Shown piece after piece: positions 1-64,000 of a stretch of 64,000 bases of DNA (within the stretch, counting starts at the first letter, position 1; the number at the start of each line of letters is the position of its first letter). The notes under the pieces were generated by a model, which was not told the DNA's origin, made no database searches, and saw only the letters and a program-made list of their open reading frames with translations. Source of the stretch: Megasphaera sp. MJR8396C (GTDB taxonomy: Bacteria > Bacillota > Negativicutes > Veillonellales > Megasphaeraceae); the NCBI RefSeq assembly GCF_001546855.1, contig NZ_KQ958151.1:1-64000 (forward strand), given 5' to 3'. Position numbers and translations under genes: made by a program.

Positions 1-30
1 ACCACCAGTTAAACTGGTGGTTTTGATTTG
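1..30 (+). terminator. Terminator hairpin of a gene left of the window
   Basis: Positions 1-8 (ACCACCAG) and 13-20 (CTGGTGGT) pair around a short loop, followed by a T-rich stretch. It fits an intrinsic terminator of a gene that lies outside the window to the left. Confidence 0.6.
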
Positions 31-397
31 AAGATGGTCGATGGTCATTCCTGTTTTATGACCATCAGAGAGCGTCGTATTTTTTGGAATAAAACTGTAT
101 TTTTGTTGATATATTTAACCCTATGAAATATGGATTATACATCATTTTTTTGACGTATAATCCAATTTTTTTTCTACTTATGATTTAAAAGACAGAATAT
201 GTCCTTATCCGTTGCTATAATGAGAGTAAAAGAATCGAAAGAGCTGTCAGTGAATCGCAGATGACCCTTTTATATCGTTTGTTTTTGACATAAAATAAAT
301 ATTTTTATGATTATTAGCTTAAACTTATGTCATATATGGAACGGAAGCCGGCGCATGCTTTCATATGACGGACATAGGTTCAAAGGAGGAGAGCATA
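31..397. other. Intergenic region with hairpin and promoter-like -10
   Basis: AT-rich, with no credible gene. It contains a 9-bp stem at 132-140 and 155-163 followed by a T tract (164-171), and an extended -10 (TGC then TATAAT at 216-221) that could start the zinc-ribbon cluster with a leader of roughly 170 bases. The matching -35 is poor. A good ribosome-binding site (AAGGAGGA, 383-390) ends the region. Confidence 0.5.
132..173 (+). terminator. Terminator-like stem-loop
   Basis: GGATTATAC (132-140) pairs perfectly with GTATAATCC (155-163); the loop is 14 bases and a run of eight T follows. No gene precedes it within the window, so it is either a second terminator after the hairpin at position 1 or part of an untranslated RNA. 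Confidence 0.45.
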
Positions 398-982
398 ATG
401 GCTAAATACTGTTATAAGTGCGGGGCTGAGATCAAGGATACGGCAAAATTTTGTCCTGCCTGTGGAGCAAACGTAGCGCAGGCGGCGGCTGCAGCGCCAA
501 TTCCAAAAGGCGCTTCAACGTCTTCTGCATATACGGAGGATCGAACCCTGGAAGAAATGTTTTTAAAGAAGGACGGACGCTTAAACCGCTTGCGGTACTT
601 AAAGCGTATGCTGGCTGTTTTTGGGGCAAGACTTGCTACTATTGTGATCTTATGGATTATCTTATCCGATTCATGGGGGAATGTATCTGCCGGTGTAGAA
701 GGCTTGATTACGATTGCATCGTTAGCTTATGTATATCCTGAATATTGCCTGACCTTGAGGCGGCTGAAAGACTTAAATATAAAAGATCTGAAAATGGCGC
801 TATGGTTTGTTGGGATTGAAGCCATGTCTATTATTGCGGGAACGATGACCGTGTCGCGAAGATCTGAACGAAAAATGATGTTTTTAGGGATTGCCGCCAT
901 CATTATGTTTATTTATATGGTAGTCAAACAGGGGACGAAGGGAACCAATCAATACGGACCGGATCCCTTGGGACTGTCATAA
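398..982 (+). CDS. Zinc-ribbon DUF805 membrane protein (1)
   Basis: 194-residue protein. It starts with a double-CxxC zinc ribbon (CYKCG near residue 5, CPACG near 22), then an Ala/Pro-rich linker, then a hydrophobic DUF805-like domain with about four membrane segments and the family's closing pattern GTKGTNQYGPDP. An upstream in-frame ATG at 365 exists, but the AAGGAGGA at 383-390 sits correctly for the ATG at 398. First of five co-oriented genes. DUF805 proteins are small inner-membrane proteins without a settled function; a role for the cytoplasmic zinc ribbon in binding partners is inference. Confidence 0.8.
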   Translation: MAKYCYKCGAEIKDTAKFCPACGANVAQAAAAAPIPKGASTSSAYTEDRTLEEMFLKKDGRLNRLRYLKRMLAVFGARLATIVILWIILSDSWGNVSAGVEGLITIASLAYVYPEYCLTLRRLKDLNIKDLKMALWFVGIEAMSIIAGTMTVSRRSERKMMFLGIAAIIMFIYMVVKQGTKGTNQYGPDPLGLS

Positions 983-1018
983 TAAAGCTTACCTATAAAG
1001 TATAAGGAGATGAACCAT

Positions 1019-1504
1019 ATGGGAAAATTTTGTGCAAAATGCGGAACCCCTATTTCAGAAAACGGCAGATTTTGTCCGAATTGTGGGGCCCCGGTTGAAC
1101 AAGTTCAGGAAACTGCCGTTCAAAAGCCTGCTGCAGTGCCGGTGCAAAGTACACCTGAGCCGGTAAAAAAAGGCAGTATCCGGGAAGATTATTTTTCGAT
1201 TAAAGGACGGCTCAGCCGCAAAACGTATGCTAAGCGGTTCCTCATTTTAATGGTGATTGGTTTTTGTTTTGCGATGTTAAATGTATTAGAAATAACGGCG
1301 CTCATGATCTTAACGGGGTGTGCCGCCATTGTTATTTCGGTGTCTAATCTGATGATGGCTGCGCGGCGGTTCCATGATATTGGTAAATCCGGATTTTATT
1401 GTCTTTTATTTCTCCTGCCCGTTGCCAATGTGATTGCTATCTATTACGTGTTTGGCAAAGAGGGGACGCCAGGGCCGAATCAATATGGATCTGTTTCGGT
1501 ATAA
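1019..1504 (+). CDS. Zinc-ribbon DUF805 membrane protein (2)
   Basis: 161-residue paralogue of the preceding gene: zinc ribbon (CAKCG, CPNCG), a Pro/Val linker, then a DUF805 domain with the typical elements KGRLSRKTYAKRF, AARRFHDIGKSG and a closing GTPGPNQYG. It starts 36 bases after the previous stop. The ATG at 1010 overlaps the AAGGAG at 1004-1009, so the ATG at 1019 is chosen. DUF805 motifs are more complete here than in the first copy, so this is probably the less diverged one. Function unknown; likely membrane-embedded with the ribbon in the cytoplasm. Confidence 0.85.
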   Translation: MGKFCAKCGTPISENGRFCPNCGAPVEQVQETAVQKPAAVPVQSTPEPVKKGSIREDYFSIKGRLSRKTYAKRFLILMVIGFCFAMLNVLEITALMILTGCAAIVISVSNLMMAARRFHDIGKSGFYCLLFLLPVANVIAIYYVFGKEGTPGPNQYGSVSV

Positions 1505-1530
1505 AGTATCGCAGAAGGGAGTGACACCTT

Positions 1531-2085
1531 ATGTATTGTCAGGGATGTGGAAAGGAAATTTCTGATACCGTTAAGTTTTGCCCTTATTGCGGCTTTGCTG
1601 CGACATCAGAGTCGGCTGCAGCAGCAGAACCGGCCGCGGCTGCTCCGCAGCCCGCCGCGACGGTAAAGAAAAGTAAATCGAAGAAGATTCGCAATGTCTT
1701 GGCGGTTATCGGTGCTTTCATCTTGCTGTTCGTCGGGTACAGCGTCGCCACCTATGATTCCGATGTTGCCATTGTAAAAACCGGTCATTTTACATTCAAT
1801 CAAACGGTGACCGTTGGCGATGCGTTTGAAAACTTCTTCGCGGATACGGAATGGGAATCGTCGCAGCAGAATGGAGAGCATTTAGTTATTTTTAAAGGAA
1901 AATCGAGAAATACAGAAGATGGTGGGACGAATAATTTCCGAGCCGTATTTACCGTAAATCCAGACACGAAAACCTTTCAAGCTAAAAGTGTTTTCATTGA
2001 TGGGAGAAAGGTCGACGGCATCGACTATTCGATTATGAAACAAATTTGTGATGGGCAGAAAGTCATCCATTATCGAGAAATTTAA
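1531..2085 (+). CDS. Zinc-ribbon protein with one membrane segment and a C-terminal domain
   Basis: 184 residues: zinc ribbon at the very N-terminus (CQGCG, CPYCG), Ala/Pro-rich linker, a basic patch (KKSKSKKIR) and one hydrophobic segment near residues 58-75, then an approximately 110-residue domain that would be outside the membrane. That domain resembles most of the lipoprotein encoded at 3275-3697: both have a VGxAFxxFF element, then WES, then a GK, then an FxV/GINGxxL-like stretch. The ribbon inside and the domain outside suggest a transmembrane linker. I do not recognise a named family for the C-terminal domain. Confidence 0.8.
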   Translation: MYCQGCGKEISDTVKFCPYCGFAATSESAAAAEPAAAAPQPAATVKKSKSKKIRNVLAVIGAFILLFVGYSVATYDSDVAIVKTGHFTFNQTVTVGDAFENFFADTEWESSQQNGEHLVIFKGKSRNTEDGGTNNFRAVFTVNPDTKTFQAKSVFIDGRKVDGIDYSIMKQICDGQKVIHYREI

Positions 2086-2159
2086 CATGAGTGAAAAGGG
2101 CCGTGATGAAGCCGTACGGCGCTTTTTATTACCGGAGTACCTGTCAGGAGGCGTTCTAT

Positions 2160-3254
2160 ATGAGGTTTTGTACAAATTGTGGATCCAAATTGGCTGAAGG
2201 GGATGTGTTCTGCACCCATTGCGGCAGTAAAGTTGAGGCATCGATGGGGGCGGCTAAACCGAAATCTCGTCCCACGCCGCCTGCACAGAAAGTGAGGCAC
2301 TCAAGACCGGTATCAGCTCCGCAGACGGGGGCGGCGGTAACGGCGAAGGGGCCGGAACATACACCGCAGGAAGTCTCGGGCACGGCATCATCGGCTCAGG
2401 CTGAATTGCAGAAGGCACGAGACATTTTATTTCCTTCGGGCGCGATTCCCGATTATACGGCGGCGTTGGTGCACTTAATAGAGGCCAAAAAGATGGGGGC
2501 TGCGTCACCGGAATTGGATCAACTTATGTTGGCCAATCAATTGTATCGTACCTTGGACATGCTTCAAAAAACGCAGGTCCTGTCTCATCCCGAGTTACTG
2601 CAGTTTCCGGAGATGGCGAATATGGCCTCTCCCGATAGTCGTGGAGGCGCTCAACGAGCACAGTCAGATTATTCGCGGAATGCTAAAGACGGTTCAAGTA
2701 ATCAAGCTGCAAACTATATGAAGGCTGCCGCTGTCGGTGCAGTAACGGGAGCCGTGGCTCAAGCGGCGACGCGGGCGATCATGGGGAATACGGCAGCGGC
2801 GTCATCTGGTGCACCGGCACATTATGTACCAGTTACTGATGCGGATATGCTCACCTTGATGAGTGATGGCGGGCTGGGAAGGGGAACTGCAGGTCCTATT
2901 ACCGATGATTATTCTCCCATTCCAACGGTAGAAGCAGCGGACAATATGACCGATATGCCGTACACGGGTACCGATGCTACGTCGTATGTGACCAGGAACG
3001 ATGACGATGATTCCGAATCCTATGATGATAGTGACTACGATGACGCTGACAGCAGTGACTATGATTCCGAAGGCGATTACGAAGACAGTGATGATGGCGA
3101 CAGCAGTGACTATGATTCTGAAGGTGATTACGAAGATAGTGATGATTATGACGACAGCAGTGACGATATCTTCGATGATGATGACGAAAAGTCTTCTATC
3201 AGCTTTTTTGACGACGATGATGACGGTGGCAGCTTTTTTGACGATTTGTTCTAA
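2160..3254 (+). CDS. Zinc-ribbon protein with Asp-rich repetitive tail
   Basis: 364 residues beginning with a zinc ribbon (CTNCG, CTHCG). A Pro/Ala linker leads to a helical region near 100-160, an Ala/Gly-rich patch (KAAAVGAVTGAVAQAATRAI) that may contact membrane, and a tail of nearly 90 residues made almost only of Asp, Ser, Glu, Tyr and Gly. The start at 2160 follows CAGGAGG at 2145-2151; an in-frame ATG at 2091 lacks a site. Fourth gene of the cluster. The acidic tail suggests cation binding or a flexible spacer, but no function can be assigned. Two exact-frame 51-base repeats lie inside the tail. Confidence 0.8.
   Translation: MRFCTNCGSKLAEGDVFCTHCGSKVEASMGAAKPKSRPTPPAQKVRHSRPVSAPQTGAAVTAKGPEHTPQEVSGTASSAQAELQKARDILFPSGAIPDYTAALVHLIEAKKMGAASPELDQLMLANQLYRTLDMLQKTQVLSHPELLQFPEMANMASPDSRGGAQRAQSDYSRNAKDGSSNQAANYMKAAAVGAVTGAVAQAATRAIMGNTAAASSGAPAHYVPVTDADMLTLMSDGGLGRGTAGPITDDYSPIPTVEAADNMTDMPYTGTDATSYVTRNDDDDSESYDDSDYDDADSSDYDSEGDYEDSDDGDSSDYDSEGDYEDSDDYDDSSDDIFDDDDEKSSISFFDDDDDGGSFFDDLF
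3048..3164 (+). repeat. 51-bp in-frame tandem repeat (Asp-rich tail)
   Basis: Units start at 3048 and 3099 and a partial third at 3153; each begins GACAGCAGTGAC. The encoded 17-residue unit is DSSDYDSEGDYEDSDDG. The copies differ at several third codon positions (for example GATTCC/GATTCT, GGC/GGT), so this is an older coding repeat rather than a very recent duplication. Confidence 0.85.
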
Positions 3255-3274
3255 GGATAAGGCGGTCGAACTTT

Positions 3275-3697
3275 ATGGATAAGCTACAGCAACGGCGATT
3301 CTCGCGATTTCTGATTTATATTTGTCTGTCTTTGATGATGGTGGTTACGGCAATGGCCCTCGGAGGCTGTGCAGACTCATATGATAAACAGGTCCAAATG
3401 GTGCGGAATGGGACCATGGATTTAAATCCGAAGGTGCCCGTAGGGCCGGCTTTCGATCAATTTTTTACGAATGGCAAATGGGAATCCTTTGAGGCTGAGG
3501 ATAAGTCCCAAGTCGTTGAATTTAATGGAAAGTGCACTTGGGAGGATGAACCGGCGAAGGCTAAAATTCAATTTATTTTACATAACAATAAGTCTTTTGA
3601 ATTAGGTCACGTTGGAATCAACGGGGTTTCATTGAACCGTTTTGCCAGTTTAGCCGTTGTCGGAAAAGTATTAGACAGTTATCAGCCAAAAAAATGA
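3275..3697 (+). CDS. Small lipoprotein, paralogous to the domain at 1741-2085
   Basis: 140 residues. The N-terminus is a lipoprotein signal: basic residues, a hydrophobic stretch, then the lipobox ALGGC with Cys near residue 32. The mature part has the VGPAFDQFF, WES and FNGKC elements shared with the zinc-ribbon protein encoded at 1531-2085, so the two look like paralogous extracytoplasmic domains, one tethered by a transmembrane helix and one by lipid. It closes the cluster and is followed by hairpins. Family not recognised. Confidence 0.8.
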   Translation: MDKLQQRRFSRFLIYICLSLMMVVTAMALGGCADSYDKQVQMVRNGTMDLNPKVPVGPAFDQFFTNGKWESFEAEDKSQVVEFNGKCTWEDEPAKAKIQFILHNNKSFELGHVGINGVSLNRFASLAVVGKVLDSYQPKK

Positions 3698-3744
3698 TAC
3701 ACGGAAAGTGTTATCATTTTGGCTTGATGTACTGGAAGGGACTC

Positions 3745-3790
3745 CCTAAGGTCAGATTTGAAAAAATCTGGCTTTAGGAAGCCTTTTTTA
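3745..3790 (+). terminator. Intrinsic terminator of the zinc-ribbon cluster
   Basis: A 15-bp stem (CCTAAGGTCAGATTT at 3745-3759 against 3764-3778, with G-U pairs) is followed by a T run at 3784-3789. A weaker hairpin with one bulge lies just before it around 3693-3720. Confidence 0.85.
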
Positions 3791-4622
3791 TGGAGAAAAA
3801 GTCATTCATGGAAAATATAAATAGTCATTTATATACTTAACGTTTTTAAATATATGTGATAAAATTGTATTTAATAGAAGATAATCGTGTAATCATTCTC
3901 CAGGCTATGTAGTCTGGAAGAACGGCTGATTCTGGCGCGCCCTCACTTACTTGATATCTATTTTCAATCGGCGGCTCTTTCTCATCGCTGCCGGCGTTCG
4001 GATTCGGAGTAAAGGTCGGTTTATTCATGGTGAACTCTCGCTGTGCCGTCGTAGGTGCAGCTTATCTATACATATAGTAATACATTTATTAAAACGAGAG
4101 GAGGATCGTATTCGAAACAGGGCGAGTTGTCAACCTAAATGCAGTCATTTTGAAGGGCAGATGGTGTATATTCGTTTACATTGTTCTCGACCAGTCTGAA
4201 TTCATCGTGTGTTTGGGAAATTCCGCTCCTTTTGAAACGTATGGGCAGGGCGCCTGTACAAAGCGTGATAAAGGGATGGTTTCTTGGTCAATTCGTCGTC
4301 TATTTATGCAAAACGCAGGATAACTTTTAATTCAGTTCATACCATTATGATGATATTCCGAACGGGACGGTCCAGCTCAGGATCGTTAGAAGCGAATTTC
4401 GGAGTTGTTATCGGCAGGTTGAAACGCTGGAAGCGACAGAAGAACTGATTTTCGACGCCATGCTTTTTGCTTTCTTTCTACAAGTGGGAAGATTTTCGAC
4501 GATATATCGTCAACCTGATTTGAGCTAACGGTGTCCGTATTGCGAGGATCAATGGCAGGCTGCACGTAAACCTTCCCGTTTACATATAAAAAAATTTGTA
4601 TAAGGAGCGTTTCAATACTTCG
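3791..4622. other. Long region without an intact gene; possible gene remnants
   Basis: About 830 bases with no open frame that looks like a complete gene. Two short minus-strand frames read like protein but lead nowhere: one from 4028 down to 3846 opening MNKPTFTPNPNAGSDEK, and one around 4590-4386 containing KVYVQPAIDPRNTDTVSS. Stops and frame changes separate them. A perfect 14-bp palindrome GACGATATATCGTC lies at 4498-4511. I read it as decayed coding DNA, but cannot name the ancestor. Confidence 0.35.
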
Positions 4623-6467
4623 ATGAAAAACGACCATGAAATAGCGGACAATATCGTTAAAACCTCCATGCATATCCATGGCTTAGATGGACTGCGGACC
4701 TTAGCTATTACGGGGGTCACCTTGTTCCATTTGATGCCGCAGCAGTTCGTCGGCGGATATCTTGGGGTTTCCCTGTTTTTTATACTGACCGGTTATTTGT
4801 CAGCCTATACGTGCCAGCGCAACCTGGACCAGAATCGATTCCATATAGCTGCATACTATTGGAAACGAATTAAGCGCCTGTACCCCTTGCTGCTGCTGGT
4901 GATCCTTGTCACCATTGGCACCTATTCTTTCTTTGCGCCCAAGGTCATTTCAGCCATTCGTACGGAAATTGTGTCCATCCTGTTGGGCTACAATAATTGG
5001 TGGCAAATTGCACAGAATGCAGACTATTTTACCCGCCTGACCAATCAATCGCCCTTTACCCACCTATGGTTTTTGGCCATTGAGCTGCAGTACTATTTGG
5101 TATGGCCCGTGTATTTTATTTTTTTTGTCGGGATTTCCCAGGTGTACGGAAAACGAGTCGGCATCGTTGTCACGGCCTTTTTGGGATTTGCGTCGGCCCT
5201 TCTCATGCCATTGATGTATCAGCCGGGAATGGATGTTACCCGTCTTTACTATGGAACCGATACCCGTATCTATGCCTTGCTGTTAGGCGCCGCCATGGGG
5301 CTGTACCACGATCATTTTAACTTTAACTTTCTCCGACAACCATGGGGAAAGGCCGTTAAATACGGCGTATTTTTCCTGTTGTTGGGCATCACCGTTGCCG
5401 GATATTTCCTGATGGATGGCCAATATCCCTTTACCTATCAGGGCGGCATGCTGTTGATGACACTGGTATTTTGCGTGATGCTGGCCTTAACTGTTGATCG
5501 GGATTTACAGATTGGGCGAGTCTTTGATAATCCTGTCTTCCGCTGGATTGGAAAGAAAAGCTACGGTATTTTCTTGTGGCAGTACCCGGTTATTTTTTTA
5601 TTCCAATACATGAAGTGGAATACAGACACGACCTTTTGGGGCATGGAAATCCCTTATGCTGTCCCCATCGTTGAAGTCGCCGTCATTATCTTCCTGGCGG
5701 TATGGTCCGATAGTTTGGTGAGCTGCATCTCGACCTTGCCCAAACTGTCCCTGGTACCCCGACGGACGGTCATTTATGTGTTTTCCGTCTTTCTGCTGTC
5801 CCTGCCGGGATTCACTATGATGGGTTATGGCTGTAAGGGTATTTATGAATCGGCCGCCTATAAGGCGGCCGATTCCGGCGAATTGAAGGCCGTTTTAGAG
5901 AAGAATGCCGAGGCTTTGAATGAACAGCAGACCAGCCAAACGGTCCCTGTTGTTTCGGAGAAAGACATTGACTTACACGGCATTGCCTGCATTGGCGATT
6001 TGGTCATGTTGGGCTCGGCTATGGAACTGAAGAAAACCTTGCCGGACTGCTATATTGATGCCAAGGTATCGCGGTATGTCGGTGCCGGGGTCGAGATTGC
6101 TGAATCCATGGAGGCTGAAAATCGCCTGGGGAATGTCGTTTTAATCGCCTTAGGGACTAACGGCCCCCTTGACGGTCAGTATGAAGAGCAGACGGAAGCC
6201 TTGCTGGAGTACCTTGGCCCTAAACGCCATATTTTCTGGGTCAATGTATATTGTCCCAGCACGGGCTGGCAGGAGAGCAACAATGCTTATTTAAAGAAGA
6301 TTCAGGCGAAGCACGCTAATGTCACCATTATTGATTGGTACAATTTGATTCAAAAGCATCCTGAGTGGCTGACCGATGATGAGATTCATCCGAATACGGA
6401 AGGCACAAAGGAATATGCAAAACTCATTCATCGTACGATAACGGAAACCTTGCAGGCTTCTGTTTGA
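4623..6467 (+). CDS. OatA-like membrane acyltransferase with SGNH domain, catalytic Ser replaced
   Basis: 614 residues with the two-part layout of OatA/acyltransferase-3 proteins. An N-terminal AT3 domain has about ten membrane segments, opening HGLDGLRTLAITGVTLFHL with the conserved R and H. A C-terminal extracytoplasmic SGNH-hydrolase domain starts near residue 450, with the block LGTNG and the closing D586-E-I-H589. Such proteins O-acetylate peptidoglycan or other envelope glycans. The nucleophile motif GDS reads GDL here (Leu460, codon TTG at 6000-6002), one base from TCG. Transferase activity is therefore doubtful. The ATG at 4623 is rather far from AAGGAG at 4602-4607. Confidence 0.85.
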   Translation: MKNDHEIADNIVKTSMHIHGLDGLRTLAITGVTLFHLMPQQFVGGYLGVSLFFILTGYLSAYTCQRNLDQNRFHIAAYYWKRIKRLYPLLLLVILVTIGTYSFFAPKVISAIRTEIVSILLGYNNWWQIAQNADYFTRLTNQSPFTHLWFLAIELQYYLVWPVYFIFFVGISQVYGKRVGIVVTAFLGFASALLMPLMYQPGMDVTRLYYGTDTRIYALLLGAAMGLYHDHFNFNFLRQPWGKAVKYGVFFLLLGITVAGYFLMDGQYPFTYQGGMLLMTLVFCVMLALTVDRDLQIGRVFDNPVFRWIGKKSYGIFLWQYPVIFLFQYMKWNTDTTFWGMEIPYAVPIVEVAVIIFLAVWSDSLVSCISTLPKLSLVPRRTVIYVFSVFLLSLPGFTMMGYGCKGIYESAAYKAADSGELKAVLEKNAEALNEQQTSQTVPVVSEKDIDLHGIACIGDLVMLGSAMELKKTLPDCYIDAKVSRYVGAGVEIAESMEAENRLGNVVLIALGTNGPLDGQYEEQTEALLEYLGPKRHIFWVNVYCPSTGWQESNNAYLKKIQAKHANVTIIDWYNLIQKHPEWLTDDEIHPNTEGTKEYAKLIHRTITETLQASV

Positions 6468-6482
6468 AACCCGATGACGCAA

Positions 6483-6527
6483 ACGAGGTGTCCCGTGAAC
6501 CGGCATTCACGAGGCACCTCGTTTTTT
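6483..6527 (+). terminator. Intrinsic terminator after the acyltransferase gene
   Basis: ACGAGGTG (6483-6490) pairs with CACCTCGT (6515-6522), with a further CCGTGAA/TTCACG inner stem, followed by six T. Confidence 0.85.
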
Positions 6528-6646
6528 ATCGACGCCTGCCTTGGATGTGTCTCGTCGATGCTTTTTTGGACACCTTTGGATAGGCTACGCAAGGCGCTTG
6601 TTTTTTGGTACAATAAAGATGACAAATTATTACGAGGTGTATTGGA

Positions 6647-7420
6647 ATGGATATAACCTATTACGATATTGGGCTTAATTTATTTACCCGGTCTTTTCCC
6701 AATCCGGAAAAGATCATTTCTGATGCCGAAGCCGACGGTATCTGCTGTATCCTGACCGGCTCCGAAGGCAGGGAAAACCGGCTGGTCGATGACTTTGTCC
6801 GGCAGCATGAGGTCTTTGGTACGGCCGGCATTCATCCCCACGTGGCCGATGCCGCGACGGACGATGATGTAGCCGAAATCCGGCGTATCGTCACGACCAA
6901 CCCGAGAATCGTCGCCGTCGGTGAAACCGGGCTTGACTATGACCGCATGTATTCTAAAAAAGAAAACCAGATCTACTTTTTTAAGAAACTGATTGCCCTG
7001 GCGGAAGAGTTGGATAAACCGATGTTTCTTCATGAACGCGATGCCGGAGACGATTTTTTAGCCTGTTTTAAAGGCCATGAAGGGGTCTGTCCGAAGTCGG
7101 TCGTTCACTGCTATACCGGCGATAAGGAAACGCTGGCCCGCATGCTCGATATGGGCTTTTATATCGGTATTACCGGCTGGATCTGCGATGAACGGCGAGC
7201 CGAACCGCTGCGCGAGGCCGTGTCGATATTACCCCTGGATCGGGTTCTCCTTGAGACCGATGCTCCGTATTTGACGCCGCGGGGGTTTCACTTGCCGCGG
7301 ACGAATGTCCCCAATAATATTACTTATGTTGTCAGTACACTGGCTCAGTATATGGATGTTTCCGTCGAAGCCTTGACGGCGCAGGCCAAGGCTAACACAG
7401 AAAAACTGTTTCGCCTGTAA
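6647..7420 (+). CDS. tatD: TatD family metal-dependent deoxyribonuclease
   Basis: 257 residues, full length for TatD. It has the amidohydrolase-type metal site elements: GIHPH, GETGLDYDR, FLHERDA, HCYTG and ETDAPYLTP in the usual order. The N-terminus DIGLNLFTRSF matches the DIGVNL-type start of enterobacterial TatD rather than the DTHCHL start common to other TatD paralogues. TatD proteins are 3'-5' exonucleases on single-stranded DNA or RNA, implicated in repair and DNA fragmentation. GAGGTG precedes the ATG. It lies just upstream of the molybdenum hydroxylase genes, with no evident functional link. Confidence 0.88.
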   Translation: MDITYYDIGLNLFTRSFPNPEKIISDAEADGICCILTGSEGRENRLVDDFVRQHEVFGTAGIHPHVADAATDDDVAEIRRIVTTNPRIVAVGETGLDYDRMYSKKENQIYFFKKLIALAEELDKPMFLHERDAGDDFLACFKGHEGVCPKSVVHCYTGDKETLARMLDMGFYIGITGWICDERRAEPLREAVSILPLDRVLLETDAPYLTPRGFHLPRTNVPNNITYVVSTLAQYMDVSVEALTAQAKANTEKLFRL

Positions 7421-7459
7421 GGCTTGGCCGTTATTTCTCCCTTGTAAGGAGGTATTTTT

Positions 7460-8242
7460 ATGAATATTGTGCAATATACGAAGGCGGCGACCCTTGAAGA
7501 AGCGTGGGAACTCAATCAAGTCCGGGGCGCCGTCGTCCTCGGTGGCTGCTGCTGGCTTCGCCTGTCGCCCCAGCGACGCATTGCCCAGGCCATCGACTTG
7601 TCGGGTCTTGGTCTCGATACGATAGAAGAAGGGGATGACGCTTTTATCATCGGCGCTATGGTGACCCTTGGTGCCTTTGGCCGTCATGAGGGGCTCGTGA
7701 CCTATACCCAGGGAGCGGTAAAAGAAGCGACGCGCCACATTGTAGGGACTCAGTTCCGCAACTTGGCGACCATTGGCGGCAGCGTCAGCGGCCGTTTCGG
7801 CTTTTCCGATATTTGGACCTTACTTTTAGCCCTCGATGCCGATGTTGAACTGTATAAGGGCGGCCGCATCAGCCTGTTTGATTTTGGCAAGAAGGGGCCG
7901 GGAAAAGACATCGTAAGTCATATTATCGTCCCTAAAAAGCGTGGAAACACGGCCTATGCATCCCTTCGCCTCAATGAAACGGATTTTCCCATCATCGCCG
8001 TAGCTGTCCACGCCGATGGAAAAGATGTGCGCTGTGCCATCGGTTCCCGTCCGGGAAGGGCGGAAGTCATGAGTATCCCCGTCGATGCGGTCAGGACCCT
8101 TGGCTATGAAAAGGCCGGTCAGGAACTTGCCGAAAAGGTAAAGTATGAAACGAATCTGCGCGGTTCTGCTGAATATCGCCATGACATGGCCGTCGTCTTA
8201 TGCCGGCGCCTGTTGGCTCAAACGATGGGAGATGATGTCTAA
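7460..8242 (+). CDS. Molybdenum hydroxylase, FAD-binding subunit
   Basis: 260 residues of the xanthine dehydrogenase FAD-subunit type (XdhB/CoxM). Elements seen: IIGAMVTLGAF and RNLATIGGSVSG, corresponding to the family's FAD-contact blocks, then a CO-dehydrogenase-flavoprotein C-terminal domain. It passes electrons from the iron-sulfur subunit to an acceptor. AAGGAGG precedes the ATG. The stop overlaps the next start by one base (TAATG), so the three subunit genes are translationally coupled. Confidence 0.88.
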   Translation: MNIVQYTKAATLEEAWELNQVRGAVVLGGCCWLRLSPQRRIAQAIDLSGLGLDTIEEGDDAFIIGAMVTLGAFGRHEGLVTYTQGAVKEATRHIVGTQFRNLATIGGSVSGRFGFSDIWTLLLALDADVELYKGGRISLFDFGKKGPGKDIVSHIIVPKKRGNTAYASLRLNETDFPIIAVAVHADGKDVRCAIGSRPGRAEVMSIPVDAVRTLGYEKAGQELAEKVKYETNLRGSAEYRHDMAVVLCRRLLAQTMGDDV

Positions 8243-8709
8243 TGCTGATTACCTATTGGCTTAATGGAAAAAAAGCTTCGGCCGATATCGAACCGGGGAT
8301 GATGCTGTATGATTTTCTCCGCAGCCAAGGCTGTTATAGTGTAAAATGCGGCTGTGAAACGACGAACTGCGGGCTCTGTACCGTTTGGGTCGATGATCTG
8401 CCGGTCTTGTCCTGCGCCGTATTGGCCGTCCGTATCGACGGCTGTCGGGTTACGACCCTCGAAGGCCTCCAAGAGGAAGCCAAAGAATTTGCCTTCTACA
8501 TGGGCCAGCAAGGCGCCGATCAGTGCGGCTTCTGCAATCCGGGCTTCGTCATGAACGTCTTGTCCATGGTGCGCCGCTTCGACTCACCGACCGAAGACGA
8601 GATCAAGGAATTTTTATCGGGCAATCTCTGCCGCTGTACGGGATATATGAGCCATATGAGGGCCATCAAGAAATTTTTTAAAGCCAAGGGGAAGGAGGTC
8701 CGGTCCTGA
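8242..8709 (+). CDS. Molybdenum hydroxylase, 2Fe-2S subunit
   Basis: 155 residues with both [2Fe-2S] cluster motifs of this family. The plant-type ferredoxin set is CGCETTNCGLC followed by C (LSCAV). The second is the helical-domain set CGFCNPGF with CRCTGY. It carries electrons from the molybdenum centre to the FAD subunit. It overlaps both neighbours by one base (TAATG upstream, TGATG downstream). Length is normal for the family. Confidence 0.92.
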   Translation: MLITYWLNGKKASADIEPGMMLYDFLRSQGCYSVKCGCETTNCGLCTVWVDDLPVLSCAVLAVRIDGCRVTTLEGLQEEAKEFAFYMGQQGADQCGFCNPGFVMNVLSMVRRFDSPTEDEIKEFLSGNLCRCTGYMSHMRAIKKFFKAKGKEVRS

Positions 8710-11006
8710 TGGAATTTAAATCGATCAATAAGGTCGTGGCCAAAAAGGATTCTCAGGCCTTGGTTACCGGGCAGCCAGTCTATACGGAAGACATCATGCC
8801 GAAAGACTGCCTCATCGTCAAAGTCCTGAGGAGTCCCCATGCCAGAGCTATCGTTAAAAAGGTCAATAAGAGTGCCGCTGAGAAGATTCCGGGCATCGTC
8901 TGTATCGCAACGGCCGATGACGTCCCCAAGTCTCGGTTTACCATTGCCGGCCAGACCTATCCCGAACCCAGTCCCTATGACCGGCTCATTTTGGATAAAC
9001 AGATTCGCTTTGTCGGCGATGCCGTTGCCCTCGTAGCCGGAACGAATCAAGAGGCCGTAGATAAGGCCCTGCGGGCCATTCGCGTCGACTATGAGGTCCA
9101 GGAACCGCTCCTCGACTTTACGAAAGCCCTGGACAATGACATCGTCGTCCATCCTGAAGACGATTGGAAGCCTTTGGTCGACGTTGGCGGTGACCATAAG
9201 CGCAATCTCGTCGCCAAGGCCTGCGACCGCCACGGCGATATCGATGCCGTCCTGGCCTCGTCAGACGTCGTCATCGACCGGACCTATCACACGCGGCAGA
9301 ACCAGCAGGCGGCCATGGAAACGTTCCGGGCCTATGCCTATAAAGATGCTTTCGGACGGCTGACCATCGTCAGCTCGACCCAGGTTCCCTTCCATGTACG
9401 CCGCGTCGTTTCCCATGCTCTTGAAATCCCGAAATCGAAGGTCCGGGTCATCAAACCTCGCATCGGCGGCGGCTTCGGTTCGAAACAGACCGTCGTCATG
9501 GAAGTCTATCCGGCTTTCATTGCCTGGCTGACCGGGAAGCCGGCCTATATGGTCTACAGTCGGGAAGAGTCATTGACGGTGTCGACGCCGCGTCATGAAT
9601 CACAGATCCGGGTCATCCTCGGGGCCACGAAGGACGGCCACATTCGCGGTGTTTACCTCGATTCGCTGTGGAATGCCGGCGCTTATGGCGAACATACGCC
9701 GACGACGGTTACCTTGTCGGGCCATAAGTCGATCCCCTTGTATAATGCCGCTGAAGCCTTCCAATTCAGCTATACCTGTGTCTATACCAATACCATTGCT
9801 GCCGGCGCTTATCGCGGCTATGGGGCGACGCAGGGCCTCTTTGCTTTGGAGACGGCGGTCAACGAACTCGCTGAGGCCCTCCATATGAGCCCCGTTGCCC
9901 TGCGGTTTAAGAATATGGTCCGTCAAAATCAGGTTCTTCCGGCCTATTTTAATGAAACGGCTCTCAGTTGTACCCTCGATAAGTGTTTGGAACGGGTCGT
10001 ATCCATGTCTGGCTGGGACGATGCGTCGCCGCGAAAAGTCCTGCCCAACGGCCATATTCAATCCGTCGGCATTGCCATTGCCATGCAAGGCTCCAGTGTT
10101 TCCAACGTCGACGTCGCCTCGGTTACGATCAAAGTCAATGATGACGGCTTTTATACGCTCCACATCGGGGCCACAGATATGGGGACCGGCTGCGATACGA
10201 TCTTGGCGCAGATCGCGGCTGAATGCCTCATGTGTTCTGTCGATGACATCGTTACCGACGGCGTCGATACCGATACGTCGCCTTATGACAGCGGGTCCTA
10301 TGCGTCGTCGACGACGTATTTGACGGGCAATGCCGTCGTCAAGACCTGTGAAAGCCTGATCCGACGGATGAAAGAACTGGCGGCTGTAAAACTGGGACTT
10401 TCTGATGCCAATCTGGATGATTTGGAATTTGACGGCAAGGCCATTACCAGCCTTGCGACCGGAAAATCGATTACCGTCCGCGACCTCGGCAACGGGGCCA
10501 TGTTCATGAATGGCATTGCCCTTGAAGCTACGGAATCCTGTTATTCGCCGACCAGTCCGCCGCCGTATATGGCCGGCGCTGCGACGATTGATGTCGATCC
10601 GGAAACGGGGCACATTACCCTTTTGAAATACGACGCCGTCATCGACTGCGGTACGGTCATCAACCCCAGCCTGGCTCGCGTCCAGGCCGAAGGCGGCATC
10701 GTCCAGGCCATCGGCATGGCCCTTACAGAAAACGTTCAGTATACGCCGACGGGACGGCTGCAGAATAATTCTTTCATGCAGTACCGCCTGCCGACGCGTC
10801 TCGATGTGGGGCCGATCAACGTCGAATTCGAACCGAGCTATGAACCCAACGGTCCTTTCGGTGCCAAGTCCATCGGTGAACTGGTCATCGATTCGCCGTC
10901 ACCGGCCATTGCCCACGCCGTCTACAATGCAACCGGCGTATGGGTCCGCGACCTTCCCATTACGGCAGAAAAACTCTATCAGGCCATGAAGCAGAAGATG
11001 GTCTAA
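8709..11006 (+). CDS. Molybdenum hydroxylase, molybdopterin-binding catalytic subunit
   Basis: 765 residues, xanthine dehydrogenase/aldehyde oxidase large-subunit type. Motifs: GGGFGSKQ (cofactor loop), AYRGYGATQG (the loop carrying the substrate-orienting Arg; CO dehydrogenases carry a Cys there, so this is not one), and GAKSIGE near residue 715 with the catalytic base Glu. With the two preceding subunits it makes a complete enzyme that hydroxylates a heterocycle or aldehyde. A purine or nicotinate-like substrate is plausible, but none of the neighbours fixes it. No cofactor-maturation genes are in the window. Confidence 0.9.
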   Translation: MEFKSINKVVAKKDSQALVTGQPVYTEDIMPKDCLIVKVLRSPHARAIVKKVNKSAAEKIPGIVCIATADDVPKSRFTIAGQTYPEPSPYDRLILDKQIRFVGDAVALVAGTNQEAVDKALRAIRVDYEVQEPLLDFTKALDNDIVVHPEDDWKPLVDVGGDHKRNLVAKACDRHGDIDAVLASSDVVIDRTYHTRQNQQAAMETFRAYAYKDAFGRLTIVSSTQVPFHVRRVVSHALEIPKSKVRVIKPRIGGGFGSKQTVVMEVYPAFIAWLTGKPAYMVYSREESLTVSTPRHESQIRVILGATKDGHIRGVYLDSLWNAGAYGEHTPTTVTLSGHKSIPLYNAAEAFQFSYTCVYTNTIAAGAYRGYGATQGLFALETAVNELAEALHMSPVALRFKNMVRQNQVLPAYFNETALSCTLDKCLERVVSMSGWDDASPRKVLPNGHIQSVGIAIAMQGSSVSNVDVASVTIKVNDDGFYTLHIGATDMGTGCDTILAQIAAECLMCSVDDIVTDGVDTDTSPYDSGSYASSTTYLTGNAVVKTCESLIRRMKELAAVKLGLSDANLDDLEFDGKAITSLATGKSITVRDLGNGAMFMNGIALEATESCYSPTSPPPYMAGAATIDVDPETGHITLLKYDAVIDCGTVINPSLARVQAEGGIVQAIGMALTENVQYTPTGRLQNNSFMQYRLPTRLDVGPINVEFEPSYEPNGPFGAKSIGELVIDSPSPAIAHAVYNATGVWVRDLPITAEKLYQAMKQKMV

Positions 11007-11026
11007 TCTTGAATATCCTGAAAGAC

Positions 11027-11072
11027 AAAAAAGAGCGCCCTTCCATGAAGGTATCATGGAAAGGCGCTCTTT
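11027..11072. terminator. Bidirectional terminator between convergent genes
   Basis: Long near-perfect stem: AAAGAGCGCC (11030-11039) pairs with GGCGCTCTTT (11063-11072), with an inner TTCCATGA/TCATGGAA arm. The stronger T run is on the minus-strand side, serving the activase gene; it also separates the hydroxylase operon. Confidence 0.85.
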
Positions 11073-11086
11073 GTGATGCTGTAATG

Positions 11087-14000
11087 TTATTTTTCAAGGG
11101 AACTGTTGATGCGGACACCGCTCATGAACGGCATGACCGGTTTGGTGTCTTCCTGAACCGTTTCCCGAATGCCTTCAAAGGTCGTGGTCAACATTAATTT
11201 CAGACGGTTCGTCTGGTTGACCGAGCTGGCACTGGGGTCGTAGTCGATGGCGACGATATTCGTTTCCGGGAAGGCCGCTTTCAAGGTCTTGATCATGCCC
11301 TTGCCCGTAACGTGGTTGGGCAGGCAGGCCCAAGGCTGGAGGCAGACGATGTTCTTGGCGCCGCGGTGGATGAGGTCGATCATATCCCCCGTGAGGAACC
11401 AACCTTCGCCAGCTTCATGACCGAGGGACAAGAACTTCTTGGCTTCGTCGGCAATGTCGTAAATCGACGTGATGGGATCGAAGTGACGGCTCTTGGCCAC
11501 AGCCTGTTCATAGGGCTTGCGGTACCATTCGAGGAGGCGGACGCCGGTCTTGCTGAACAAGGCGTCTTTCCAGCTTCCGGAGAGGTACTTATGGCGGAAC
11601 TGGTCGTCGAGGAGGCCGTAGAGGAAGAAGTCGGCCAGGCCGGAGACGATGATTTCACCGCCTTCTTCTTCGATCATGCGGACGATGTGGTTGTTGGCAA
11701 TGGGGTGGAACTTGACGTAGATTTCACCGACCAGGCCGATGCGCGGTTTCTTTTCTTCACTCATTTCGATGTTGTCGAATTCATGAATGAGGTCGCGAAG
11801 GTTGCGCTTAAAGGATGTAAAGTCGGCCTTATGGAGCTGTTCCGTGCATTTTTTCTGCCACTTGTTGAACAAGGCTTCGGCCGTACCTTTGACCTTTTCG
11901 TAAGGCCGCGTGCGGTATAAGACCTGTTGCAGGGCGTCGCCGTAAATCATGCCCATGATGAGGCGGTGCCAGAAGCCGAGTCCAGGCTGGAACCCGGGCT
12001 GCTTATTCATGCCCTTCATGTTGAGGGACAAGATGGCGACCTGGGACATATTGGCGTCGTTCAAGGCCTTGCGGATCATGCCGATATAGTTCGTGGCCCG
12101 GCAGCAGCCGCCGGTCTGGGAAATCATGACCGTCGTATGGTTTAAATCGTATTTGCCTGACTTGAGGGCCGTGAGAATCTGGCCCAGGCTCATGATGGCC
12201 GGATAGCAGGCATCGTTGTGGATGTAGGCCAGGCCGGTGTCGATGGCTTCCTGATTCTGATGGGGCAGGAGCTCGACGTGATAGCCTTCGTGTTCGAAGG
12301 CCGACATGAGCATGGGGAAGTGGATCGGCGTCATGGAAGGCGCCAGGATGACGTTCTTTTTGGCGTCTTCTTTGGTGAAGATCGTCTTTTCGTAGGAATA
12401 CGGTTCGAGGGTGTAATCTTCTTTCGGCCGATGATTCATGACGAAGAGGAGCGAGCGCAGGCGGATGCGGATAGCACCGAGGTTCGAGCCTTCGTCGATC
12501 TTGAGCAGGGTGTGGATCTTGTGGCCGTGGGCCAGGATATCCTGTACCTGATCGGCGACGATGGCGTCGAGGCCGCAGCCGAAGGAATTGAGTTCTACCA
12601 GTTCTAGATTCGGATGCTGGGTGACGTACTGGGCAGCCCGGTAGAGGCGGGAGTGGTACGACCACTGATCGACGACGCGGAGGTTGCCGTCAAAGGTCGA
12701 CAAGGAGGCAACGCCGTCTTCGGTAAGGACGGCCAGGCCCAGGCTGTTGATCAGTTCCGGGATGCCGTGATTGATTTCCGGGTCGACGTGGTACGGACGG
12801 CCGCAGAGGACAATGGCCCGCTGGTCGTTCTTTTTGAGGTCGTCTAAAATCTTTTGGGTCAGGCTGCTGATCTTCTGTTTGTACGCTTCTTCTTCGTCCC
12901 AAGCGGCCATGGCTGCCTTTTTGATGTCCCGGTCAGGGAGATTCCAAGCCTTTAATTCTTCGATGAGCCGTTTAGCGATGCGTTTCTTGTCATGGAGAGG
13001 CAGGAAGGGGCAGAGGTACGGCGTATTCGTTTCGGCCAGTCGTTCGCCCATGTTGTTGCGGATGACTTCCGGATAACTCATGACCATGGGGCAGTTGAAG
13101 GTGTTGTCCTTACTGCCTTCCTGAGGCCCGTTTTGGATGCAGGGATAGAAGATGCGGTCGACGCCCTTTTGAAGGAGGTTTTCGATGTGGCCGTGGACGA
13201 GTTTGGCCGGATAGCAGGCCGAATCGGACGGAATCGTGTCCATGGCTTTTTCAAAGAGTCCTTTCGAGGACGGATCGGACAGGACGACGGAGTAGCCGAG
13301 TTTGGTAAAGAAGGTAAACCAGAAGGGATAGTCTTCATACATATTGAGGACTCGGGGGATGCCGACGGTGCCGCGCGGTGCATCGACCAGGGGTTTATAG
13401 CCGAAGAGGAGATTGTATTTTATCTTATACATATTCGGCAACGGCTTCTTGCGGGCTGTCGTCGAACCGGCAGCGCCTCGTTCGCAGCGGTTGCCCGTAA
13501 TGAAGGAACGGCCGTCGTTGAAGGTGTTGACCGTGAGCAGGCAGTTGTTGGTGCAGAGGCCGCAGTGGCGGATCGACGTCGTGATATTCAGTTCCTGCAG
13601 GGCTTTTTCGTCGACGATGGTCGATACGGTATGGTCCTGATGGTAAGCCGTACGGCAGATGATACCCATGCCAAAGGCGCCCATGAGTCCTGAAATTGAA
13701 GGACGGATGACCTGGCGGCCCAGGAGCTTTTCAAAAGCCCGGAGAACGGCGTCGTTGTAAAAAGTACCGCCTTGGACGACGATGTGCTTGCCAAGTTTTG
13801 CAGGGTCTTTAACTTTGATAACTTTATAAAGGGCATTTTTAATGACCGAGTAAGACAGGCCGGCAGAGATATCGGCTAAGGTAGCGCCTTCTTTTTGTGC
13901 TTGTTTGACTTTGGAATTCATGAACACCGTGCAGCGGGAGCCGAGGTCGATGGGGCTCTTGGCCAGAAGCGCTGCTTCAGAAAACTCCTGAATGGACATC

Positions 14001-15382
14001 TTCAGCGATTTGGCAAAGGTGTCGAGGAAGGAGCCGCAGCCCGATGAGCAGGCTTCATTGAGCAGGATGTCTTCGATGTGGCCGTCTTTGATGCGGCTGC
14101 ACTTCATATCCTGACCGCCGATGTCGAGGAGAAAATCGACGTCCGGGCAAAAATGGGAAGCAGCCTGATAGTGGGCGATCGTTTCGACTTCACCGAGGTC
14201 GAGGTGCAGCGCTTCTTTGAGCAGGGCTTCGCCGTACCCGGTAATGCCGGCTTTGGCGATGAAGGCGCCCTTCGGAAGGCGGGCATAGACGTCGGCGACG
14301 ATCTTTTTCGCAGCTGTCAAAGGACTTCCTTCGTTATTCTGATAGTGCGAATAGAGAATCTTCATGTCTTCGCTCAAGACGACGGCCTTGATCGTCGTCG
14401 AACCGGCATCGATGCCGAGATAGCAAGGGCCGCTGTAGCTGTTCATATCGCCGTGGGGAACCGTATGCTGACGGTGGCGGTCCTGGAATTCGTCCAGTTC
14501 TTCCTGGCTGTCAAAGAGGGGCGCTACCCGGTCCGACTTGGCCAGTGTCGATTCGTCGACGTTCTTCAGCTGGCCCATGAGGTTCATGAAGGATACAGGC
14601 TTGGTATCCATGCTTCCCAGGGCCGCGCCAATAGCGACGTAGACTTGGGCATTTTCCGGAGCAATGACCTTGTCCGGCGTCAAGTGAAGGGTCTTGGCGA
14701 ACTGTTCGCGAAGCTGGGACAAGTAGGTCAAAGGACCGCCGAGGAAGCAAACCGTGCCCTTGATGGGGCGGCCGCAGGCCAGGCCGGTGATGGTCTGGAA
14801 TACAATCGATTGGAACACCGAGGCGGCGACATTTTCTTTGCTGGCCCCTTCATTTAAGAGTGCCTGGATATCCGTTTTCGCAAAGACGCCGCAGCGGGCT
14901 GCAATAGGATAGATCGTATCGGACTTTTTGGCCAGTTCATTCAAGCCGCTGGCTTCGGTGTCGAGGAGGGTTGCCATCTGATCGATGAAGGCCCCCGTTC
15001 CGCCGGCGCAGTTGCCGTTCATGCGGTGCTCATTGCCACCGGTGAGGTAGGTGATTTTGGCATCTTCACCGCCCAGTTCGATGATGACATCGGACTGTGG
15101 GTAGTATGTTCGAACGGCTTTGGTGCCGGCGATGACTTCCTGCAGGAATGGGATGTGCAGATAGTCGGCCAGGGCAATACCGCCGGATCCGGTGATAGCC
15201 ATGGTGATCTGACGGTCGCCAAAGATTTCGTAGGCGTTTTGGAGTAAATCCCAAACTTTTTGGCGTATATCCGTATAGTGGCGGACATAGCATGCGTGCA
15301 GGCATTGTTTGGCATGGTTGAGGACGGCTATTTTTACTGTCGTCGAACCGATGTCAATGCCGATGTGTAAGAGATTCTTCAT
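11087..15382 (-). CDS. 2-hydroxyacyl-CoA dehydratase activase, fused tandem form
   Basis: 1431 residues. Two ASKHA ATPase domains of the BadF/BcrA/HgdC type follow each other, with phosphate-1 loops IGIDIGSTTVKIAV and LGIDAGSTTIKAVV and Cys loops NCAGGTGAF and ACSSGCGSF. After them come a CxxC-rich segment (HCGLCTNNC) and a long DUF2229-type domain related to the dehydratase subunits. Small activases use ATP to push one electron from a [4Fe-4S] cluster into a dehydratase. For this giant fused form, common in anaerobic Firmicutes, the partner is generally not known. AGGGTGA precedes the ATG. No dehydratase genes are adjacent. Confidence 0.88.
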   Translation of the reverse strand: MKNLLHIGIDIGSTTVKIAVLNHAKQCLHACYVRHYTDIRQKVWDLLQNAYEIFGDRQITMAITGSGGIALADYLHIPFLQEVIAGTKAVRTYYPQSDVIIELGGEDAKITYLTGGNEHRMNGNCAGGTGAFIDQMATLLDTEASGLNELAKKSDTIYPIAARCGVFAKTDIQALLNEGASKENVAASVFQSIVFQTITGLACGRPIKGTVCFLGGPLTYLSQLREQFAKTLHLTPDKVIAPENAQVYVAIGAALGSMDTKPVSFMNLMGQLKNVDESTLAKSDRVAPLFDSQEELDEFQDRHRQHTVPHGDMNSYSGPCYLGIDAGSTTIKAVVLSEDMKILYSHYQNNEGSPLTAAKKIVADVYARLPKGAFIAKAGITGYGEALLKEALHLDLGEVETIAHYQAASHFCPDVDFLLDIGGQDMKCSRIKDGHIEDILLNEACSSGCGSFLDTFAKSLKMSIQEFSEAALLAKSPIDLGSRCTVFMNSKVKQAQKEGATLADISAGLSYSVIKNALYKVIKVKDPAKLGKHIVVQGGTFYNDAVLRAFEKLLGRQVIRPSISGLMGAFGMGIICRTAYHQDHTVSTIVDEKALQELNITTSIRHCGLCTNNCLLTVNTFNDGRSFITGNRCERGAAGSTTARKKPLPNMYKIKYNLLFGYKPLVDAPRGTVGIPRVLNMYEDYPFWFTFFTKLGYSVVLSDPSSKGLFEKAMDTIPSDSACYPAKLVHGHIENLLQKGVDRIFYPCIQNGPQEGSKDNTFNCPMVMSYPEVIRNNMGERLAETNTPYLCPFLPLHDKKRIAKRLIEELKAWNLPDRDIKKAAMAAWDEEEAYKQKISSLTQKILDDLKKNDQRAIVLCGRPYHVDPEINHGIPELINSLGLAVLTEDGVASLSTFDGNLRVVDQWSYHSRLYRAAQYVTQHPNLELVELNSFGCGLDAIVADQVQDILAHGHKIHTLLKIDEGSNLGAIRIRLRSLLFVMNHRPKEDYTLEPYSYEKTIFTKEDAKKNVILAPSMTPIHFPMLMSAFEHEGYHVELLPHQNQEAIDTGLAYIHNDACYPAIMSLGQILTALKSGKYDLNHTTVMISQTGGCCRATNYIGMIRKALNDANMSQVAILSLNMKGMNKQPGFQPGLGFWHRLIMGMIYGDALQQVLYRTRPYEKVKGTAEALFNKWQKKCTEQLHKADFTSFKRNLRDLIHEFDNIEMSEEKKPRIGLVGEIYVKFHPIANNHIVRMIEEEGGEIIVSGLADFFLYGLLDDQFRHKYLSGSWKDALFSKTGVRLLEWYRKPYEQAVAKSRHFDPITSIYDIADEAKKFLSLGHEAGEGWFLTGDMIDLIHRGAKNIVCLQPWACLPNHVTGKGMIKTLKAAFPETNIVAIDYDPSASSVNQTNRLKLMLTTTFEGIRETVQEDTKPVMPFMSGVRINSSLEK

Positions 15383-15646
15383 GTTTTGTCACCCTATCGG
15401 TTTATAAACCGACTCTTTCTTTAAAAAATTTTATCTATAATGAAGACTATATATAAAAAGTCTACTTTATATTGTACCATAATCCCTTTATTCTGTAAGG
15501 GGGTGATATAAAGGATTTTTTATACTAAGAAGAAATAGATATCTTTTGGGAAGTGCAAAATGAACTGCGACAAATAATGTTAAATATGCTAAAATGAAGT
15601 CATTATCAGAATATAATAAGAACAGGCGATTATCAAGGAGTATACT

Positions 15647-16495
15647 ATGAAAAAATTTATAACAGAACACCAGTCTTCGCACCTGGATCTGACGACGGAA
15701 GTCTCGGATATCCTGTATCGAGGCCATTCCGATTTTCAGGATATCGTCGTTGCCGATTCTAAGGAATTTGGCCGCATGCTGGTCTTGGATGGCGTCTTCC
15801 AGACGTCTATTAAAGATGAATTCATGTACCATGAAAGCATCGTCCATATCCCTATGTTCCTTCATCCCAATCCCAAACGGGTCCTCATCATCGGCGGCGG
15901 TGACGGCGGATCGGCCCGGGAAGCCGTCCGTCATCCTGAAGTCGAATCAGTGGCCATGGTCGATATCGATGGCAAAGTCATCGAATTATCGAAGCAATAT
16001 TTCCCTGAAATTTCCAAGGCCATGCTGGAAGACAATCCGAAATTGACCGTCACTGTCGGCGACGGCATCGCCTTCATGCGGCAAGCCGAAAATTACTACG
16101 ACGTCATCATCGTCGACTGCTCCGACCCGGTCGGTCCTGGAGAAGGCCTTTTCACCTACGACTTTTATAAAGACACCTTTAAGGCCTTGAAAGACGACGG
16201 GATTTTTGTCCAGCAGACGGAATCGCCCTTTATGCATGGCAAGTTGGTAAAAGACGTCTTCGACTGCGTGTCGGATATTTTCCCCATTGCCCGTCTGTAT
16301 ACGGCTTTCATTCCCCTCTATCCGTCGGGGATGCACTGCTTTACGATGGGGTCTAAAAAATACGATCCCCTGCAGTGGACGCCGAATCGCAAGCGTACCT
16401 TCCCGACGCGCTACTATAATGAAGGTATTCAGCAGAGCGCCTTTGTCCTGCCGAACTTCGTAAAGGATCTGCTGTACGGCAAGGCTGACCGCTAA
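15647..16495 (+). CDS. speE: Polyamine aminopropyltransferase (spermidine synthase)
   Basis: 282 residues, usual length. Signature elements: QDIVVAD and MLVLDGVFQ, then the nucleotide-fold motif LIIGGGDGGSAREAVRH, VDIDGKVIELSKQYFP and the active-site stretch DVIIVDCSDPVGPGEGLF. It transfers the aminopropyl group of decarboxylated S-adenosylmethionine to putrescine. AAGGAG precedes the ATG. A TATAAT at 15612-15617 may be its -10. Transcribed divergently from the activase; no speD is next to it. Confidence 0.93.
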   Translation: MKKFITEHQSSHLDLTTEVSDILYRGHSDFQDIVVADSKEFGRMLVLDGVFQTSIKDEFMYHESIVHIPMFLHPNPKRVLIIGGGDGGSAREAVRHPEVESVAMVDIDGKVIELSKQYFPEISKAMLEDNPKLTVTVGDGIAFMRQAENYYDVIIVDCSDPVGPGEGLFTYDFYKDTFKALKDDGIFVQQTESPFMHGKLVKDVFDCVSDIFPIARLYTAFIPLYPSGMHCFTMGSKKYDPLQWTPNRKRTFPTRYYNEGIQQSAFVLPNFVKDLLYGKADR

Positions 16496-16560
16496 TCGGC
16501 TTTGTTCTCAGGCTATGCATTTCCGGTCTGCCATCTTTTGTGATTAAATGTAAAAAATAC

Positions 16561-16589
16561 TTGACTTTGTCTTTGACTCATGGTAAGAT
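16561..16589 (+). promoter_or_regulatory. Promoter of the tRNA cluster
   Basis: TTGACT (16561-16566), 17-base spacer, TAAGAT (16584-16589). It lies about 50 bases before the first tRNA, a normal distance for a stable RNA promoter. Confidence 0.7.
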
Positions 16590-16641
16590 TATCTACGTTG
16601 ACGACGCTGATTCGGCGCCGTTACGGCAGATAATCTTATAT

Positions 16642-16718
16642 GGCGGGTATGGTGAAGTGGTTAACACGGCGGATTGTGGCTCCGTTATGCTAGGGTTCGA
16701 ATCCCTATACTCGCCCCA
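16642..16718 (+). tRNA. tRNA-His (anticodon GTG)
   Basis: Cloverleaf readable by eye: acceptor GCGGGTA pairs with TACTCGC, anticodon loop TTGTGGC with GTG, T-loop GGTTCGAATCC. The extra 5' G (16642) facing C73 is the histidine identity feature. The 3' CCA is encoded. Confidence 0.95.
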
Positions 16719-16719
16719 T

Positions 16720-16794
16720 AGGGGTATAGCCAAGTGGTAAGGCACCGGACTTTGACTCCGCTATGCGCTGGTTCGAATCCAGCTACCCCTGCCA
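16720..16794 (+). tRNA. tRNA-Gln (anticodon TTG)
   Basis: Acceptor AGGGGTA (16720-16726) pairs with TACCCCT (16784-16790); anticodon loop CTTTGAC contains TTG; T-arm GGTTCGAATCC; encoded CCA. It begins one base after tRNA-His ends, so the two must be cut from one transcript. Confidence 0.95.
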
Positions 16795-16799
16795 GCCAT

Positions 16800-16875
16800 G
16801 ATTCATTAGCTCAGCTGGTAGAGCACCTGACTTTTAATCAGGGTGTCCCGAGTTCGAATCTCGGATGGATCACCA
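16800..16875 (+). tRNA. tRNA-Lys (anticodon TTT)
   Basis: Acceptor GATTCAT pairs with ATGGATC (with a G-T pair), D-arm AGCTCAGCTGGTAGAGC, anticodon loop CTTTTAA with TTT, T-arm GAGTTCGAATCTC, encoded CCA. Last tRNA of the cluster, followed by a terminator. Confidence 0.95.
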
Positions 16876-16880
16876 AAAAA

Positions 16881-16910
16881 GGCGTCGCACATCGTGCGGC
16901 GCCTTTTGTT
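16881..16910 (+). terminator. Terminator of the tRNA cluster
   Basis: GGCGTCGCAC (16881-16890) pairs with GTGCGGCGCC (16894-16903) around a 3-base loop, then a T-rich tail. Confidence 0.9.
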
Positions 16911-16945
16911 TGTCTGCGAGGCCGTTGACAGGATTCAAGAGATGC

Positions 16946-16980
16946 AAAAAGCAGGACTGCAGTAGCAGTCCTGCTTTTTT
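16946..16980. terminator. Bidirectional terminator
   Basis: AGCAGGACTGC (16950-16960) pairs perfectly with GCAGTCCTGCT (16965-16975), flanked by A and T runs on both sides. It serves the minus-strand antiporter gene and backs up the tRNA terminator. Confidence 0.9.
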
Positions 16981-16993
16981 GTACTTCCGTTTC

Positions 16994-18361
16994 TTATAAG
17001 AAGAATACGAAGGTGTTGATGATGAATAACGGAATGAGGATGGCAATGGACCAGCCCATGTAGCCAAAGAAGCTCGGCATTTTAATCTTATTTTCTTCAG
17101 CAATGGATTTTACCATGAAGTTCGGGGCATTGCCGATGTAGGTATTGGCACCCATGAAAACGGCACCGGCCGAGATGGCTTCCAACATGATTTGAGAAAC
17201 CGTGCCGACGGAGGTTACGATGCCTTCGGTAGCGCCGAGAGCGCCGGCTGTCTGCAGGAATACCAGGTACGTCGGCGTATTGTCCAGGAAGGACGACAGG
17301 GCGCCGGTAGCCCAGAACATCTGCCAGGGATCGTTCATTCCCAGTTCAGCCCCATGGGCTTTGAGCAGGATCAGGGCAGGAATCATGGTGACGAAGATAC
17401 CGATAAAGAGTTTAGCGACTTCGATGATAGGAGCATACGTAAATTCGTTGAGGTCTCGCGTCGATTTTTTCGTCGTCTTAATGGAGAAGAAGGCAGCGGC
17501 TAAGATGATGATAATTTCAGCCAGGGTTGCGTAGGGGAATACGATTTCATCGTAAATATGGATGCCGGCACCGTTAGCAAAGAAGGGGTGCATTTCCGGA
17601 AGGAGACCGTTGGCCAGAACGCCGATGATGATCATGGCGATAAAGATCAGATTATGAGCCCCTTCGAGGCGGATCGGTTCTTTACTGCCGGCGGCCATCG
17701 CGTCATGAGGCGAGCGGCCTTCTTTTATTTCCTTATTATAAAAATGCTTGTCCATTACGGCGAAGATGGCGAACATGATGACCAGGTTCAGGAGCAGGAT
17801 CGGCAGGAGATGGAAGGTCCACGTAAAGGGAACGCCGCGCTGGAAGCCCATGAACAGCGGAGGATCGCCCAGGGGTGTCAGGCAGCCGCCCATGTTGGCG
17901 ACGAGGAAGATAAAGAAGACCATGAGGTGGACTTTATTCTTGCGCCAGGCGTTGGCACGGATCATGGGACGGATGAGCAGCATGGCAGCACCGGTCGTGC
18001 CGATCCAGCTGGCAAGGGCTGTACCGATGAATAACAGCAGACAGTTGACCTTCGTCGTTCCAGCCAGGGTGCCGCGGACGGCGATGCCGCCGGCGACGAC
18101 GAACAGCCCCAGGAGGAGAACGATGAAGGGGATGTAGTCAAGGAGGACCGATTCCAAAAGGCGGAACCATGACTCACCGATGCCATAAGCAACTGCAAAG
18201 GGAATAAGGAATAATAAAGACCAGGCAAATGCCACGCCAAGCATGTGTTTTTCCCACCACTCCGGCCGGACGAGGGGGACGATGGCGATGGATAGGAGCA
18301 TCCCGGCAAAAGGAATGATGCTCCATACGGGTAAGGTCGCGCTTACGAGTTCGTGTGTCAT
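16994..18361 (-). CDS. nhaD: NhaD-type sodium:proton antiporter
   Basis: 455-residue integral membrane protein with about twelve hydrophobic segments, of the ion-transporter superfamily that holds NhaD, ArsB and citrate carriers. The NhaD-like stretches are WIGTTGAAMLLIRPMIRAN, NMGGCLTPLGDPPLFMG in the first half and ALSSFLDNTPTYLVFL plus GANTYIGNAPNFMVK in the second. It would exchange Na+ for H+ across the inner membrane, which fits a sodium-linked Rnf economy. AAAGGTGG precedes the ATG at 18361; a GTG nine bases upstream overlaps that site. The symbol is by family resemblance. Confidence 0.8.
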   Translation of the reverse strand: MTHELVSATLPVWSIIPFAGMLLSIAIVPLVRPEWWEKHMLGVAFAWSLLFLIPFAVAYGIGESWFRLLESVLLDYIPFIVLLLGLFVVAGGIAVRGTLAGTTKVNCLLLFIGTALASWIGTTGAAMLLIRPMIRANAWRKNKVHLMVFFIFLVANMGGCLTPLGDPPLFMGFQRGVPFTWTFHLLPILLLNLVIMFAIFAVMDKHFYNKEIKEGRSPHDAMAAGSKEPIRLEGAHNLIFIAMIIIGVLANGLLPEMHPFFANGAGIHIYDEIVFPYATLAEIIIILAAAFFSIKTTKKSTRDLNEFTYAPIIEVAKLFIGIFVTMIPALILLKAHGAELGMNDPWQMFWATGALSSFLDNTPTYLVFLQTAGALGATEGIVTSVGTVSQIMLEAISAGAVFMGANTYIGNAPNFMVKSIAEENKIKMPSFFGYMGWSIAILIPLFIINTFVFFL

Positions 18362-18605
18362 AAAAACCACCTTTCTTAATCGTTACAAAAAAGTAAATTT
18401 ATGTATGCTATAATTAACATTATATCATAAGAAAATGAAAGTTTATACTCTATTTTTACATTTTACACTGTCATTTAGGCTGAATTATTACTGGACTTTT
18501 AAATGTAAAGCGTTTTTTTCTAAATAATTTTTTTGCCAGGCAGGAATCTGCCGAGGGAGTGACGAATATATACTTAACGACAAGGCATTATAAGGAGGGA
18601 TTCAT

Positions 18606-19052
18606 ATGAAGCAATATAATAACATCATCGTTCCGACCGACGGTTCGGTCAACTCGAAACGAGCTTTGGAACATGCCGTCGTCATTGCATCATCTTTGGG
18701 CGCTATGATTACGCTGGTCTATGTTGCCAACATTGTCTCGGTCATCTCTAACTTTGACCAGATTCCTAACGCCAGCGGTTATGTAACCGAACAGGTAGCA
18801 CTGGACATGGAAGAAGAAGGGAAGGGCATCCTCGATGAGTTTGCCAAGGCCATTCCTCAAAACATCGAAGTCAAGAGCGTCTTTGAAGTCGGCTCGCCGG
18901 GTCCTGCCGTTCTGTCCGTAGCTAAGAAGTACAATGCCGATTTGATCGTCATGGGCAGCCGCGGTCTCGGACCGCTGAAAGGCTTATTCATGGGTTCAGT
19001 TAGTAGTTATGTCGTCACTCATTCGGTCTGCCCCGTATTAATCGTAAAATAA
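18606..19052 (+). CDS. Universal stress protein, UspA family
   Basis: 148 residues forming one Usp domain. It opens IIVPTDGSVNSKRALEHA and ends with the ATP-binding pattern GSRGLGPLKGLFMGSVSSYV and the closing CPVLIVK, so it belongs to the ATP-binding branch. These soluble proteins respond to starvation and stress; the specific role here is unknown. AAGGAGGG precedes the ATG. Divergent from the antiporter gene with a 244-base AT-rich gap. Confidence 0.92.
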   Translation: MKQYNNIIVPTDGSVNSKRALEHAVVIASSLGAMITLVYVANIVSVISNFDQIPNASGYVTEQVALDMEEEGKGILDEFAKAIPQNIEVKSVFEVGSPGPAVLSVAKKYNADLIVMGSRGLGPLKGLFMGSVSSYVVTHSVCPVLIVK

Positions 19053-19357
19053 ACGGTGACGCAATGCCTTACTGGCCTTGTCTTGCCGCAGGCTGGCTAA
19101 AGGGCTTACTGGGATATTTTCTTATTCCGGGAGGCCCTTTTTTTCGTGTTTTCAGGCGGGTGACCGGCAGGCTGCCTGGAATTTCGGAGGGAATTTTATT
19201 CTTCTTGGAATATGTAAAAATTTGGTAGTTGCCATAGGGAAAAGAGTAAATTTGTGATATACTGAATAGACAGGTGTGCTTTTGGGCCTGCCTGGAATAT
19301 CACATTACCAACGGTCCCGGAGTGCCTCGTTCCGGGATGGGCGCCTGGGAGGCAAGT
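19053..19357. other. Intergenic region
   Basis: Holds the terminator of the usp gene (19100-19144) and a TATACT at 19256-19261 that could be the -10 for the downstream envelope operon. No gene seen. Confidence 0.5.
19100..19144 (+). terminator. Terminator after usp gene
   Basis: AAGGGC pairs with GCCCTT across an interrupted stem (19100-19105 with 19134-19139; inner TGGGA/TCC), then seven T. Confidence 0.65.
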
Positions 19358-21160
19358 ATGAGACGAAATACCAATGAATGGCTGGACCACAAGGTCGCTG
19401 ACTGGGTTTCTAAAGGATGGATCACGGAAGAAGCCCGTGAAAAAATACGAAAATCTTACGGCAGGGATGAACAAAGGACTTCTCTTTTGGCACCCCTGCC
19501 TTTATATGCGTTTTTATCGGCACTGGGATTTGCTGCCGTCGTCATGGCCGTCATCTGGGGACTTTCCCAATTATGGTACTATGTATCGGTTCCGGCACGC
19601 ATGACCTTAGCCTGCGTGCTGCTGCTGGTGACTCAGGCCGGCGTAGGCCTGGCTATGTTCCAGAAAAGGCAGGGATCGGTGGCAGCCGAAGGGATTGCCC
19701 TCATCCATTGTCTGGGGATTTTTGTCGTCCTGGCTATGGCGGAACAGACGTTTTATATCGGCTGGGATGTGACGTCCTACGTCATTGCCTGTGCCATTCT
19801 TTGCCTGCCTGTCGTCTATTTTTTGTGCTCGGTGGCAGCCCTCGTCGTGTACGACTTGTCGCTCCTTTATTGGACGGCTTCCGGAGGTCCTTTGAATACC
19901 TTTGGGGGAACGGGCCTATTGTGGCTGCTCCTCCTTTTGGCCGTGCCTTTCTATAACACCTTGATTAACCTTCGGGATGAACGGCGGCTGGCTGTTTTTT
20001 CGTGGGTCATGACGGTCACCGTTTTCATTGCCTTCGGATTAGCCGCACGGACGACGGAATACATTCCCTTCCTGCTGCTCGGCAGCTTGGCCGTTACGAT
20101 CATGATGGTCGGGTATTCCATTGACATCCACCAGTCTTGGGGCGTTCCCTTCCGCTGGTTCGGGAGATTTGCGGCAGTAGGCTCGCTCCTCATTTCCTGC
20201 CTGCCCTTTGCCTGGGATGGGATTGCCCAGGTCCAGAATTTCCATTGGACGACCGATTTGGTGACGGTCCTCCTCTTTATCCTTATGGCCGGCATGATGG
20301 CCAAAACGGTGAAGAAACGGTTGTGGGGCCCGGCCCTCTATCTGGTCATCCCCGTTATCCTGGCTTTTGAGACGATCCTCGTTCGATCGGCTCTTTATTC
20401 CTCGATTCCCTTGATTCTTTCGTCCCTGTATATCGTCGTCATCGGTGTCTATGAAACGGCACAGGGGTTTAAGCCTGATCACCAGGCTCATCTTAGATTT
20501 GGCATCGTCATTTTTATCAGCTTAGTCCTGGCCTTCGTGTTCGGCACGCATTTTTCGCCGCTGGCTCCGATTTTGGCCATTATCGTCTTGGCCTTGATCA
20601 TCTTCCAGTTCCGGCGGATGCAGAAAGATAAAAAAACGGCAGCCCAGCGAGCTTCGCGACGGGCAAGACTTCATCATTCAACGGCCCGCGTCCGCAATGA
20701 TGACGCCGTAGTCGCTGAAGAAAAGGCGCCTGAAGAAGAGCTGCCCGTTTGGTATTCACCGGAGGAAACGGAAAAGGACGAAATGGTGGAAGCTTGGATG
20801 AAAGACGTTCGTATTCCGTCGCTGGCTGAAATGGGGCTGGACGAATCGGGACTTTCGACGTCGTCTGAGGCTGATTCGGCTAAGTCCAGCTCCGTACCGA
20901 CAGCAACCGCGGATTCACCGATGGTATTTACCCTGTCCGTCCCGGCTGATGATACGGGACATGACGCCGTGCCGCCGCGGCAGGTTGTCCGTGAAACGAC
21001 GGAAGCCGTACCCCAACAGATGGCCCTTCCTCAGGAAAAGGCAAAAGAAAAGTCGCCGGCCGTCACGGAGTCGCCGTGGAGTCATATGAAACCGGAACCG
21101 AAACGCAAAAAACACTTTACCCAGTCACCATGGTCCCATCAAGGAGGCAAGTCGGAATGA
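19358..21160 (+). CDS. DUF2157 domain membrane protein
   Basis: 600 residues. The N-terminal 50 residues (EWLDHKVADWVSKGWITEEAREKI) are the typical soluble start of DUF2157. About twelve hydrophobic segments follow up to residue 420, then a long charged, low-complexity cytoplasmic tail that ends with two near copies of SPWSHMKPEPK/SPWSHQGGK. GGGAGG at 19347-19352 picks the ATG at 19358. Its TGA overlaps the next start by four bases (ATGA). DUF2157 membrane proteins commonly sit beside GDYXXLXY proteins, as here; their function is unknown. Confidence 0.85.
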   Translation: MRRNTNEWLDHKVADWVSKGWITEEAREKIRKSYGRDEQRTSLLAPLPLYAFLSALGFAAVVMAVIWGLSQLWYYVSVPARMTLACVLLLVTQAGVGLAMFQKRQGSVAAEGIALIHCLGIFVVLAMAEQTFYIGWDVTSYVIACAILCLPVVYFLCSVAALVVYDLSLLYWTASGGPLNTFGGTGLLWLLLLLAVPFYNTLINLRDERRLAVFSWVMTVTVFIAFGLAARTTEYIPFLLLGSLAVTIMMVGYSIDIHQSWGVPFRWFGRFAAVGSLLISCLPFAWDGIAQVQNFHWTTDLVTVLLFILMAGMMAKTVKKRLWGPALYLVIPVILAFETILVRSALYSSIPLILSSLYIVVIGVYETAQGFKPDHQAHLRFGIVIFISLVLAFVFGTHFSPLAPILAIIVLALIIFQFRRMQKDKKTAAQRASRRARLHHSTARVRNDDAVVAEEKAPEEELPVWYSPEETEKDEMVEAWMKDVRIPSLAEMGLDESGLSTSSEADSAKSSSVPTATADSPMVFTLSVPADDTGHDAVPPRQVVRETTEAVPQQMALPQEKAKEKSPAVTESPWSHMKPEPKRKKHFTQSPWSHQGGKSE

Positions 21161-21831
21161 AAATTTCACCGCCTTTGCAGGGCATACATCTTTCTTTTTC
21201 GCCGGAAGGCCGCCATCGCTGGATGGTCTTCGGGCTGGTCGTCTTGATTCAGTTTGCCGCCCTGGCCTATGTCGGCTGGCGCTGGCATAATATTTCTGTC
21301 GATGGGATTCCCTATCAGTGGCGTGCTGTGCCGCGGTTGGAAATTTCTACGTTTGGGACCGACTATGTTCGCGTCGTCTTCCCGGAAGATACGACGCAGT
21401 GGCTCGATGAAACGCCGCCTGAAGTCGGTCAACAGATTTATGTCGCCATCTCACGCGATGCATCGGGGCTCATGAAAGTGGAAGGGGCGTCGGCTTCTAA
21501 GCCCGATTCCGGCAGCGATTATATGCGGGCTGAGGTCGTCTCTTATGAAGATGGCCGCGTTCAGTTCCAGGTCGGATTTGACCGCTACCGCCTGTCGCCG
21601 GAAATGGCCGACGGCATCTACAGCCTTCGCACCGATGACAGTATTATCGCCAGCATCCGCATCAAGCGGGGAGAAGGCGTCATCGAAGGGATTTTTGTCA
21701 ACGGCGTTCCCTTAGAACAGCTCAGCAATGCGGCTGTTATGGATAAAGCGCGGGCCGACAAGGCCGGACGCTCCCTGTTTGACAAGCCGCATCTCGTCGA
21801 TTCCGGAATGGTACCGCCAAAAGAAGAATGA
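21157..21831 (+). CDS. Membrane-anchored GDYXXLXY-like protein
   Basis: 224 residues. One hydrophobic segment (VFGLVVLIQFAALAYVGW, about residues 25-45) anchors an extracytoplasmic domain. TDYVRVVF stands where GDYXXLXY family members have their signature, and FDRYRLSPEMA matches the family's later Arg-Tyr region, so the signature is degenerate but the context with DUF2157 supports the call. AAGGAGG precedes the ATG, which lies inside the end of the upstream gene. Function unknown; probably acts in one envelope complex with the DUF2157 protein. Confidence 0.75.
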   Translation: MKISPPLQGIHLSFSPEGRHRWMVFGLVVLIQFAALAYVGWRWHNISVDGIPYQWRAVPRLEISTFGTDYVRVVFPEDTTQWLDETPPEVGQQIYVAISRDASGLMKVEGASASKPDSGSDYMRAEVVSYEDGRVQFQVGFDRYRLSPEMADGIYSLRTDDSIIASIRIKRGEGVIEGIFVNGVPLEQLSNAAVMDKARADKAGRSLFDKPHLVDSGMVPPKEE

Positions 21832-21848
21832 CAGAAAGCGAGGAGTTT

Positions 21849-23165
21849 ATGAGAGGGTATTCAAAGATTGCCAGACTAGCTATGAGCGTTATGCTGTTGG
21901 CTGCGTTCTTCCTTTTATCAGGGTTTCGGGCGCAGACCATCATTCATGACGATGGCAGTGAAACGCAGGACGTTTTGAAAGTATCGGCTACGGCAGAGGG
22001 GCAGCAGAGCCTGAAGGCCGATGCCGACGAGTTCCAAAAGCGCAATTATACCATTATGGATTATAGTAATGATAACGGCGAAGGCTTTCGGGCCATGAAG
22101 ACCATTACCAATGATGGCGCTAGCCGCAGTTCCGTCGACCACATCGTCCATAAGACGCATGATGGTCTGTTTGCATCGACCTATTATATCAATTATAATT
22201 TCGATGCCAACAGCATTCAAAACCTTCGTCTGGGAGCGGCCATGCCGGAAAACGGCGTTGACCTAGAATACATGGTTTCTTTCCCGTCGGGAACGCAGGT
22301 CGTCAGCAACAGCACCAAGGCCGACGATCAGGCCAGTACCTATTTGTGGCAGCTGTCCGATTCGAATCCTTCGACGATAAGCCTGCAGGCGACGGTGTGG
22401 CATAAGCTCTTTATCTACATGGCCTTGTTCTTAATCGGACTGATCTTAATCATTGTCCTCATTATGGAACATCGCCGCAAAAGCGTCATCAGCTGGAAGC
22501 GGGCAGCCCAGATGCGCCGGTTTGAAATGATGCTCTTATGTGTCCCCATCGTCATCTTGGGATATATGGGCTATGAATATTATGTCGGTACCCACGTTAC
22601 GACGGCGTCCCTCGATAAGGTGGCCGAACAGCAGCAGGAAGAACTGCTGGAAAATCGTGAAGAAGACCGCAAGATGCAGGAAGCCGACGCTCGGAAACAG
22701 CGCAGCGGGGAATTGGCAGCGGCCCGCATTCGCAGCAAGGCCAATGAGATCTCCAACGAACTTCGCAGCTTAAAACAGCAGTACCGCAACGGGGCTGTCA
22801 GCGGCAGTTCGGCTCGTTCGCAGGCCCAGAGCTTAGCTCAACAGGCGCGGGATATGCTCAGTGGCAATAACGATTTGTCCCAGGCTGAACGGGAAGTACT
22901 GGAACAACTTATCAATAGTGTCGTATCGGACGCCGAATCGATCGGTGACTCCGCACCGGCACCGAGTCGGAGTACGACGAGGGAACGGCAGCGCAGCGAT
23001 GCGTCTGAATCGGAAACAAAGAGCCGCAGCGAATCCCAGCGCGATGAAAAAGAATCGGATAGTGATACTCGCTCCGATAGTTCGAAGAGCCGCACATCTT
23101 CTGGACGTGAATCGTCTTCTGACAGCGATGCTGCCCAGTCGTCGGATAGAACTAATAAAGAATAG
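21849..23165 (+). CDS. Exported/membrane protein with LppM-like (DUF3153-like) domain
   Basis: 438 residues. Signal-peptide-like start with SGFRAQT where LppM-like lipoproteins usually have the lipobox Cys, so no lipid anchor is expected. The next 170 residues (DDGSETQ start, EGFRAMKTI in the middle) resemble the DUF3153/LppM fold. Two membrane segments follow (about 190-215 and 230-245), then a coiled coil rich in Glu, Gln and Arg and a final Ser/Arg/Asp low-complexity tail. AGGAG at 21841-21845 fixes the start. It is the third gene of the DUF2157 set. Confidence 0.7.
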   Translation: MRGYSKIARLAMSVMLLAAFFLLSGFRAQTIIHDDGSETQDVLKVSATAEGQQSLKADADEFQKRNYTIMDYSNDNGEGFRAMKTITNDGASRSSVDHIVHKTHDGLFASTYYINYNFDANSIQNLRLGAAMPENGVDLEYMVSFPSGTQVVSNSTKADDQASTYLWQLSDSNPSTISLQATVWHKLFIYMALFLIGLILIIVLIMEHRRKSVISWKRAAQMRRFEMMLLCVPIVILGYMGYEYYVGTHVTTASLDKVAEQQQEELLENREEDRKMQEADARKQRSGELAAARIRSKANEISNELRSLKQQYRNGAVSGSSARSQAQSLAQQARDMLSGNNDLSQAEREVLEQLINSVVSDAESIGDSAPAPSRSTTRERQRSDASESETKSRSESQRDEKESDSDTRSDSSKSRTSSGRESSSDSDAAQSSDRTNKE

Positions 23166-23290
23166 ATATCTTTTGGCAAGTTTTTTCATTTAAAGTGTTT
23201 CCTATTTATCGAAAAGATGGTATGATAGAAACGTGATAATTGACATTACAGCATAGCTGTGCTGCTACTATTTAAGGAGGTTATACATAT

Positions 23291-24526
23291 ATGCATTGTG
23301 TAGAAGAAATTAAAAACGGTATCTATTGGGTGGGATGCAACGATTTCCGGACGGAATTGTTTGAACGGATCTTCCCCCTTCCTCAGGGTGTTACTTATAA
23401 TACCTATTTCTTCGATGATGAAAAGACGTGCCTCATCGATGCCATGGATAAATCGTGCCGTGACGAATTTCTTGAAGATGTAGAATACTTGCTCAAAGGC
23501 CGCAAACTGGACTACTTCGTTATCCAGCACATGGAACCGGATCATGCCAGCTCGGCCCTGGCCCTGCTTGAAAAATACCCGGAAGCCAAGATCGTCGGCC
23601 AGCCGTCTACCTTTAAGCTTTTTGAACAGTTCTTCCGCCATCCCATGCCGGATCGCTACATGACCGTTAATGAAGGCGATCAGCTGAAATTGGGCAAGCA
23701 CACCCTGCAGTTCATCAAAGCCCCCATGGTTCACTGGCCGGAAGTCATCATGACCTATGATGTAACGGATCACGTCCTGTTCAGTGCCGATGCCTTTGGT
23801 CACTTCGGTACCGTCGGCAACGTCTTTGCCGATCAGGCTGATTTTGAAGAAAATTACCTTGATGAAGCTCGCCGCTACTATGTCAATATCGTCGGAAAAT
23901 ATGGCCCGCAGGTCATGAACGTCCTTAAAAAAGCGTCCAAGCTCCCCATCGATGTCATTTGCCCGCTCCACGGCTTTGTCTTCCGTACGCCGGAAACGAT
24001 TAAATATATCGTCGACAAACACCTGCATTGGGCTCAGTATGTACCGGAAAAGAAAGGCGTCGTCATCGCATTTTCTTCCATTTACGGCAATACGGAACGA
24101 GCTGCCTGCGTCCTAGCTAATAAATTGAGCCGCCGCGGTGTCCGCGATATCCGCATGTACGACGTTGCCAAAGTCCATCCGTCGTTCGTTACGGCTAAGG
24201 CTTGGGAATACAGCCACTTGATCTTGGCTGCGCCGACGTACAACTTGAACCTCTTCCTGCCCATGGAAAACTTCCTCCACGACTTGAAGACCCTCATGTT
24301 CCAGAAGCGTACCATCGGAATCGTTGCCTGCCACAGCTGGGCTTCGGCTGCGTATAAGACCATGGCCGATTACGTAGAAAATGAATTTAAATGCTGCGAA
24401 ATCCTCGAACCGACGATGGATCTGAAGTCGTCGCTTCGTGACGATCAGGAATGCCTGATGGATGAATTAGCCGATAAAATGGCAGAAAGCATCGAACAGT
24501 ATCCCGATCCGAACACCTTGATCTAA
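23291..24526 (+). CDS. A-type flavodiiron protein (oxygen/NO reductase)
   Basis: 411 residues, normal for a class A flavodiiron protein. The N-terminal metallo-beta-lactamase domain carries the full di-iron set: H80-x-E82-x-D84-H85, H147, D166 and H226. A C-terminal flavodoxin domain starts near residue 250 (SIYGNTERAA, the FMN phosphate loop). It reduces O2 to water (or NO to N2O) with electrons from rubredoxin or a related carrier, in the cytoplasm. An AAGGAGG and an extended -10 (TGG TATGAT at 23221-23226) precede it. Monocistronic, with a terminator at 24587. Confidence 0.93.
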   Translation: MHCVEEIKNGIYWVGCNDFRTELFERIFPLPQGVTYNTYFFDDEKTCLIDAMDKSCRDEFLEDVEYLLKGRKLDYFVIQHMEPDHASSALALLEKYPEAKIVGQPSTFKLFEQFFRHPMPDRYMTVNEGDQLKLGKHTLQFIKAPMVHWPEVIMTYDVTDHVLFSADAFGHFGTVGNVFADQADFEENYLDEARRYYVNIVGKYGPQVMNVLKKASKLPIDVICPLHGFVFRTPETIKYIVDKHLHWAQYVPEKKGVVIAFSSIYGNTERAACVLANKLSRRGVRDIRMYDVAKVHPSFVTAKAWEYSHLILAAPTYNLNLFLPMENFLHDLKTLMFQKRTIGIVACHSWASAAYKTMADYVENEFKCCEILEPTMDLKSSLRDDQECLMDELADKMAESIEQYPDPNTLI

Positions 24527-24586
24527 CGGTCGATACATGAACTGCCTTCATGAAACAACGCTTTTGAGTCGATGTTTGACTCAAGC

Positions 24587-24617
24587 AGCTGTCCTTTTCG
24601 TGGGGGCAGCTTTTTTT
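24587..24617 (+). terminator. Terminator after the flavodiiron gene
   Basis: AGCTGTCC (24587-24594) pairs with GGGGCAGCT (24603-24611, one G-T pair), followed by seven T. Confidence 0.85.
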
Positions 24618-24718
24618 CTTTGTCGATGCGAACATTTTTTCGAAAAATGGCGTCATCCGCCTTTTAGGACGGCAGTCCGATGTGGTATAATGGAAAAAAT
24701 ACGATAGGAGGTGGTACG

Positions 24719-24874
24719 ATGATCATTCGTGACGACAGTGCCAAGAGCGGCGACAAGCACGAACAGGACAAGGCCCGCAGCAATGGGGAAGAACTCAAGA
24801 TTGATTTGGGCCGGGACTTAACCGAAGATGAACAGAAGATATTTGAAAAACTGCGAGAAGGTTTGAATTTATAA
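24719..24874 (+). CDS. Small acidic protein of unknown function
   Basis: 51 residues, highly charged (KSGDKHEQDKARSNGEEL, then LTEDEQKIFEKLREGL), with no Cys or membrane segment; the C-terminal half should be an amphipathic helix. A strong AGGAGGTGG and an extended -10 (TGG TATAAT, 24683-24691) directly precede it, which argues that it is a real gene. I recognise no family. It lies 96 bases before the radical SAM gene and could be co-transcribed with it. Confidence 0.65.
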   Translation: MIIRDDSAKSGDKHEQDKARSNGEELKIDLGRDLTEDEQKIFEKLREGLNL

Positions 24875-24970
24875 GGGACAAGGGACTGCTTGAGAAAGCC
24901 CAGGCTTTCGTCGGGCAGTCTCTTTTAAACCTATAAAGGCTTTGCGGCTGCATAGGGAGGCGATGGAATC

Positions 24971-26215
24971 GTGGATTGGGAACGAATCGAACAAAAATTA
25001 CATATCTTGAGCGACGCGGCAAAATATGACGTGTCCTGTTCATCGAGCGGCAGCCGTCGGGCCAATACCACAGGCGGCATTGGAAATGCGGTGGCCTGCG
25101 GGATTTGTCATACCTGGTCAGCCGACGGACGGTGTGTATCCCTTTTAAAAATCCTCATGACCAATCACTGTATCTATAACTGTGCCTACTGCGTCAACGC
25201 CGTAAGCCGCGAAGTCAAACGAGCCATCTTGACGCCGGAAGAAATTGCCGACGTGACCATTGCTTTTTACCGGCGCAACTATATCGAAGGGCTGTTTCTA
25301 AGCTCCGGTGTCTATCGCTCGCCGGACTATACGACGGAACTTTTGATCCGGACGGCGCGGATTTTACGGGAAGAAAAGAAGTTTAACGGCTACATCCATA
25401 TGAAGGGCATTCCCGGGACGAATGCCACCTTGATCCGCCAACTCGGCCGTTACGTCGACCGCCTGAGCGTCAATATCGAACTGCCGTCGTCGTCGAGCCT
25501 GAAACTCTTGGCACCGCAGAAGACCAAGGAGAACATCCTCGTGCCCATGGGCCATATCCGCGATGGCATCGATCAGTGGCATGATGAAAAGAAACGCTAT
25601 AAGAAGGCACCTTCCTTTGTGCCGGCCGGACAGACGACACAGCTCATCGTCGGGGCGACGCCCGACAGTGACCGGACGATTTTGCGCCTTAGCCAGGCCC
25701 TTTATGACAAGGTCGATATGAAGCGCGTCTATTACTCGGCCTATGTGCCGGCCGTGACTGGATCGAACCTGCCGGCCATCGTAAAGCCGCCCCTCCTGCG
25801 AGAACACCGCCTGTATCAGGCCGACTGGCTGATGCGGTTTTACCAGTTTAACGTCGAAGAAATCCTGACTGATGACGTCCCGAATTTCGATTTGGACCTC
25901 GATCCCAAGGCCTGCTGGGCCCTGCGCCATCCTGAAGTTTTTCCCCTTGAAGTCAACCGGGCTTCGTATCACGACCTGCTGCGCGTCCCCGGCATCGGCG
26001 TCCTGTCAGCCCGCCGCATCTGCGCTGCCCGCCGTCAGGCCTTCCTGTCTTATGACAGCCTGAAAAGGCTCGGCGTCGTATTGAAAAGGGCCCGGTATTT
26101 CATTACCTGTAAGGGGAAATACTACGGCCTTTCGACGGATCCGGCCTATGTCCGGCGGATGCTCTTATCGGGGCAGAAGCAGCCTTCGGCCTATGAGCCT
26201 ATGAGTTTATTTTAG
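24971..26215 (+). CDS. Putative DNA modification/repair radical SAM protein
   Basis: 414 residues, starting at a GTG preceded by GGGAGG. A radical SAM cluster motif C67-x3-C71-x2-C74 (CIYNCAYC) follows an N-terminal segment with further Cys residues. A helix-hairpin-helix element (LLRVPGIGVLSARRI) near residue 345 would bind DNA non-specifically. This is the family (TIGR03916-type) found next to a DUF4130 protein, exactly as here. The coupling and the helix-hairpin-helix suggest DNA repair or modification, but no reaction has been shown to my knowledge. Confidence 0.88.
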   Translation: MDWERIEQKLHILSDAAKYDVSCSSSGSRRANTTGGIGNAVACGICHTWSADGRCVSLLKILMTNHCIYNCAYCVNAVSREVKRAILTPEEIADVTIAFYRRNYIEGLFLSSGVYRSPDYTTELLIRTARILREEKKFNGYIHMKGIPGTNATLIRQLGRYVDRLSVNIELPSSSSLKLLAPQKTKENILVPMGHIRDGIDQWHDEKKRYKKAPSFVPAGQTTQLIVGATPDSDRTILRLSQALYDKVDMKRVYYSAYVPAVTGSNLPAIVKPPLLREHRLYQADWLMRFYQFNVEEILTDDVPNFDLDLDPKACWALRHPEVFPLEVNRASYHDLLRVPGIGVLSARRICAARRQAFLSYDSLKRLGVVLKRARYFITCKGKYYGLSTDPAYVRRMLLSGQKQPSAYEPMSLF

Positions 26216-26225
26216 AGGCAAAGCT

Positions 26226-26963
26226 ATGATTTATACTTACGATGGAAGTTTTTTCGGATACCTGTCGGCCGTCTTTGACGCCTGGCATGATGGCCTCGGC
26301 CAGGTGGAAGATATCTGTTTAGAAAGGGATGCGGCATCGCTTTTTTCAGCGCCGCATTTCGTTGCGACCGACGACAGCAAGGCCCGGCGCATCCTCGATG
26401 CACTCCTCATGCAGTGTGGTCCGAAGGCCTGCCACTATTTTTACTACGCCTTTTTGTCGGAGCCGAAACGAGGCGGGCTTACCTTACTGGGGTATTTGAG
26501 AAAGGCCTTTTATTATAAGCTGGCCTTCCTCGACCACCGCAGCGAGGCCGATATTTGGACGGTATGCCAATGGGCGAGAAAGACCGGCAACGAGCGCCAT
26601 AAATTGCTGGGCCTGGCCCGTTTTCAGGAACTGTCGGACGGCATGCTGTACTGCCGGCTGAAGCCGACGTGCTGCGTCGTGCCGGTCATGGTCCCGCACT
26701 TTGTCCGCCGCCTTCCCGGCGAACGCTGGGTCCTCCATGACATAAGGCGGGGCTTTGGCGTTTACTACGATCGGGAAAAACCGATCATGGTTACCATTCC
26801 CGACGTACAGGCTGGGCCGGAATTGTCGGCCGATGAGCTGGCTATTGAACGGGCCTGGCAGAATTATTACCGTACGATTGCCATCCCGTCGCGGAAAAAT
26901 GAGGCCCTGCGCCGCAGTTTTATGCCTAAAAAATATTGGCCCACACTCATTGAAATGAAGTGA
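26226..26963 (+). CDS. DUF4130 (TIGR03915-type) putative DNA metabolism protein
   Basis: 245 residues opening IYTYDGSFFGYLSAVFDAW, the family's typical start. A middle region has the RFQELSDGMLYCRLKPTCCV stretch and the end reads FMPKKYWPTLIEM, as in relatives. It begins 10 bases after the radical SAM stop, so the two form a pair. In some proteobacteria the DUF4130 domain is fused to a uracil-DNA glycosylase domain; here there is no glycosylase. Inferred role: partner of the radical SAM protein in repair of a DNA base lesion. Confidence 0.88.
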   Translation: MIYTYDGSFFGYLSAVFDAWHDGLGQVEDICLERDAASLFSAPHFVATDDSKARRILDALLMQCGPKACHYFYYAFLSEPKRGGLTLLGYLRKAFYYKLAFLDHRSEADIWTVCQWARKTGNERHKLLGLARFQELSDGMLYCRLKPTCCVVPVMVPHFVRRLPGERWVLHDIRRGFGVYYDREKPIMVTIPDVQAGPELSADELAIERAWQNYYRTIAIPSRKNEALRRSFMPKKYWPTLIEMK

Positions 26964-27038
26964 AAAAAAGTATTTCTTTTTCCCGGCACTTGTTATATAA
27001 TAGTAACATTGGATTGGTGATAGGAAAGGTGGAATACA

Positions 27039-27467
27039 TTGAAACCTGTCTTAGTAAGTGTACAGAGTATCCAACGCGACCCGGAAGGGCAAGAGCTGAA
27101 AATAGAGCTCGTTTCCGAAGGCAAGTATTACGTTAAAGACGGTACCCAGTATATCGTCTACGAAGAAAGCGAATTGACGGAAATGAAAGGCGTTACGACG
27201 GTCATTAAGGTCTTACCCGGAGGGTCCGTCTTATTGTTGTGTCTAGGGAAACTTCGCCAGCGTCAGGAATTTCATAAGGGAAAGGTAACCTATTCCCAGT
27301 ATGAAACACCGGTTGGCACTTTTGACGTGAAGATGAAAACCTATGAGTGCCGTGCCGATCTTCAGGATGGAATCGGCACGATTTACTTGGGCTATGACGT
27401 CCATATTGAAGAAATCAGTTCCATGTATACTCAATTAACCATAACTGTGCAGGAGGATAAAGCGTAA
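27039..27467 (+). CDS. DUF1934 protein, lipocalin-like beta-barrel (YwiB type)
   Basis: 142 residues of mostly alternating beta-strand pattern, matching DUF1934 (Bacillus YwiB), including YVIYEESELTEMKG-like and TPVGTFDVKMKT elements. These are small cytoplasmic calycin-fold proteins of unknown function, regularly placed before argS. TTG start at 27039 with AAAGGTGG at 27024-27031. A -10 TATAAT (26996-27001) with TTTCTT 17 bases upstream would drive the pair. Its TAA overlaps the argS ATG. Confidence 0.85.
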   Translation: MKPVLVSVQSIQRDPEGQELKIELVSEGKYYVKDGTQYIVYEESELTEMKGVTTVIKVLPGGSVLLLCLGKLRQRQEFHKGKVTYSQYETPVGTFDVKMKTYECRADLQDGIGTIYLGYDVHIEEISSMYTQLTITVQEDKA

Positions 27468-29131
27468 TGGAAATGAAGGATTTATTGAAGCAGGGGATTA
27501 CGGAAGCCTTGAAGAAGGCTATGGATAAAGGGACGCTCCCGGCCGGTGACTATCCTGATGTCGCCTTAGAAGTGCCGCCGCAGAAAGAATTCGGCGATTT
27601 TGCCAGCAATATCGCCATGCAGTCGGCCCGCGTCGCCCATAAAGCCCCGAAACTCATTGCCCAGGCCATTGTCGATGAAATGGATTATCCCTGGCTGGAA
27701 CGGGCTGAAATCGCCGGAGCCGGCTTCATAAACTTCTTTCTGAAGAACGACGTCATTTACGATACGCTGAAACAAATCCTGGCCGCCGGTGATGCCTATG
27801 GGAAGGCTCCGCTGCGCGAAGACGATTCGGTTCAGGTCGAGTATGTCAGTGCCAATCCGACGGGCCCGCTTCACGTCGGTCATGGCCGCGGCGCCGCCTA
27901 CGGCAGCACCCTGGTCAATCTCCTGCGGGCCGCCGGCTATAACGTCCAGGCAGAATACTATATCAACGATGCCGGCAACCAGATGAATAATTTGGCGGCT
28001 TCGGTCAATGCTCGGTACTTGGAACTTTTGGGCCGGCCATCTGAAATTCCGGAAAACGGCTATCATGGCCACGACATCATCGAAACGGCTCAGGCCATCA
28101 TCGATCAGGATGGCGATAAGTACCTTGACATGCCGGAAGAAGAACGGCTTACCCTGTTTAAAGATCGGGCCTATGTCGAAAAGCTGAAGGCCCTTAAACG
28201 GGATTTGGAACATTTTAATGTTTCTTATGACAACTGGTTCAGTGAACGGACTCTCCATCCGGACGCCATCAAGGCGGCCTGCGATGTCCTGCAGGGCCGG
28301 GGAAAGATCTATGAAAAAGACGGGGCCTTGTGGCTGAAATCGACGGATTACGGCGACGATAAGGACCGCGTCGTCATCCGCGATAACGGGGTTCCGACGT
28401 ATTTGGCCGCCGATATTGCCTATCATAAGAATAAGTATGATCGGGGCTTTAAGACCATGATTAATATTTGGGGCGCCGATCATCACGGCTACGTAGCCCG
28501 CGTCAAGGCGGCTATGGCCGCCCTTGGCTATGACACGGCTCAGCTGGAAGTGTTGTTACTGCAGATGGTAAGCCTCTTCCGGGATGGACAGCAGGTCAAG
28601 ATGAGCAAGCGTACCGGTCAGGCCATTACACTGAACGAACTCATCGAAGAAGTCGGCACCGATGCGGCCCGTTACTTCTTCATCATGCGGTCCCTCGATA
28701 CGCAGCTCGATTTCGATTTGGATTTGGCTAAATCGCACAGCAACGAAAACCCTGTTTACTATATCCAGTATGCCCATGCCCGGATTTACAGCATCTATCG
28801 GCAGGCGAAAGAAGCCGGTGCCGATCTCGACAGTAACTGGTCCGACGTCAAATGGGATACCTTGACCAATGACTATGAATTGGAATTGATCAAGAAGATG
28901 GCTGCGTTCCCGGAAGAAATCCAGAATGCGGCTCGTGAACGGGCACCGCACCGCATCGCTCATTTCGTTCACGAACTGGCCAGCTTGTTCCATGCTTTCT
29001 ATAATCATTGCCGTATCATTCAGGAAGACAAGGATTTGGAAAAAGCACGGCTGGCCCTGGTCACGGCTGTACGCATTACCATTGCCAACAGCCTGGCAAT
29101 TTTAGGGGTTTCTGCTCCTGAAAAAATGTAA
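27467..29131 (+). CDS. argS: Arginyl-tRNA synthetase
   Basis: 554 residues, complete. Class I signatures: HVGHGRGAAYG (HIGH-type, after VSANPTGPL) and VKMSKRTGQ (KMSKS-type). The N-terminal Add-1 domain and the C-terminal DALR anticodon-binding domain (RIAHFVHELASLFHAFYNHCRI) are both present. It charges tRNA-Arg. It overlaps the DUF1934 gene by one base (TAATG), so it is likely translationally coupled. Confidence 0.96.
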   Translation: MEMKDLLKQGITEALKKAMDKGTLPAGDYPDVALEVPPQKEFGDFASNIAMQSARVAHKAPKLIAQAIVDEMDYPWLERAEIAGAGFINFFLKNDVIYDTLKQILAAGDAYGKAPLREDDSVQVEYVSANPTGPLHVGHGRGAAYGSTLVNLLRAAGYNVQAEYYINDAGNQMNNLAASVNARYLELLGRPSEIPENGYHGHDIIETAQAIIDQDGDKYLDMPEEERLTLFKDRAYVEKLKALKRDLEHFNVSYDNWFSERTLHPDAIKAACDVLQGRGKIYEKDGALWLKSTDYGDDKDRVVIRDNGVPTYLAADIAYHKNKYDRGFKTMINIWGADHHGYVARVKAAMAALGYDTAQLEVLLLQMVSLFRDGQQVKMSKRTGQAITLNELIEEVGTDAARYFFIMRSLDTQLDFDLDLAKSHSNENPVYYIQYAHARIYSIYRQAKEAGADLDSNWSDVKWDTLTNDYELELIKKMAAFPEEIQNAARERAPHRIAHFVHELASLFHAFYNHCRIIQEDKDLEKARLALVTAVRITIANSLAILGVSAPEKM

Positions 29132-29191
29132 TATAATTAAATGATAAGTTATGGAATAGATTTTGATTCGCAGTGGGCAGAAGCTCGATAG

Positions 29192-30808
<1,617 letters not shown>

Positions 30809-30833
30809 TAAAGCGAAGCGCTTATCAATGTAA

Positions 30834-30865
30834 AAAAGGACGTCCCTTTTCGGGGCGTCCTTTTT
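30834..30865 (+). terminator. Terminator after pyrG
   Basis: AAAAAGGACGTCCC pairs with GGGGCGTCCTTTTT around a 5-base loop; T run 30861-30865. Confidence 0.9.
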
Positions 30866-31244
30866 ACGTGCTGTATATTTTCGTGAATCTTGCAAATATC
30901 GTATAAATTCTGCGCGGCCATTCTAATTTCGGGATGCAAGGTATAAAGATACATTGGACATGGTGCATCATGTCATATCTGAATATAATATACATAATAT
31001 ATGTGCCTGGTGGAACATATATCAAAACGTTATTTTCTTTAAAAATGTGATAAATTCAGATATCTGAAAATGGGTTTGTAAACTATTTATTTGTTATTCC
31101 GTTTCCTTGAAAATCCCATAAAATGGCCATTTATACTATACAAAATAGGTGTCGTATGAAGAAATGTAAACCAAAATATCTTTTTAAATTCGGACGACGT
31201 TGGGCTTATTTTTCTTTCGCATTGCATATCATAAAAATAAGTTA

Positions 31245-31274
31245 AATGTGAAACTTTGCTCCGATTTTCACATT
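31245..31274. promoter_or_regulatory. Operator-like inverted repeat upstream of rnf
   Basis: AATGTGAAA (31245-31253) and TTTTCACATT (31265-31274) are complementary across 11 bases. The right arm ends on the -35 element of the rnf promoter. The arms resemble TGTGA-type half sites of Crp/Fnr or Rex regulators, but the spacing is longer than their usual sites, so the regulator is not identified. Confidence 0.5.
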
Positions 31275-31301
31275 GAATAATACGCTACATAATGATATAA
31301 T
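31273..31301 (+). promoter_or_regulatory. Promoter of the rnf operon
   Basis: TTGAAT (31273-31278), 17-base spacer, TATAAT (31296-31301) with an extended -10 TGA at 31293-31295. About 70 bases before rnfC. Confidence 0.75.
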
Positions 31302-31368
31302 GTAAGCGATTGGAAGCATGATTCATGTTTTTATTATTTTTCATTATATAATAATGAGGTGATTTTTG

Positions 31369-32724
31369 ATGTTGAATACCTTTAAACGAGGTGGGGTCCA
31401 TCCTGACGATGGCAAGATCTATGCAAAAGACAAAGCCATAGAAACCCCGGCAGTACCGGCTCAAGTCGTCATTCCCATGAGCCAGCACTTTGGTGCCCCC
31501 TGTACACCGACCGTCAAAGTTGGCGATATGGTTAAAAAGGGACAGCTTATCGGGACCAGTGACGCATTCTTGCATGCCGACATTCATGCATCTACGTCCG
31601 GCAAAGTCATCAAAGTTGCGCCGATGCCGCACAACATGATGGTTCAGTGCATGGCTGTCGTCATCGAAGCAGATGGTAAGGATGAATGGGTTGAAGGACT
31701 TCCCGAAGCTCACGACTGGAAACAGCTCGACAGCAAAGAAATCCTGGAACTCATCAAAAAAGCTGGCGTCGTCGGCTGCGGCGGTGCTACCTTCCCGGCT
31801 CATGTCAAACTGGCTCCGAACAAACCGGTTGATACCTTCATCGTCAATGGCGCCGAATGCGAACCGTATCTGACCTGTGACTACCGTGCGATGGTAGAAA
31901 AGGAAACGACGGATAAACTCGTAACGGGCGTCCAGATCTGCATGAAAGTGCTCGGAATTAAAACTGCTTTCATCGGAATCGAAGACAACAAACCGGAAGC
32001 CATCCAGAACCTGACCGAAGCTTTCAAAGATATTCCCGAAGTTACGGTTGTTGCCTGCAAGACCAAGTATCCTCAGGGTGCTGAAAAAATGATGATCGAA
32101 GCCTGCACGGGCCGTCAGGTCGAACCGGGCGGACTCCCGATGAACGTCGGCTGCGTCGTCAGCAACGTCGGCACGGTCATCGCTATCACCGATGCTGTCT
32201 GTCAGGGTATTCCTTTCATCGAACGCCTCACGACCGTTACGGGTGACTGCATCAAAGAACCGAAAAACCTCCGTCTTCGCATTGGTACTACCTTCCAGGA
32301 AGTTATTGACTACTGTGGCGGCTTTACGGAAAAACCGGATCGCCTGATCGCCGGCGGCCCGATGATGGGGCTGGCCCAGTATCAGCTCGACGTACCTGTT
32401 ACCAAAGGTGCTTCCGGTATCCTGGCTCTCTCTCCGGAAAAATGCCAGGCCGGCGAAGAATCTCCTTGCATCCGCTGCGGCCGCTGCGTAGAAGCATGTC
32501 CGATGGGCCTCGTTCCGAGTCAGCTCAGCATCTTCTCGTCCTGCCAGGCTTGGGATAAATGCATGGAATACGGCGTCATGAACTGTGTCGAATGCGGCAG
32601 CTGTGTCTATACCTGCCCGGCAAAACGCAATATTGTCCAGTATATCCGCAATGCAAAAGGTCAGTGCAAAGCTATTCAGCGCGAAGCGCAGGCGAAAGCA
32701 GAAGCACAGAAAGCCAATAACTAA
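31369..32724 (+). CDS. rnfC: Rnf complex subunit RnfC
   Basis: 451 residues. Seen: an N-terminal barrel-like region, a nucleotide/FMN-binding block (GVVGCGGATFPAHVKL, NGAECEPYLTCDYR), and two 4Fe-4S sets, CIRCGRCVEACPMGL and CVECGSCVYTCPAKR. RnfC is the peripheral subunit where NAD+ is reduced. GAGGTG at 31356-31361 points to the ATG at 31369; a TTG three bases earlier is less likely. First gene of the rnfCDGEAB-apbE operon. Confidence 0.95.
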   Translation: MLNTFKRGGVHPDDGKIYAKDKAIETPAVPAQVVIPMSQHFGAPCTPTVKVGDMVKKGQLIGTSDAFLHADIHASTSGKVIKVAPMPHNMMVQCMAVVIEADGKDEWVEGLPEAHDWKQLDSKEILELIKKAGVVGCGGATFPAHVKLAPNKPVDTFIVNGAECEPYLTCDYRAMVEKETTDKLVTGVQICMKVLGIKTAFIGIEDNKPEAIQNLTEAFKDIPEVTVVACKTKYPQGAEKMMIEACTGRQVEPGGLPMNVGCVVSNVGTVIAITDAVCQGIPFIERLTTVTGDCIKEPKNLRLRIGTTFQEVIDYCGGFTEKPDRLIAGGPMMGLAQYQLDVPVTKGASGILALSPEKCQAGEESPCIRCGRCVEACPMGLVPSQLSIFSSCQAWDKCMEYGVMNCVECGSCVYTCPAKRNIVQYIRNAKGQCKAIQREAQAKAEAQKANN

Positions 32725-32741
32725 TTGGAAGAAGGGATATC

Positions 32742-33779
32742 ATGAGTCCAGAAGCTAAAGGACAAACAAATGGAAAGGATGCTAAAGACATGCAGGAAAT
32801 TAAACTTACCGTAGCATCTTCACCGCATGTTCGCTGTAACGAAACCATTCCTAAGATCATGTGGAATGTTGTTGCCGCTCTCGTACCGGCTGCTGCGTTC
32901 GGCGTTTACTATTTCGGTGTCAATGCTCTCGTCAATATCATCGTCGCAATTGTCTCGGCTGTTATCTTTGAATTCTTATGGGAAAAGGCGATGCACAAAC
33001 GCATCACCATTACCGACGGCTCCGCTGTCATCACCGGCCTTCTGTTGGCTATGACCTGTCCTCCGAGCCTTCCTTGGTGGATGAGCATCGTCGGTTCCTT
33101 CCTGGCTATCGTCGTCTGTAAACAAGCGATGGGCGGCCTTGGCTACAATATCTTCAACCCGGCTCACGTCGGCCGTGCAGGCCTGATGGTTTCCTGGCCG
33201 GTCGCTATGACCACCTGGACCCAGCTCAACGGTACGGTCATCGACGGCGTCGCCGGTGCAACTCCTTTGAACGTTTTCAAACACGGCGGTTCCGATGCCC
33301 TGTTCCAGCTCTTCGGCACGAACGATTGGAGCAGCATCTATCAGAGCCTGTTCTTCGGATTCCGTAACGGTTCCCTCGGCGAAACCTCTACGGTACTCCT
33401 CATCCTCGGCGGTTTATGGCTGATCTACAAAGGCTATGTTAACTGGCAGGTCCCGGTCGTTATGATCGCAACGGTCGGTATCCTCACCGGTGCCGTATAC
33501 GGCAGTGCAAACGTTGCCCTCTTCCAGATGATGGCAGGCGGCCTTATCATTGGTGCTTTCTTCATGGCAACCGATATGGTCACGGCTCCGATTACCGTTA
33601 AAGGTCAGGTCATCTTCGCATTAGGCTGCGGCCTCATTACGGTTTTGATCCGTGTACTCGGCGGTTATCCTGAAGGGGTTTGCTACTCCATCTTGCTCAT
33701 GAATACCTTGACTCCGCTCATCGACCGTTTGGTAAAACCGACTGTCTTTGGTGCGGTAAAGACAAAGGGGGCTAAATAA
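32742..33779 (+). CDS. rnfD: Rnf complex subunit RnfD
   Basis: 345-residue membrane subunit with about nine to ten hydrophobic segments. It has the covalent-FMN site typical of RnfD/NqrB: DGVAGATPLN, in which the Thr of the S/T-G-A-T-type motif takes FMN from ApbE. The 16 residues before MQEIKLTV are hydrophilic and could be a longer N-terminus; AAGGG suits the ATG at 32742, and 32790 is an alternative start. Ion translocation is assigned to the membrane subunits. Confidence 0.94.
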   Translation: MSPEAKGQTNGKDAKDMQEIKLTVASSPHVRCNETIPKIMWNVVAALVPAAAFGVYYFGVNALVNIIVAIVSAVIFEFLWEKAMHKRITITDGSAVITGLLLAMTCPPSLPWWMSIVGSFLAIVVCKQAMGGLGYNIFNPAHVGRAGLMVSWPVAMTTWTQLNGTVIDGVAGATPLNVFKHGGSDALFQLFGTNDWSSIYQSLFFGFRNGSLGETSTVLLILGGLWLIYKGYVNWQVPVVMIATVGILTGAVYGSANVALFQMMAGGLIIGAFFMATDMVTAPITVKGQVIFALGCGLITVLIRVLGGYPEGVCYSILLMNTLTPLIDRLVKPTVFGAVKTKGAK

Positions 33780-33780
33780 A

Positions 33781-34332
33781 ATGGCAGACAAAAACGAAAG
33801 CGGGATCTTTAAGGTCGCGATGAACCTTATCCTCACCTGCCTTGTTTCCGGTTGCATTATCGGTGTCGTTTTCTTCATCACCGGCCCGATCGCTACGGCA
33901 AAAGCAGAACAGATGAAACAGGATTCGATGAAGACCCTCGTTCCCGATGCTGACAAATTCGTTCCTGTACAGGGCGAAGAAGATACGTTTATTGCTGAAA
34001 AAGGCGGCCAGAAAGTCGCTTATATCATCCCGACGGCTCCGAAAGGTTACGGCGGCCCGATCAAATTGTTGACGGCTGTATCCATGGACGGCACGGTTAT
34101 GGACTACACGGTCCTCGAAGCCAATGAAACGCCGGGCCTCGGTGATAAAGGCGCAAAATCTCCGTTTAAAGATCAGTTCAAAGGCAAGAAAATTGCCGGT
34201 CTTGAAGTCACAAAGGACAGAAGTGCAAAAGATAAGATCCAGGCATTGACTGGTGCAACGATTTCTTCCCGTGCCTTCACCTTGGGCGTTAAAGAGGCTG
34301 TTGAAAAAGCAGCACAGATGGGGGGTAAATAA
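33781..34332 (+). CDS. rnfG: Rnf complex subunit RnfG
   Basis: 183 residues: one N-terminal membrane helix and a periplasmic FMN-binding domain. The flavinylation motif is LTGATISSRA near the C-terminus, whose second Thr carries FMN through a phosphoester bond. It starts one base after rnfD ends (TAA-A-ATG). It moves electrons on the outer face of the membrane. Confidence 0.94.
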   Translation: MADKNESGIFKVAMNLILTCLVSGCIIGVVFFITGPIATAKAEQMKQDSMKTLVPDADKFVPVQGEEDTFIAEKGGQKVAYIIPTAPKGYGGPIKLLTAVSMDGTVMDYTVLEANETPGLGDKGAKSPFKDQFKGKKIAGLEVTKDRSAKDKIQALTGATISSRAFTLGVKEAVEKAAQMGGK

Positions 34333-34334
34333 TA

Positions 34335-34958
34335 ATGAATCTTTGGAAAATCTTTACTAGAGGCATTATTGAAGAAAACCCGTACTTCGTCTTGGCCTTG
34401 AGCCTGTGCCCGGGCCTTGCTGTAACGACGAGCATCGTCAACGGTTTGACCATGGGCTTTACGGTATGGTTCGTTATTACCGCCAACAACGTCGTCGTTT
34501 CGATCATTCACAAATTGATCAACAAAAAAGTACGTATTCCGGTTTATATTACATGTATCGCAACAATCGTAACCTGTGTACAGTTGTTCTTACAGGCTTA
34601 TGCTCCTGATCTGTACAAAGCCCTCGGCGTATACCTCGACCTGGTCGTCGTATTTGCTATCATCCTGGCTCGTGCTGAATCGGTCGCATCGAAAAACGGC
34701 GTCGTCGTTTCCTTCCTCGATGGCATGGGCATGGGCATGGGCTTCACCATTGCTATGTTCATCATTTCCTGCATCCGTGAAGTCATCGGCAACGGCACCT
34801 TCTTTGGTCTCGAAGTATTCGGTCCGTCTTACCAGCCGGCTCTGATCATGGCACTGCCGCCCGGAGCTTTCATGCTGATCGGTTTCATCATGGCTGGATT
34901 CAAGATTTGGAATGAACGTGTTGAAAGACAGAGACAACTGAAAGGGAGTGAAGGATAA
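34335..34958 (+). CDS. rnfE: Rnf complex subunit RnfE
   Basis: 207-residue membrane protein with six hydrophobic segments, one of the two homologous NqrD/NqrE-type subunits. Family stretches include NPYFVLALSLCPGLAVTT and DGMGMGMGFTIAMF. RnfE and RnfA each give a Cys to a [2Fe-2S] cluster inside the membrane; the LCPGLAV and FIISCIREV Cys residues are candidates. It begins two bases after rnfG, and its stop overlaps the rnfA start by one base (TAATG). Confidence 0.94.
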   Translation: MNLWKIFTRGIIEENPYFVLALSLCPGLAVTTSIVNGLTMGFTVWFVITANNVVVSIIHKLINKKVRIPVYITCIATIVTCVQLFLQAYAPDLYKALGVYLDLVVVFAIILARAESVASKNGVVVSFLDGMGMGMGFTIAMFIISCIREVIGNGTFFGLEVFGPSYQPALIMALPPGAFMLIGFIMAGFKIWNERVERQRQLKGSEG

Positions 34959-35530
34959 TGGAATACTTTACGCTGTTTATCGGGGCTGTCTTGATTAACA
35001 ACTTCGTATTGACCAAGTTCCTCGGCTTGTGTATCTTCTTCGGCGTTTCGAAAAACTTGAACGCTTCGGTCGGCATGGGTTTTGCTGTTACGGCCGTTAT
35101 CACCTTGAGTACCATCTTAGCTTGGAGCCTGTACAACTGGGTCCTCGTTCCGCTTAACCTGACCTTCTTACGGACGATTTCCTTCGTTATCCTGATTGCA
35201 AGTTTCGTACAGCTGTTGGAAATCATCATCAAGAAACAGTCTCCGACACTGTATAACATGTGGGGGATTTACCTCATGCTGATCGCGACGAACTGTATCG
35301 TTCTGTCCGTTCCGGTCATCAGTGTTACCAGTGGCTATAATTTCCTCGAAAACATCATCTTTGCTGTCGGTGCCGGCATTGGTTTCGCCATTGCTCTTAT
35401 CCTGATGGCAAGCTGCCGTGAAAAAATGGATTTTGCCGATATCCCGCATGCTATGAAGGGGACACCGATCGCCTTTGTCCTTGCAGGCATGATGTCCTTG
35501 GCATTCCTTGGCTTCTCCGGCATGATTTAA
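34958..35530 (+). CDS. rnfA: Rnf complex subunit RnfA
   Basis: 190-residue membrane protein, paralogue of RnfE with the opposite topology. Typical stretches: INNFVLTKFLGLCIFFGVSK and the later IALILMASCREKMDF; the Cys in each is a candidate ligand of the intramembrane iron-sulfur cluster. The start overlaps rnfE by one base. Confidence 0.95.
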   Translation: MEYFTLFIGAVLINNFVLTKFLGLCIFFGVSKNLNASVGMGFAVTAVITLSTILAWSLYNWVLVPLNLTFLRTISFVILIASFVQLLEIIIKKQSPTLYNMWGIYLMLIATNCIVLSVPVISVTSGYNFLENIIFAVGAGIGFAIALILMASCREKMDFADIPHAMKGTPIAFVLAGMMSLAFLGFSGMI

Positions 35531-35554
35531 GGCAAAAGGAGTTGAAAACTGATT

Positions 35555-36409
35555 ATGGATTACTCATTTATTGCGATCATGGCCGTCGTTGTCATGGTTT
35601 GTATCGGCCTTGTATTCGGTTTTATCCTTGCAAGTGCTGACAAGAAATTCGCTATGGAAGAAAATCCGCTCATCGGCGAAGTAAAAGAAGCACTGCCTCA
35701 GGGCCAGTGCGGTGCTTGTGGATTTGCCGGCTGTGCAAAATATGCGGAAGCTGTTGTACTTGACCCCGATGTTGCTCCGAACCTCTGTGTTCCCGGCAAG
35801 GCTGAAGTTGCTGAAATCGTTGCTAAATTGACCGGTAAGATTGCCGAAGCTACGGAACCGAAATTTGCTCATGTCAAATGCCGCGGCGGCAATGGCATCG
35901 CAAAATTGGCTTATGAATACAAAGGTGTTCATGACTGTGCTGCTGCAAAGATCATTCAGCAGGGTCCGAAATTCTGTAAGTTCGGTTGTTTAGGTTTTGG
36001 TAACTGCACCCGTTCCTGCCCCTTCGGTGCTATGCACATGGGCGAAGACGGACTGCCGGTTATCGACAAACGTCTCTGCACGGGCTGCGGCAAATGCGCT
36101 TCCATTTGCCCGAACCACGTCATCGAATTGCTTCCGATCAGTGCTAAAGTTGCCATCAGCTGCAGCTCCAAAGATTTTGGTGCCGCTGCTATGAAGAACT
36201 GCAAAGCAATGTGCATCGGCTGCGGTTCCTGCATGCGTAACTGCTCCCATCAGGAAGAAGGCGCTATCAAGATCGTCGACCATTTGGCCGTCGTCAATCA
36301 GGCTGTCTGCCACAACTGCGACAATGCTACCTGCATGACCAAGTGTCCGACAGGCGCTATCAATGAAATGATCAAAGGTTCTTTCAAGAAAGAAGAAAAA
36401 GTAGGTTAA
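35555..36409 (+). CDS. rnfB: Rnf complex subunit RnfB, ferredoxin-oxidising
   Basis: 284 residues: an N-terminal membrane anchor; a [4Fe-4S] domain (GQCGACGFAGCAKYAEA, then C in NLCVPG); then further Cys sets KFCKFGCLGFGNCTRSC, LCTGCGKCASICPNH, CIGCGSCMRNCSH and CHNCDNATCMTKCPTGA. This is the long clostridial form of RnfB, which takes electrons from reduced ferredoxin. AAAGGAG lies 13 bases before the ATG, a rather long spacing. Last Rnf subunit gene; apbE follows after three bases. Confidence 0.95.
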   Translation: MDYSFIAIMAVVVMVCIGLVFGFILASADKKFAMEENPLIGEVKEALPQGQCGACGFAGCAKYAEAVVLDPDVAPNLCVPGKAEVAEIVAKLTGKIAEATEPKFAHVKCRGGNGIAKLAYEYKGVHDCAAAKIIQQGPKFCKFGCLGFGNCTRSCPFGAMHMGEDGLPVIDKRLCTGCGKCASICPNHVIELLPISAKVAISCSSKDFGAAAMKNCKAMCIGCGSCMRNCSHQEEGAIKIVDHLAVVNQAVCHNCDNATCMTKCPTGAINEMIKGSFKKEEKVG

Positions 36410-36412
36410 TAG

Positions 36413-37468
36413 ATGGGTAAGAAACGGTATGTATGGGTTCTTCTCACCATGGCGTTCCTCATCGTATTAAGCAGCTCCGGATGCACCTTGCATCCGGAGT
36501 CTTCTTTTGATAGGAGCGGCGTCGCCATGGACACGTCGGTTTCTCTCCGGGCGACCGGGCAGGAAGCAAAAGAAGCCGTCGACGAAGGCTTTGAACGATT
36601 GGCCGTCTTAGATAAACTGGCCGGCCAAAATGAAGACAGCGATGTCAGTCGCATCAACGCCGCTGCCGGTAAGGACTATGTCAAGGTCGATCCGGCCATT
36701 TATGAAATGATTGAATACGCTAAAGACTACTCGGCGAAGAGCCAGGGCGAATGGGATATCACCATTGGGGTCATGACCAACTTGTGGCATATCGGCAATG
36801 CCGACCAGCATGTGCCGTCGCCGGAAGAGGTTTCCCAGGCCTTGATGAAAGTCAATTACAAGGATATCCTCCTGCGGCCGGAAGACCACAGTGTCATGTT
36901 GGCTAAACCGGGTATGGCCATCGATTTAGGCGGTGTCGCCAAGGGCTATGCCGTCGATGAAATCCGCAAGATTTACGAAAAGCACCACATTGAAAGCGGG
37001 CTCATCAACCTCGGCGCCAGCTCGATGTATGCCGTCGGTAAGACGACCAAGGGCAAACCTTGGAACATCGGGATCAAACATCCCCGATCGGACAATAACC
37101 AGGATTTCCTGGGCATCGTCTCCATTGAAAACCAGGCCTTGTCGACGTCCGGCGACTATGAACGCTACTTCATCCAAGACGGTGTCCGCTATCATCATAT
37201 CTTTGACCCCCGCACGGGCTATCCGGCTCAGTCCGGCGTCATGAGCGACTCCGTCATCATCGATGGATCCGTGCCCCATGCCGGCATGCTCAGTGATATG
37301 CTGACGACCATCGTCTTTGTGTTAGGGCCGCAGAAAGGCCTCGATTTGGTTCACAGTATGGAAGGTGTGGACTGCGAAATTACGGGAACGGACAATGCTA
37401 TTTACATGACGCCCGGTTTCCGTGACCGCTTCTCTGATCTAAATGCTGACTTTCATATTTCAGAATAA
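36413..37468 (+). CDS. apbE: FAD:protein FMN transferase ApbE
   Basis: 351 residues with an N-terminal signal ending SSSGC, probably a lipoprotein, so it acts outside the cytoplasm. Family blocks: FDRSGVAMDTSVSLRA, WDITIGVMTNLWHIG, AIDLGGVAKGYAVDEI, INLGASSMYAVG and HIFDPRTGYPA. ApbE moves FMN from FAD onto Thr of RnfG and RnfD. It starts three bases after rnfB, as the last gene of the operon, so maturation is co-expressed with its targets. Confidence 0.95.
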   Translation: MGKKRYVWVLLTMAFLIVLSSSGCTLHPESSFDRSGVAMDTSVSLRATGQEAKEAVDEGFERLAVLDKLAGQNEDSDVSRINAAAGKDYVKVDPAIYEMIEYAKDYSAKSQGEWDITIGVMTNLWHIGNADQHVPSPEEVSQALMKVNYKDILLRPEDHSVMLAKPGMAIDLGGVAKGYAVDEIRKIYEKHHIESGLINLGASSMYAVGKTTKGKPWNIGIKHPRSDNNQDFLGIVSIENQALSTSGDYERYFIQDGVRYHHIFDPRTGYPAQSGVMSDSVIIDGSVPHAGMLSDMLTTIVFVLGPQKGLDLVHSMEGVDCEITGTDNAIYMTPGFRDRFSDLNADFHISE

Positions 37469-37560
37469 AATAACTTCCATAGAAGTAAAAAGTATAGTGA
37501 ATAAATAATTAATAACTTTAAGTCTATTTACTTTTTGCGATCTTTGTAAGATAATATAGG

Positions 37561-37566
37561 TATAAT
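37561..37566 (+). promoter_or_regulatory. Candidate -10 of the lrp-like gene
   Basis: TATAAT at 37561-37566 in an AT-rich gap after apbE. No good -35 at 17 bases. The gap also holds imperfect inverted AGTAAAAAGTA/TTTACTTTTT elements (around 37480-37536) that could be autoregulatory sites. Confidence 0.35.
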
Positions 37567-37599
37567 AGATTTTAAAGCTATGGAGGGTAGTATTGGCAG

Positions 37600-38040
37600 A
37601 TGGATCACATTGATGATAAGATTTTAATGATTTTGAAACGAAATGGGAAAGCTTCGGCAACGGAAATCAGTAAGGTTGTCGGCTTGTCCATTCCGGCTGT
37701 TGCCGAACGTATCCGCAAGATGGAACACAACGGCATCATCGAAGGCTATGGCGCGAAGATAAACCGCCGTAAGACGGGATACAACGTGACCGCCTTCATC
37801 ATGGTCAACTTGGAACGGTCTGGCGATGACGAAGATTTTCGTGCGAAAATCGTTCAGTATTCTGAAGTGCTGGAATGCCATCACGTCGTCGGCGCCTTCG
37901 ACTACTTATTAAAAGTGCTCGTAAAGACACCGGATGATTTGGAACATTTCCTCATGCAGGTATTGAATGAAATTCCGACGGTCGCTTCTTCGCAGACGTT
38001 CATGTGTTTATCCACACTGAAAGAAGAATGGAACGTATAA
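37600..38040 (+). CDS. Lrp/AsnC family transcriptional regulator
   Basis: 146 residues: N-terminal winged-helix DNA-binding domain (DHIDDKILMILKRNGKASATEISKVVGLS) and a C-terminal RAM/ligand domain (ECHHVVGAFDYLLKVLVKTPDDL). Length and layout are those of Lrp/AsnC regulators that bind amino acids or other small ligands. GGAGG is 13 bases before the ATG, a long spacing. Target unknown; the upstream Rnf operon is a possible one only by position. Confidence 0.92.
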   Translation: MDHIDDKILMILKRNGKASATEISKVVGLSIPAVAERIRKMEHNGIIEGYGAKINRRKTGYNVTAFIMVNLERSGDDEDFRAKIVQYSEVLECHHVVGAFDYLLKVLVKTPDDLEHFLMQVLNEIPTVASSQTFMCLSTLKEEWNV

Positions 38041-38041
38041 C

Positions 38042-38078
38042 AAAAAAGATGCTGTCGCAGTTGCGGCAGCATCTTTTT
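38042..38078. terminator. Bidirectional terminator
   Basis: AAAAAGATGCTGTCGCA pairs with TGCGGCAGCATCTTTTT (one G-T pair), loop of two bases plus closing pairs. It separates two convergent genes. Confidence 0.9.
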
Positions 38079-38099
38079 ATCTATGGATAAGAGGGTTGG

Positions 38100-38789
38100 T
38101 TAGGCCGTTATCTTTCCGTCGGGACGGATGACCCGGACCTGAAGGCTGAGAGATTTGCCGCTCTGGTCGAGGGCTTTTTTTACGGCCATTTCAAGGCCGC
38201 GGCAGCAGGGGACTTCCATGCGGACGATGGTGACGTCCTGAATGGCGTTCTGCCGGATGATTTCGGTCAGCTTTTCGGAATAGTCGATGTCATCGAGTTT
38301 GGGACAGCCGATGAGGGTGATATGGCCTTTGATGAAATCGTCGTGGAATCGGGCGTAGGCATAGGCCGTGCAGTCGGCGGCAATGAGCAGCCGGGCCCCG
38401 TTAAAATAGGGCGCATGCGGCGGGACGAGCTTGAGCTGGACCGGCCATTGACGGAGCTGTGAACCTTCTCCCTGAGGGGCTTCTTTCTTAGCTTCCGGCG
38501 TTACGACATGGGCTTCGTTTCCGGGACAGCGGCCTTTATAGACGCGACCCTGAGCGGCCATGTGCTTTTTGACGGCCTCTTCGTCGTAGTCAGCGGCTTC
38601 GCGTTCGACGAAGGTAATGGCCCCGGTCGGACAGTTGGGGAGGCAGTCGCCTAAGCCGTCGCAGTAATCGTCGCGCATGAGATGGGCCTTACCGTCCACC
38701 ATGGCGATGGCTCCTTCATGGCAGGCGTCGACACAGGCACGGCAGCCATTGCATTTTTCTTGGTCAATTTGTATAATTTTACGTATCAT
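38100..38789 (-). CDS. Ferredoxin-type protein with extra Cys-containing domain
   Basis: 229 residues. Two 4Fe-4S sets at the N-terminus (CNGCRACVDACHEG, then CDGLGDCLPNCPTG), a linker, then a C-terminal domain of about 110 residues with conserved-looking Cys: AADCTAYAYARFH, IGCPKLDD and EVPCCRGLE. Proteins of this layout occur next to Crp-type regulators and hybrid-cluster proteins in anaerobes; no reaction is established. GGAGG eight bases before the ATG at 38789 decides the start. Divergent from the regulator gene at 38893. Confidence 0.85.
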   Translation of the reverse strand: MIRKIIQIDQEKCNGCRACVDACHEGAIAMVDGKAHLMRDDYCDGLGDCLPNCPTGAITFVEREAADYDEEAVKKHMAAQGRVYKGRCPGNEAHVVTPEAKKEAPQGEGSQLRQWPVQLKLVPPHAPYFNGARLLIAADCTAYAYARFHDDFIKGHITLIGCPKLDDIDYSEKLTEIIRQNAIQDVTIVRMEVPCCRGLEMAVKKALDQSGKSLSLQVRVIRPDGKITA

Positions 38790-38892
38790 AGTCATTTCCT
38801 CCATCGGCAGTTTCGTTGATGATGTTAGTATACGTTATTTTCACGGATCTTGCCGTTGTTTTTCCAACTATATTCAGCAGGAGGTGCTGCTT

Positions 38893-39552
38893 ATGGAACA
38901 ACATCTATCCCTTATCGAAAAATCCCCGCTCTTTCGCGGCGTCGCCAAGGGCGACGTCTTACCGCTGCTTCAGGATTTGAAAGTCCGTCAGAAAAACTAT
39001 AAAAAAGGGGAGTTCCTCTTTTATTCCGGTGAACCGGTCACGTATATCGGCTTGGTCCTGGAAGGTTCAGTTCATATCATCCAGGAAGATTATTGGGGCA
39101 ATCGGAATATCTTGTCGCAAATTCCTCAGGGATTCTTTTTCGGCGAGGCCTTCGCCTGTCTTCCCGAGGCTCCGGCGACGGTCGACGTCGTGGCCTCAGC
39201 CGATGCCGTCATTCTTCAGATTTATGTGCAGGGCGTCCTTCATGGCGGCCATATGTTGACGCCGGCCGAGGCCCAGTTTACCGGGAATATACTGGGGCTC
39301 ATGGCCGAGAAGAATCGACTGCTTACCGAAAAAATGCGCTACCTGACCCAGCGCTCGACGCGGCAGAAGATCATGCTCTACTTGTCGAACCTGGCGCGGG
39401 ATAAGGGGAAATCGACGTTTGCCCTGCCCTTTAACCGTCAGCAGATGGCGGATTTTTTATCCGTCGACCGCAGCGCCTTGTCGGCGGAACTGAGCAAAAT
39501 GAAAAAAGACGGCCTTATCGACTATCATAAAGACCAATTTTCGCTGCTGTAA
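38893..39552 (+). CDS. Crp/Fnr family transcriptional regulator
   Basis: 219 residues: an N-terminal cyclic-nucleotide-binding fold (YKKGEFLFYSGEPVTYIGLVLEG) and a C-terminal winged helix (FNRQQMADFLSVDRSALSAELSKMKKDGLI). It has just one Cys (in ACLPE), so it cannot hold an FNR-type iron-sulfur cluster; it is closer to HcpR-like sensors of NO or redox state. GAGGTG precedes the ATG at 38893. It shares a roughly 100-base promoter gap with the ferredoxin gene, which it probably controls. Confidence 0.9.
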   Translation: MEQHLSLIEKSPLFRGVAKGDVLPLLQDLKVRQKNYKKGEFLFYSGEPVTYIGLVLEGSVHIIQEDYWGNRNILSQIPQGFFFGEAFACLPEAPATVDVVASADAVILQIYVQGVLHGGHMLTPAEAQFTGNILGLMAEKNRLLTEKMRYLTQRSTRQKIMLYLSNLARDKGKSTFALPFNRQQMADFLSVDRSALSAELSKMKKDGLIDYHKDQFSLL

Positions 39553-39559
39553 GCGAAGA

Positions 39560-39602
39560 AAAAACGGCAGGGATTGTTCCTTTCGACAATCCCTGCCGTT
39601 TT
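39560..39602. terminator. Bidirectional terminator
   Basis: AAAACGGCAGGGATTGT pairs with ACAATCCCTGCCGTTTT, a 17-bp perfect stem between convergent genes. Confidence 0.92.
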
Positions 39603-39614
39603 GATATACAACTC

Positions 39615-40832
39615 TTAGTGGAGATGGGGAAGGATGTGGCCCATCTTGTTTTTCTTGGTTTCTAAATAGAATTCATCGAATTTCTGCGGTTCCATTTCGA
39701 TGGGGACCCGTTCGACGATTTCGACGCCAAAGCCTTCGAGGCCGTAGATTTTTTCCGGGTTATTGGTCAGGAGGCGGATTTCCTTGGCGCCCATATCCTG
39801 CAGCATTTGAGCCCCGATCCAATATTCGCGAAGGTCAGGGGCAAAGCCGAGTTTTTCATTGGCTTCGACCGTATCGTAGCCCTGTTCCTGGAGGACATAG
39901 GCTTTGAGTTTATTGATGAGGCCGATGCCGCGACCTTCTTGGCGCATGTAGAGCAAGATGCCGCGGCCTTCGGCGTTGATCTGGCTAAGGGCGGCTGCCA
40001 GCTGTTCCCCGCAGTCGCAGCGGCAAGAGCCAAAGACGTCGCCGGTCAGGCATTCGGAGTGAACGCGGCACAAGAGGTTCTTGCCGTCACCGATGTCGCC
40101 TTTGATGAGGGCGACGTGGTGTTCGCCGGTCAGGTCATTGATGTAGCCGTAGATTTTGAATTCGCCGTATTTGGTCGGCATCTTGGCGACGGCTTCGCGG
40201 ATGACGTGTTTGTCATGGCGGCGGCAGTAGTTCTGTAAATCGTGGATGGTGATGAATTTCAGGTTGTACTTGTCGGCAATTTCCCAGAGGGACGGTGTAC
40301 GCATCATGGTGCCGTCGTCGGCCATGATTTCGCAGCACAGGCCGACTTGTTTGAGTCCGGCCAGGCGCATGAGGTCGACCGTGGCTTCCGTATGACCGTT
40401 GCGGGTCAGGACGCCGCCTCGTTTAGCGATGAGGGGGAAGTTGTGGCCCGGGCGGCGGAAATCTTCAGGACGTGCCGATTCTTCAGCGCATTTGCGGGCT
40501 GTGAGGGCTCGTTCGACGGCCGAGATACCCGTCGTCGTATCGACGTGGTCGATGGAAACGGTGAAAGCCGTTTCATGGTTGTCTGTATTTTCGCTGACCA
40601 TAGGGGGCAGTCCTAATTTATGGGCATATTCGATGCTCATGGGCATGCAGATGAGGCCCTTGCCGTGGCTGGCCATGAAGTTCATGTTTTCTGTCGTGCA
40701 GTACTGGGCTGCGCAGATGAAATCTCCTTCATTTTCACGGTCCGGATCGTCGGTGACGATGACGATATGACCGGCCTGCAGTTCTTCGATAGCTTCTTCA
40801 ATGGTGTTGAATTTTCGTTTTTCTGTCGTCAA
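39615..40832 (-). CDS. ribBA: Bifunctional DHBP synthase / GTP cyclohydrolase II
   Basis: 405 residues. RibB half: [35 protein letters not shown] and GHTEATVDL. RibA half: zinc motif [18 protein letters not shown] and the [10 protein letters not shown] loop. It makes both precursors of riboflavin (3,4-dihydroxybutanone 4-phosphate and the pyrimidine from GTP). The start is a TTG at 40832: AAGGAGGTC lies six bases upstream of it, and the earlier in-frame ATG falls inside a leader hairpin. Controlled by the FMN riboswitch at 40927-41049. No ribD/E/H genes follow. Confidence 0.96.
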
Positions 40833-40853
40833 AATAAAGACCTCCTTATAACT

Positions 40854-40885
40854 AAAGCCCTGCGCCAATTATGGCTCAGGGCTTT
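40854..40885 (-). promoter_or_regulatory. Expression-platform hairpin of the FMN riboswitch
   Basis: On the minus strand AAAGCCCTG pairs with CAGGGCTTT (9 bp, with further GCC/GGC pairs) directly between the riboswitch and the ribosome-binding site. The T run after it is short, so it may act as a weak terminator or influence access to the nearby ribosome-binding site. Confidence 0.5.
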
Positions 40886-40926
40886 TATATGCAATGTAAG
40901 GCAGGCTGCCAAAGCAGCACGCCACA

Positions 40927-41049
40927 TCTTCTTCCATCCAGACTATACTGTCGGTTTTGGAGTTTCACCAAATCACGAGCCAATGGCTCCTACGCTGCTG
41001 CGTTCGCGGACTGTACCGCCGATCGGGAATTTCACCCTGCCCTGAAGAT
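40927..41049 (-). ncRNA. FMN riboswitch (RFN element)
   Basis: On the minus strand the classical RFN blocks appear in order: AGGGTGAAATTCCCGATCGG, CGGTACAGTCCGCGA, GATTTGGTGAAACTCCAAAA, CCGACAGTATAGTCTGGATG and GAAGAAGAT. The ends ATCTTC and GAAGAT pair as P1. It binds FMN and turns down ribBA when flavin is plentiful. Confidence 0.95.
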
Positions 41050-41075
41050 ATACGTTTTATTTAGTTCTGTTTTGT

Positions 41076-41104
41076 ATTATACACGGTAGTCATGATTTTT
41101 GCAA
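41076..41104 (-). promoter_or_regulatory. Promoter of the riboswitch-ribBA transcript
   Basis: Minus strand TTGCAA (41104-41099), 17-base spacer, TATAAT (41081-41076). It starts transcription about 20-25 bases before the RFN element and about 20 bases after the end of glcD. Confidence 0.8.
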
Positions 41105-41126
41105 GTCATGGCTAAAGCGCGGATTC

Positions 41127-42539
41127 TCAGGCCTTTTCGTCGATGTCGAAGATCTTTCCGGGATTTAAGATGTTGTTCGGATCGAGGGCCTGCTTGATGT
41201 CCATCATCATTTCCAGTTCGCCGGGATCGGTAAATTCTTTCATCAAAGCCTTTCGTTTATAGCCGATGCCGTGTTCGCCGGACAGGCGGCCGCCGTGGGC
41301 GTAGATGAAGGCGTACAGTTCCTGCTGGTTGGCCTTGACCCGTTCATCCCAGGCTTCATAGGTGTCATCGTCGCCCTTTAAGATATTCAGGTGGATGTTG
41401 CCGTCGCCGGCGTGGCTGGCGATACGGGTGATCAAGTTGTACTTTTGGGACAGGCGTAGGATTTCATCGAGGAGCAGGGCTTCTTGGTCGACGGGAACGA
41501 CGACGTCTTCCTTGCAGACGATGAGGCTTTCGGCGCGGACGGCTTCGGCAAAGGCTTTACGGGCCTGCCAGATCTTATTGTGATCGGCGACGAGGACCGA
41601 CGATGCGCCGTTTTCGGTGCAGATTTCGTCGAGGATGACGGCTTTATCGTCGAGGTCGTCTTCGTTGGTCCCTTCGACTTCGACGATGATGTAGTTGCCG
41701 TTGTCACTGCCTTGAAGCGTTTCGTTGAGGTATTTTTCGACCGATTTGATGGTGATATTGTCCATGAATTCGACGCACGTCGGCGTAATGCCGGCCTTGA
41801 TGAGCTTGGTGACGACGCCCATAGCCTTGCGGCGGTCGTCAAAGATGGCCAGGAGGTCGAGGGCATATTTCGGCTTGGGGACCAGTTTTAAGGTCGCCTT
41901 GGTAATGATGCCCAAGGTCCCTTCGGAACCGATGATGAGCTGTTCTAAGGAATAGCCCGTCGACTGTTTTTGAAGGCGGGCGCCTAAGGTTACGATGCGG
42001 CCCTTGGGATTTACGACTTCGACGCTGTATACCTGGTGGCGCGTCGTCCCGTATTTGACGGCCCGGTTGCCGCCGGCGTTGGTGGCGATGTTGCCGCCGA
42101 TGAAGCACGAGTCGCCGCTGCAGGGATCGCCGGCATAAAAGAGGTCCTGCTGTTCGGCCGCATCCTGGAGGTCCGACGTGCGGACGCCCGGTTCGACGAC
42201 GGCATAGAGGCCTTCGGTATTGATTTCAAGGATTTTATTCATCTTTTCTAAGGATAAGACGATGCCGCCGTATTCCGGGACGGCGCCGCAGGCAAGGCCG
42301 GTACCGGCACCGCGCGGGACGACGGGGAAGTGGAAGTCGTTGGCCAATTTCAAGACGGCACTGACTTCTTCTGCTGTTTCGGCAAAGACGACGGCTTCCG
42401 GCATCCGGTGGTAGGCCGGATCGGTCACTTCGTCATGGGAATAGGGCTGCATAGCGTCGGCGTCGGTGACGACGTTTTTCGGCCCGACGACCGCTTTCAG
42501 CTTTTCTATGATTTCCGGTGTGATTTTTTCGTATGGCAT
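41127..42539 (-). CDS. FAD-linked 2-hydroxyacid dehydrogenase, GlcD/D-lactate dehydrogenase type
   Basis: 470 residues, full length. FAD-binding PCMH domain first (VVPRGAGTGLACGAVP, FIGGNIATNAGGNRAVKYG, IGSEGTLGIITKATLKL), then the FAD-oxidase C-terminal domain with the metal/substrate stretch ASHAGDGNIHLNIL and the end SGEHGIGYKRK. It oxidises D-lactate, glycolate or a related 2-hydroxyacid, handing electrons to an acceptor such as electron-transfer flavoprotein. A lactate-using anaerobe makes D-lactate likely. No etfAB or lactate permease gene is adjacent. Confidence 0.88.
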   Translation of the reverse strand: MPYEKITPEIIEKLKAVVGPKNVVTDADAMQPYSHDEVTDPAYHRMPEAVVFAETAEEVSAVLKLANDFHFPVVPRGAGTGLACGAVPEYGGIVLSLEKMNKILEINTEGLYAVVEPGVRTSDLQDAAEQQDLFYAGDPCSGDSCFIGGNIATNAGGNRAVKYGTTRHQVYSVEVVNPKGRIVTLGARLQKQSTGYSLEQLIIGSEGTLGIITKATLKLVPKPKYALDLLAIFDDRRKAMGVVTKLIKAGITPTCVEFMDNITIKSVEKYLNETLQGSDNGNYIIVEVEGTNEDDLDDKAVILDEICTENGASSVLVADHNKIWQARKAFAEAVRAESLIVCKEDVVVPVDQEALLLDEILRLSQKYNLITRIASHAGDGNIHLNILKGDDDTYEAWDERVKANQQELYAFIYAHGGRLSGEHGIGYKRKALMKEFTDPGELEMMMDIKQALDPNNILNPGKIFDIDEKA

Positions 42540-42706
42540 AATGGTTCCCCCTCGGATAAAGATACAAGATACGTGATTTTATTATATATAACCTGCCGAT
42601 ATTTTAAAAGGAAATTTACAAAAAAACTTTATCTTGTCCCCAAACCCATGTATACTATAGGATAAGATTTTTTCTTAGACTATCATTTTTTAGAAAGGGT
42701 GATTGG

Positions 42707-43057
42707 GTGGAAACCAAAGAGTATCGGCCGCCTGTGCGTCGGAAGAAGCGCCGCAAGCCTCGTCGAAAGCGTCGTCCCGGTCTGCTCAGCCGGATTCGGC
42801 AGATGATGAGCTTGTACAATCTGGTTATCCTGGCCATCATTATTGCCGGAGTCTATTTTATCGGGGGCCGACTCCACCGGGTTTGGGAAATCAGGGAAGA
42901 CATGACTCAGACGCTGCAGCAAGAACAGCTCCTTCGGGATGAAAATACCCGGCTTAAAGCGCAGTACGATAAACTGAACGATCCCGATGAAATTTCGCGA
43001 GAAGCGCGGGAACAATTTGGTTTGGCAAAGCCCGACGAAATCCCTTATAAGCCGTAA
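42707..43057 (+). CDS. divIC: Cell-division protein of the DivIC/FtsB family
   Basis: 116 residues: a very basic cytoplasmic N-terminus (RRKKRRKPRRKRR), one membrane helix (LYNLVILAIIIAGVYFI), then an extracytoplasmic coiled coil and the DivIC-type end (NDPDEISREAREQFGLAKPDEI). It joins FtsL/DivIB in the divisome. GTG start at 42707 after GAAAGGGTGA. The position before an S1 gene and ahead of tilS-hpt-ftsH is the standard Firmicutes order. Confidence 0.88.
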   Translation: METKEYRPPVRRKKRRKPRRKRRPGLLSRIRQMMSLYNLVILAIIIAGVYFIGGRLHRVWEIREDMTQTLQQEQLLRDENTRLKAQYDKLNDPDEISREAREQFGLAKPDEIPYKP

Positions 43058-43086
43058 AAGTTTGTCGAATCTTCCATTTTGGGAAT

Positions 43087-43114
43087 TGAATTTTTGGGCG
43101 ATTATGAGTATAAT
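43087..43114 (+). promoter_or_regulatory. Promoter before the S1-domain gene
   Basis: TTGAAT (43087-43092), 16-base spacer, TATAAT (43109-43114), about 55 bases before the start codon. Confidence 0.6.
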
Positions 43115-43169
43115 GACCATATACGTTTATCAGCTATGCTGAATATCACAAGGAGGAAATTGAAACAGC

Positions 43170-43619
43170 ATGACAATTGAAGTAGGCAGTGTGATGGAAG
43201 GTACCGTTACGGGGATCACAAAATTTGGCGCATTCGTAGAACTTCCGGATAAGAAAGTAGGTCTTGTACATATTTCTGAAGTCGCTAATGAGTATGTCAA
43301 AGATGTAAATGATTTTTTGAAAGTTCGCGATAAGGTCAGCGTCAAAGTGTTGTCTGTCGACGATAAGGGGAAAATCGCCTTGTCTATTAAGCAGACTCAG
43401 GCGGCTCCGGAAAAGAAGGATTTCCGCCCGAAACGCGATATGCGGCAGAAACACGAATTCCGCCAGCATAACGGCTTTGATTCACGCCGCTCGTCAGGTT
43501 CGCTGTCGTTTGAAGACCGGCTCAGCAAATTCCTGAAGGAAAGCGATGAACGCCTGATGGATTTGAAGCGCAATACAGAATCGAAACGCGGCGGCCGCGG
43601 CGCTCGCCATGCTGATTGA
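43170..43619 (+). CDS. yabR: S1 RNA-binding domain protein (YabR/general stress protein 13 type)
   Basis: 149 residues: one S1 domain at the start (VGSVMEGTVTGITKFGAFVEL, GLVHISEVA, VKVLSVDDKGKIALSIK), then a basic, low-complexity tail (RPKRDMRQKHEFRQH) ending FLKESDERLMDLKRNTESKRGG, as in YabR. Probably an RNA- or ribosome-associated protein. AAGGAGG precedes the ATG. Confidence 0.88.
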   Translation: MTIEVGSVMEGTVTGITKFGAFVELPDKKVGLVHISEVANEYVKDVNDFLKVRDKVSVKVLSVDDKGKIALSIKQTQAAPEKKDFRPKRDMRQKHEFRQHNGFDSRRSSGSLSFEDRLSKFLKESDERLMDLKRNTESKRGGRGARHAD

Positions 43620-43643
43620 TAAGTATTGAATAGCGGAGTGCAG

Positions 43644-43681
43644 AAAGAGGCGCCGCACGTATCGTGCGACGGCCTCTTTTT
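43644..43681 (+). terminator. Terminator after yabR
   Basis: GAGGCGCCGCACG (43647-43659) pairs with CGTGCGACGGCCTC (43663-43676, one bulge) around a 3-base loop, followed by five T. Confidence 0.85.
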
Positions 43682-43699
43682 GATTTGAAAGGAGACGTT

Positions 43700-44629
43700 A
43701 TGGAGTATCAGAAATATGCCGTTATCGACATTGGCTCCAATTCCCTGCGCCTCATGACGGGTTGGCAGGAAGTTCCCGGGACGTGGACTTTTTCGCCGAA
43801 AGAATTGGCGACGACTCAGCTCGGGAAGGGCATCGACGAAACACGCCACTTGTCGGCTGACGGAATGGAAGCGTCTTTTGCTGCCATGGAAGGCTGGAAG
43901 AAGAAACTTTCCGGCGTACCGGTCTGTGCCGTGGCTACTAGTGCCGTTCGTGAAGCCGTTGACGGCCAGGCCTTTTTGGCCGAAGTGCGGGCCCGTTTCG
44001 GCTGGCACTGTCGGGCTATTTCAGGCCTTGAAGAGGCGTCCCTCTGTTTTACGGGAGCGACGAAATTCATCGATCCTGAAAAGACGGCAGCCATCCTCGA
44101 TATCGGCGGCGGCAGCAGTGAAGTCGCCGTGGGCAAACGAGGCATTTTATGCTGGTCTCACAGTTATGCCATGGGGGCTGTCCGGTTTACGAAAAAGGCG
44201 GTTCTTCAGGAAGCGGACGTCCTTCACCTGGAAAACCGCTGCCATAAGATGTGGCTTCCCATCCCGATGAGTGAGACGCCGCAAGTACTGATCGGCGTCG
44301 GCGGTACGCTGACGACGCTGGCCGCCATGGATTTAAAACTCGACGTTTACGATGCTAAAAAGGTTGAAGGCCACGTCGTGACCTACGAATCCCTGTGTCA
44401 GCACATCGAGAAACTGCGGGTCATGACGCCGGAAGAACGGCGCCATGTACCAGGCCTTCAGCCAAAGCGCAGTGAAATCATCTTAGCCGGCTTGATCATT
44501 GCCAAGTCCTTCTTAAAGCGCTATGAAATCCCGGCCGTCATGGCCAGTGAACGGGATATCATGGAAGGTATTTTCTTTCGCCATTCCTTCCACGATGCGG
44601 CCTGGAATTCGAAGGAAGGCCGGTTATGA
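43700..44629 (+). CDS. Exopolyphosphatase/pppGpp phosphohydrolase family protein
   Basis: 309 residues of the Ppx/GppA ASKHA fold: phosphate-1 loop YAVIDIGSNSLRLMTG, phosphate-2 loop AAILDIGGGSSEVAVG and GVGGTLTTLAAMDL. The length matches the short, two-domain family members without the HD-like C-terminal part. It cleaves polyphosphate and/or guanosine pentaphosphate. AAAGGAG at 43688-43694 decides the ATG at 43700. Its TGA overlaps the tilS start by four bases. Confidence 0.88.
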   Translation: MEYQKYAVIDIGSNSLRLMTGWQEVPGTWTFSPKELATTQLGKGIDETRHLSADGMEASFAAMEGWKKKLSGVPVCAVATSAVREAVDGQAFLAEVRARFGWHCRAISGLEEASLCFTGATKFIDPEKTAAILDIGGGSSEVAVGKRGILCWSHSYAMGAVRFTKKAVLQEADVLHLENRCHKMWLPIPMSETPQVLIGVGGTLTTLAAMDLKLDVYDAKKVEGHVVTYESLCQHIEKLRVMTPEERRHVPGLQPKRSEIILAGLIIAKSFLKRYEIPAVMASERDIMEGIFFRHSFHDAAWNSKEGRL

Positions 44630-45621
44630 ATCTTGTCGAGGACGTTGCCGACTATGCTCGGCAGCACGGCTTATGGCAGCCCGATAGTGCTATCGTCATC
44701 GCCTGTTCGGGCGGGCCCGATTCCATGGTCCTCCTCGACGTTTTGAGCCGCCTGGCCCCGTTATATCGCCTGCGCCTCGTAGCCTGCTACGTTCACCACG
44801 GCATCCGACCGGCGGCCGATGCCGAAGTCGATTTCGTCCGCCAGGAAGCCTTAAGGCGCCGTTGCGGGTTTACTTGGCAGTACGTCGATGTACCGACTCT
44901 CGCCCGGCGTGAAAAAATGTCGGAAGAAGCTGTCGGACGGCGGGAACGCTACCGAATTTTACGCACGATGAAGCGGGCCTGTGGGGCCACGACGATTGCC
45001 GTCGCCCATCACGGCGACGATCAGGCCGAAACGGTGCTGCTTCACCTCCTTCGCGGCAGCGGCCTTCAAGGCTTGTGCGGTATGGAACCGCGACGAGGCG
45101 ACATCATACGGCCTTTGCTGGGCTTTACGAAAGCCGAACTTGCTGCGTATGCCAAAGCGCAGGGGATTCCCTCGTGTCACGACGAAACCAATGACAGTAC
45201 CCGCTATCACCGCAATCGTATCCGCTTAGAGCTGCTGCCTTCTTTAATGCGATATAATCCGGCGATTACAGCCGACCTCAACCGCCTGGCCGATACGGTC
45301 CGTGCCGACGAAGCTTTTTTGAACGACTGTACGGAACATGTCTATCGGGAACTTGCCTGTCCGGGTTACGGCGTTCCGGCCCTGGACCGACGACGATTAC
45401 TGTCTCAGCCGCTTTCCCTGCAGCGGCGATTGATACGAAGACTTTGGAAGAGTGCAACCGGGTCTTTACAAGACCTTCCCTTTCATTACGTTGAAACCAT
45501 ACGGGCTTTAGCTGCCAAAGAAACGGGGAAACAGTTTCAGTGCGGCAAAGCCTGTGCTTATACGACGCGGACCGCTCTCTGCATGGGTCCGGCCGTTCCC
45601 CGCCAAAAGCGGAAGCGGTAA
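44626..45621 (+). CDS. tilS: tRNA(Ile)-lysidine synthetase, short form
   Basis: 331 residues. The PP-loop ATPase domain has SGGPDS at residues 28-33, YVHHGIRPAADAEV, and RHHGDDQAETVLLHLLRGSGL-like (AVAHHGDDQAETVLLH) plus the TNDSTRYHRNRIR stretch. It stops after the middle domain, whereas B. subtilis and E. coli enzymes have over 430 residues with an extra C-terminal domain; short forms occur naturally, as in Aquifex. It makes lysidine at C34 of the CAU-anticodon tRNA-Ile, which is essential for AUA decoding. Confidence 0.92.
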   Translation: MNLVEDVADYARQHGLWQPDSAIVIACSGGPDSMVLLDVLSRLAPLYRLRLVACYVHHGIRPAADAEVDFVRQEALRRRCGFTWQYVDVPTLARREKMSEEAVGRRERYRILRTMKRACGATTIAVAHHGDDQAETVLLHLLRGSGLQGLCGMEPRRGDIIRPLLGFTKAELAAYAKAQGIPSCHDETNDSTRYHRNRIRLELLPSLMRYNPAITADLNRLADTVRADEAFLNDCTEHVYRELACPGYGVPALDRRRLLSQPLSLQRRLIRRLWKSATGSLQDLPFHYVETIRALAAKETGKQFQCGKACAYTTRTALCMGPAVPRQKRKR

Positions 45622-45647
45622 TTTAATTTTTTTTCGGAGGAATCAAG

Positions 45648-46187
45648 ATGCATCAGGATATCAAAGAAATTTTACTTACAGAAGAACAGATTGCTGCCCG
45701 CGTTCGCGAATTAGGCGCTCAGATTACCAAGGACTATGCCGGAAAGACCATCCTCCTTTGCGGCATCTTGAAAGGGGCCGTCACCTTTTTTACCGATTTG
45801 GCCCGCGCCATCGACGGTCCGGTTTACTTCGATTTCATGAGCTGTTCCAGTTACGGCGCCTCGACGGAATCGTCGGGTGACATCGAAATCCGCAAAGACC
45901 TCGATAACGACGTCGAAGGGAAAGATGTCCTCATCGTCGAAGACATCATCGATACGGGCATTACCTTAAGCCACCTCGTTCCGATGTTGAAAGAACGGGG
46001 CGCCCGTTCGGTAAAATTGGCCACCCTCTTGAGCAAGCCGGCTCGGCGTCAAGTCGAAGTTCCCGTCGACTACAACGGCTTTGAAATTCCCGATGCCTTC
46101 GTCGTCGGCTACGGCCTCGACTATAATAGCTGCTACCGCAACCTGCCTTACATCGGCGTCTTGAAGGAAGAAGTATACTCCAAGTAA
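45648..46187 (+). CDS. hpt: Hypoxanthine phosphoribosyltransferase
   Basis: 179 residues. The phosphoribosyltransferase signature is KDVLIVEDIIDTGITLSHL, with the early LLCGILKGAVTFFTDLARAI loop and the late GLDYNSCYRNLPYIGVL substrate region. It salvages hypoxanthine (and usually guanine) with PRPP. A GGAGG precedes the ATG, and it sits between tilS and ftsH as in most Firmicutes. Confidence 0.95.
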   Translation: MHQDIKEILLTEEQIAARVRELGAQITKDYAGKTILLCGILKGAVTFFTDLARAIDGPVYFDFMSCSSYGASTESSGDIEIRKDLDNDVEGKDVLIVEDIIDTGITLSHLVPMLKERGARSVKLATLLSKPARRQVEVPVDYNGFEIPDAFVVGYGLDYNSCYRNLPYIGVLKEEVYSK

Positions 46188-46219
46188 GGATGTCTACCTA
46201 TTTTGTATAAAATAAGTTG

Positions 46220-46248
46220 TTGCTTTTGAAGAAGTGTGGTAATATAAA
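46220..46248 (+). promoter_or_regulatory. Promoter of ftsH
   Basis: TTGCTT (46220-46225), 17-base spacer, TATAAA (46243-46248), about 60 bases before the start. Confidence 0.6.
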
Positions 46249-46306
46249 ATTGTGTTGGTTAGAATAAAGAAAAAATTGTCATAAACTAGGTGAAAGGAGC
46301 AGTATT

Positions 46307-48382
46307 TTGAGTAAATTTGTGCGGAATGTAAGTTTATACTTACTCATCATCATCGTCGCCGTATCGATTATAGATGCCCTTACGAGCAATAAGACTGATA
46401 AATCGGAAATTTCTTACACGAATTTCATGAGTCAGGTCCAGCAGAAAAAAGTCGATGCCGTCCAGATTACCGCCGATCATGCCATCGTCGGTCAACTGAA
46501 AGACGGAACGTCCTTTACGTCGTATGCCCCGACGGATGCAGCGCTCTTACCGGCCCTGCGAGATGCTGATGTCAATGTTATTGCCAAGCCGCCTGAACAA
46601 CCGTCGTGGTGGATGAATATGCTGACGGCAGTCCTGCCGATCCTGGTACTCATCGCCGTGTGGTTCTTCATTATGCAGCAGACCCAGGGAGGCGGCGGCC
46701 GGGTCATGAACTTCGGCAAAAGCCATGCTAAGATGCACGGCGAAGGAAAGATCAAAGTTACCTTTAAAGACGTTGCCGGCGAAGACGAAGCTAAGGAAGA
46801 ATTGGCTGAAATCGTCGAATTCCTGCGCAACCCCAGCAAGTATAATGCCATTGGCGCTAAGATTCCGAAAGGGGTCCTCCTCTTCGGCCCTCCGGGGACC
46901 GGGAAAACCCTCTTGGCTCGTGCTGTAGCCGGGGAAGCCGGTGTACCTTTCTTCAGCATCAGTGGCTCCGACTTCGTCGAAATGTTCGTCGGTGTCGGTG
47001 CGTCCCGTGTCCGTGATTTGTTTACACAGGCTAAGAAGAATGCCCCCTGTATCGTATTCATCGACGAAATCGATGCCGTCGGCCGCCAGCGCGGTGCCGG
47101 TCTCGGAGGCGGTCATGATGAACGCGAACAGACGCTGAATCAGCTGTTGGTTGAAATGGATGGTTTCGGTTCCAATGAAGGCATCATCACCATTGCTGCG
47201 ACGAACCGTCCGGATATCCTCGACCCGGCCCTCCTTCGTCCCGGCCGTTTTGACCGGCAGATTACCGTCGACCGTCCCGATTTGCGCGGCCGTCGGGCCA
47301 TCCTCGAAGTCCATGCCAAAGGCAAGCCCTTAGGCAAAGACGTCGACCTCGATATCATCGCCAAGAAGACGCCGGGCTTTACCGGTGCCGACCTCGGCAA
47401 CCTGCTCAATGAAGCGGCGCTCCTCGCTGCCAGAGCCAATAAGAAGATCATCAACATGCCGGAACTGGAAGAAGCCAGTGAAAAGGTAAGCTTCGGGCCG
47501 GAACGGCGCAGCCACGTCATCAGCGACAAGGAAAAACGCCTGACCGCTGTCCATGAATCGGGCCACGCCCTCATTGCTTACCTCTTGCCGGATGCTGACC
47601 CGGTACATAAGGTCACCATCATTCCTCGCGGTCGTGCCGGCGGTTATACGATGATGCTGCCGGAAGAAGACCGGTCGTATGAAACGAAATCCTACTACCT
47701 GGCACAGATCCGCGTCGCCCTCGGCGGCCGGGCTGCTGAAGAAATCGTCTTCAACGAAATCAGCAGCGGTGCATCGGGCGACCTCCAGAGCGTTACCCGC
47801 ATTGCCCGCCAGATGATTACCCGCCTGGGCATGAGTCCTAAATTAGGTCCCATGGTCTTTGGTGAACAGCAGGACCAGGTATTCCTCGGCAAGAGCCTCG
47901 GCCACGAACGCAATTACGGCGACAGCGTTGCCGAACTGATCGACAAGGAAATGCACGATATCGTATCGGAAGCCTATGCCGACGTTCTCCATATGCTGCA
48001 CGAACGCCTCGATACGCTGAATAAGATGGCCGACGCTTTGATCGAAGTCGAAACGATCAACCGTCAGCAAGTCGACAACTTGGTCAAATACGGGACGCTG
48101 GAAGCTCCTGAAGAAAAAAAGGCCGAAGCCGTTGATACGGAAGCTGCCGATACGGCTGTTCAGCCGGCAGAAACTGTCGAAACCAAAGCCGTCGATGCCG
48201 AACCTGTTGCAGAAGAACCGGTTTCAGCATCGGACAGTGAAACGTCTGCTGCCGAAGCGCCTCAGCAGGAACAGACGGAAGTCCAGATTAGTCCTTGGGG
48301 CAATCCCGTTCCTAAGGGAGGCCTGACGGAAGGCTTGACCCATCCGGACGATGAAAAGGACGACAAAGATACGAAGAAATAA
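46307..48382 (+). CDS. ftsH: ATP-dependent zinc metalloprotease FtsH
   Basis: 691 residues: two membrane helices around a small periplasmic domain; AAA domain with Walker A (FGPPGTGKT), Walker B ([12 protein letters not shown]) and the second region of homology ([19 protein letters not shown]); then the protease site HESGH near residue 418 with the later zinc-ligand Asp region. It degrades membrane and regulatory proteins. TTG start with AAAGGAG at 46293-46299. The C-terminal 80 residues are an acidic Ala/Glu/Val-rich tail not needed for catalysis. Confidence 0.97.
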
Positions 48383-48411
48383 GTTTATCATGGCTTAGTT
48401 CAAGGCCGTTT

Positions 48412-48454
48412 AGAGACTGCCGTATGAGCTTTATCCTCATGCGGCAGTCTCTTT
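48412..48454 (+). terminator. Terminator after ftsH
   Basis: AGAGACTGCCGTATGAG pairs with CTCATGCGGCAGTCTCT (one G-T pair) around a 7-base loop. Confidence 0.85.
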
Positions 48455-48464
48455 GCGTAATGCC

Positions 48465-48492
48465 TTGACAGGCCTATGGGGTATGATACAAT
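48465..48492 (+). promoter_or_regulatory. Promoter of birA
   Basis: TTGACA (48465-48470), 16-base spacer, TACAAT (48487-48492). Consensus -35 and good -10, about 80 bases before birA. Confidence 0.7.
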
Positions 48493-48575
48493 TTTTACAT
48501 AAACGATGAGCATGTTACCGCCGCGATACGATACCCCACGGGCATGGACCAGAAAAGCGGCAGCAGGAGGGACGA

Positions 48576-49550
48576 ATGAATATGCGGGAAGCTATTTTTA
48601 ACTTTTTACGAAAACACCAAAATGAATTCGTATCGGGCCAGCAGATTTCTGAGCAGCTGGGAGTCTCTCGAACGGCGGTGTGGAAACATATACGGGCCTT
48701 GAAGCAGAAGGGATACGTCATCGAATCGTATACGAAAAAGGGCTACTGTCTGCGTGAAGCACCGGAACTCTTGTCCCCGGAAGGACTTGAAAAAGGCCTT
48801 TCTTCGTCCGAATTCGGCCGGCATATCGTCTACCGGGAACGGGTCGATTCGACGAATAACGTCGCCAAACAAATGGCGGATGACGGGGCTCCCGAGGGGA
48901 CGGTCGTCATCGCCGAAGAACAGACTGGCGGCCGCGGCCGCTTGAGTCGTTCTTTCCATTCCCCCTTTGCCAAGGGCTTGTGGTTCTCGGTTATCCTGCG
49001 GCCGGCCATTCCTCCCATGGAAGTCTCTAAAATGACCTTGCTGGCGGCCGTGGCCCTGGCCCGGTCCCTGCGTGCCCACGGCCTTTCGGACTGCGGCATC
49101 AAGTGGCCCAATGACATTTTGCTTCACGGCCGTAAGCTGGTCGGCATCCTGACCGAATTGAACGGCTCTGCGGAAAAGGTCAACTACATCATCATGGGCA
49201 TCGGCGTCAACACCGGCGTCACGGCCAGTGATCTTCCAGAAGAGTTACAGGATATCGTCACCAGTTTTGCCATGGAAGGGGTCAGCGTTCAGCGGCAGGA
49301 ACTGCTGCAGACCATCTTGTTGGAATTGGAAAAGCTGTACCAGACGGTCTGTCAGGAAGGATTTGCGCCCATTTTAGTACAGTGGCGGGCTTTGTCCTGT
49401 ATGCTCGGACAAAAAGTGGCCGTCAGTTCCATTGGCCGGACGTTTACTGGAACGGCCGCCGATATCGATGATGACGGCAATCTCATCGTCGAAACGGAAG
49501 GCGGGCTGGAAAAGGTCATGGCCGGCGATGTCCACGTTCGTCCCGTCTAA
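48576..49550 (+). CDS. birA: Biotin-protein ligase and transcriptional repressor
   Basis: 324 residues: N-terminal winged helix (GQQISEQLGVSRTAVWKHIRAL), the ligase core with VDSTNNVAKQMADDGAPEGTVVIAEEQ and GGRGRLSRSFHSP (biotinyl-adenylate loop), KWPNDILLHGRKLVGILTE, then a C-terminal SH3-like domain. It attaches biotin to carboxylases or decarboxylases and represses biotin genes. GGAGG fits the ATG at 48576; the ATG at 48582 is also possible. Confidence 0.94.
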   Translation: MNMREAIFNFLRKHQNEFVSGQQISEQLGVSRTAVWKHIRALKQKGYVIESYTKKGYCLREAPELLSPEGLEKGLSSSEFGRHIVYRERVDSTNNVAKQMADDGAPEGTVVIAEEQTGGRGRLSRSFHSPFAKGLWFSVILRPAIPPMEVSKMTLLAAVALARSLRAHGLSDCGIKWPNDILLHGRKLVGILTELNGSAEKVNYIIMGIGVNTGVTASDLPEELQDIVTSFAMEGVSVQRQELLQTILLELEKLYQTVCQEGFAPILVQWRALSCMLGQKVAVSSIGRTFTGTAADIDDDGNLIVETEGGLEKVMAGDVHVRPV

Positions 49551-49590
49551 TTGTGCGTAAAGACTATTCAAGACGGGCAAACTCTGTTAT

Positions 49591-49596
49591 TATAAT
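49591..49596 (+). promoter_or_regulatory. Candidate -10 of coaX
   Basis: TATAAT at 49591-49596; TTCAAG (49567-49572) lies 18 bases before it as a weak -35. Confidence 0.45.
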
Positions 49597-49635
49597 AGGC
49601 GTATTATCAACTTAGATTAAGCAGGAGATAAAGTT

Positions 49636-50400
49636 ATGCTATTAGTCATTGATGTAGGGAATACGAATATCGTCCTCGGGATCTTTAAAGATCAGGAACT
49701 CGTGGACCACTGGCGCGTATCGACGGATCGGCTTCGCACGACGGATGAATACGGCGTCCTTATTCGCCATCTCTTTTATTTGAACGGCGTCAATTCAGAA
49801 GAAATCGATGCCATCATCATTTCCTCTGTCGTTCCGCCGGTCATGCCGACCCTCGAACGGATGTGCCAGCGCTATTTTGGCCTGACGCCTTTGGTCATTG
49901 GCCCGGGCGTCAAGACCGGCATGGATATCAAATATGACAATCCGCGTGAAGTCGGTGCTGACCGCATCGTCAATGCCGTCGCAGCTTATGAAAAGTTCGG
50001 CGGTCCGGTCATCATTATCGACTTCGGGACGGCGACGACCTTCTGTGCCGTCGATAAGAAGGGAACCTACCTCGGCGGGGCCATCTGCCCGGGCATCGGT
50101 ATTTCGACGGATGCCCTGGTACAGCGGACGGCAAAGCTGCCACGTATCGAAGTCGTCCAGGCAGAAAAAGTCATTTGCCGCAATACCGTTGAAAGCATGC
50201 AGGCCGGTGTCTTTTACGGCTTCGTCGGCCAGGTCGACGGCATCGTGTCGCGGATGCGGAAGGAACTGGGCTGTAAGGCAAAGGTCGTCGCTACGGGAGG
50301 CCTTGCCGTCATCGTGGCTCCGGCGACAGATGCCATCGACGTCGTCGAACCGATGTTGACCTTGGAAGGGCTGAAAATCATTTATGACCGAAACAATTAA
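49636..50400 (+). CDS. coaX: Type III pantothenate kinase
   Basis: 254 residues with the ASKHA signatures of Coa[17 protein letters not shown] at the start, [19 protein letters not shown] and [14 protein letters not shown] in the middle. It phosphorylates pantothenate in CoA synthesis, using a monovalent cation. AGGAGA precedes the ATG. Its end overlaps dusB by 17 bases. Confidence 0.95.
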
Positions 50401-51370
50401 GCCTTTTGCCATCGGCAGCGTCGTCCTCGACGCGCCGATTATTCTGGCACCCATGGCCGGTGTCTGTGATGCGCCGTATCGGGTTATTGCTCACCGCTAT
50501 GGCGCAGCTTTAGTCTGCGCCGAAATGGTAAGCTCTCAAGGGATTCGCTACAGCAATCAACATACGGAAGAATTGCTCCATATTGAAGAAGGGGAGCATC
50601 CTTTATCGATGCAGATTTTCGGTTCTGATCCGGAAGTCATGGCCCAGGCGGCTGCTGTCGTCGAAGAAGCCGGCGCCGATATCGTCGACATCAATATGGG
50701 CTGCCCGGTAAAGAAGGTCGTCAAAAATGGCGACGGTTCGGCGTTGATGAAGGATCTGCCCTTGGCCGAAAAAATTATACGCGCCGTCGTACAGGCCGTG
50801 TCCATTCCCGTCACCGTCAAGATGCGCACGGGCTGGGATGATACTGCCTTCGTGGCGCCGGAACTGGCAAAACGGGCTGAAGATGCCGGTGCCGCTGCCG
50901 TTGCCGTCCACGGCCGGACGCGGGATCAGTTTTACAGCGGCAAGGCCGATTGGCAGAAAATCAAGGCGGTTGTCGAGGCCGTATCGATTCCGGTCATCGG
51001 CAATGGGGACGTCGTCGACGGCCCGTCGGCGGCAGCTATGATGGCGGAAACGAGATGCCAGGCCGTCATGGTCGGCCGCGGCGCCCAGGGGAATCCTTGG
51101 ATTTTCCCGCAGATACGCCATTATCTTGAAACGGGCGAAGTCCTGCCGCTGCCGACGCCTAAAGAGAAGTATACCCAGATGCTGGCTCACTTTGAAGCCC
51201 TTCTGGCGTATAAGGGGGAATACATCGGCATTCGGGAAATGCGTACTCATGCCGCCTGGTATACCCATGGCCTTCACGGGGCAGCGGCCCTTCGGGAACG
51301 GATCAACCGGACCCGGTCGGCTGAGGAATTTCGCGCTGTCGTCGAAGAGATGCTGGCCAAGCTGGGCTGA
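50384..51370 (+). CDS. dusB: tRNA-dihydrouridine synthase B
   Basis: 328 residues. FMN-barrel signatures: [48 protein letters not shown] (active-site Cys in MGCP), [23 protein letters not shown] and GNGDV. It reduces uridine to dihydrouridine in tRNA D-loops. It starts inside the end of coaX. This dusB-greA-lysS neighbourhood is typical for Firmicutes. Confidence 0.94.
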
Positions 51371-51389
51371 CCGCGGGCAGGCTGTTTTG

Positions 51390-51418
51390 TTGACATGAAA
51401 GACAGATGTGAATATAAT
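51390..51418 (+). promoter_or_regulatory. Promoter of greA-lysS
   Basis: Full consensus: TTGACA (51390-51395), 17-base spacer, TATAAT (51413-51418). About 70 bases before greA. Confidence 0.85.
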
Positions 51419-51486
51419 TAAAGATACGGTATAAATTAAGCTATAACAGTGACACGCGATTCTATCGCAGGAGGAATAGGAAGACA

Positions 51487-51975
51487 ATGACCAATGAAAC
51501 GCTGATTACCCAAGAAGGGTTGCAGAAATTAAAAGATGAATTAAATGAACTGAAATCAGTCCGCCGCATTAACGTTTCGCAGCGTATAAAAGAAGCTATC
51601 GCCCTCGGTGACTTGAGCGAAAACTCGGAATACGATGACGCCAAAAATGAACAGGCCTTTATCGAAGGCCGTATTGCCGAATTGGAAGGCAAAATCCGGA
51701 CGGCAAAAATCATCCAGGAAACGGAAGACGGTGCTGCTAAAGTCCGCATCGGCTCTCACGTCATTTTGGAAGACGTCGAAACAGGAGACCGCTTCGACTA
51801 TACCGTCGTCGGTACGGCTGAAGCCGATCCCTTCAACAACCGGATTTCTAACGAATCCCCGGTAGGTAAAGCGATTCTCGGTCAGAACATCAATCCATCC
51901 AATCCGGCAGTCGTTACCGTAAAGGCACCGGCTGGTGAACTCCAGTACCGGATCTTGCCGCCTGATGCAAAATAA
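51487..51975 (+). CDS. greA: Transcription elongation factor GreA
   Basis: 162 residues: N-terminal antiparallel coiled coil with the acidic tip (EAIALGDLSENSEYDDAKNEQ) that enters the RNA polymerase secondary channel, and the C-terminal FKBP-like domain (SPVGKAILGQ). It rescues backtracked polymerase by stimulating RNA cleavage. GGAGG precedes the ATG. lysS follows after 18 bases. Confidence 0.96.
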   Translation: MTNETLITQEGLQKLKDELNELKSVRRINVSQRIKEAIALGDLSENSEYDDAKNEQAFIEGRIAELEGKIRTAKIIQETEDGAAKVRIGSHVILEDVETGDRFDYTVVGTAEADPFNNRISNESPVGKAILGQNINPSNPAVVTVKAPAGELQYRILPPDAK

Positions 51976-51993
51976 ACTGTAGGAGGAATATTC

Positions 51994-53505
51994 ATGTCGG
52001 ATACGAAAGAAAAAGAAATGCCCATGATGGAAGAAGAAAAATTAAATGACCAGATGCAGGTTCGCCGTGAAAAGATGCAGGAATTCATCGATGCCGGCGT
52101 CTATCCCTTCGGCCAGAAATATAATTGGGATCACCATGCCCAGGAAGTAAAGGACCAGGCAGAAACCTTAGAAAAAAATGAAACCGTCGTCAGTGTCGCC
52201 GGCCGCTTGATGGCCATTCGCCGCCACGGCAAGACGGCTTTCTGCGTCCTTCGTGATTTGAGCGGTGAAATCCAGCTCTATTTCCGTAAAGACGTCCTGG
52301 GAGAAGAATCGTACAACTTGTTTAAGCTCCTCGACCTCGGCGATATCGTCGGCGTCGGCGGTACGGTATTCGTTACCCATACCGGCGAAACGACGATCCG
52401 CGTTGAATCGTGGCAGCTCCTGTCCAAATCACTCCGTCCGCTGCCGGAAAAATTCCATGGCCTTACGGATAAGGAAACGCGCTATCGTCAGCGCTACCTC
52501 GACCTCATCGTCAATCCGGAAGTCACGGATACCTTCGTCAAGCGTTCGAAAATCATCAAAGGCATTCGTAAGTACCTCGATGACCGCAACTTCCTTGAAG
52601 TCGAAACGCCGATGCTCCATACCATTGCCGGCGGTGCTGCGGCCCGTCCTTTCAAGACCCATCACAATGCCCTCGATATGGATATCTTCCTGCGCATCGC
52701 TCCGGAACTCCACCTCAAACGCCTCCTCGTCGGCGGCTTGGAACGCGTTTTTGAAATGAACCGCTGCTTCCGTAATGAAGGCATCGATACCCGTCATAAT
52801 CCTGAATTTACGACGGTCGAATTGTACCAGGCTTACGGTGATTTGGAAGATGTCATCAACATTACGGAAGACATGGTCTCTAAATTGGCCGACATGCTGT
52901 ACGGCACGATGAAGCTGACCTATATCGATAAAGAAATCGATTTGACGCCGCCTTGGGACCGCATGACCATGATCGAAGCCGTTAAGAAATTCAGCGGTGC
53001 CGATTTTGAAAATGTCACCGACGTCGAAGTCGCCCGCAAGATGGCCGACGAACACCACGTTGAATACGGCCAGTATGACGGTGTCGGCAAGATCATCAAT
53101 GCTTTCTTTGAAGCCTTTGTTGAAGAAAACCTCATCCAGCCGACGATTATTACGGGTCATCCCTTGGAAATCTCACCGCTTACCAAGCAGGACCAGGATA
53201 ATCCGCTCTTGACCTATCGTTTTGAAGCCTTCATCTATGGCCGGGAACTGGCCAACGGCTTCTCGGAATTGAACGACCCTATCGACCAACGCAACCGCTT
53301 CATCGAACAGATGAAGGAACGCGAACACGGCGATGACGAAGCTCACCAGATGGATGAAGATTACTGCCGCGCTTTGGAATACGGCTTACCGCCGACAGGC
53401 GGCCTTGGGATCGGGATCGACCGCTTAGTCATGTTCTTGACCAACAGCCCGTCTATCCGCGACGTACTGCTCTTCCCCTTGAGCCGTCCGGAACAGCATA
53501 AATAA
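51994..53505 (+). CDS. lysS: Lysyl-tRNA synthetase, class II
   Basis: 503 residues: OB-fold anticodon-binding domain (VSVAGRLMAIRRHGKTAFCVL), class II motif 1 (FLEVETPMLHTIAGGAAARPF), motif 2 (FEMNRCFRNEGIDTRHNPEF) and motif 3 (GLGIGIDRLVMFLTN). It charges tRNA-Lys, one of which is encoded at 16800. GGAGG precedes the ATG; a terminator follows. Confidence 0.97.
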   Translation: MSDTKEKEMPMMEEEKLNDQMQVRREKMQEFIDAGVYPFGQKYNWDHHAQEVKDQAETLEKNETVVSVAGRLMAIRRHGKTAFCVLRDLSGEIQLYFRKDVLGEESYNLFKLLDLGDIVGVGGTVFVTHTGETTIRVESWQLLSKSLRPLPEKFHGLTDKETRYRQRYLDLIVNPEVTDTFVKRSKIIKGIRKYLDDRNFLEVETPMLHTIAGGAAARPFKTHHNALDMDIFLRIAPELHLKRLLVGGLERVFEMNRCFRNEGIDTRHNPEFTTVELYQAYGDLEDVINITEDMVSKLADMLYGTMKLTYIDKEIDLTPPWDRMTMIEAVKKFSGADFENVTDVEVARKMADEHHVEYGQYDGVGKIINAFFEAFVEENLIQPTIITGHPLEISPLTKQDQDNPLLTYRFEAFIYGRELANGFSELNDPIDQRNRFIEQMKEREHGDDEAHQMDEDYCRALEYGLPPTGGLGIGIDRLVMFLTNSPSIRDVLLFPLSRPEQHK

Positions 53506-53537
53506 TTGTTGCACCCTTTGCCCATGTCAATGGCAAG

Positions 53538-53567
53538 AAAAGGGCTGTCGTAGGACAGCCCTTTTTT
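53538..53567 (+). terminator. Terminator after lysS
   Basis: AAAAGGGCTGTC pairs with GACAGCCCTTTT around a 4-base loop, followed by T. Confidence 0.9.
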
Positions 53568-53595
53568 ATCACAGCCCATAAAAAGGAGGAACGCT

Positions 53596-54981
53596 ATGAA
53601 ACGTACCGCACTAGCTGCGTTGGTCTGCTCGGCTTGCCTGGCTTGGAGCTCGGCAGCCGGCGCCGTGCCGACTGAGAACTGGGAAAGCTCCCTGAATGAT
53701 ACGCCGACGGCCCTTGCGGCAGCGATTGGGGAAGAACTTCTTCTCGATAAAGCCGACGAAGCCGATAAAACGACGCCGCCTGCAAAGCCGTCGAAGTCTG
53801 CCGAACGTAAAGATTCCGCGAAAAAAGACGGATCTCAAAAGTCGGCAAAATCCGATAAGGCCCAGCCGTCTTCTGACGTGAAAGAGAAAACGCCATCGGA
53901 TAAGAACGATGCTGCCGATGTTAAAAAAGATGACGCCAAAGACGGTAAAAAATCCGGCTATCACAACGCCGCTCCGGCCAGTGTCCACGCCCTGACGGCG
54001 GACGATCAGCGCATCTTCGATTCGCTGGATACGTTAAAGATTGCCCCCTTAGAAGCCAGTGATTTTTACATTGGCAGCATCCGCAGCGGTGACAGCCCGA
54101 TGAAAGTAAAGCGGATTTTTGGCAATCCCAGCAAATATTCGACCAGCATGCACTATACGTCGATGCAGTATACGGGGAAAGACCTGAAGCTGCGTTTTGC
54201 CATCCGCAATAAATTGGCCGACAGCCTGCGCTCTAGCGGCGATTCGCGTAAGAGCGTCCGTCCCGGCGTAGAGTCTGTCTTTTTGACGACCGGGACCAAT
54301 ATCCTCATCGGCCGCGATATGCGCTTGAAGTATCCCATCGAAGTGCTTTTGCGCCAATTCGGCATTCCCGATTCGATGCTGCGCGATACCGATGCCAACG
54401 TCTATTACGTGACCTATGAAAGCCCGAAAAAAGACGCTATGTATGTCTTTGCCGTCGGCAATCGGCGCGTGGAAAGGGTAGCCCTCATGCCGGTCCGGCC
54501 GCCTTATATCACCAGCGAACCGGCCAAAGACCCGAAGAAATTGACCGAACGGGACTTTACCCTCATGGGCTTTGGACTGAACCAGCCTTTTGAAGCCAAT
54601 AAGTACAATATGTGGAACAAGCTGGTCAAACGCAATAACAGTAGTTTTTGGCTCTACGGGGATTACGGTGTCGAAGTAGACCGACGCAATATGATTCAGA
54701 AAGTATTCCTCCTGACCAATAATGGCTATACCAGCCGCGGCGCGACCCTGGGGTATCACGTGTCGACCATTCTGGCACTGTATGGCCGTCCGGACCGCGT
54801 CGAATGGGGCCCGGATAAGGAAAAATCCGTCGATGCCTATTACTATGACAGCCCTTATCAAAAAGGCGTGTCTCTGGTCATCATCATGCGCCACAATGAG
54901 CCCTATGTCGACGATATTATCCTGACGTCGACGCCGATTAAGAATATCCAGGACCCGATGGAGCGTTACGGATTAAAGTGA
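53596..54981 (+). CDS. Exported protein of unknown function
   Basis: 461 residues with a clear Sec signal peptide (cleavage probably after AAGA, about residue 23). A Lys/Asp/Ser-rich low-complexity linker spans about residues 55-120. A folded part follows in which two or three segments share a pattern of an IGSIRSGDSPMKVKRIFGNP type: small strands with a Gly-x-Pro turn, then VLLRQFGIPDSM and ILALYGRPDRVEWG. The repeats recall BamE/SmpA-like modules that measure similar FGxP turns, but I do not claim that family. GGAGG precedes the ATG. Likely periplasmic, consistent with a diderm Negativicute. Confidence 0.75.
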   Translation: MKRTALAALVCSACLAWSSAAGAVPTENWESSLNDTPTALAAAIGEELLLDKADEADKTTPPAKPSKSAERKDSAKKDGSQKSAKSDKAQPSSDVKEKTPSDKNDAADVKKDDAKDGKKSGYHNAAPASVHALTADDQRIFDSLDTLKIAPLEASDFYIGSIRSGDSPMKVKRIFGNPSKYSTSMHYTSMQYTGKDLKLRFAIRNKLADSLRSSGDSRKSVRPGVESVFLTTGTNILIGRDMRLKYPIEVLLRQFGIPDSMLRDTDANVYYVTYESPKKDAMYVFAVGNRRVERVALMPVRPPYITSEPAKDPKKLTERDFTLMGFGLNQPFEANKYNMWNKLVKRNNSSFWLYGDYGVEVDRRNMIQKVFLLTNNGYTSRGATLGYHVSTILALYGRPDRVEWGPDKEKSVDAYYYDSPYQKGVSLVIIMRHNEPYVDDIILTSTPIKNIQDPMERYGLK

Positions 54982-55102
54982 GGATGCGTACCGTTTTTGC
55001 ATATGTGTGAAGAAAATAGTGAAAATGCTTTACTTATATGATGAAAGTTGGGTATAATAAAATAAATAAATTAAATATCTTAAGAAAACGAAGGTGATTT
55101 TC

Positions 55103-55570
55103 ATGGTTACAGATGCAGATGTTTTAAAACGATGGAAGTACATTGCCCAGGACGATGAAAAACTGTTGATTATCATTGGCAGTCCCGGTTCGGGTAAGAG
55201 CCAGCTCATCCGTGAACTGACGTATCAAGACGGTTGGAAGATTTGTGAAGCCCGTGAACTCTTTGATGACGAATTTTTGGAAATACCTCGTGCCGACCGT
55301 CCGGATAAAGCCATTACCCTTGTCTCCGCAGCGATTCATCGTCTCAATGCCCGTGTTGTTATGATTGATAACGTTGAATTTATGTTTGCGCCTATTTTGA
55401 ATCTCGATCCTGTGGCAATGCTGAAGAAACTGAGCCGCGAATGCCCGATTATCGTCAGCTGGCGCGGTAGCTTGGAAGGCAATACCTTGTATTTTGAACA
55501 CAATGGGGATCCTAAGTATGCCAAGTTTGTCATCGACAACCCCAATCATGTCATTTCTCTCGACGACTGA
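55103..55570 (+). CDS. BrxF-like P-loop protein (stand-alone)
   Basis: 155 residues: Walker A GSPGSGKS at 26-33; FLEIPRADRP near 58-67; Walker B-like VVMIDNVEFMF at 85-95; then NLDPVAMLKKLSRECPIIVSWRG (about 100-122) and a C-terminal GDPKYAKFVI stretch. These elements and the length match BrxF, the small P-loop protein of BREX type 3 phage-defence systems (its LPRKQRP, LLDNIE, LFDP and LSRNR-type blocks). No brxHII, pglZ, brxC or methylase gene is nearby; the neighbours are housekeeping. The GTG nine bases upstream overlaps the AAGGTGA site, so the ATG is chosen. Confidence 0.7.
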   Translation: MVTDADVLKRWKYIAQDDEKLLIIIGSPGSGKSQLIRELTYQDGWKICEARELFDDEFLEIPRADRPDKAITLVSAAIHRLNARVVMIDNVEFMFAPILNLDPVAMLKKLSRECPIIVSWRGSLEGNTLYFEHNGDPKYAKFVIDNPNHVISLDD

Positions 55571-55637
55571 GAGAGTCCTGTAATTTAAAAAATAGTTACC
55601 TTTTCGCAATCGTTTTTTCATAAATACCCTTTAGAAT

Positions 55638-55685
55638 AAAGGCTGTCCAAAAGGCTCGTTGCCTTCGCGGACAGCCTTTTTTTTT
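55638..55685 (+). terminator. Terminator after the BrxF-like gene
   Basis: AAAGGCTGTCC (55638-55648) pairs with GGACAGCCTTT (55669-55679), with an inner AGGC/GCCT hairpin, then nine T. Confidence 0.9.
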
Positions 55686-55761
55686 ATCAGCCAGTGTGGT
55701 ATACTCTTTTAGTATTGTAAGGTTTTTGGTAGGACGATCAAAGCGAAAAGGAGATAAAACA

Positions 55762-56592
55762 ATGAGTGATTCTATTATTGCCATTATCTTGGGGATTGTC
55801 GAAGGCTTCACCGAGTATCTGCCGGTATCTTCGACGGGACATATGATCCTTGTCGGGGATATGTTGGGATTTACCGGTCCCCGGGCCAGCGTATTTGAGA
55901 TTTTCATCCAGTTAGGTGCCATTCTGTCGGTGGTCATCATTTACAAAGAAAAATTTAACCGCATGCTCCATCAGTACCGCTGCTGGGACCTCCTGCAGCC
56001 GAAGAACTGGTTTCGCAACGATACGGGCCTGACCCTGGCTCATATCGCCGCCGGCATCGTCCCGGTCATGGGCATCGGCTATTTAGCGCATCATGCCATT
56101 AAGACCTATCTCTTCTCGGCCGGAACGGTCATCATCGGCCTCATCATCGGCGGTCTGTTCATGCTGCTGGCTGAAAAGCACGGTACGAAAACGGTCTGTG
56201 ACGACGTCGAAAAAATGACCATTGCCCAGGCCTTTTTAACGGGGATCTTTCAGATCTTGGCCTTATGGCCCGGCTTCTCCCGGTCCGGATCGACCATCGC
56301 CGGCGGCCTGTTCTTAGGCCTTAGCCGAAAGGCGGCAGCAGACTTTTCCTTCATCATTGCCGTACCGGTCATGATCGTAGCCTGCTTCTACGACCTCTTG
56401 AAGAGCCTGAGCGACCTTAGCAGCAACGATTTGATCATGATCGTCATCGGTTTTATTACGGCTTTTATTGTCGCCTACGTCTCGGTCTTGTGGTTCCTTA
56501 AATTCATGAACAAGTCGACACTGGCCTCTTTTGCCTACTATCGATTCGTCGTGGCTGTCATTTCCTTCGTTTATTTCTTTATTCTTTCTTAA
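55762..56592 (+). CDS. uppP: Undecaprenyl-diphosphatase
   Basis: 276-residue membrane enzyme with about eight segments. Both catalytic motifs are present: GIVEGFTEYLPVSSTGHMIL and WPGFSRSGSTIAGG. It dephosphorylates undecaprenyl pyrophosphate to recycle the lipid carrier for peptidoglycan, and gives bacitracin tolerance. AAAAGGAGATAAAACA precedes the ATG at 55762, and an extended -10 (TGG TATACT, near 55694-55702) lies upstream. Confidence 0.96.
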   Translation: MSDSIIAIILGIVEGFTEYLPVSSTGHMILVGDMLGFTGPRASVFEIFIQLGAILSVVIIYKEKFNRMLHQYRCWDLLQPKNWFRNDTGLTLAHIAAGIVPVMGIGYLAHHAIKTYLFSAGTVIIGLIIGGLFMLLAEKHGTKTVCDDVEKMTIAQAFLTGIFQILALWPGFSRSGSTIAGGLFLGLSRKAAADFSFIIAVPVMIVACFYDLLKSLSDLSSNDLIMIVIGFITAFIVAYVSVLWFLKFMNKSTLASFAYYRFVVAVISFVYFFILS

Positions 56593-56598
56593 TCGAAA

Positions 56599-56660
56599 AA
56601 AATACTGCCGCCTGGCGGTCTTATCTTGGATGATAAGCCGGCAGGGGCAGTATTTTTTTT
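56599..56660. terminator. Bidirectional terminator
   Basis: AATACTGCC pairs with GGCAGTATT across a large structured loop with a CGGTCTTATC/GATAAGCCG inner stem; T runs occur on both strands. It separates convergent genes. Confidence 0.85.
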
Positions 56661-56675
56661 ACTTCTTTATAACGT

Positions 56676-57137
56676 TTAGGAGCCGCTGCTCGATAATTGT
56701 TCGAACTCGGCGATCAATTGGTTTAAGACGGGGACGATATTGTCGTCATCGATGTCGGCACGAAAGGCTTCCATCATATTAGGGAAGAAAATATAGAGTC
56801 CCTGCATGTAGATATAGTAATAATACTGCAGGTCGTCGTGACTCATGATGGTCGAGGATAAGGCGTCATTGACGGCAAAGTTCAGGTCATAAAAATCAAG
56901 AATTTCATTTTTGAAGCGGTCTACATCGAGTTCGCCTCGGGCGTAATCATCCATGAGGTGGCCGCCCATCTCGCTGAGGGCGTCGGCGACATCAGAAAGA
57001 TTGTCCGGGACGGTAAGTCCTTCGTCTTCCATGATGTGCGTCAAGGTGTGAAGCGATGTAATCAGGGATTCGCAGAAAAAATTGAAGGTCAGGGCTCCTT
57101 CTGAGCCCTTCAGATTCGTAAAGACAGTAGATTCCAT
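56676..57137 (-). CDS. Helical acidic protein of unknown function
   Basis: 153 residues, almost entirely helix-forming and acidic, with aromatic-rich DLQYYYYIYMQGLYIFF near residue 105 and a Ser-rich end. No Cys motif except one Cys (FFCESL), no signal peptide. AAGGAGG precedes the ATG, and a TATAAT with upstream TGG on the minus strand (57166-57171) gives it a promoter, so it looks genuine. Family not recognised. Confidence 0.7.
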   Translation of the reverse strand: MESTVFTNLKGSEGALTFNFFCESLITSLHTLTHIMEDEGLTVPDNLSDVADALSEMGGHLMDDYARGELDVDRFKNEILDFYDLNFAVNDALSSTIMSHDDLQYYYYIYMQGLYIFFPNMMEAFRADIDDDNIVPVLNQLIAEFEQLSSSGS

Positions 57138-57248
57138 GAAAGCCTCCTTGAGGGTAATTTTTCTTATTATACCATATTTTAAGCGAAATGAATTGAATCA
57201 TGCCCTTTAATATAGTACGATAGTAGGGAGAATCTCATGTAGGAGGTA

Positions 57249-57812
57249 GTGTTGGTGGCTCAAAAAAATAAAAAGATTCAACTAAAGAAACGTTCCCGCC
57301 AGTCGGCTCGGATCCACCGCGGCCTGGCCATGCCTGTCGGTCCCGGCAGTGAAAACAGTTTAGTCAGCTTTCGCGATTTTGCCGATCTGAAGGCTAAATA
57401 TTTTCGCTTTACCGGCCGTATTCAGCGCCGTCCCTTTTTGGCACGGACGTTGATTTTGATGGTGGCCCAATTTATGTTTTCTCTGATCCTTTACAGCAAA
57501 ATCATCGAGTCCATTTTGATTGGTCACGAAGATTATGCCATTATTTTCGGACTCATCTTTTTGGTATTGACGGTTCCTACGGTGTGGGCTCATCTATCCC
57601 TCGGTACCCGGCGTTTTCATGACCTCAATAAACCGGGTGCCTTGTTTGCCATTCCGTATATCGCCTATCTGGCAAGTTATATCCTGCCGGTCCTCGCCTT
57701 TGATACGGCAGCCTTGGCCGCCCAGTCGATCATGGCTGTGTGCTACCTGGGCCTGGCGACGGTAAAGGGGACCGATGGCGACAATGCCTATGGTCCGGAA
57801 CGGGCGCGGTAG
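57249..57812 (+). CDS. DUF805 membrane protein without zinc ribbon
   Basis: 187 residues. A basic N-terminus (KKIQLKKRSRQSARIHRG) replaces the zinc ribbon found in the DUF805 proteins at 398-1504. The DUF805 part has KYFRFTGRIQRRPFLART, RRFHDLNKPGALF and the end GTDGDNAYGPERAR. About four membrane segments. Possible starts are GTG 57249, TTG 57252 and GTG 57255; AGGAGG at 57241-57246 best suits 57252 or 57255. Function unknown. Confidence 0.85.
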   Translation: MLVAQKNKKIQLKKRSRQSARIHRGLAMPVGPGSENSLVSFRDFADLKAKYFRFTGRIQRRPFLARTLILMVAQFMFSLILYSKIIESILIGHEDYAIIFGLIFLVLTVPTVWAHLSLGTRRFHDLNKPGALFAIPYIAYLASYILPVLAFDTAALAAQSIMAVCYLGLATVKGTDGDNAYGPERAR

Positions 57813-57863
57813 AATGGCTTCTTGTCGGACCCGTTGAAACAGCGAGGGGAAACGCCCTATCAT

Positions 57864-57908
57864 AAAGGCCGTGCATGGTTGACACCGTCAGGATGCAGCG
57901 GCCTTTTT
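57864..57908 (+). terminator. Terminator after the DUF805 gene
   Basis: AAAGGCCG (57864-57871) pairs with CGGCCTTT (57899-57906) with an inner GCAT/ATGC, followed by T. Confidence 0.75.
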
Positions 57909-57990
57909 AGGTGCATCTATGGACAGGGGACGTTATTGCCTGTATAATATTCAAGAATATAGCCTTTTTTCTTACGTGAGGAGACTTAGT

Positions 57991-58830
57991 ATGACAATAC
58001 CTATGATAAAGACGGACCACCTGTGCCATACCTATGAAGATGAAGATGGCAAGGTTGTCTATGCCTTAAAGGACATTTCGCTGACCGTCGAAAAGGGCGA
58101 ATTCGTAGCCATTATCGGTACCAACGGTTCTGGGAAGTCGACCCTTGCCAAGCACTTTAACGTCCTGCTTACGCCGACGTCAGGCACGTGTGAAGTCTGT
58201 GGGATGCGGACCGATGAGGCTGAGAATATATGGAAGATACGCCAGCACGTCGGCATGGTTTTCCAAAACCCGGACAATCAAATTGTCGCCGCTGTCGTTG
58301 AAGAAGACGTCGCCTTCGGACCGGAAAACCTCGGCATTCCGTCCGATGAAATCAAGTCCCGGGTCAGCGATGCCTTAAAACGGGTCAATATGACGATTTA
58401 TGCTAAACACGGGCCGCACCTCTTGAGCGGCGGTCAAAAACAGCGCATTGCCATTGCCGGAATCCTGGCCATGCAGTGTGACTGCATCGTCCTTGATGAA
58501 CCGACGGCTATGCTCGACCCCGTGGGTCGTAAAGAAGTCATGGATACCCTCCATCAACTGAACCGGGAAGGCATTACGGTCATCATCATTACGCACTTCA
58601 TGGAAGAAGCGGTCCAGGCGGAACGGGTCGTCGTCATCGATAAGGCGGAAGTCAAGATGGACGGTGAGCCGCGGGACGTCTTTTCAAAGGTCAAAGAACT
58701 GAAGGACATGGGCCTTGATGTGCCCGTCGCCGCAGAATTGGCGGACCGGCTGCGCCAAAAGGGCCTGACCCTTCCGGCATCGATTATCACGGAAAAGGAA
58801 TTGGGAGACGCATTATGTCAATTAAGTTAA
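57991..58830 (+). CDS. ecfA1: ECF transporter ATPase EcfA1
   Basis: 279 residues: Walker A (GTNGSGKST), Q-loop (FQNPDNQIVAAVVEEDVAFGPENLG), signature LLSGGQKQR, Walker B (CIVLDEPTAMLDP) and the switch His (ITHFME). It powers energy-coupling-factor vitamin uptake together with EcfA2 and EcfT. GAGGAG fits the ATG at 57991. It overlaps ecfA2 by 16 bases. Confidence 0.94.
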   Translation: MTIPMIKTDHLCHTYEDEDGKVVYALKDISLTVEKGEFVAIIGTNGSGKSTLAKHFNVLLTPTSGTCEVCGMRTDEAENIWKIRQHVGMVFQNPDNQIVAAVVEEDVAFGPENLGIPSDEIKSRVSDALKRVNMTIYAKHGPHLLSGGQKQRIAIAGILAMQCDCIVLDEPTAMLDPVGRKEVMDTLHQLNREGITVIIITHFMEEAVQAERVVVIDKAEVKMDGEPRDVFSKVKELKDMGLDVPVAAELADRLRQKGLTLPASIITEKELGDALCQLS

Positions 58831-59687
58831 CGAATGTGAGCCATACGTATGGTGTCGGGACGCCCTTTGAAAAAACGGCCCTCCACGATACGAATGTGGA
58901 GATTCATGAGGGAGAATTCATCGGGATCATCGGTCACACCGGCTCGGGAAAGTCGACGCTGGTCCAGATTTTAAACGGACTCATAAAGCCTACGAACGGC
59001 TCGGTTACCGTCGACGGTACGGATATCGGGAAGAATACGAAAGAAGCCTTGGCAGTGCGCCATAAGGTGGGCATGGTCTTTCAGTACCCCGAATATCAGC
59101 TCTTTGAAGAAACGATTGCCCGCGACATTGCCTTCGGTCCTCGGAATTTCGGCCTCAGTGAGACCGAAGTCGAGGATCGGGTCAAGGAAGCCATGGATTT
59201 TGTCGGCCTTGACTATGATACCTATGCCAACCGCTCGCCCTTTCGGTTGAGTGGCGGTCAGATGCGGCGCGTGGCCATTGCCGGCGTCATTGCCATTCAT
59301 CCGGCCTACCTCATCCTCGACGAACCGTCAGCCGGCCTCGATCCCGTCGGACGGCGGGAAATTTTTTCCGAGATCCAGCGCTGGCATAAGGAAAAAGGCG
59401 TTACGGTCATCCTGGTTTCCCATAATATGGAAGATATATCGCAGATGGCCAGCCGACTCCTGGTCCTTTCTCAGGGCCATATCGTCCTCGACGGCGAACC
59501 CCTGTCGATTTTTGCGCAGCACGGGGACGAGCTGCAACAAGCCGGCGTCGCCGTTCCGCCGGTAAACGGCGTCCTTCAATATCTGAAGGGACGGGGCCTT
59601 GCCGTCGACGACCGGGTACGGACGGTAGAACAAGGCGCCGAGGCTATTTACGACTGCTTGAAAGGAGGGACGGGCCATGCTCACTGA
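58815..59687 (+). CDS. ecfA2: ECF transporter ATPase EcfA2
   Basis: 290 residues: Walker A (GHTGSGKST), Q-loop FQYPEYQLFEETIARDIAFGP, signature RLSGGQMRR, Walker B (LILDEPSAGLDP) and the switch His (VSHNME). It pairs with EcfA1 as a heterodimer. Overlaps both neighbours (16 bases with ecfA1, 11 with ecfT), so the set is one translational unit. Confidence 0.94.
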   Translation: MSIKLTNVSHTYGVGTPFEKTALHDTNVEIHEGEFIGIIGHTGSGKSTLVQILNGLIKPTNGSVTVDGTDIGKNTKEALAVRHKVGMVFQYPEYQLFEETIARDIAFGPRNFGLSETEVEDRVKEAMDFVGLDYDTYANRSPFRLSGGQMRRVAIAGVIAIHPAYLILDEPSAGLDPVGRREIFSEIQRWHKEKGVTVILVSHNMEDISQMASRLLVLSQGHIVLDGEPLSIFAQHGDELQQAGVAVPPVNGVLQYLKGRGLAVDDRVRTVEQGAEAIYDCLKGGTGHAH

Positions 59688-60474
59688 TATCACACTGGGG
59701 CAGTATTTTCCGGGGACGTCTTTCCTGCACCGCCTCGATCCGCGGGTAAAAATCATCGCCGTAATGATTTTCATCGTCGCCATCTTTTTGGCAAATTCCC
59801 TGGAGTCCTACGGTATCGTCACGGCTTTTGTGGCCTTGAATTTTGCCATTTCCCGGCTGCCGGTGCGGTTCATTTTTAAATCGTTGAAACCCTTGTGGGT
59901 CATCATTATCTTTACCATGGCCGTCCACGTCTTTGCGACGCCCGGTGACGTCCTTTGGCAGTACGGCGTGCTGCACATTACCAAAGAAGGGCTGTACCAA
60001 GGGGCTTTGATGACGGCCCGCCTGGTATTCCTCATCGTTTTTTCGTCCCTGTTGACGTATACGACGTCGCCCATCGTCTTGACCGACGGCATCGAACACC
60101 TCTTGAATCCCTTTAAGCGGATCGGCGTGCCGGCTCATGAACTGGCCATGATGATGACCATTGCACTGCGCTTTATTCCGACGCTCTTGGAAGAAACGGA
60201 CCGCATCATGAAGGCCCAGACGGCAAGAGGGGCCAACTTTACCAGCGGTAGCCTCATCCAGCGCGGCAAGAGCATGATCCCTCTCTTGGTGCCGCTTTTT
60301 GTCAGTGCTTTTCGCCGGGCCGACGATCTGGCGACGGCCATGGAAGCCCGCTGTTATCGCGGCGGCGAAGGGCGGACGCGGATGAATGAATTGTCCTGCA
60401 CCTATCGTGATGCCATTGCTATGGCGGCCGTCCTCATCGTGACGGCCATCCTGGCGGCTATGCGGTGGTTGTAA
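59677..60474 (+). CDS. ecfT: ECF transporter transmembrane component EcfT
   Basis: 265 residues with five to six membrane segments. The two coupling Ala-Arg-Gly-type motifs are visible: QTARGANF and MEARCYRGG. It joins the ATPase pair to substrate-binding S components, which in group II ECF systems are encoded elsewhere; none is in the window. It starts inside ecfA2 and its TAA overlaps the truA ATG by one base. Confidence 0.94.
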   Translation: MLTDITLGQYFPGTSFLHRLDPRVKIIAVMIFIVAIFLANSLESYGIVTAFVALNFAISRLPVRFIFKSLKPLWVIIIFTMAVHVFATPGDVLWQYGVLHITKEGLYQGALMTARLVFLIVFSSLLTYTTSPIVLTDGIEHLLNPFKRIGVPAHELAMMMTIALRFIPTLLEETDRIMKAQTARGANFTSGSLIQRGKSMIPLLVPLFVSAFRRADDLATAMEARCYRGGEGRTRMNELSCTYRDAIAMAAVLIVTAILAAMRWL

Positions 60475-61256
60475 TGGCCAAGAAAAATATTTGCCTCGTC
60501 GTGGCCTACGACGGTACGGATTTTCACGGCTTTCAGCGCCAGACCAATGCCGCTTCGATCCAGGCCTGTATCGAACAAGGCTTGTCGGCCATCTTTCAGT
60601 CGCCAATTACGATTTACGGAGCGGCTCGGACCGATGCCGGCGTCCATGCCCGCGGTCAGGTCGTCAACTTCTATGGAGAAGGTTCGATTCCGACGGAAAA
60701 GATTCCCTATGCCATGAAAGGCTATTTGCCGACGGAAATTGCCGTTCTCTCAGCCCGTGAAATGCCGGAACACTTCAGCGTCCGTCATGACAACGTCGGC
60801 AAGCATTACCGCTATACCATCGACAACAATCGGATGCATGATCCCTTTGCCTTGCGATACGCCTGGTTCATCCGCAAGCCCCTCGACCGGGAGGCCATGA
60901 AGGAAGGGGCAGCCATCCTCTTGGGAACCCATGATTTTTCCGCTTTTGAAGGGCAGAATACGACGCCCATGAATCCTGTGAAGACGATGTATTCCATCAC
61001 CTTCCATGATCGGGGGCACCTTCTCGATATCGATGTCGTCGGCGACGGCTTTTTATATCACATGGTGCGCAATATTGCCGGCGGTCTCGTCGATATCGGA
61101 CTCCATCGCATCACGCCGGATCGTTTTCGGGATATCCTGGAAGGCGGCGACCGGACAAAGCTCGGTGCGACGGCGCCGGCTCAAGGGCTTTGCTTAGAAA
61201 CGGTCTTTTATGATGAAAAAGAACTGGAACTTCGTATCAAATCCCTGGAAAATTAA
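60474..61256 (+). CDS. truA: tRNA pseudouridine synthase A
   Basis: 260 residues. Family blocks: VAYDGTDFHGFQRQ, the catalytic Asp in ARTDAGVHARGQ, KHYRYTID, GTHDFSAFEG and FLYHMVRNIAGGLVDIG. It makes pseudouridine at positions 38-40 of tRNAs. It starts at the ATG overlapping the ecfT stop. The ecfA1-ecfA2-ecfT-truA order is the usual Firmicutes one, although the flanking ribosomal-protein genes are absent here. Confidence 0.96.
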   Translation: MAKKNICLVVAYDGTDFHGFQRQTNAASIQACIEQGLSAIFQSPITIYGAARTDAGVHARGQVVNFYGEGSIPTEKIPYAMKGYLPTEIAVLSAREMPEHFSVRHDNVGKHYRYTIDNNRMHDPFALRYAWFIRKPLDREAMKEGAAILLGTHDFSAFEGQNTTPMNPVKTMYSITFHDRGHLLDIDVVGDGFLYHMVRNIAGGLVDIGLHRITPDRFRDILEGGDRTKLGATAPAQGLCLETVFYDEKELELRIKSLEN

Positions 61257-61315
61257 TCATTTATGGCTGTTTTGCGGTATTTCTTGCCAATAAAAAACAA
61301 AAAAACAAAATAATA

Positions 61316-61324
61316 TGGTATAAT
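61316..61324 (+). promoter_or_regulatory. Extended -10 of the TrpD-like gene
   Basis: TGG directly before TATAAT (61319-61324), in an A-rich gap after truA; no good -35. Confidence 0.5.
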
Positions 61325-61370
61325 AAATGCGAATAGAACAATCCCGTTTTTTTTGCCGGAGGTGAGGCCC

Positions 61371-62435
61371 ATGCTGACGAGTTTATTAGCTGCTATCACT
61401 AAGGGACAGGATCTTAGCGATAGAGAAACTTCTTTTGTGATGGAACAAATCATGGAAGGCGCCATGTCTGATATTCAACTGGCGGCATTCCTGGCTGCCC
61501 TGACGACTAAGGGAGCCTCTCAGCGGGAAGTGATCGCCCTCGCCCGGACGATGCGGGAATACAGCATGAATGTACCTTGCAGCGATGATGTCTTTGACAT
61601 CGTCGGCACGGGCGGCGGCCGTATGAAGACCTTCAACATTTCAACGACGGCCGCTTTTGTCATCGCCGCCGGCGGGGTTCGCGTCGCCAAGCACGGCAAT
61701 CGGGCGAAGACGTCGCGCAGCGGGTCGGCCGATCTCCTGGAAGCCTTGGGGGCCAATATCTTTCTCAGTCCCGAAAGCTGCCTTATTATGTTGGAAGAGC
61801 TCGGTCTTTGCTACTTTTATACGCGTTACTATTACTATATGATGAAACGTATCGATGTCGTCCGCGAACAGATGGGGATCGGAACGGTCTTTGACGTCCT
61901 TCGGCCCTTGACCAATCCCGCTCATGCCGCTTATGAAATCCTCGGCGTCAGCGAAGCCCATTTAGTCGAACCCATGGCCCATGTCTTAGCCGCTCTCGGT
62001 GTCCGACACGGCATGGTCGTCTATGGCCGGGACGGCAGTGATGAGATCTCGGCGGCAGCGCCGACGACGATTTGTGAATTTACGCCGGGTTCTTTTGAGA
62101 CTTATGAAGTGCGGCCTGAAGACTTTACCCTGCCCGTAGCCGCGCGTCAGGAGTTGGAAGGCGGCGTTCCGAAAGACAATGCCCTCATCACGCGGCGCAT
62201 TTTTGATGGGGAAAAGAGCGGAGCCCGGACGGCCGTTCTACTCAATGCCGGTGCTGGCCTCTATATTGGCGGTCAGGCTCCTGATTTTGCCTCCGGTGTC
62301 CGCAAAGCGGCCCGAATCATCGACAGCGGCTCAGCCCGTCAGAAACTGGACGATTTCATCGTCATGAGCCACCGGTTGGGCGAAGCCGAAAAAATGGAAC
62401 TCATAGCAGACAGAGACCCTGAAGATGTGGTATAA
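61371..62435 (+). CDS. TrpD-like phosphoribosyltransferase with altered active site
   Basis: 354 residues with the fold of anthranilate phosphoribosyltransferase: helical N-terminus, FNISTTAAFVIAAGG, VAKHGNR, GSADLLEALG, the RPLTNPAHAAYEILGV region and the Mg-binding GSDEIS. Key differences: the PRPP motif GTGGD reads GTGGG (79-83); the anthranilate-binding FAPxxH region reads YTRYYYYMMK (about 150-159); and LGPL reads LRPL. No other trp gene is near. CGGAGGTGA fits the ATG at 61371. It may be a TrpD2-like or novel-substrate paralogue rather than a tryptophan enzyme. Confidence 0.8.
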   Translation: MLTSLLAAITKGQDLSDRETSFVMEQIMEGAMSDIQLAAFLAALTTKGASQREVIALARTMREYSMNVPCSDDVFDIVGTGGGRMKTFNISTTAAFVIAAGGVRVAKHGNRAKTSRSGSADLLEALGANIFLSPESCLIMLEELGLCYFYTRYYYYMMKRIDVVREQMGIGTVFDVLRPLTNPAHAAYEILGVSEAHLVEPMAHVLAALGVRHGMVVYGRDGSDEISAAAPTTICEFTPGSFETYEVRPEDFTLPVAARQELEGGVPKDNALITRRIFDGEKSGARTAVLLNAGAGLYIGGQAPDFASGVRKAARIIDSGSARQKLDDFIVMSHRLGEAEKMELIADRDPEDVV

Positions 62436-62436
62436 T
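62428..62436 (+). promoter_or_regulatory. Extended -10 of the VTT-domain gene
   Basis: TGG (62428-62430) directly before TATAAT (62431-62436), overlapping the stop codon of the upstream gene. Confidence 0.55.
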
Positions 62437-62480
62437 GAAGGGTAATGAAAATTTGATTATTACGTGAGGATCGCATTTCT

Positions 62481-63188
62481 ATGAATGATAAATATTTAGG
62501 CTGGCTCCTTCATATCGGTGGGGGCTTATTAGTCATTTTAATGTTGCTATCGATTCAACTCATGGCGCCTGATTTCTACTCGACGATGTACCGTTTGACG
62601 GCCAGTGGTGATTTGGATGGCTTGGCTGACTATATTGCTTCCTTCGGATTTTATGCCGTCGGGCTCAGTATCTTCCTGATCGCCTTCGTCAATGCCATCG
62701 GCCTGCCGTCGATTCCGTTCCTGACGGTAAACGGCATCATCTTCGGCCTAATTCCGGGGATCCTCATCTCCTGGGTCGGCGAAGTCATTGGGATTGAAAT
62801 CAGCTTCCGCCTGACGAGGACCTTGCTCCGCAAGCAGGCCCAGAAGGTTATTTCGCGGAGTAAGATGCTCGAGAAACTCGATTCGTACAGCTGTATCCGT
62901 ACGGTCATGATGGGGCGGGCCATTCCGTACGCACCGAATGTCGTCGTTACGGCTTTCAGCGCCCTCAGCCATATCTCTTATCGTGACCACTTCATCGCCA
63001 ACGTGCTGGGGAAGTTCCCTGCCGTCTTAGTCGAAGTCTGGCTCGGTCATGATTTGCTCCGCATTCAGGAACATTGGGGCCGCCTCATAGTCCTGGTTGC
63101 CATCGTCGCCTTTATTTACGTGATTATCTGGTGGCGAAAGCGCTATATCAAAAAAAAGCGACCGTACTGCAGTAAAGAAAGCTCTTAA
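62481..63188 (+). CDS. VTT-domain (DedA/TVP38-type) membrane protein
   Basis: 235 residues with about five membrane segments. SNARE-associated/VTT signature: IGLPSIPFLTVNGIIFGLIPG and the GEVIGIEISFRLTR stretch, then RAIPYAPNVVVTAFSALSHI. VTT proteins are scramblases or transporters of phospholipid or polyprenyl-phosphate carriers; the specific substrate here is unknown. The basic C-terminus (RKRYIKKKRP) should be cytoplasmic. Confidence 0.88.
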   Translation: MNDKYLGWLLHIGGGLLVILMLLSIQLMAPDFYSTMYRLTASGDLDGLADYIASFGFYAVGLSIFLIAFVNAIGLPSIPFLTVNGIIFGLIPGILISWVGEVIGIEISFRLTRTLLRKQAQKVISRSKMLEKLDSYSCIRTVMMGRAIPYAPNVVVTAFSALSHISYRDHFIANVLGKFPAVLVEVWLGHDLLRIQEHWGRLIVLVAIVAFIYVIIWWRKRYIKKKRPYCSKESS

Positions 63189-63220
63189 AAAGCGTTGTCT
63201 CTCAGAGGCAGCGCTTTTTT
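63187..63220 (+). terminator. Terminator after the VTT gene
   Basis: AAAAAGCG pairs with CGCTTTTT across a short imperfect inner stem, followed by T. Confidence 0.7.
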
Positions 63221-63253
63221 GATGGAAGCTGGTATTTATCCGCCGGAAGGCAT

Positions 63254-63287
63254 AAAAAAAGAACTGCCGCCAAGCGACAGTTCTTTA
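63254..63287 (-). terminator. Terminator after rubrerythrin
   Basis: On the minus strand AAAGAACTG pairs with CAGTTCTTT, then seven T (plus-strand A run 63254-63260). Confidence 0.8.
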
Positions 63288-63305
63288 ACATCCGGTTGAA
63301 GCGGA

Positions 63306-63857
63306 TTATTTTGCGAAATAACGAGCCAAGAGGCCATCGAAGACGCGGCCGTGACGAGCTTCGTCTTTTGCCATTTCATGGACCGTATCGTGGATAGCGT
63401 CGAGGTTGAGCTGTTTAGCGAGGGTAGCCAGTTCTTTTTTACCAGCGCAGGCACCCTGTTCAGCAGCAGCGCGGAGTTCGAGGTTTTTCTTCGTATCCGG
63501 CGTAACGACTTCGCCGAGGAGTTCAGCAAATTTTGCTGCGTGTTCAGCTTCTTCAAAAGCGATGCGTTTGTAGGCTTCAGAAACTTCCGGATAGCCCTGA
63601 CGGTCAGCAACACGGCTCATAGCGAGGTACATGCCGACTTCGCTGCATTCGCCAGTAAAGTTGAGGTGGAGGCCTTCGATAATGCGTTCGTCAACGCCTT
63701 CAGCGACACCTACGCGATGTTCGTCAGCATATTCTTTTACGCCGGCAACGAGTTCTGTGAATTTCGATTTCGGAGCGCCGCACTGAGGACACTTTTCCGG
63801 AGCTTCCGTACCTTCATAAACATAACCGCAGATGCTGCATACAAATTTTTTCATCAT
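63306..63857 (-). CDS. Reverse rubrerythrin (NADH peroxidase type)
   Basis: 183 residues with the rubredoxin domain first ([21 protein letters not shown]) and the di-iron four-helix domain after it ([39 protein letters not shown]), the order seen in clostridial reverse rubrerythrins. It reduces H2O2 to water. GGAGG lies 5 bases before the ATG at 63857; the next ATG (63854) is equally possible. The promoter and a palindrome lie just upstream. Confidence 0.94.
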
Positions 63858-63896
63858 TCATTCCTCCTGATTGATTCGTTTTTTATTTCTGTAATC

Positions 63897-63921
63897 GTAA
63901 CAAATAGAACGTATTTGTTAC
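63897..63921. promoter_or_regulatory. Operator-like palindrome at the rubrerythrin start site
   Basis: GTAACAAATA (63897-63906) and TATTTGTTAC (63912-63921) form a 10-bp perfect inverted repeat with a 5-base centre. It covers the expected transcription start of the promoter at 63928-63956, a repressor-like position. The sequence is not a standard PerR or Fur box. Confidence 0.6.
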
Positions 63922-63927
63922 GGAATT

Positions 63928-63956
63928 ATTATAGCAAAGGGATAGGGCAAAATCAA
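63928..63956 (-). promoter_or_regulatory. Promoter of the rubrerythrin gene
   Basis: Minus strand TTGATT (63956-63951), 17-base spacer, TATAAT (63933-63928). Confidence 0.8.
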
Positions 63957-64000
63957 GGATAATTTGTAAATAATTTTAATTGATAAGTATTATTGATAAG

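What the first reader, a model, noticed from the sequence alone, without database searches (positions are those of the whole stretch)
55103..55570. Stand-alone BrxF-like ATPase outside any BREX locus
The protein matches BREX type 3 BrxF in length and in several blocks, but it sits among housekeeping genes with its own terminator and no defence genes. It may be a domesticated BrxF, the ancestor of it, or part of a defence system whose other parts lie elsewhere.
Basis: partly seen in the sequence, partly recalled or inferred. Interest (0 to 1): 0.65.

Follow-up and report, generated by a model that had tools for sequence, protein, structure and literature searches.

The report
Core BrxF-like protein outside BREX
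A small ATP-binding protein that databases label as part of a phage-defence system (BREX type 3) is in fact an old, vertically inherited core gene of Megasphaera and many related gut and oral bacteria, present without the rest of that system, so the label is probably misleading and its real job is unknown.

Summary
The 155-aa ORF at 55103-55570 matches NCBIfam BREX_3_BrxF at 98.9 bits (cut-off 50; next family 23.5) and has its own promoter-like site and terminator. It lies between a secreted-protein gene and uppP. No BREX was detected in this genome: no BrxC of type 1 or type 3, no PglZ above cut-off, no DUF499. It is not an orphan. It occurs in 15/15 genomes of the genus, in most Veillonellaceae and Acidaminococcaceae, and in many other Negativicutes. 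In most of those outside Veillonellales it sits at one fixed housekeeping site (rlmB-yacP-sigH-[gene]-pfkA-uppP). Two further stand-alone groups occur elsewhere in Bacillota. BREX BrxF proteins fall apart from the Negativicutes clade in the tree and stand next to brxC. Stand-alone proteins always keep Walker A (147/147); most BREX ones here do not (17/43). Selection is strongly purifying. The AlphaFold model (pLDDT 93) matches BrxB best among solved structures. Best reading: a chromosomal ATP-binding AAA+-type adaptor that shares ancestry with BREX BrxF/BrxB and now acts outside BREX, probably by docking on another protein; the partner is unknown. Whether BREX recruited it or it left BREX is unresolved. 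RefSeq-style naming mislabels it as a BREX component.

The parts
55029..55058 (+). promoter-like site TTTACT-18-TATAAT
   Evidence: 10 of 12 matches, but 2.4 such sites are expected in shuffles of the region
55090..55097 (+). ribosome-binding site GAAGGTGA before ATG 55103
   Evidence: read directly from the sequence
55103..55570 (+). stand-alone BrxF-like P-loop (AAA+/STAND-type) protein gene, 155 aa
   Evidence: orthologues; AlphaFold pLDDT 93
55178..55201 (+). Walker A, GSPGSGKS (residues 26-33), invariant G26 G29 G31 K32 S33
   Evidence: 134/134 Negativicutes orthologues keep it
55355..55369 (+). Walker B strand VVMID (residues 85-89); D89 invariant; next residue N/G/R, no catalytic Glu
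55460..55468 (+). invariant W120-x-G122 before the C-terminal three-strand beta cap
   Evidence: strands 116-125, 128-133, 136-143 in the model
55638..55679 (+). intrinsic terminator of the gene (AAGGCTGTCC...GGACAGCCTT then T-run)
   Evidence: -26.8 kcal/mol, z -5.8
53596..54981 (+). upstream gene of a secreted protein without Pfam match, kept next to the BrxF-like gene across Veillonellales
55762..56592 (+). uppP (undecaprenyl pyrophosphate phosphatase, BacA), the neighbour most often kept downstream

Best explanation
The gene encodes an ancient, vertically inherited, single-domain ATP-binding protein of the BrxF/BrxB AAA+ (STAND/ORC-like) fold that works outside BREX as a core cellular factor. 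Shown: homology to BrxF, no BREX detected in the genome, conserved site, purifying selection, intact P-loop, BrxB-like predicted fold. Inferred: it binds ATP (Walker A and the Walker B Asp are invariant) but hydrolyses it slowly or not at all alone (no Walker B Glu, no C-terminal helical lid), and acts as a nucleotide-dependent adaptor. Its AAA+ face or beta cap (after the invariant W-x-G) would dock on a larger, probably AAA+ or nucleic-acid-acting, partner and regulate it, as BrxB docks on the BrxC ATPase domain and bridges it to PglZ. The partner is not identified. BREX-3 BrxF would be the branch specialised for BREX, which often lost its P-loop.
For: BrxF family above curated cut-off. 15/15 genus genomes; 37/39 of family f5, 4/4 f3, 14/14 and 7/7 in two Veillonellaceae genera. 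Fixed site between sigH and pfkA/uppP across Negativicutes; secreted protein-gene-uppP order kept in the 16 family loci as far as each contig or locus reaches. No BREX detected. Stand-alone Negativicutes form one clade apart from BREX, 93/95. Walker A 134/134, 8/8 and 5/5 in stand-alone groups against 17/43 in BREX. dN 0.02-0.19 with dS near or beyond saturation. Model pLDDT 93; top solved match BrxB 9zll, Z 10.8, 145 residues aligned, next 9.5. BrxB regulates and bridges BrxC and PglZ (PMC13326643).
Against: No partner or pathway is shown: neighbours differ between lineages (pfkA in Acidaminococcaceae/Sporomusaceae, a secreted protein in Veillonellales). The gene was not found in family f21, most of f2 and one Veillonellaceae genus, so it is not universally essential. 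The Z margin over generic AAA+ folds is small (10.8 against 9.5). The model was built from stand-alone sequences only. BREX relatives dominate the family outside Negativicutes.
Confidence: 0.6

Rival explanations
1. Domesticated BrxF: the gene left a BREX-3 system in the ancestor of Negativicutes (and separately in other lineages) and was given a new cellular role.
For: Some BREX BrxF proteins keep a P-loop, so they could be the source. Three stand-alone lineages sit on separate branches in the free tree. BREX moves readily between genomes, and most of the plasmid matches are annotated brxF.
Against: All stand-alone forms keep Walker A while most sampled BREX forms lost it. The data do not reject all stand-alone forms as one side of a branch (p-AU 0.46), so repeated escape is not needed.
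Confidence: 0.3
2. Orphan BREX remnant or split defence system: the protein still serves BREX encoded elsewhere in the genome or acquired from time to time.
For: Some relatives carry a type 1 BREX BrxC elsewhere (G003, G006, G015, G061, G102, G103).
Against: No BREX-1 or BREX-3 BrxC, PglZ above cut-off or DUF499 in the own genome. BREX-3 is in only 2 of 77 family-bearing genomes, each with its own adjacent BrxF. The gene is kept for long times without BREX under purifying selection.
Confidence: 0.05
3. Stand-alone defence or stress factor: a single-gene STAND-like sensor that acts without BREX.
For: STAND-like fold and P-loop; generic weak matches to NACHT antiphage and nSTAND3 models.
Against: No effector domain, only 155 aa; fixed synteny and near-universal presence in whole families are unlike the patchy distribution of defence genes; no match in 50,697 phage records.
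Confidence: 0.05

Closest known systems
BREX type 3 BrxF (NCBIfam NF033453, PADLOC BrxF)
   Same: Same family by profile (98.9 bits), same length and full-length alignment, same order of elements: P-loop, LFxPxLxLDPxxLL block, WxG, beta cap
   Different: Separate clade for the Negativicutes proteins; no adjacent brxC/pglXI/brxHII/pglZ; Walker A always intact; lacks the C-terminal HPEY-type motif of most BREX forms (30/43 by a loose pattern, 0/134 in the Negativicutes clade)
BREX type 1 BrxB (PDB 9zll, Acinetobacter)
   Same: Best solved structural match, Z 10.8 over 145 residues, with the beta-sheet cap described for BrxB/BrxF (PMC12839542)
   Different: BrxB lacks Walker motifs and forms complexes with PglZ and BrxC; none of these partners was found in this genome (PMC13326643)
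ORC/Cdc6-DnaA-RFC type AAA+ ATPases
   Same: Same core fold (RFC 9.5, ORC 9.0, DnaA 8.4)
   Different: No lid domain, no Walker B glutamate, no DNA-binding domain; sequence identity about 10-15%

Membership tests
BrxF sequence family (NF033453) | Profile score above curated cut-off over the full length | tested here: met
   98.9 bits against 50, profile 6-143 of 149
BrxF sequence family (NF033453) | No better unrelated P-loop family | tested here: met
   next NCBIfam 23.5 bits; Pfam below gathering thresholds
BREX type 3 component | Encoded beside brxC, pglXI, brxHII, pglZ, brxA | tested here: not met
   no such genes at the site; orthologues sit at sigH/pfkA/uppP
BREX type 3 component | BREX-3 BrxC and PglZ somewhere in the genome | tested here: not met
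   A2 profile no match in G000; PglZ only 20-21 bits inside a metalloenzyme-superfamily protein; assembly 99.9% complete in 69 contigs
BREX type 3 component | Branches among BREX-linked BrxF in a tree | tested here: not met
   stand-alone Negativicutes on one side of a branch, 93/95, unrooted
inactive STAND (iSTAND) as defined for BrxB/BrxF | Eroded Walker motifs | tested here: not met
   Walker A intact in 134/134, Walker B Asp invariant; the Walker B Glu is absent
inactive STAND (iSTAND) as defined for BrxB/BrxF | BrxB-like fold with beta-sheet cap after strand 4 and no C-terminal helical bundle | tested here: met
   predicted elements and 9zll BrxB as best match
phage-defence protein | Confers or is required for phage resistance | not testable with these tools
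   needs a deletion and plating assay

The most novel reading that the evidence does not exclude
The stand-alone proteins are the ancestral form: a housekeeping ATP-binding AAA+ adaptor that predates BREX, from which BREX-3 recruited BrxF and then let its ATP site decay. This would make BrxF a captured host factor and give a way to learn what BrxF/BrxB do from their cellular relative.
Probability: 0.35. Interest if true: 0.75.

Novelty: new variant of a known kind. Interest (0 to 1): 0.5.

Why it matters
Profile-based annotation would name such core genes 'BREX-3 BrxF', which inflates counts of BREX components; a placental metaproteome list already carries the Veillonella magna protein under that name (PMC10139004). 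If the stand-alone branch is ancestral, BREX acquired BrxF from a cellular AAA+ adaptor, and the function of that adaptor, testable in Veillonella, would bear on the unknown role of BrxF/BrxB in BREX.

Tried and rejected
Split BREX elsewhere in the genome: rejected by four family searches. NF033441 was found to be a poor detector of BREX-3 BrxC (21-25 bits in G120 and G243), so a BREX-3 profile (A2) was built and used instead. Mobile origin: no match in phages, and the 7 weak plasmid matches (at most 33% identity) are mostly annotated brxF. Functional link to a single neighbour: pfkA follows within about 0-50 bp in most of 55 loci and the secreted protein precedes in Veillonellales, but neither is universal. 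In Erysipelotrichales the upstream gene is a ROK/PTS-IIB protein, so no common partner. The helicase next to the stand-alone gene in L133 does not recur in its relatives. Sequence search of PDB chains gave only P-loop matches. Literature: no paper on a stand-alone BrxF was found in the held library; the passages read in the 2026 BREX survey treat BrxF only as a BREX part.

Full report
What was checked. The ORF at 55103-55570 encodes 155 aa, starting at ATG 55103 behind GAAGGTGA. It matches BREX_3_BrxF over its whole length at 98.9 bits, twice the curated cut-off, with no rival family. A strong terminator follows and a promoter-like site precedes, the latter no better than chance expectation. 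It is single copy in the genome.

Is there a BREX system? In the own genome (99.9% complete, 69 contigs) there is no type 1 BrxC, no BREX-3 BrxC by a profile built from nine BREX-3 loci, and no DUF499. The only PglZ-like match is 20-21 bits, below cut-off, inside a metalloenzyme-superfamily protein. Among 77 genomes that carry the family, only two have a BREX-3 BrxC, each with its own adjacent BrxF; one of them, G120, also has the stand-alone gene at the sigH site. Six have a type 1 BREX BrxC elsewhere. So the stand-alone gene is inherited independently of BREX.

Distribution and site. All 15 genomes of the genus carry it, and so does a second genus of the family. It is in 37/39 genomes of family f5, whose contigs correspond to Phascolarctobacterium, Acidaminococcus and relatives, in 14/14 and 7/7 of two Veillonellaceae genera, 4/4 of f3 and several Sporomusa-type families. 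It was not found in f21, in 11/12 of f2 and in Veillonellaceae g11. In G107 and G084 (L238), which lack it, sigH is followed by a pfkA-like gene directly, which reads as lineage loss or absence. In most Negativicutes outside Veillonellales the order is gltX-cysS-mrnC-thyX-rlmB-yacP-sigH-[gene]-pfkA-uppP (gltX, cysS, mrnC and thyX named from sequence, the others by Pfam), with about 150 bp to sigH and mostly 0-50 bp to pfkA, suggesting co-transcription with pfkA. In Megasphaera the sigH cluster lies on another contig (L234), while the order secreted protein-[gene]-uppP holds in the 16 family loci as far as the contigs and 3.4-kb loci reach.

Relation to BREX BrxF. In a 78-row tree the Negativicutes stand-alone proteins form one side of a branch (93/95), and the window protein groups with Veillonellales as the species do. 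Most BREX BrxF form another group; a divergent BREX subgroup and two smaller stand-alone groups (Erysipelotrichales; families f39/f122) lie on long branches of unsure place. Holding all stand-alone forms together is not rejected (p-AU 0.46). The strict P-loop is present in 134/134, 8/8 and 5/5 stand-alone proteins; GxxxxGK[ST] is present in 17/43 BREX proteins, and some of the rest keep a close variant that lacks only the first glycine. The ancestor therefore most likely had an intact ATP site. Direction of change is not settled because the tree is unrooted.

Selection and structure. Within the genus dN is 0.02-0.19 with synonymous sites near or beyond saturation. The AlphaFold model has mean pLDDT 93. 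The best solved match by VIA-align is BrxB in the Acinetobacter BrxC-BrxB-PglZ complex (9zll, Z 10.8, 145 residues), above clamp-loader and ORC AAA+ domains at 9.0-9.5; the margin is small and Foldseek alone ranks it seventh. Invariant residues are the Walker A set, R37, the Walker B Asp D89, W120 and G122. No glutamate follows D89 and there is no lid domain.

Mechanism. Inferred: an ATP-binding adaptor. BrxB, the structural counterpart, docks through its inactive AAA+ domain on the BrxC ATPase domain, stimulates it and bridges it to PglZ (PMC13326643). By analogy the stand-alone protein would dock on a cellular partner, with nucleotide state as the switch. The partner is unknown, and the neighbours (pfkA, uppP, the secreted protein) do not single one out.

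Known or new. BrxF is described as a BREX-3 part, a STAND/ORC-type homologue of BrxB (PMC12839542; PMC10164562). No report of a stand-alone core branch was found in the held library. Public annotation already calls the Veillonella magna protein BrxF (PMC10139004). I rate it a new variant of a known kind: same family and fold, different genomic and probably functional setting.

Noticed in passing
53596-54981 and orthologues (cluster c12: L032-L048, L149-L165): Secreted 390-690-aa protein with no Pfam match, fast evolving (24-65% identity) yet directly upstream of the BrxF-like gene across Veillonellales, in many loci 1-60 bp away.
   Followed up: partly
L220-L227 (Massilimicrobiota, Longibaculum, Candidatus Stoquefichus): A second stand-alone BrxF-like lineage (142 aa, intact P-loop) with a conserved upstream ROK/PTS-IIB-like protein in most loci; it also passes the BREX_3_BrxF cut-off and so would be annotated as BREX.
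   Followed up: partly
L129, L130, L131, L133 (families f39 and f122): A third stand-alone BrxF-like lineage (GPPGCGKS or GPPGSGKS) without BREX genes nearby; in two loci near a DUF438/hemerythrin/PAS protein.
   Followed up: partly
G010:C5:57393-57533: Fragment of a second BrxF-like copy with internal stops in a genome of the same genus (49% identity over residues 2-48), possibly a decayed duplicate.
   Followed up: no
L105:409-1953 (-): BrxF-like N-terminus fused in frame to what reads as the C-terminal part of an SNF2-type helicase, probably an internal deletion of a BREX-3 locus.
   Followed up: no
L183 (record titled Acholeplasmataceae): Locus has Acidaminococcaceae gene order and its protein groups with Acidaminococcaceae; the bin is probably mislabelled.
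   Followed up: no
G003:C17:1869-5438 and G006:C1:1651292-1654861: Type 1 BREX BrxC genes in two other genomes of the window's genus, with no extra BrxF above cut-off.
   Followed up: no
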